Shown here: in pieces, positions 1-13,343 of the stretch
Layout of the letters: each line of letters starts with the position of its first letter
Numbering within the stretch: position 1 is the first letter of the stretch
From: a bacterium
Lineage (GTDB): Bacteria > SM23-81 > DAOVCL01
Reading direction: 5' to 3'
Assembly: GCA_029932675.1 (NCBI GenBank)
Contig: JAOZPP010000083.1
Span: forward strand, 1 to 13,343
DNA: 13,343 nt
Translations under genes and position numbers: made by a program
The notes under the pieces: model-generated
Seen by the model: only the letters and a program-made list of their open reading frames with translations
Database searches by the model: none
What the model was told of the DNA's origin: nothing

Positions 1-300
1 GAGGGGTTGCCCACACAGTTTGTGCTGGAGCAAAACTGGCCCAACCCCTTTAACGCGGCCACAATTATTAATTATGAATTGAGAATTAAGAGTCCCCCTG
101 TCCACACCACCCTGAAGATTTACAACATCTTGGGTCAGGAGGTGAGGACCCTGGTGGAGGAAGGAAAGGACCCCGGCTATTACACCGTCTTATGGGATGG
201 GAGGAACCAGGAAGGGAAGGAACTTCCTTCTGGGGTTTACCTTTATCGGCTTAAGGCAGGAAGATTCAGTCAAACGAGGAAGATGGTGCTTTTGCGGTAA
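1..300 (+). CDS. T9SS sorting domain, 3' end of a cargo gene (5' truncated)
   Basis: The frame is open from the first base of the window and ends at TAA 298-300, so this is the C-terminal 99 residues of a protein that begins upstream. It is a type IX secretion C-terminal sorting domain: an FVLEQNWPNPFN strand, then KIYNILGQEVRTLV, then PSGVYLYRL and a basic RKMVLLR end. In the T9SS family this domain directs a periplasmic protein through the outer-membrane translocon, where it is usually cleaved and the cargo is anchored or released. The passenger part lies outside the window. The whole stretch plus 40 bases after the stop is identical to 2428-2767. An ATG or GTG start inside this stretch is not credible; the ORF is a fragment only because the window begins here. 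Confidence 0.9.
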   Translation, partial: EGLPTQFVLEQNWPNPFNAATIINYELRIKSPPVHTTLKIYNILGQEVRTLVEEGKDPGYYTVLWDGRNQEGKELPSGVYLYRLKAGRFSQTRKMVLLR

Positions 301-340
301 GGAGATAGGCAGGGCGTCAGAATCGGGGTTCTGACGCCTC
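1..340 (+). repeat. Long exact direct repeat, copy 1
   Basis: Bases 1-340 are identical to 2428-2767, an offset of 2427 bases. Identity covers the T9SS domain, the stop codon and the first A-type palindrome, and stops three bases after that palindrome (after GACGCCTC). The left limit is unknown because it runs off the window. Confidence 0.95.
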
Positions 341-453
341 AGGAGGAGGGATTAGGGCATCTGTCAGGGCGGGAGCCCTGACAGCACCTGAAATGCGTCA
401 GGATCGGGGTTCTGACGCCTCAGGAGGAACCGTCTGGGAGAGGGGATAATGGA
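301..453. repeat. Intergenic palindrome cluster A-B-A
   Basis: Three hairpins lie between the two cargo genes. A-type at 314-337 has 9-bp arms GCGTCAGAA/TTCTGACGC around TCGGGG. B-type at 361-384 has 10-bp arms CTGTCAGGGC/GCCCTGACAG around GGGA. A second A-type at 395-418 has one base change (GCGTCAGGA) that keeps pairing through a G-U wobble. They have no T-tract, so they are not classic terminators, but they could stabilise or end the upstream mRNA. The same families recur at 2741-2827 and 3162-3373. No clear promoter was found for the following gene. Confidence 0.85.
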
Positions 454-2727
454 ATGAGAGTAAGGAAAGTAAACTGGTTTTTACCCTTCTGGATTCTAAT
501 AGTGGTGATAGTCTATTCACCCCTGAGGGCAACCGTTATCAGGGTTCCTGCTGATTCGGCTACCATTCAGGGGGGGATAGAGGGTGCCCAGGATGGGGAC
601 ACAGTGCTGGTTGCTCCAGGGAGATACTTGGAGAACCTGAACTTTGAGGGGAAGGCCATCTGGCTGAAGAGTGAGGCTGGGCCGGAGTCAACGATCATAG
701 ATGGGGACAGCATCCTTTACCATCCTGTAGTTACCTTTGAGTCCGGGGAGGATACAAATTCAGTTCTTGATGGTTTTACCATCACCAGGGGATACGCACC
801 CACCGGGGCGGGGATAAGGTGCCTTAAAGGCTCCTCCCCCAAGATAATAAACAACATCATCACCAAAAACTGCTCCTATGATGAGCACAGTTTCTACGGG
901 ACCGGAGCAGGCATCTACTGCGAAGTGGGAACACCAATAATAAGGGATAACATCATAACCCAGAACAAGGCCAACTATGCCGGAGGTATATTCTGCGTTG
1001 GAGGTTCTCCTTTGGTAGAGGGAAATGAGGTTTCGGATAACACTTTTGGGGGGATAGGCATTGATGCCGACACAAGTGGTTATCCCCTTATCATAAACAA
1101 TAAGATAACGAATAACGAAGGAAGCGGTATAGGAACCGGTGGGAGAGGTTCACCCTTGATTTCAAACAACATCATCTCCGGCAATTACAAATTATCTTCC
1201 CCCGAATCCTATGGTGGGGGAATCTCCACTGACTATCTGGGGAGGAGTCGCCCCATAATCGTGGATAATATCATCACCGGGAATAAGGCATCAGCTCGGG
1301 GGGGAGGAATAGGGACATCTCTAACCCATTGCAGTATCCTTCTGATAAAGGGCAACTATATAGCTGGAGACTCGGCCTTTGCGGGGGGGGGGATAGGTTT
1401 AAGTGGTGGTAGTTCAGATACCCTGACCGTTATTGAGGAGAACATCATTGAGGGGAATGAGGCTGAATGTGGGGGAGGCATCCATACGAATTGCACAGTG
1501 CCCAAGATAAGGAATAACATCATCAGAGGCAACAGGGCATTCAACCAGGGTGGAGGCCTTGAAATTGCAGGCACCTCAGCAACCATATCCAACAACCAGA
1601 TCGTGGATAATGTATCGGATTATGTGGGAGGTGGGGTATTCACCTATTTCTGTGGTCGGTCACCGTCTATTTTTGTCAACAACTTGATAGCACACAATAG
1701 CGCCTTAGAAGGCGGTGGATTCTTCCTCTATGGATCCACCGCGGTGATTACCAACAACACGATTTGCTATAACCAGGCATCTGAGAGGGGAGGGGGGATA
1801 TATGACTACTGGGCCAAGGCTACCATAGCAAACAACATCATTGTGGGAAGCAGGGATGGTGAAGGCATCTTAGCCATAGAGAAGGCTCCCCCAATAATTT
1901 CCTACAACGATGTCTGGGCTAATGCTGATGGGGACTATTCAGGCTGTCAACCAGGAGAGGGGGATATAAGCTTAGACCCCCTGTTTGCCGATACCTCCCT
2001 GGGAGACTATCACCTGTTGGTCAACTCTCCCTGTATAGACCGGGGGGATACAGCCTGGGGGTTCAGGGATCCGGATAGCTCCCGCAATGACATTGGGGCC
2101 TATGGTGGCCCCAGGGCAGTTATGGCCCGCCCGGTATATCCCAAGGGATTGGAGGCTGAACCGGGGGACAGCACAGTGAGCTTGAGCTGGAGACCAAATC
2201 CTGAGCCGGACATCTGGTGGTATGCCGTCTATCGGGGTGACTCCAGTGGCTTCTCCCCTTCGGAGTCCACCCTCGTTGCCCAAGTCACAGGGCCTGCTTG
2301 GGTGGATAGCCAGGTAGTTATGGGCGCGACCTACTACTATCGGGTATCTGCGGTAAATAACAAAGGCTATGGCAGTGGATATTCCCAGGAGGTAGAGGGA
2401 AAGACAGGGGTGAAGGAGAGAAGAGAGGAGGGGTTGCCCACACAGTTTGTGCTGGAGCAAAACTGGCCCAACCCCTTTAACGCGGCCACAATTATTAATT
2501 ATGAATTGAGAATTAAGAGTCCCCCTGTCCACACCACCCTGAAGATTTACAACATCTTGGGTCAGGAGGTGAGGACCCTGGTGGAGGAAGGAAAGGACCC
2601 CGGCTATTACACCGTCTTATGGGATGGGAGGAACCAGGAAGGGAAGGAACTTCCTTCTGGGGTTTACCTTTATCGGCTTAAGGCAGGAAGATTCAGTCAA
2701 ACGAGGAAGATGGTGCTTTTGCGGTAA
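454..2727 (+). CDS. Secreted beta-helix protein with FnIII and T9SS sorting domains
   Basis: A 757-residue exported protein. Residues 1-26 form a signal peptide (MRVRKVNW, a hydrophobic run, then about ...SPLRA). Residues about 27-520 are parallel beta-helix coils rich in NNIIxxN, GGGI and SPxIxxN motifs, ending in SPCIDRGD and DIGAYGG, the signature seen at the end of choice-of-anchor Q type helices. Residues about 560-652 look like a fibronectin type III domain (VSLSWRPN, YAVYRG, YYYRVSAVN). Residues 661-757 are the T9SS C-terminal domain, identical to that at 1-300. Beta-helices of this kind often bind or cleave polysaccharide, but I see no catalytic motif, so the ligand is unknown. ATG 454 has only a weak GAGGGG upstream. 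A run of ten G lies inside the gene at 1383-1392. Confidence 0.92.
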   Translation: MRVRKVNWFLPFWILIVVIVYSPLRATVIRVPADSATIQGGIEGAQDGDTVLVAPGRYLENLNFEGKAIWLKSEAGPESTIIDGDSILYHPVVTFESGEDTNSVLDGFTITRGYAPTGAGIRCLKGSSPKIINNIITKNCSYDEHSFYGTGAGIYCEVGTPIIRDNIITQNKANYAGGIFCVGGSPLVEGNEVSDNTFGGIGIDADTSGYPLIINNKITNNEGSGIGTGGRGSPLISNNIISGNYKLSSPESYGGGISTDYLGRSRPIIVDNIITGNKASARGGGIGTSLTHCSILLIKGNYIAGDSAFAGGGIGLSGGSSDTLTVIEENIIEGNEAECGGGIHTNCTVPKIRNNIIRGNRAFNQGGGLEIAGTSATISNNQIVDNVSDYVGGGVFTYFCGRSPSIFVNNLIAHNSALEGGGFFLYGSTAVITNNTICYNQASERGGGIYDYWAKATIANNIIVGSRDGEGILAIEKAPPIISYNDVWANADGDYSGCQPGEGDISLDPLFADTSLGDYHLLVNSPCIDRGDTAWGFRDPDSSRNDIGAYGGPRAVMARPVYPKGLEAEPGDSTVSLSWRPNPEPDIWWYAVYRGDSSGFSPSESTLVAQVTGPAWVDSQVVMGATYYYRVSAVNNKGYGSGYSQEVEGKTGVKERREEGLPTQFVLEQNWPNPFNAATIINYELRIKSPPVHTTLKIYNILGQEVRTLVEEGKDPGYYTVLWDGRNQEGKELPSGVYLYRLKAGRFSQTRKMVLLR
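1383..1392 (+). repeat. Ten-base poly-G tract inside the coding region
   Basis: Ten consecutive G within the beta-helix gene, read as the last base of an Ala codon and three Gly codons. Gain or loss of one base would shift frame and remove the FnIII and sorting domains. Long G tracts in surface-protein genes are a known phase-variation device in other bacteria; here it is only a candidate, and Gly-rich beta-helix coils could produce it by chance. Confidence 0.8.
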
Positions 2728-2767
2728 GGAGATAGGCAGGGCGTCAGAATCGGGGTTCTGACGCCTC
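2428..2767 (+). repeat. Long exact direct repeat, copy 2
   Basis: Identical to bases 1-340. It covers the sorting domain of the 757-residue cargo gene, its TAA stop and the A-type palindrome at 2741-2764. Beyond 2767 the two copies diverge at once (TGTGGGAA here, AGGAGGAG after 340). Confidence 0.95.
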
Positions 2768-2827
2768 TGTGGGAACTGTCAGGGCAGGAGCCTTCCGTCA
2801 GGAATCCCGTCGGAACGGGGTTGACAG
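2741..2827. repeat. Palindrome pair: A-type, then expanded B-type
   Basis: A-type hairpin at 2741-2764 (arms GCGTCAGAA/TTCTGACGC). It is followed by an expanded B-type unit at 2776-2827. The unit starts CTGTCAGGGC and ends TTGACAG, but its centre holds a different insert with CCCGT-CGGA-ACGGG at 2806-2819. The same expanded form occurs at 3247-3297. The 3' end of this copy supplies the -35 box of the promoter at 2821-2848. Confidence 0.8.
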
Positions 2828-2848
2828 CACGAGAGAAATAAATATAAT
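2821..2848 (+). promoter_or_regulatory. Perfect-consensus sigma70-type promoter
   Basis: TTGACA at 2821-2826 and TATAAT at 2843-2848 with a 16-base spacer: both hexamers match the consensus exactly. The start of transcription would fall near 2855, where a 12-bp-arm hairpin begins. The -35 lies in the tail of the B-type repeat; the matching copy at 3291 reads CTGACA and has no -10 behind it. The product is either a short RNA or a roughly 600-base leader for the peptidase gene. Confidence 0.6.
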
Positions 2849-2853
2849 AAAGA

Positions 2854-2943
2854 GGTTACCAGTTGCCAACCCGCTAAGATAGGACAACTGATAACCCCCG
2901 CGGCACAGAAAGGGCAAGAGAACTCCCTTTCTTATGCCCTTTT
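2854..2943 (+). ncRNA. Candidate small structured RNA, no known family
   Basis: Directly after the consensus promoter comes a hairpin with arms 2854-2865 (GGTTACCAGTTG) and 2885-2896 (CAACTGATAACC), 11 of 12 paired around a 19-base loop. A second unit follows in which AAAGGGC (2909-2915) can pair with GCCCTTT (2936-2942), followed by one more T, giving a terminator-like end. GAAAGGG (2908-2914) can instead pair with CCCTTTC (2925-2931), so the two folds exclude each other. No start codon with a ribosome site is inside. It does not resemble tRNA, 6S, SRP or tmRNA. The first hairpin could equally be an interspersed repeat, so this remains a candidate. Confidence 0.33.
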
Positions 2944-2994
2944 AAATATAGGAGAAATCGAAGGAAATGGCAAGTAGTTTTTCACAAACTCTAT

Positions 2995-3093
2995 GTTTCG
3001 GAATTCTTAGGAATTCCGAAACGTGGGGGGTCTTAAAGGGGGTATGCCCCCTTTAAGGGTGACAGCGGAGCGTCATAGGGCCGGTGAGGCCCT
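2995..3093. repeat. Run of three inverted repeats
   Basis: Three tight hairpins in a row: 2995-3022 with perfect 12-bp arms GTTTCGGAATTC/GAATTCCGAAAC around TTAG; 3032-3057 with perfect 11-bp arms CTTAAAGGGGG/CCCCCTTTAAG around TATG; and 3077-3093 with arms AGGGCC/GGCCCT. None has a following T-tract. They differ from the A and B families and occur once each in the window. Confidence 0.85.
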
Positions 3094-3161
3094 CTGGGAA
3101 GTTAGCGACCGAAGGGAGTTAAGTTCAAACAGGGGGTGGAAGATGTAGCCTCATAAGGCAA

Positions 3162-3184
3162 GCGTCAGAATCCAGTTCTGACGC
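3162..3184. repeat. A-type palindrome, variant loop
   Basis: Same 9-bp arms as the other A-type units (GCGTCAGAA/TTCTGACGC) but with a five-base loop TCCAG instead of TCGGGG. Stem conserved and loop changed suggests the structure, not the exact bases, is kept. Confidence 0.85.
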
Positions 3185-3200
3185 CTCGAATGAAAGTGTA

Positions 3201-3297
3201 GGGGCTCAATTTATCGAGCCTGCAAGCCGGGGCGGATGAATCCGGCCTGTCAAGACAGAGCCTTCCGCCGGGAATCCCGTCGGAACGGGGCTGACAG
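3201..3297. repeat. Two GGGGC hairpins followed by an expanded B-type unit
   Basis: GGCTC 3203-3207 pairs with GAGCC 3216-3220. GCCGG 3226-3230 pairs with CCGGC 3242-3246, with a smaller alternative CGGAT/ATCCG inside. Both hairpins contain a GGGGC tract near the 5' arm and an AT-rich loop (AATTTAT, GATGAAT). The expanded B-type unit runs 3247-3297, starting CTGTCA and ending CTGACAG, with the same CCCGTCGGAACGGG core as at 2806-2819. Confidence 0.7.
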
Positions 3298-3304
3298 CAC
3301 CTCA

Positions 3305-3373
3305 GCGTCAGAATCGGGGTTCTGACGCCTCGGCGGAGGGTTAGGAGATCTGTCAGGGCAGGGGTCCGGACAG
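3305..3373. repeat. A-B palindrome pair
   Basis: A-type at 3305-3328 with perfect arms, then a degenerate B-type at 3350-3373 (CTGTCAGGGC...GTCCGGACAG, outer five pairs kept). Order, spacing and even the linker (CTC-GGAGGG-TTAGG...ATCTGTCAGGGC) resemble 314-384, so A and B move or are copied as one composite unit. Confidence 0.8.
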
Positions 3374-3396
3374 CACAAAAGGAAAGGAGATGGAGG

Positions 3397-3447
3397 ATGG
3401 AGAAAATCCTGGCAACTGTTCGTTGGCTTTTAACCGTAAACCTTTAA
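3397..3447 (+). CDS. Possible 16-codon leader ORF upstream of the peptidase gene
   Basis: ATG 3397 is preceded at seven bases by AAGGAG (3384-3389). It reads 16 codons (MEKILATVRWLLTVNL) to TAA 3445-3447. The ribosome site of the next gene (GGAGG 3449-3453) begins two bases after this stop, so ribosomes ending here could feed the next start. It lies in the same frame as the peptidase gene. There is no enrichment of one amino acid to suggest attenuation. It may be chance. Confidence 0.25.
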   Translation: MEKILATVRWLLTVNL

Positions 3448-3448
3448 T

Positions 3449-3453
3449 GGAGG
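3449..3453 (+). promoter_or_regulatory. Ribosome binding site that fixes the peptidase start at 3460
   Basis: GGAGG lies six bases before ATG 3460. A TTG at 3454 is in frame two codons earlier but touches this GGAGG directly, so ATG 3460 is preferred. Confidence 0.75.
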
Positions 3454-3459
3454 TTGGAA

Positions 3460-4887
3460 ATGCGTCAAGCAGTAGCATTATTTGCAGTCTTTGCCCTTCT
3501 GGGGATACTGGTGCCGGTTACGGCATCGGCCTTTGTTGCTCCAGAAGAGGAGCAGGTGATCAACCCCATGCCCCTGCAACTAATGCATCCAGAGGTGCAG
3601 AAGCAACTGGGTCAATCACCGGAATGGCAGGAGTTCATCTCCCAGGGGAATGGGAACTACTTCAAGATAAGGTGGAATGAGCTTACCGGGAGCCCTCATA
3701 ATATTGTCTGCTCCGGAGTGCAACTGCCTCTGCCTTTAAACGAGGAAAACATAGAGGAGAAGACCAGGGATTTTATCTCCTCATATAGCGGGCTGCTGAA
3801 AGTTAATTCAGACGATCTGAGTCTCCTGCGGGCAATAAAGAGGGGTGACAACTGGTATGTCTGCTATCAGCAGGAAAAAGAGGGGATCCCGGTGATCTCT
3901 GGGCTGGTGAGGCTGACGATTAACCGCTATGGGAAGGTCATCCAGTTTGGCTCCGATGCCTATCCCGACAGTGGGCTGACCACTGTCTCTAATATCTCCC
4001 AGGATGAGGCAGTGGCGATAGCCAAGGAGGCGGTGGGCTTTGATCCGGCTGAAGACCAGGTGATCGGGAGCTCCAAAGCGATATTTCCCTATCGGTCGGA
4101 TACAACGGTAACCACCCATCTCACCTGGGAGGTGAAGCTTTCTATCCAGGATCCTCCCGGGGAGTGGTTGGTCTATGTGGATGCTCAGAACGGGGATGTG
4201 ATCTATGGCTTCAACAGCCTTGAGTTCTTTGATGGCAACCGCATCTGGGGCCATGTCAATGGATGGATATATCCCCATCATCCAGCGGATTCTACTCGGC
4301 AGGATTGGTTTGCTTTGGAGAAGGTGAAGGTCTATACCGATCCGCCGGAGAGCACCTACACCGACTGGAATGGCTACTACAGCATGGATGTTCCCGATGT
4401 GGGGCCATATCTCTTGGAGTCCAGGCTGGAGGGGCAGCATTTAGTGGTCAAGGTTCATCCTGCAGAGGGGATACCCAATGCCCTGCACAGTGCCTGGGTC
4501 TATGCCGATGGGCCGCACAACTGGACCTGGGGGGAGCAAGGGGATGAGCTGGATGATGAGGTGAATATGTATTACCAGGCGACGGAAATTTATAAAGCCC
4601 TTATAAATCCATATGGAGTTTTCCAGTTTGACCTTATGGACTACTATGACCGTCCGATGTGGGCCGTAGTGCGGGACCCCGTTGGGGGGAATGCCTACTA
4701 TAAACCCGGCACTGGGGACATACACTTTGGGGCAGGCGACCCTGAACATGGTATCCAGAACCTCTCTTTAGACAACGATGTCATCTTCCATGAATACGGC
4801 CATGCCATTGTCCACCATGTCCAGGCAATGCTTATCTCTCGCACCTGGCAATGGGATGCTATGCACGAGGGGTTTGCCGACTACTGA
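3460..4887 (+). CDS. Secreted gluzincin metallopeptidase, N-terminal part, stopped by in-frame TGA
   Basis: 475 residues from ATG 3460. Residues 1-24 are a signal peptide (hydrophobic run, ...VTASA). Residues about 90-165 resemble the FTP propeptide region of thermolysin- and fungalysin-like peptidases. Residues about 265-330 resemble a carboxypeptidase-regulatory-like beta domain (TDWNGYYSM). The catalytic domain follows, with H444-E445-Y446-G447-H448 binding zinc and supplying the general base, and E470 in HEGFADY as likely third ligand. Translation then meets TGA at 4885-4887. The same frame continues for 552 more codons (after AAI, MNNDP...) with the rest of the catalytic domain, so this is the front part of one 1030-codon gene. 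As it stands the product would have zinc ligands but a truncated catalytic domain and no sorting signal. Confidence 0.85.
   Translation: MRQAVALFAVFALLGILVPVTASAFVAPEEEQVINPMPLQLMHPEVQKQLGQSPEWQEFISQGNGNYFKIRWNELTGSPHNIVCSGVQLPLPLNEENIEEKTRDFISSYSGLLKVNSDDLSLLRAIKRGDNWYVCYQQEKEGIPVISGLVRLTINRYGKVIQFGSDAYPDSGLTTVSNISQDEAVAIAKEAVGFDPAEDQVIGSSKAIFPYRSDTTVTTHLTWEVKLSIQDPPGEWLVYVDAQNGDVIYGFNSLEFFDGNRIWGHVNGWIYPHHPADSTRQDWFALEKVKVYTDPPESTYTDWNGYYSMDVPDVGPYLLESRLEGQHLVVKVHPAEGIPNALHSAWVYADGPHNWTWGEQGDELDDEVNMYYQATEIYKALINPYGVFQFDLMDYYDRPMWAVVRDPVGGNAYYKPGTGDIHFGAGDPEHGIQNLSLDNDVIFHEYGHAIVHHVQAMLISRTWQWDAMHEGFADY
4885..4887 (+). other. In-frame TGA where Trp is expected
   Basis: The codons read GAC TAC TGA GCA GCC ATT. 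In related peptidases the EGxADY motif is commonly followed by an aromatic residue and then Ala, so TGG (Trp) fits, one base from TGA. Both sides of the stop are open in the same frame, with no length change. Confidence 0.85.
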
Positions 4888-4896
4888 GCAGCCATT

Positions 4897-6546
4897 ATGA
4901 ACAACGATCCCCTGATTGGTGAGGGGGTCTCCTCCGATCCCTCACTATGGAGGAACTTAGAGAACAGCCTCAGGTGTCCGGATGACTTCATCTATGAGCC
5001 CCATCATGATGGCCAGATCATCAGCGGTGCCCTCTGGGATTTGAGGGAGGGCCTTGGGGGAACTTGCACTGACGGGCTCTTCTTTGAAGCCCTCTTTGGC
5101 ATCCCGATGTATTTCTCAGATTTCCTCGATCAGATGCTCATCGCCGATGACCTCTTCTATGGTGATGCCGATCCCTCAAATGGCACCCCTCATGAAGATG
5201 ATATCCTCCACGCCTTCTCCGATAATCACGGGATAACTCCCTCTCCGGGAGGGGTCTCCGGCCACCTCACAGCCAACACCACCTGGGAGGATAGCCTCAG
5301 GTTGGTTGGGCCTGTGGTGGTGGACTCTGGAGTCTGTCTAACCATATCCCCAGGGAGTAGGGTAAGCGCAGACCCCTGGGTTACCCTGAAGGTAGAAGGA
5401 ACCCTAAAGGCCCAGGGAACGGTGGCCAATTGGATAGATATCACCTCAGATGAAGGAGGATGGTTTCAGATATGGTTCTCCGAGGAGGCCAGTGATTCCT
5501 CTGTCTTGAGCTACTGCAACATTCAGAATGGATATTATGGCATCTATGGTAATCAGAAAGCTATGACCATCAGCCATTGCCATATCTGGAATATTGCCCA
5601 TTCAGCCATTGCCCTAAGCAACCCCGAGGGAATCTACCACGTGAACTACAACTACATCCACTCCTGTGGGACCGGAATCGCTATCTCAGGCTCAGGAGTA
5701 GTTGAGTCAAATAATATCTACTCTTGCCATATGGGAGCTGATCTCTCCGGGAGCAACCTGGAGCTCAGGGATAACTGGTTTAAAGACAACAGCGGATGCG
5801 GTGCCGATATGAGCGATTGCGACTCAACCTGTGTTGTATCTGGCAACTACTTTCTCAGCAACCATACCGGGATGGGACTATACAACTCCTCGCCGCTCAT
5901 CTCGCAGACGAAGATCGAAAATAGCACCTTTGCCGGCATCTGGTGTGAAGATACATCCTCTCCCCGGATAAATAATAACTGCACCATCTTCAAGAGTGGC
6001 ACCTATGGAATCATCTGTCTGTCTGGCTCCTCGCCGGTGATCTCTAAATGTGATATTGACAGCAATGGTGTATGGGGGGTCTACAACTATGATAGCACTG
6101 TAACTGTAGTGGCCGAAAGCTGCTGGTGGGGGGACCCAACCGGGCCTTATGATCCCAGCCCCAGGCCGCCTGACTATAACCCTGAAGGCAAAGGGGATAA
6201 GGTCACCGACTGGGTGGCCTACCGCCCCTGGTCAGAGGGGCCACTGGGGGTTAAGGGAACCCTTGCTGGAAGGTCTCTTCCCACTGGTTTCTCTCTTGGC
6301 CAGAACTACCCTAACCCCTTCAATTCGAGGACAGAGATCAGGTATGCTCTACCCAAGGAGTGCTGGGTGAAGCTGGAGATATACAACATCCTGGGACAAA
6401 GGGTGACTACTCTGGTGGATAAGAGACAGAAGGCCGGATACAAGACGGTGAGTTGGGATGCCAAGGAGGTAGCTTCTGGGGTGTATCTCTATAGGCTCCA
6501 AGCTGGGGACTTTGGGGAGACCAAAAGAATGGTTCTCCTCCGCTAA
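4897..6546 (+). CDS. Continuation of the metallopeptidase: catalytic C-half, beta-helix, T9SS domain
   Basis: 549 residues from the first ATG; the frame is open from 4888. Residues about 1-110 complete the peptidase domain (EPHHDGQIISGALWDLREGLG, then ILHAFSDNHGI). A linker beta segment (TWEDSLRLVGPVVVDSGVCLTISPGS) and beta-helix coils follow to about 430 (HCHIWNI, NYIHSCGTGI, NNIYSC, PVISKCDIDSNG, WWGDPTGP). The last 90 or so residues are a T9SS sorting domain (NYPNPFN, IYNILGQRVTTLV, GVYLYRL, KRMVLLR), clearly diverged from the duplicated one at 1-300. There is no ribosome site before ATG 4897 and no signal peptide, so independent expression would give a cytoplasmic fragment. It is best read as the back part of the gene starting at 3460, either a pseudogene, a read-through product or a sequence error. 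Confidence 0.85.
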   Translation: MNNDPLIGEGVSSDPSLWRNLENSLRCPDDFIYEPHHDGQIISGALWDLREGLGGTCTDGLFFEALFGIPMYFSDFLDQMLIADDLFYGDADPSNGTPHEDDILHAFSDNHGITPSPGGVSGHLTANTTWEDSLRLVGPVVVDSGVCLTISPGSRVSADPWVTLKVEGTLKAQGTVANWIDITSDEGGWFQIWFSEEASDSSVLSYCNIQNGYYGIYGNQKAMTISHCHIWNIAHSAIALSNPEGIYHVNYNYIHSCGTGIAISGSGVVESNNIYSCHMGADLSGSNLELRDNWFKDNSGCGADMSDCDSTCVVSGNYFLSNHTGMGLYNSSPLISQTKIENSTFAGIWCEDTSSPRINNNCTIFKSGTYGIICLSGSSPVISKCDIDSNGVWGVYNYDSTVTVVAESCWWGDPTGPYDPSPRPPDYNPEGKGDKVTDWVAYRPWSEGPLGVKGTLAGRSLPTGFSLGQNYPNPFNSRTEIRYALPKECWVKLEIYNILGQRVTTLVDKRQKAGYKTVSWDAKEVASGVYLYRLQAGDFGETKRMVLLR

Positions 6547-6568
6547 CAATGGTGTTCATAGAGGATGG

Positions 6569-6606
6569 AAGGGGAGGGACTTCAATAACTCGGAGTTCCT
6601 CCCTTT
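6569..6606 (+). terminator. Rho-independent-like terminator after the peptidase gene
   Basis: Bases 6569-6581 (AAGGGGAGGGACT) pair with 6594-6606 (AGTTCCTCCCTTT) over 13 positions, two of them G-U, around a 12-base loop, ending in a short T-rich tail (TTTTCTCTC). It begins 22 bases after the TAA stop. Confidence 0.6.
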
Positions 6607-6640
6607 TCTCTCGGAAATTTGGTCCCCTATGGTTGAACCC

Positions 6641-6816
6641 GAATTATTCATAAAAAACCCGCAGGTAGCTGCAAACTGCCAATAGCGGAGCGCTCAGAAC
6701 CCCTGATCTGACTGAGGCATCCCGACTTATCGGGATGTCACCTCACTTTTGGTGATCTGGTTATCCCTAACATCTGGGGTGATGGCAGAGAACAGGTGAA
6801 AATTTATGAATAATTC
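6641..6816. mobile_element. MITE-like element with 14-bp terminal inverted repeats
   Basis: GAATTATTCATAAA at 6641-6654 is the exact reverse complement of TTTATGAATAATTC at 6803-6816, enclosing 148 bases without a credible ORF. Inside are a perfect hairpin CATCCCGA-CTTA-TCGGGATG (6718-6737) and TCACC/GGTGA (6738-6755). I see no clear target-site duplication. It lies between the terminator and the hutH promoter. A non-autonomous transposable element is likely; a long-range RNA fold is the alternative. Confidence 0.5.
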
Positions 6817-6844
6817 TGAGGAAGTCCCCCAAGCGGAATTGGCC

Positions 6845-6873
6845 TTGACTTTTAAGGGGAGTCCCTTTATATT
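6845..6873 (+). promoter_or_regulatory. Promoter for hutH
   Basis: TTGACT 6845-6850, 17-base spacer, TATATT 6868-6873. The spacer carries AAGGG-GAGT-CCCTT, which might be an operator. The start point would be near 6880, giving a leader of about 70 bases that holds GGGGT-CATCTT-ACCCC at 6900-6915 and the ribosome site AAGGAG at 6935-6940. Confidence 0.65.
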
Positions 6874-6948
6874 TTTAAAAGTATTTTCTCCGCTACTTCG
6901 GGGTCATCTTACCCCTCTCAAACCCATACAAGGCAAGGAGATATAGGA

Positions 6949-8472
6949 ATGGCTATCGTTTTGGACGGTTCAGGGCTCACGGTGGAAAAACTGGTGCGCA
7001 TCGCTCGGCAAGGGGAAGAGGTAAAACTTCACCCCAATGCGCTTGCCCGGATTAAGCTGTGCCGTCGAATGCTTGAGGAGAAGATTGCAGCCCGGGAGGT
7101 TATGTACGGGGTAAACACGGGCATCGGTGAATTCTCGGAAGTGATCTTAGATGATGAACAAGTGCGGCAGTTTCAAAGATACTTAATCTACAACCACGCC
7201 GCGGGGATTGGAGAACCCGCCCCCATTGAGTATGTGCGGGGCGCGATGGCCAGCAGGGTTAATGTCCATGCCCATGGGAAATCAGGTTGTCGCCCTGAGG
7301 TCACCCTTGCCCTGGTGGAGATGCTCAACAAAGGGGTCACGCCCGTTGTCTGCCAAAAGGGATCCGTGGGAGCCTCTGGAGATCTTGCTCCAATGGCTCA
7401 GATAGCCCTGCTGCTTATGGGAGAGGGGGAAGCCTATTACCAAGGTCAGCGCCTACCTGGAAAGGAGGCTATGGAAAAAGCGGGTATCCCCATCCCCGGC
7501 CTGCAGGCCCGGGATGGACTGGCAGTGATCAATGGTTCCAACCTTTTAACCGCAATGAGCGCCATCCACCTCTATGATATGAACCGCTGGCTGAAACAGG
7601 CTGAAATCGCTTGCGCGATGAGCTTAGAGGCGCTGCTGGCCAATATGAAGCCTTACGATCTCCGCCTCCATGAGGTCCGCGGCTTCGCGGGAGCTGTGCG
7701 CAGCGCTCGGGCGATTATGAAGTGCATCGAAGGTAGTGACCTGCTCACTGGAAGGATGAAGACAAGGGTCCAAGACGCCTATTCAATGCGTTCATCCCCC
7801 CAGGTCATTGGAGCTGCCCATGACGCCCTCGGCTATGCACAGAAACAGGTAGAAATAGAGCTTAATGGCGTTGGAGACAACCCTGTTTTCTTCCCTGAAC
7901 ATAAACTGACCATCACTGGAGCCAACTTCCAGGGGTCACCAGTGTGTCTCCCCATGGATATGGCCGGGGCGGCCATTACTATGGTCTGTGTTCTTTCGGA
8001 GCGACGCCTCAATAGGCTGACCAACCCCGCGCTGAGCGCCGGATTACCCCCCTTCTTAACCAAGGGCGCGGGTATGTTTTCCGGAATGATGCTCAGCCAG
8101 TACACCGCTGACACCCTTGTTGTCGAACAGAGGATGCTCTCGGCTCCCGCCAGCATCGGTTCAATCCCTGCCGCTGCTGACCAGGAGGACTTCGTCTCTA
8201 TGGGAATGAACACGGCAATCAAAAATGCTCAGATACTGGATAATGCCTACGGAGTTTTGGGTATCGAATTCATGGCCGCGGCTCAGGCCTTAGACTTCCG
8301 CAATTTCACCCCCGGAAGGGGGGTGGCCGCAGCCAAGGCAGTTATCCGTAAGTATGTGAAGCACCTCGATGAGGACCGTCCGATGTATCCGGATCATAAC
8401 AGGATGAAGGAACTGGTCAAGTCAGGCGAGATCCTAAACGAGGTGGAGAAAGTAGTGGGTAGCTTGGAATAG
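6949..8472 (+). CDS. hutH: Histidine ammonia-lyase
   Basis: 507 residues, normal family length (about 505-510). It removes ammonia from L-histidine to give urocanate, the first step of histidine breakdown, in the cytoplasm, probably as a tetramer. The MIO prosthetic group forms from Ala142-Ser143-Gly144 in GSVGASGDLAPM. Other active-site positions match the Pseudomonas putida enzyme: Tyr53 in MYGVNTG, His83 in NHAAGIG, Asn195 in INGSN, Tyr278 and Arg281 in YSMRSSPQ, Glu413 in DQEDFVSMG. His83 and this Glu favour histidine over phenylalanine or tyrosine. The DQEDF form (HAL usually has QEDH) leaves some doubt about substrate. ATG 6949 has AAGGAG eight bases upstream. No hutU, hutI or hutG is next to it, so urocanate must be handled elsewhere or the role is different. 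It converges on the fumarase beta gene with a 33-base gap. Confidence 0.92.
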   Translation: MAIVLDGSGLTVEKLVRIARQGEEVKLHPNALARIKLCRRMLEEKIAAREVMYGVNTGIGEFSEVILDDEQVRQFQRYLIYNHAAGIGEPAPIEYVRGAMASRVNVHAHGKSGCRPEVTLALVEMLNKGVTPVVCQKGSVGASGDLAPMAQIALLLMGEGEAYYQGQRLPGKEAMEKAGIPIPGLQARDGLAVINGSNLLTAMSAIHLYDMNRWLKQAEIACAMSLEALLANMKPYDLRLHEVRGFAGAVRSARAIMKCIEGSDLLTGRMKTRVQDAYSMRSSPQVIGAAHDALGYAQKQVEIELNGVGDNPVFFPEHKLTITGANFQGSPVCLPMDMAGAAITMVCVLSERRLNRLTNPALSAGLPPFLTKGAGMFSGMMLSQYTADTLVVEQRMLSAPASIGSIPAAADQEDFVSMGMNTAIKNAQILDNAYGVLGIEFMAAAQALDFRNFTPGRGVAAAKAVIRKYVKHLDEDRPMYPDHNRMKELVKSGEILNEVEKVVGSLE

Positions 8473-8505
8473 TGCTTAGTTTCGGCTGTTCTCAGTGAGG
8501 GGCAT

Positions 8506-9063
8506 TTATCCCTGGGTATACCTCCTCCATCCCTCGCTATAGATGTCCTTGCCCTGGGAATCGATGGCTACAATTAGCGGAAGGGACTCCACCGTCATCT
8601 CCCTGATGGCTTCCGGCCCTAAATCATCATAAGCTACAATCCTTACTTTCTTTATGCTCTTGGCTATCAACGCTCCTGCCCCGCCGGTAGCAGCAAAATA
8701 GACCGCTCCATACTTAACCATTGCCTCTATAACACCTTTATCCCGCGGCCCTTTACCTATCATCCCCTTCAGACCCAGAGAGAGGAGCTTGGGGGTGAAT
8801 GAATCCATCCTCCCGCTGGTGGTCGGGCCAGCGGAGCCGATTACCTGGCCTGGCTTGGCCGGGGCAGGTCCCACATAGTAGATCACTTGACCTTTAAGGT
8901 CAAAGGGGAGTGGTTCCCCCTTCTCAATGAGTTCCATCAGCCTCTCATGGGCAGCATCCCTTGCCGTATAGACAATTCCGGAAAGCCTCACCGCTTCCCC
9001 CATCCTCAACCCCCGCACCACATCCTCCTCTAAGGGGCACCTGATCTCCTTATAATCTCCCAT
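8506..9063 (-). CDS. Class I fumarate hydratase, beta subunit
   Basis: 185 residues, typical for the beta (C-terminal) subunit of two-part class I fumarases and L-tartrate dehydratases. With the alpha subunit it interconverts fumarate and malate in the cytoplasm. Visible signatures are IYYVGPAPAKPGQVIGSAGPTTSGRMDSF, which includes the substrate-contacting TTSGRMD, then GMIGKG, AATGGAGAL and the YDDLGPEA segment. The start ATG (9063-9061) overlaps the alpha stop as TAATG, sharing one base, so the two are translationally coupled. A TtdB-type tartrate dehydratase cannot be excluded. No terminator is evident in the short gap to hutH. Confidence 0.9.
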   Translation of the reverse strand: MGDYKEIRCPLEEDVVRGLRMGEAVRLSGIVYTARDAAHERLMELIEKGEPLPFDLKGQVIYYVGPAPAKPGQVIGSAGPTTSGRMDSFTPKLLSLGLKGMIGKGPRDKGVIEAMVKYGAVYFAATGGAGALIAKSIKKVRIVAYDDLGPEAIREMTVESLPLIVAIDSQGKDIYSEGWRRYTQG

Positions 9064-9908
9064 TAGATCACCACCTCTTTATGTCTGGCCGCATGGCACT
9101 GGATGTTTATCGCCAAGGGCAGGCTGGCAATGTGGCAGGGATGGGTTTTTATATGAACGGCGAGGGCAGTCACCCTACCTCCCAACCCCATCGGGCCTAT
9201 GCCTGTCCTGTTTATCCTCTCCAGAAGCTCTTCCTCTACCCTTGCATACTCTGGATCCGGGTTTTTATAACCAACCGGCAGTATGGCAGCTTGCTTGGCC
9301 AGAAGGGCACACTTCTCAAATGTCCCTCCTATGCCTACCCCTACTACGCTTGGAGGACAGGGGTTCCCACCGGCATTTCTTACCCAATTGACCACAAAAT
9401 CCTTTATCCCCTCTATCCCATCGGCGGGTTTCATCATCTTCACCGTGGACATATTCTCGCTTCCACCGCCCTTCGGGGCAAAGGTTATCTTTAAACTCTC
9501 CCCCGGGACGATACGCAGGTGGATCACTGCCGGGGTGTTGTCACCAGTATTCACCCGATGAAGAACAGGATCACCATCTATGGACTTTCTCAGATATCCC
9601 TCCTGGTAACCCTGCCTCACCCCTTCATTTATGGCATCCTCGAGATAACCACCCGCAATGTGCACATCCTGTCCCAATTCGATGAAGAAGACAGCAAATC
9701 CAGTGTCCTGGCAGATTGGGACCCTCTCCTTTCTGGCGATCTGGTCGTTTTCGATTATCTGCCTGATCACCTCCTTCCCAGCCGGTGATTCCTCCTTCTC
9801 CTTAACCTCCCTGAGGAGCTCCAGGACCTCTTCAGGTATATCGTAGTTTGCCTCCATGCAGAGCCTCTTCACCTCATCGGTGATTCTCTGCGCGTCTATT
9901 TCTCTCAT
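9063..9908 (-). CDS. Class I fumarate hydratase, alpha subunit
   Basis: 281 residues, the [4Fe-4S]-binding N-terminal half of a split class I (oxygen-sensitive) fumarase. Cys66 in PICQDTG, Cys184 in GGNPCPPSVVGVGIGG and Cys258 in HPCHIASLP are the three expected cluster ligands. KGGGSENMS (residues 146-154) is the conserved substrate-side loop. Split class I fumarases are common in anaerobes, archaea and thermophiles, so this points to a low-oxygen life style (inference). ATG 9908 is preceded by GGAGGAGG. A strong promoter lies 350 bases upstream and the leader between holds large inverted repeats. L-tartrate dehydratase alpha is the alternative assignment. Confidence 0.92.
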   Translation of the reverse strand: MREIDAQRITDEVKRLCMEANYDIPEEVLELLREVKEKEESPAGKEVIRQIIENDQIARKERVPICQDTGFAVFFIELGQDVHIAGGYLEDAINEGVRQGYQEGYLRKSIDGDPVLHRVNTGDNTPAVIHLRIVPGESLKITFAPKGGGSENMSTVKMMKPADGIEGIKDFVVNWVRNAGGNPCPPSVVGVGIGGTFEKCALLAKQAAILPVGYKNPDPEYARVEEELLERINRTGIGPMGLGGRVTALAVHIKTHPCHIASLPLAINIQCHAARHKEVVI

Positions 9909-9932
9909 TCCCCTCCTCCTTTCCTATCCTCA

Positions 9933-10076
9933 GGAACTTAGTTATGGTCTTTGATTTATTAATCGGGTAATCGAGCTATCGAAAATCTTTAACCACTCCA
10001 AATGCCTTTCCCCCAGGTGAGCAAGGAGGTTCACTGCATTACCCGATCAAGTCGTCAAAGACCGTGACTAAGTTCC
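9933..10076. mobile_element. 144-bp element with 39-bp inverted-repeat arms upstream of fumarase
   Basis: The arm at 9933-9971 (GGAACTTAGT...ATCGGGTAAT) matches the reverse complement of 10038-10076 at 32 of 39 positions. Three of the seven differences would still pair as U-G in plus-strand RNA. The 66-base centre has no ORF of note. It ends 24 bases before the fumarase alpha start, just ahead of its ribosome site. No clear target duplication is seen. It is either a MITE-like insertion or a large leader hairpin able to affect fumarase translation. Confidence 0.55.
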
Positions 10077-10254
10077 CCCTTACCTAATTAATCCCCCGCA
10101 TCTTCCTCCCCCTGCTTCAACCCTCTAATGGTCTATGGCCTTCAGTGGGGGGTCAGTCCTTGGAATGGCTCTTCCTGAAGAGAGGCTTTCCCCCCTTCTC
10201 CGGTGTGGTCTCTTGCCCCATCTTCTCTCCTTGAGCCAACCCCCTCCCCATCCT
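10077..10254 (-). promoter_or_regulatory. Fumarase leader region with nested hairpin
   Basis: No gene is supported here. GGGGGG 10147-10152 can pair with CCCCCC 10190-10195, enclosing a palindrome CTCTTC-CT-GAAGAG (10169-10182). On the minus strand it would be part of the fumarase 5' leader. Confidence 0.35.
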
Positions 10255-10282
10255 AACATAAAAAGGTAATCCCTCTTGTCAA
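10255..10282 (-). promoter_or_regulatory. Promoter for the fumarase genes
   Basis: On the minus strand TTGACA (10282-10277), a 16-base spacer, then TATGTT (10260-10255). Transcription would start near 10248, giving a leader of about 340 bases ahead of the alpha subunit. The box lies after the permease stop codon, so the fumarase genes appear to have their own promoter. Confidence 0.55.
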
Positions 10283-10350
10283 GCAGATTCGTAGCCATCT
10301 TATACTGGATATATTTAGGCCCGATTTGGTGCGGGGATGGATATCCGCCT

Positions 10351-11619
10351 CTACCTCCAGACAAACCAGACGAAGAGGTAACCACAGAGGGTGGCTATTA
10401 CAGTGAAAGGCAGGCCTATGCGGGCAAACTCCCTAAACCCTACCCGGTAACCCCTCTTCTTGGCTATCCCCATCGCGGTGATGTTGGCCGCAGCCCCTAT
10501 AGGGGTGATGTTTCCTCCCAAACAGGAACCGATAAGGAGCCCAAATACAAATAGGGTGGAGGGAAGGGAGAGGGAATCAGCTATAAGGTGGCAGACCGGG
10601 ATCATAGCTGTTATATAAGGCACATTGTCAATGAAGGCGGAAAATATCACCGAAAACCAAACGATTACAGTAAAGTTCCAGAAGGGACTCGTTCCGGTAA
10701 ACGACTTCAGTAGACCAGCCAACTCTCCAATAACCCCAGCCCTTTGCAACCCACCAACCAGGATGAAGATTCCTGCCAAAAGCAGGGTCGTCTCCCAATC
10801 ATATCCCCTAATTACCTCTTTGCACACCGGCCTCCGCTTTGTCCATTGCCAGATCAAGCCCACCCCTCCAAATCCCAGGCAGACTATCCCCCCTAAACAG
10901 GTGAAGCCAGGGTCTAAGATCGAGGAGATAGCCAAAGCTACAATCATTGAACCAAGCAGCGCAGTAGGGACCCAACTCTCTACCTTCTCTACAGGGACAG
11001 AGGTCACCTTCTCCCTGTTCCTGCGGTAAAGAAGGTAGAGAAAAAACATAGACGTAGCCGCCCCCAGTTCCACAGCGAAGAATATGCTGGGTTTGCCCTT
11101 AAAGAAGAAGAAATCGTTGAAGGTCATCCTCTCATAACCAGCCAAGATCATACTGGGTGGGTCCCCGATTAGGGTGGCAGTCCCTTGGAGGTTCGAGGAG
11201 ATGGCAATCCCGATCAAGAAGGGGACAGGGGAGATCTTCATCCTCTTGGCCAACTCCATGGCCAGGGGAGCAACGATGAGCACGGTGGCCACATTCTCCA
11301 CAAAGGCAGAGATGAAACTGGTAAGGATGCATATCCAAAGGACGGCTATACCTACCGTCTTTGATCTATCTACCAGATAGTCGGTGAGCAGCACAGGGAC
11401 TTTGGAGCGGATGAAGAGCTCAGCGATGATTAGGGTGCCGGCAAATATCCCCAACACATTCCAATTTATCTCCTCTATCATCATCCTGACGCCTAACACC
11501 CCACCAACCCAGAGGACGAAAACCCCAGCCCAGACCCCTAAGGCACGATGCCTCTTAAAGAAGATAAGATAGAGGTAGACGGAGATGAAGACAGAAAGGG
11601 CAAGCAGTTTGGTGTCCAA
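10351..11619 (-). CDS. ArsB/NhaD-type ion transporter (IT superfamily permease)
   Basis: 422 residues, about ten to twelve hydrophobic segments, inner membrane. Two similar halves each carry a signature: SAFVENVATVLIVAPLA (residues 104-120) with SNLQGTATLIGDPPSM (142-157), and SAFIDNVPYITAMIPV with GGNITPIGAAANITAMGIAKKRG near the C-terminus. These are the paired loops of the ArsB/NhaD and related SLC13-like anion or sodium carriers. The substrate is unknown; arsenite, sodium/proton exchange or a dicarboxylate are all possible, and nearness to fumarase is only weak support for a dicarboxylate. The start is a TTG (11619-11617) after AAGGAAGGAAGG; the first internal Met lies near residue 46, which would cut the first helix, so TTG is preferred. 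Confidence 0.85.
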   Translation of the reverse strand: MDTKLLALSVFISVYLYLIFFKRHRALGVWAGVFVLWVGGVLGVRMMIEEINWNVLGIFAGTLIIAELFIRSKVPVLLTDYLVDRSKTVGIAVLWICILTSFISAFVENVATVLIVAPLAMELAKRMKISPVPFLIGIAISSNLQGTATLIGDPPSMILAGYERMTFNDFFFFKGKPSIFFAVELGAATSMFFLYLLYRRNREKVTSVPVEKVESWVPTALLGSMIVALAISSILDPGFTCLGGIVCLGFGGVGLIWQWTKRRPVCKEVIRGYDWETTLLLAGIFILVGGLQRAGVIGELAGLLKSFTGTSPFWNFTVIVWFSVIFSAFIDNVPYITAMIPVCHLIADSLSLPSTLFVFGLLIGSCLGGNITPIGAAANITAMGIAKKRGYRVGFREFARIGLPFTVIATLCGYLFVWFVWR

Positions 11620-11645
11620 CCTTCCTTCCTTGTAAGTGAGTAGAC

Positions 11646-11674
11646 AAAATATATATCCCCAATTGGAATGTCAA
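11646..11674 (-). promoter_or_regulatory. Promoter for the permease gene
   Basis: On the minus strand TTGACA (11674-11669) is followed either by TATTTT (11651-11646, 17-base spacer) or TATATT (11653-11648, 15-base spacer). It lies just upstream of the TTG start. Confidence 0.5.
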
Positions 11675-11730
11675 TCAAAAACGGGCCATATCTGGAGAGC
11701 GCAGAAAGAGTCCCTTCCTGAAAAAAAGCT

Positions 11731-11759
11731 TTGACAAATCAGTCTGATTTTGATAGTGT
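11731..11759 (+). promoter_or_regulatory. Promoter with palindromic operator for the lipoprotein gene
   Basis: TTGACA 11731-11736, 17-base spacer, weak -10 TAGTGT 11754-11759. Between the boxes sits a perfect palindrome AAATCAG-T-CTGATTT (11736-11750), placed where a dimeric repressor would block RNA polymerase. Confidence 0.45.
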
Positions 11760-11866
11760 TTAGGTGATCACTATCCCCGAAGCCACGGGGTAGAGCCCTG
11801 ATCCTACCCTCTTACGTCACCCTTCAGGTGGAACGGACGGGGCTCTTTCTGGCTAATACCCTACCC
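11752..11866 (+). promoter_or_regulatory. Structured leader with alternative hairpins
   Basis: GATAGTG 11752-11758 pairs with CACTATC 11769-11775. CCCCG 11775-11779 pairs with CGGGG 11786-11790. AGAGCCC 11792-11798 pairs with GGGCTCT 11840-11846, followed by TTCT. GGGTAG 11788-11793 can instead pair with CTACCC at 11804-11809 or at 11861-11866, the latter next to the start codon. The alternatives exclude each other. This resembles an attenuator or ligand-sensing leader, but no known riboswitch class is recognised. Confidence 0.35.
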
Positions 11867-11875
11867 TGCTGAAAG

Positions 11876-13165
11876 ATGAAGGTAATCCCAAAATATATCT
11901 TCCTGGCCCTTCCTTTCCTCCTTCTTGCCTGTTTCCCCCCCTATGGAAGGAGGATAAGCCTCTACTCTAACTATAGGGCAAAGTACCCTGCTGAATCTTA
12001 CCTTTTAGGGATAGGCACATCTCCCCTTCTCTCTGATCCCTCTTTAGCCAGGCAAAGGGCCAAGGAGGCCGCCTGCAGGGAGATTGCCGAGGAGATAAGG
12101 ATGGATATTGAGTCAAGGATTACTGACTCCTATGGGCTGGGGATCAAGCCCAAATTGGAGATCTTCCATAGATCCACAGTAGATATGGTCTTAGAAGGGG
12201 TAAGGATTGTGGAGGCAACTCCGTTGAAGGAAAAGGGGATCTACCTGGTTGTAGCCGTTCTCCCTCGTGAGGAGGCTATGCAGAGATTAAGCCAAAGAGT
12301 AAGGAGGAAAGCCAGTGAACTTAACTCCTTAATGAAAAAAGCCTCAGCAGAGGGGGAGGTGTTGAGAAGGTTGAGGATTCTCTCCAAATGTGAGGAAATC
12401 TCGCTTCAAAGGGCAGCTCTCCTCGAGGAGTTAAGCGCCGTGGCTGGGCCCTTGCCGATGAGTAGCGTTTCATCCCCAGGGTTATCCCTCGTAGAGGTTG
12501 AGGAACAAATTTGGGGCATCTTGAAGCAGTTGAAGGTTCTCAAGTTAGGAGGAGAGGGGAGAGAGGGGAACCCCTTCCAAGTCAGGGTCCTCTATGGCTC
12601 CCTCCCTTTACCAGAGGTTCCCCTTAGGTGGAGCTTAAACCCTAAGTTAGGGGAGATCAAGGGAGATGAGAGGACAAACGAGGAGGGGGTAGGAGGTGCG
12701 GTCATTAAGGGGGCAGAGTTGGCCTGGCAAGCAGAGGCAAGGGTAGAGATAGATCTAAATAGGCTAATGGGGGAAGAGACCTCCCCCAGATGGGAGAAGG
12801 GGTTAAACTTAGGGGTGAGCTTTCCTCTCAGGACCCCTCAGTTCGCTCTAAGGGGGGTTGCCGAAGGCATCCTCCAAGATTTTACCTCCTCAGGCCTCTA
12901 TGGGATTGATATCCTCGTTGAGGGTTTCTCTCCTGGGGGGAAGGGACCCGCCGATGATCTCACCTTAGCCCTTAAGGACTGTCTGGCCGAAAATCTCCTC
13001 TTCCAACTCGTGGAATCTCCCTCCAGCTTCCCCTATGTGTTAAGGGGGAAAGTGGAAGATTTAGGCTCGAAAATGTTGATAATAGCTGATCTTTCCCGCA
13101 GAGGAAAGGCAATCACTAAGGCCTCTCTCCTCATAGAAAAATCCAAACTGCGGGTTAAGAAATGA
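11876..13165 (+). CDS. Lipoprotein with LPP20-like N-terminal region
   Basis: 429 residues. A lipoprotein signal peptide ends in LLLAC with the lipidated Cys at residue 19, so the protein is anchored in a membrane, probably the outer one. Residues about 41-90 (SYLLGIGTSP...ARQRAKEAACREIAEEIRMDIES) match the LPP20 pattern, in which a YxxGIG strand is followed by an Ala/Arg-rich helix. Residues about 135-180 look helical. The rest has no motif I recognise; a late segment (ILVEGFSPGG...YVLRGKVEDLG) suggests a further beta domain as in proteins that assemble surface structures. The ribosome site before ATG 11876 is poor. It ends in TGA, with TAA two codons further on (13172-13174). Function unknown. 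Confidence 0.8.
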   Translation: MKVIPKYIFLALPFLLLACFPPYGRRISLYSNYRAKYPAESYLLGIGTSPLLSDPSLARQRAKEAACREIAEEIRMDIESRITDSYGLGIKPKLEIFHRSTVDMVLEGVRIVEATPLKEKGIYLVVAVLPREEAMQRLSQRVRRKASELNSLMKKASAEGEVLRRLRILSKCEEISLQRAALLEELSAVAGPLPMSSVSSPGLSLVEVEEQIWGILKQLKVLKLGGEGREGNPFQVRVLYGSLPLPEVPLRWSLNPKLGEIKGDERTNEEGVGGAVIKGAELAWQAEARVEIDLNRLMGEETSPRWEKGLNLGVSFPLRTPQFALRGVAEGILQDFTSSGLYGIDILVEGFSPGGKGPADDLTLALKDCLAENLLFQLVESPSSFPYVLRGKVEDLGSKMLIIADLSRRGKAITKASLLIEKSKLRVKK

Positions 13166-13343
13166 GACCGTTAATTCTATTCCTGAAGGCCAATGAATTC
13201 ACCTCATCTCACTATCCTAACGGTTACTCGTCACCTATCCCCAGGCATAAAAGGAGAGGACCATCAGCTCTCTTCAAAGTTATAAACGAAAAATGGTACT
13301 GGGAAGGCAGATGGTAACCAGGGTGGGGGGGGCGGGGGTCCAA
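13166..13343. other. Non-coding end of window
   Basis: No gene is supported. ACCGTTA 13167-13173 and TAACGGT 13218-13224 could pair after the lipoprotein gene, over a 44-base loop, which is a weak terminator at best. The window ends in a G-rich tract with runs of 8 and 5 G (13325-13332 and 13334-13338). Confidence 0.4.

Follow-up and report, generated by a model that had tools for sequence, protein, structure and literature searches.

The closest described relatives of the gene considered here are metallopeptidases of the thermolysin (M4) and fungalysin (M36) families, which share with it the HExxH motif followed by a downstream Glu and a propeptide of the PepSY/FTP type. The gene lies in a 13,343-bp stretch of DNA (the window; contig C95) from a metagenome-type assembly of 3.03 Mb in 116 contigs, 97% complete. 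When its single in-frame TGA is read through, the encoded domain gives a fold match to aureolysin, thermolysin, and an Aspergillus M36 peptidase. It differs from these enzymes in that identity is only 15–20%, the Pfam model Peptidase_M36 (PF02128) scores 16.7 bits (E-value 0.0046), below its gathering cut-off of 23.3, a beta-helix and a T9SS tail are added, and the frame is broken. Metallopeptidase and T9SS tail are also combined in NF038113 (T9SS-dependent M36 family metallopeptidase); the stretch of the gene that matches this model best is the tail (6.6e-14), and, as the score of 51 bits falls far short of the 885 required, the peptidase is not a member of that family.

Two further kinds of gene bear comparison. 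Bacterial selenoproteins (such as those of NF045500 and NF041198) resemble the locus in joining an in-frame TGA to an exported protein, a selenocysteine (Sec)-using genome, and a hairpin 3' of the TGA, whereas the site in the window has no Cys/Sec pair, no other homologue bearing a TGA, and a hairpin loop unlike those of the selenoprotein-like genes of this genome. Nonsense pseudogenes of metagenome-assembled genomes are similar in having one premature, unconserved stop and in occurring alongside broken genes of the same class. Unlike ordinary nonsense pseudogenes, the gene has only one lesion, which argues for a recent event or an error. We consider the TGA at 4885–4887 to be very probably an ordinary nonsense change or a consensus error. 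An initial annotation, made from the sequence alone, had put nonsense mutation or sequencing error first, and this is the reading that is best supported.

One Gene Interrupted by One TGA

On the forward strand, a frame that encodes a T9SS-tailed, M4/M36-like metallopeptidase (3460–6546) runs from the ATG at 3460 to the TAA at 6544–6546 and is open except for one internal stop, the TGA at 4885–4887, immediately 3' of HEYGH...HEGFADY. The translation confirms the initial annotation in this respect, and the coding score is unbroken over the stop, being 0.52 in the peptidase frame up to the TGA and 0.36 right past it, with the other frames negative. GC3 is equal before and after the TGA (0.625 and 0.62), homologues align over it without interruption, and a GGAGG at 3449–3453 stands seven bases upstream of the ATG at 3460. 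A search 3' of the TGA for a start codon with a Shine-Dalgarno site found none. The coding score and GC3 on both sides, together with the lack of such a start, indicate one continuous gene and not two neighbors.

An in-frame ATG (4897) does occur nine bases past the TGA, and it is conceivable that the second half re-initiates there and functions alone. This ATG has no Shine-Dalgarno site, however, the second half has neither a ribosome-binding site nor, despite its T9SS tail, a signal peptide, and the split lands within a helix of a single domain; two separate genes are therefore scarcely credible.

Genome-wide counts here and below rest on 2.34 of the 3.03 Mb (77%), scanned in stretches. In that part the DNA flanking the TGA is unique, save for 59 bases with 81% identity in a paralogue on contig C104, and this likeness sits well upstream of the HEYGH motif. 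With no like copy of this region elsewhere in the part scanned, an assembly mix-up of close paralogues is unlikely.

The Stop Falls within the Catalytic Domain

The portion of the gene before the TGA encodes a probable signal peptide (MRQAVALFAVFALLGILVPVTASA; 3460–3531, assigned by eye from the translation and not by a predictor), a PepSY propeptide-type domain (3994–4203; PF03413, 7.9e-6, above cut-off), and the zinc-binding and catalytic motif HEYGH (4789–4803), of which H, E, Y, and H are invariant in a 31-sequence alignment. The Glu of EGFAD (4867–4869), an invariant column (E190), is by homology the third zinc ligand. The TGA lies six codons past this Glu and in the same helix (residues 183–201 of the model, the TGA being residue 196), at a site that is usually aromatic in the family.

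The portion past the TGA holds the remaining, C-terminal half of the catalytic region (4888–5244, delimited by alignment, model, and fold match), which is missing from the truncated product and in which the conserved residues are intact. Within it is a nearly invariant His (5002–5004; H235, in at least 90% of alignment rows) that the fold match suggests to be the probable counterpart of the thermolysin catalytic His. A right-handed beta-helix region (5497–5892; PF13229, 2.5e-19) and a T9SS type A C-terminal sorting domain (6307–6534) follow, the latter above cut-off with both PF18962 (6.7e-9, 34.9 bits against 27) and TIGR04183 (3.5e-10, 39.7 bits against 23).

The gluzincin motif, HExxH plus a downstream Glu, is thus present in the read-through frame, with H164, E165, H168, and E190 invariant. 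A model of the read-through domain made with 31 sequences (mean pLDDT 91) matches M4/M36 peptidases with Z of 25–26 and an r.m.s.d. of 2.7–2.9 over 258–268 residues and has a thermolysin-like fold. The presence on contig C25 of SprA (TIGR04189, over cut-off), of the T9SS translocon, indicates that the T9SS in this genome is real. With the thermolysin/M36 fold, the Por_Secre_tail, and SprA, the earlier designation of the product as a T9SS metallopeptidase is right in substance, and so is the statement that the downstream part completes the peptidase and carries its only sorting signal, as the probable catalytic His, what remains of the domain, and the sole T9SS tail all lie 3' of the TGA.

The Stop Site in Homologues

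The residue aligned to the TGA was read in 102 homologues from many phyla and is Phe in 65, Trp in 13, Tyr in 6, Leu in 5, and Ile in 4, with Val (3), Thr (3), Asn (2), and His (1) found more rarely. It is therefore Phe, Trp, or Tyr in 84 sequences, Leu, Ile, or Val in 12, and Thr, Asn, or His in 6, i.e. aromatic or hydrophobic in 96 of the 102. That aromatic residues commonly follow EGxADY, as had been stated, agrees with these counts; Trp itself is a minority residue (13%), and the accompanying assignment of a Trp position is hence something we infer for this codon.

Neither Cys nor a stop is aligned to the TGA in any of the 102 homologues. Among the family matches in 386 genomes (roughly 145 matches in 82 genomes), an internal stop is found in the window gene only, and a family-wide programmed stop is ruled out, as none of the other family members compared carries a stop at the site. 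The paralogue on C104 has Phe there and is 41% identical in the catalytic domain. No close orthologue was found among the contigs and the 386 genomes, where the best matches are ~40% identical, and the one genome of the same genus (G001) gave no match to the peptidase.

TGA as a Stop Codon in This Genome

Of the 742 long ORFs counted in this genome, 244 terminate in TGA, and prfB, encoding RF2, is present. No suppressor tRNA was seen in the 2.34 Mb; tRNA-Trp has the anticodon CCA, and UCA occurs only on tRNA-Sec. The frequency of TGA as a stop, the presence of prfB, and the lack of a UCA tRNA for Trp or Gly in the 2.34 Mb rule out genome-wide recoding of TGA.

These observations also bear on the suggestion in the initial annotation that the stop may be leaky or regulated; in such a case a near-cognate tRNA-Trp or another tRNA would read UGA rarely and a small share of the product would be exported. 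In accord with it, the frame past the TGA remains intact, and among the residues that the family allows Trp is the one linked to the stop by the simplest change (TGG to TGA). Trace read-through occurs at any UGA, and the base that typically follows a leaky UGA is C, whereas here it is G. The other family members in the 386 genomes have no stop, RF2 is present, no suppressor tRNA was seen, and the RNA structure is at chance level over most spans and nowhere exceptional. The suggestion thus has little support, and we regard a leaky or regulated stop as highly improbable.

Selenocysteine Machinery and Selenoprotein-like Genes

The machinery for Sec, which the initial annotation had no means of seeing, is complete in this genome, with tRNA-Sec adjoining selB on C9, selA on C8, and selD on C46. 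The selD sequence (G000:C46:2635–3558) lies inside an open frame of 740 aa; at twice the length of a lone SelD, this frame suggests a fusion.

Three TGA-interrupted genes in the 2.34 Mb scanned, one on C98 and two on C62, match known selenoprotein families in which Sec or Cys is known at the UGA. The first is Omp28-related and T9SS-tailed and has UPYC at its TGA (L213, G000:C98, reverse strand, TGA at 2708; NF045500, 3.5e-17). The other two are neighboring UshA-like genes (L178, G000:C62, reverse strand, TGAs at 13498 and 11791; NF041198, 3.6e-44 and 1.3e-45), each with one in-frame TGA within a conserved N-terminal motif. In all three genes the matches cover the UGA region, with the full-length cut-off reached by none. 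In the part scanned, five genes that are otherwise intact clearly contain one in-frame stop; all five stops are TGA, and three of them lie in the selenoprotein-like genes. Small as this number is, it speaks against an ordinary stop in the window, as does the intactness of both halves of the peptidase gene. The Omp28-like protein on C98 would be an exported selenoprotein and is a predicted T9SS cargo.

The organism thus probably reads UGA as Sec at some sites. Since the genome probably makes selenoproteins, the UGA in the peptidase frame is not automatically a stop; the site needed testing for Sec, and the idea of read-through was worth pursuing in a genome that decodes some UGAs in this way. 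On such a reading, SelB, tRNA-Sec, and a downstream hairpin would place Sec at the UGA and yield a full-length, selenium-containing peptidase, for which tRNA-Sec, SelA, SelB, and SelD, the three selenoprotein-like genes, and a hairpin of suitable dimensions can all be cited. Nearly all selenoproteins, however, have Cys homologues (reviewed in PMC13188914), and with no Cys partner in any of the 102 homologues the window TGA fails the main test for Sec. No other family match in the 386 genomes has an internal stop, and a redox role is not obvious for an aromatic position in the zinc-ligand helix.

The Hairpin Downstream of the TGA

Folding predicts an 8-bp hairpin with the loop GAUUGGUG 26 nt past the UGA (4906–4929, forward strand; −14.7 kcal/mol). 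It has a SECIS-like outline and falls within all of the limits published for bacterial SECIS elements, which concern the stem, the loop length, a G in loop positions 1–2, the spacing, and the energy (PMC13188914). Controls put through the same filter passed at a rate of 17% for true TGA stops (n = 288), 22% for TGAs lying out of frame within genes (n = 1500), and 19% for shuffled sequences (n = 500); at the energy of this hairpin, 2–3% of controls passed. The loop, moreover, lacks the usual G[G/U], in contrast to the possible hairpins of the selenoprotein-like genes, which lie 28–34 nt past the UGA and have loops of 3–4 nt (GGC, GGC, and AGUU) that were read by eye from the sequence, the minimum-energy folds showing these hairpins partially. 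RNA structure near the TGA was no better than chance across most of the spans tested, and an Rfam scan of the window gave no matches. Because 17–22% of the controls pass the filter and the loop lacks G[G/U], the hairpin, SECIS-like but not exceptional, is weak evidence that neither excludes Sec nor strongly supports it.

Sec or other read-through at 4885–4887 is thus possible but unlikely, and we hold synthesis of a full-length selenium-containing peptidase to be quite improbable. Its corollary, a selenoprotein with no Cys homologue, in which Sec replaces a probably buried residue near the third zinc ligand that is not Cys in any relative, is very unlikely as well. Were it true, peptidase activity and export would depend on the selenium supply, and the protein would be a selenoprotein invisible to Cys-pair searches, a hint that such cases are under-counted. 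In a Sec-using genome, an in-frame TGA alone does not make a selenoprotein; a Cys-pair test and the chance rate of the hairpin are required.

Probable Origin and Consequences of the Stop

A nonsense change or consensus error accounts for the TGA as follows. A single base change has probably produced a premature TGA in an otherwise intact exported-peptidase gene, and this TGA may be fixed in the organism, may be a variant of some strains within the population sampled, or may be an error in the metagenome-assembly consensus. Apart from this one lesion the gene is intact, as a young mutation or an error would lead one to expect. Translation would stop at codon 476, giving a product that would retain the signal peptide, the propeptide, HEYGH, and the third zinc ligand and would be without the downstream His, the C-terminal catalytic half, the beta-helix, and the T9SS tail. 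Lacking the conserved His, half of the domain, and the tail, this product should be inactive and unsorted. As a broken gene, the peptidase would be of minor importance beyond serving as a caution.

Several other genes with T9SS tails, among the 96 tail motifs in the part scanned, also look broken. A T9SS-tailed fragment resembling C25-type peptidases (L231, G000:C116, about 1191–2772) has an apparent frameshift at ~1340 and a TAG at ~1380 and is likely a pseudogene. In a second gene (L146, G000:C29, reverse strand, tail at 5286), the frame seems to shift within an Ig-like region immediately 5' of the tail; the frame changes in both were called from the coding score and by eye, without homologue alignment. 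Together with a third gene, interrupted by TGA on C28 (below), they suggest that disruption of T9SS-tail genes, via decay or consensus error, is common enough in this genome that no special mechanism is needed for the TGA in the window.

A large T9SS-tailed protein with FG-GAP and CARDB (L145, G000:C28, reverse strand) is interrupted by a single in-frame TGA at 18374, with ~540 codons before it and ~1820 after. The site is apparently not a Cys position, as judged from the repeat pattern and not from an alignment, and the gene is a second case resembling the peptidase of the window.

Two repeats were also observed in the window. Bases 1–340 are duplicated with 100% identity at 2428–2767 and comprise a T9SS tail and DNA downstream of it; the contig starts within this repeat, and duplication of the tail may be what ended the assembly at that point. 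A direct repeat of 43 bases (2788–2830 and 3258–3300, 93% identical), separating two T9SS genes, is a possible intergenic repeat element.
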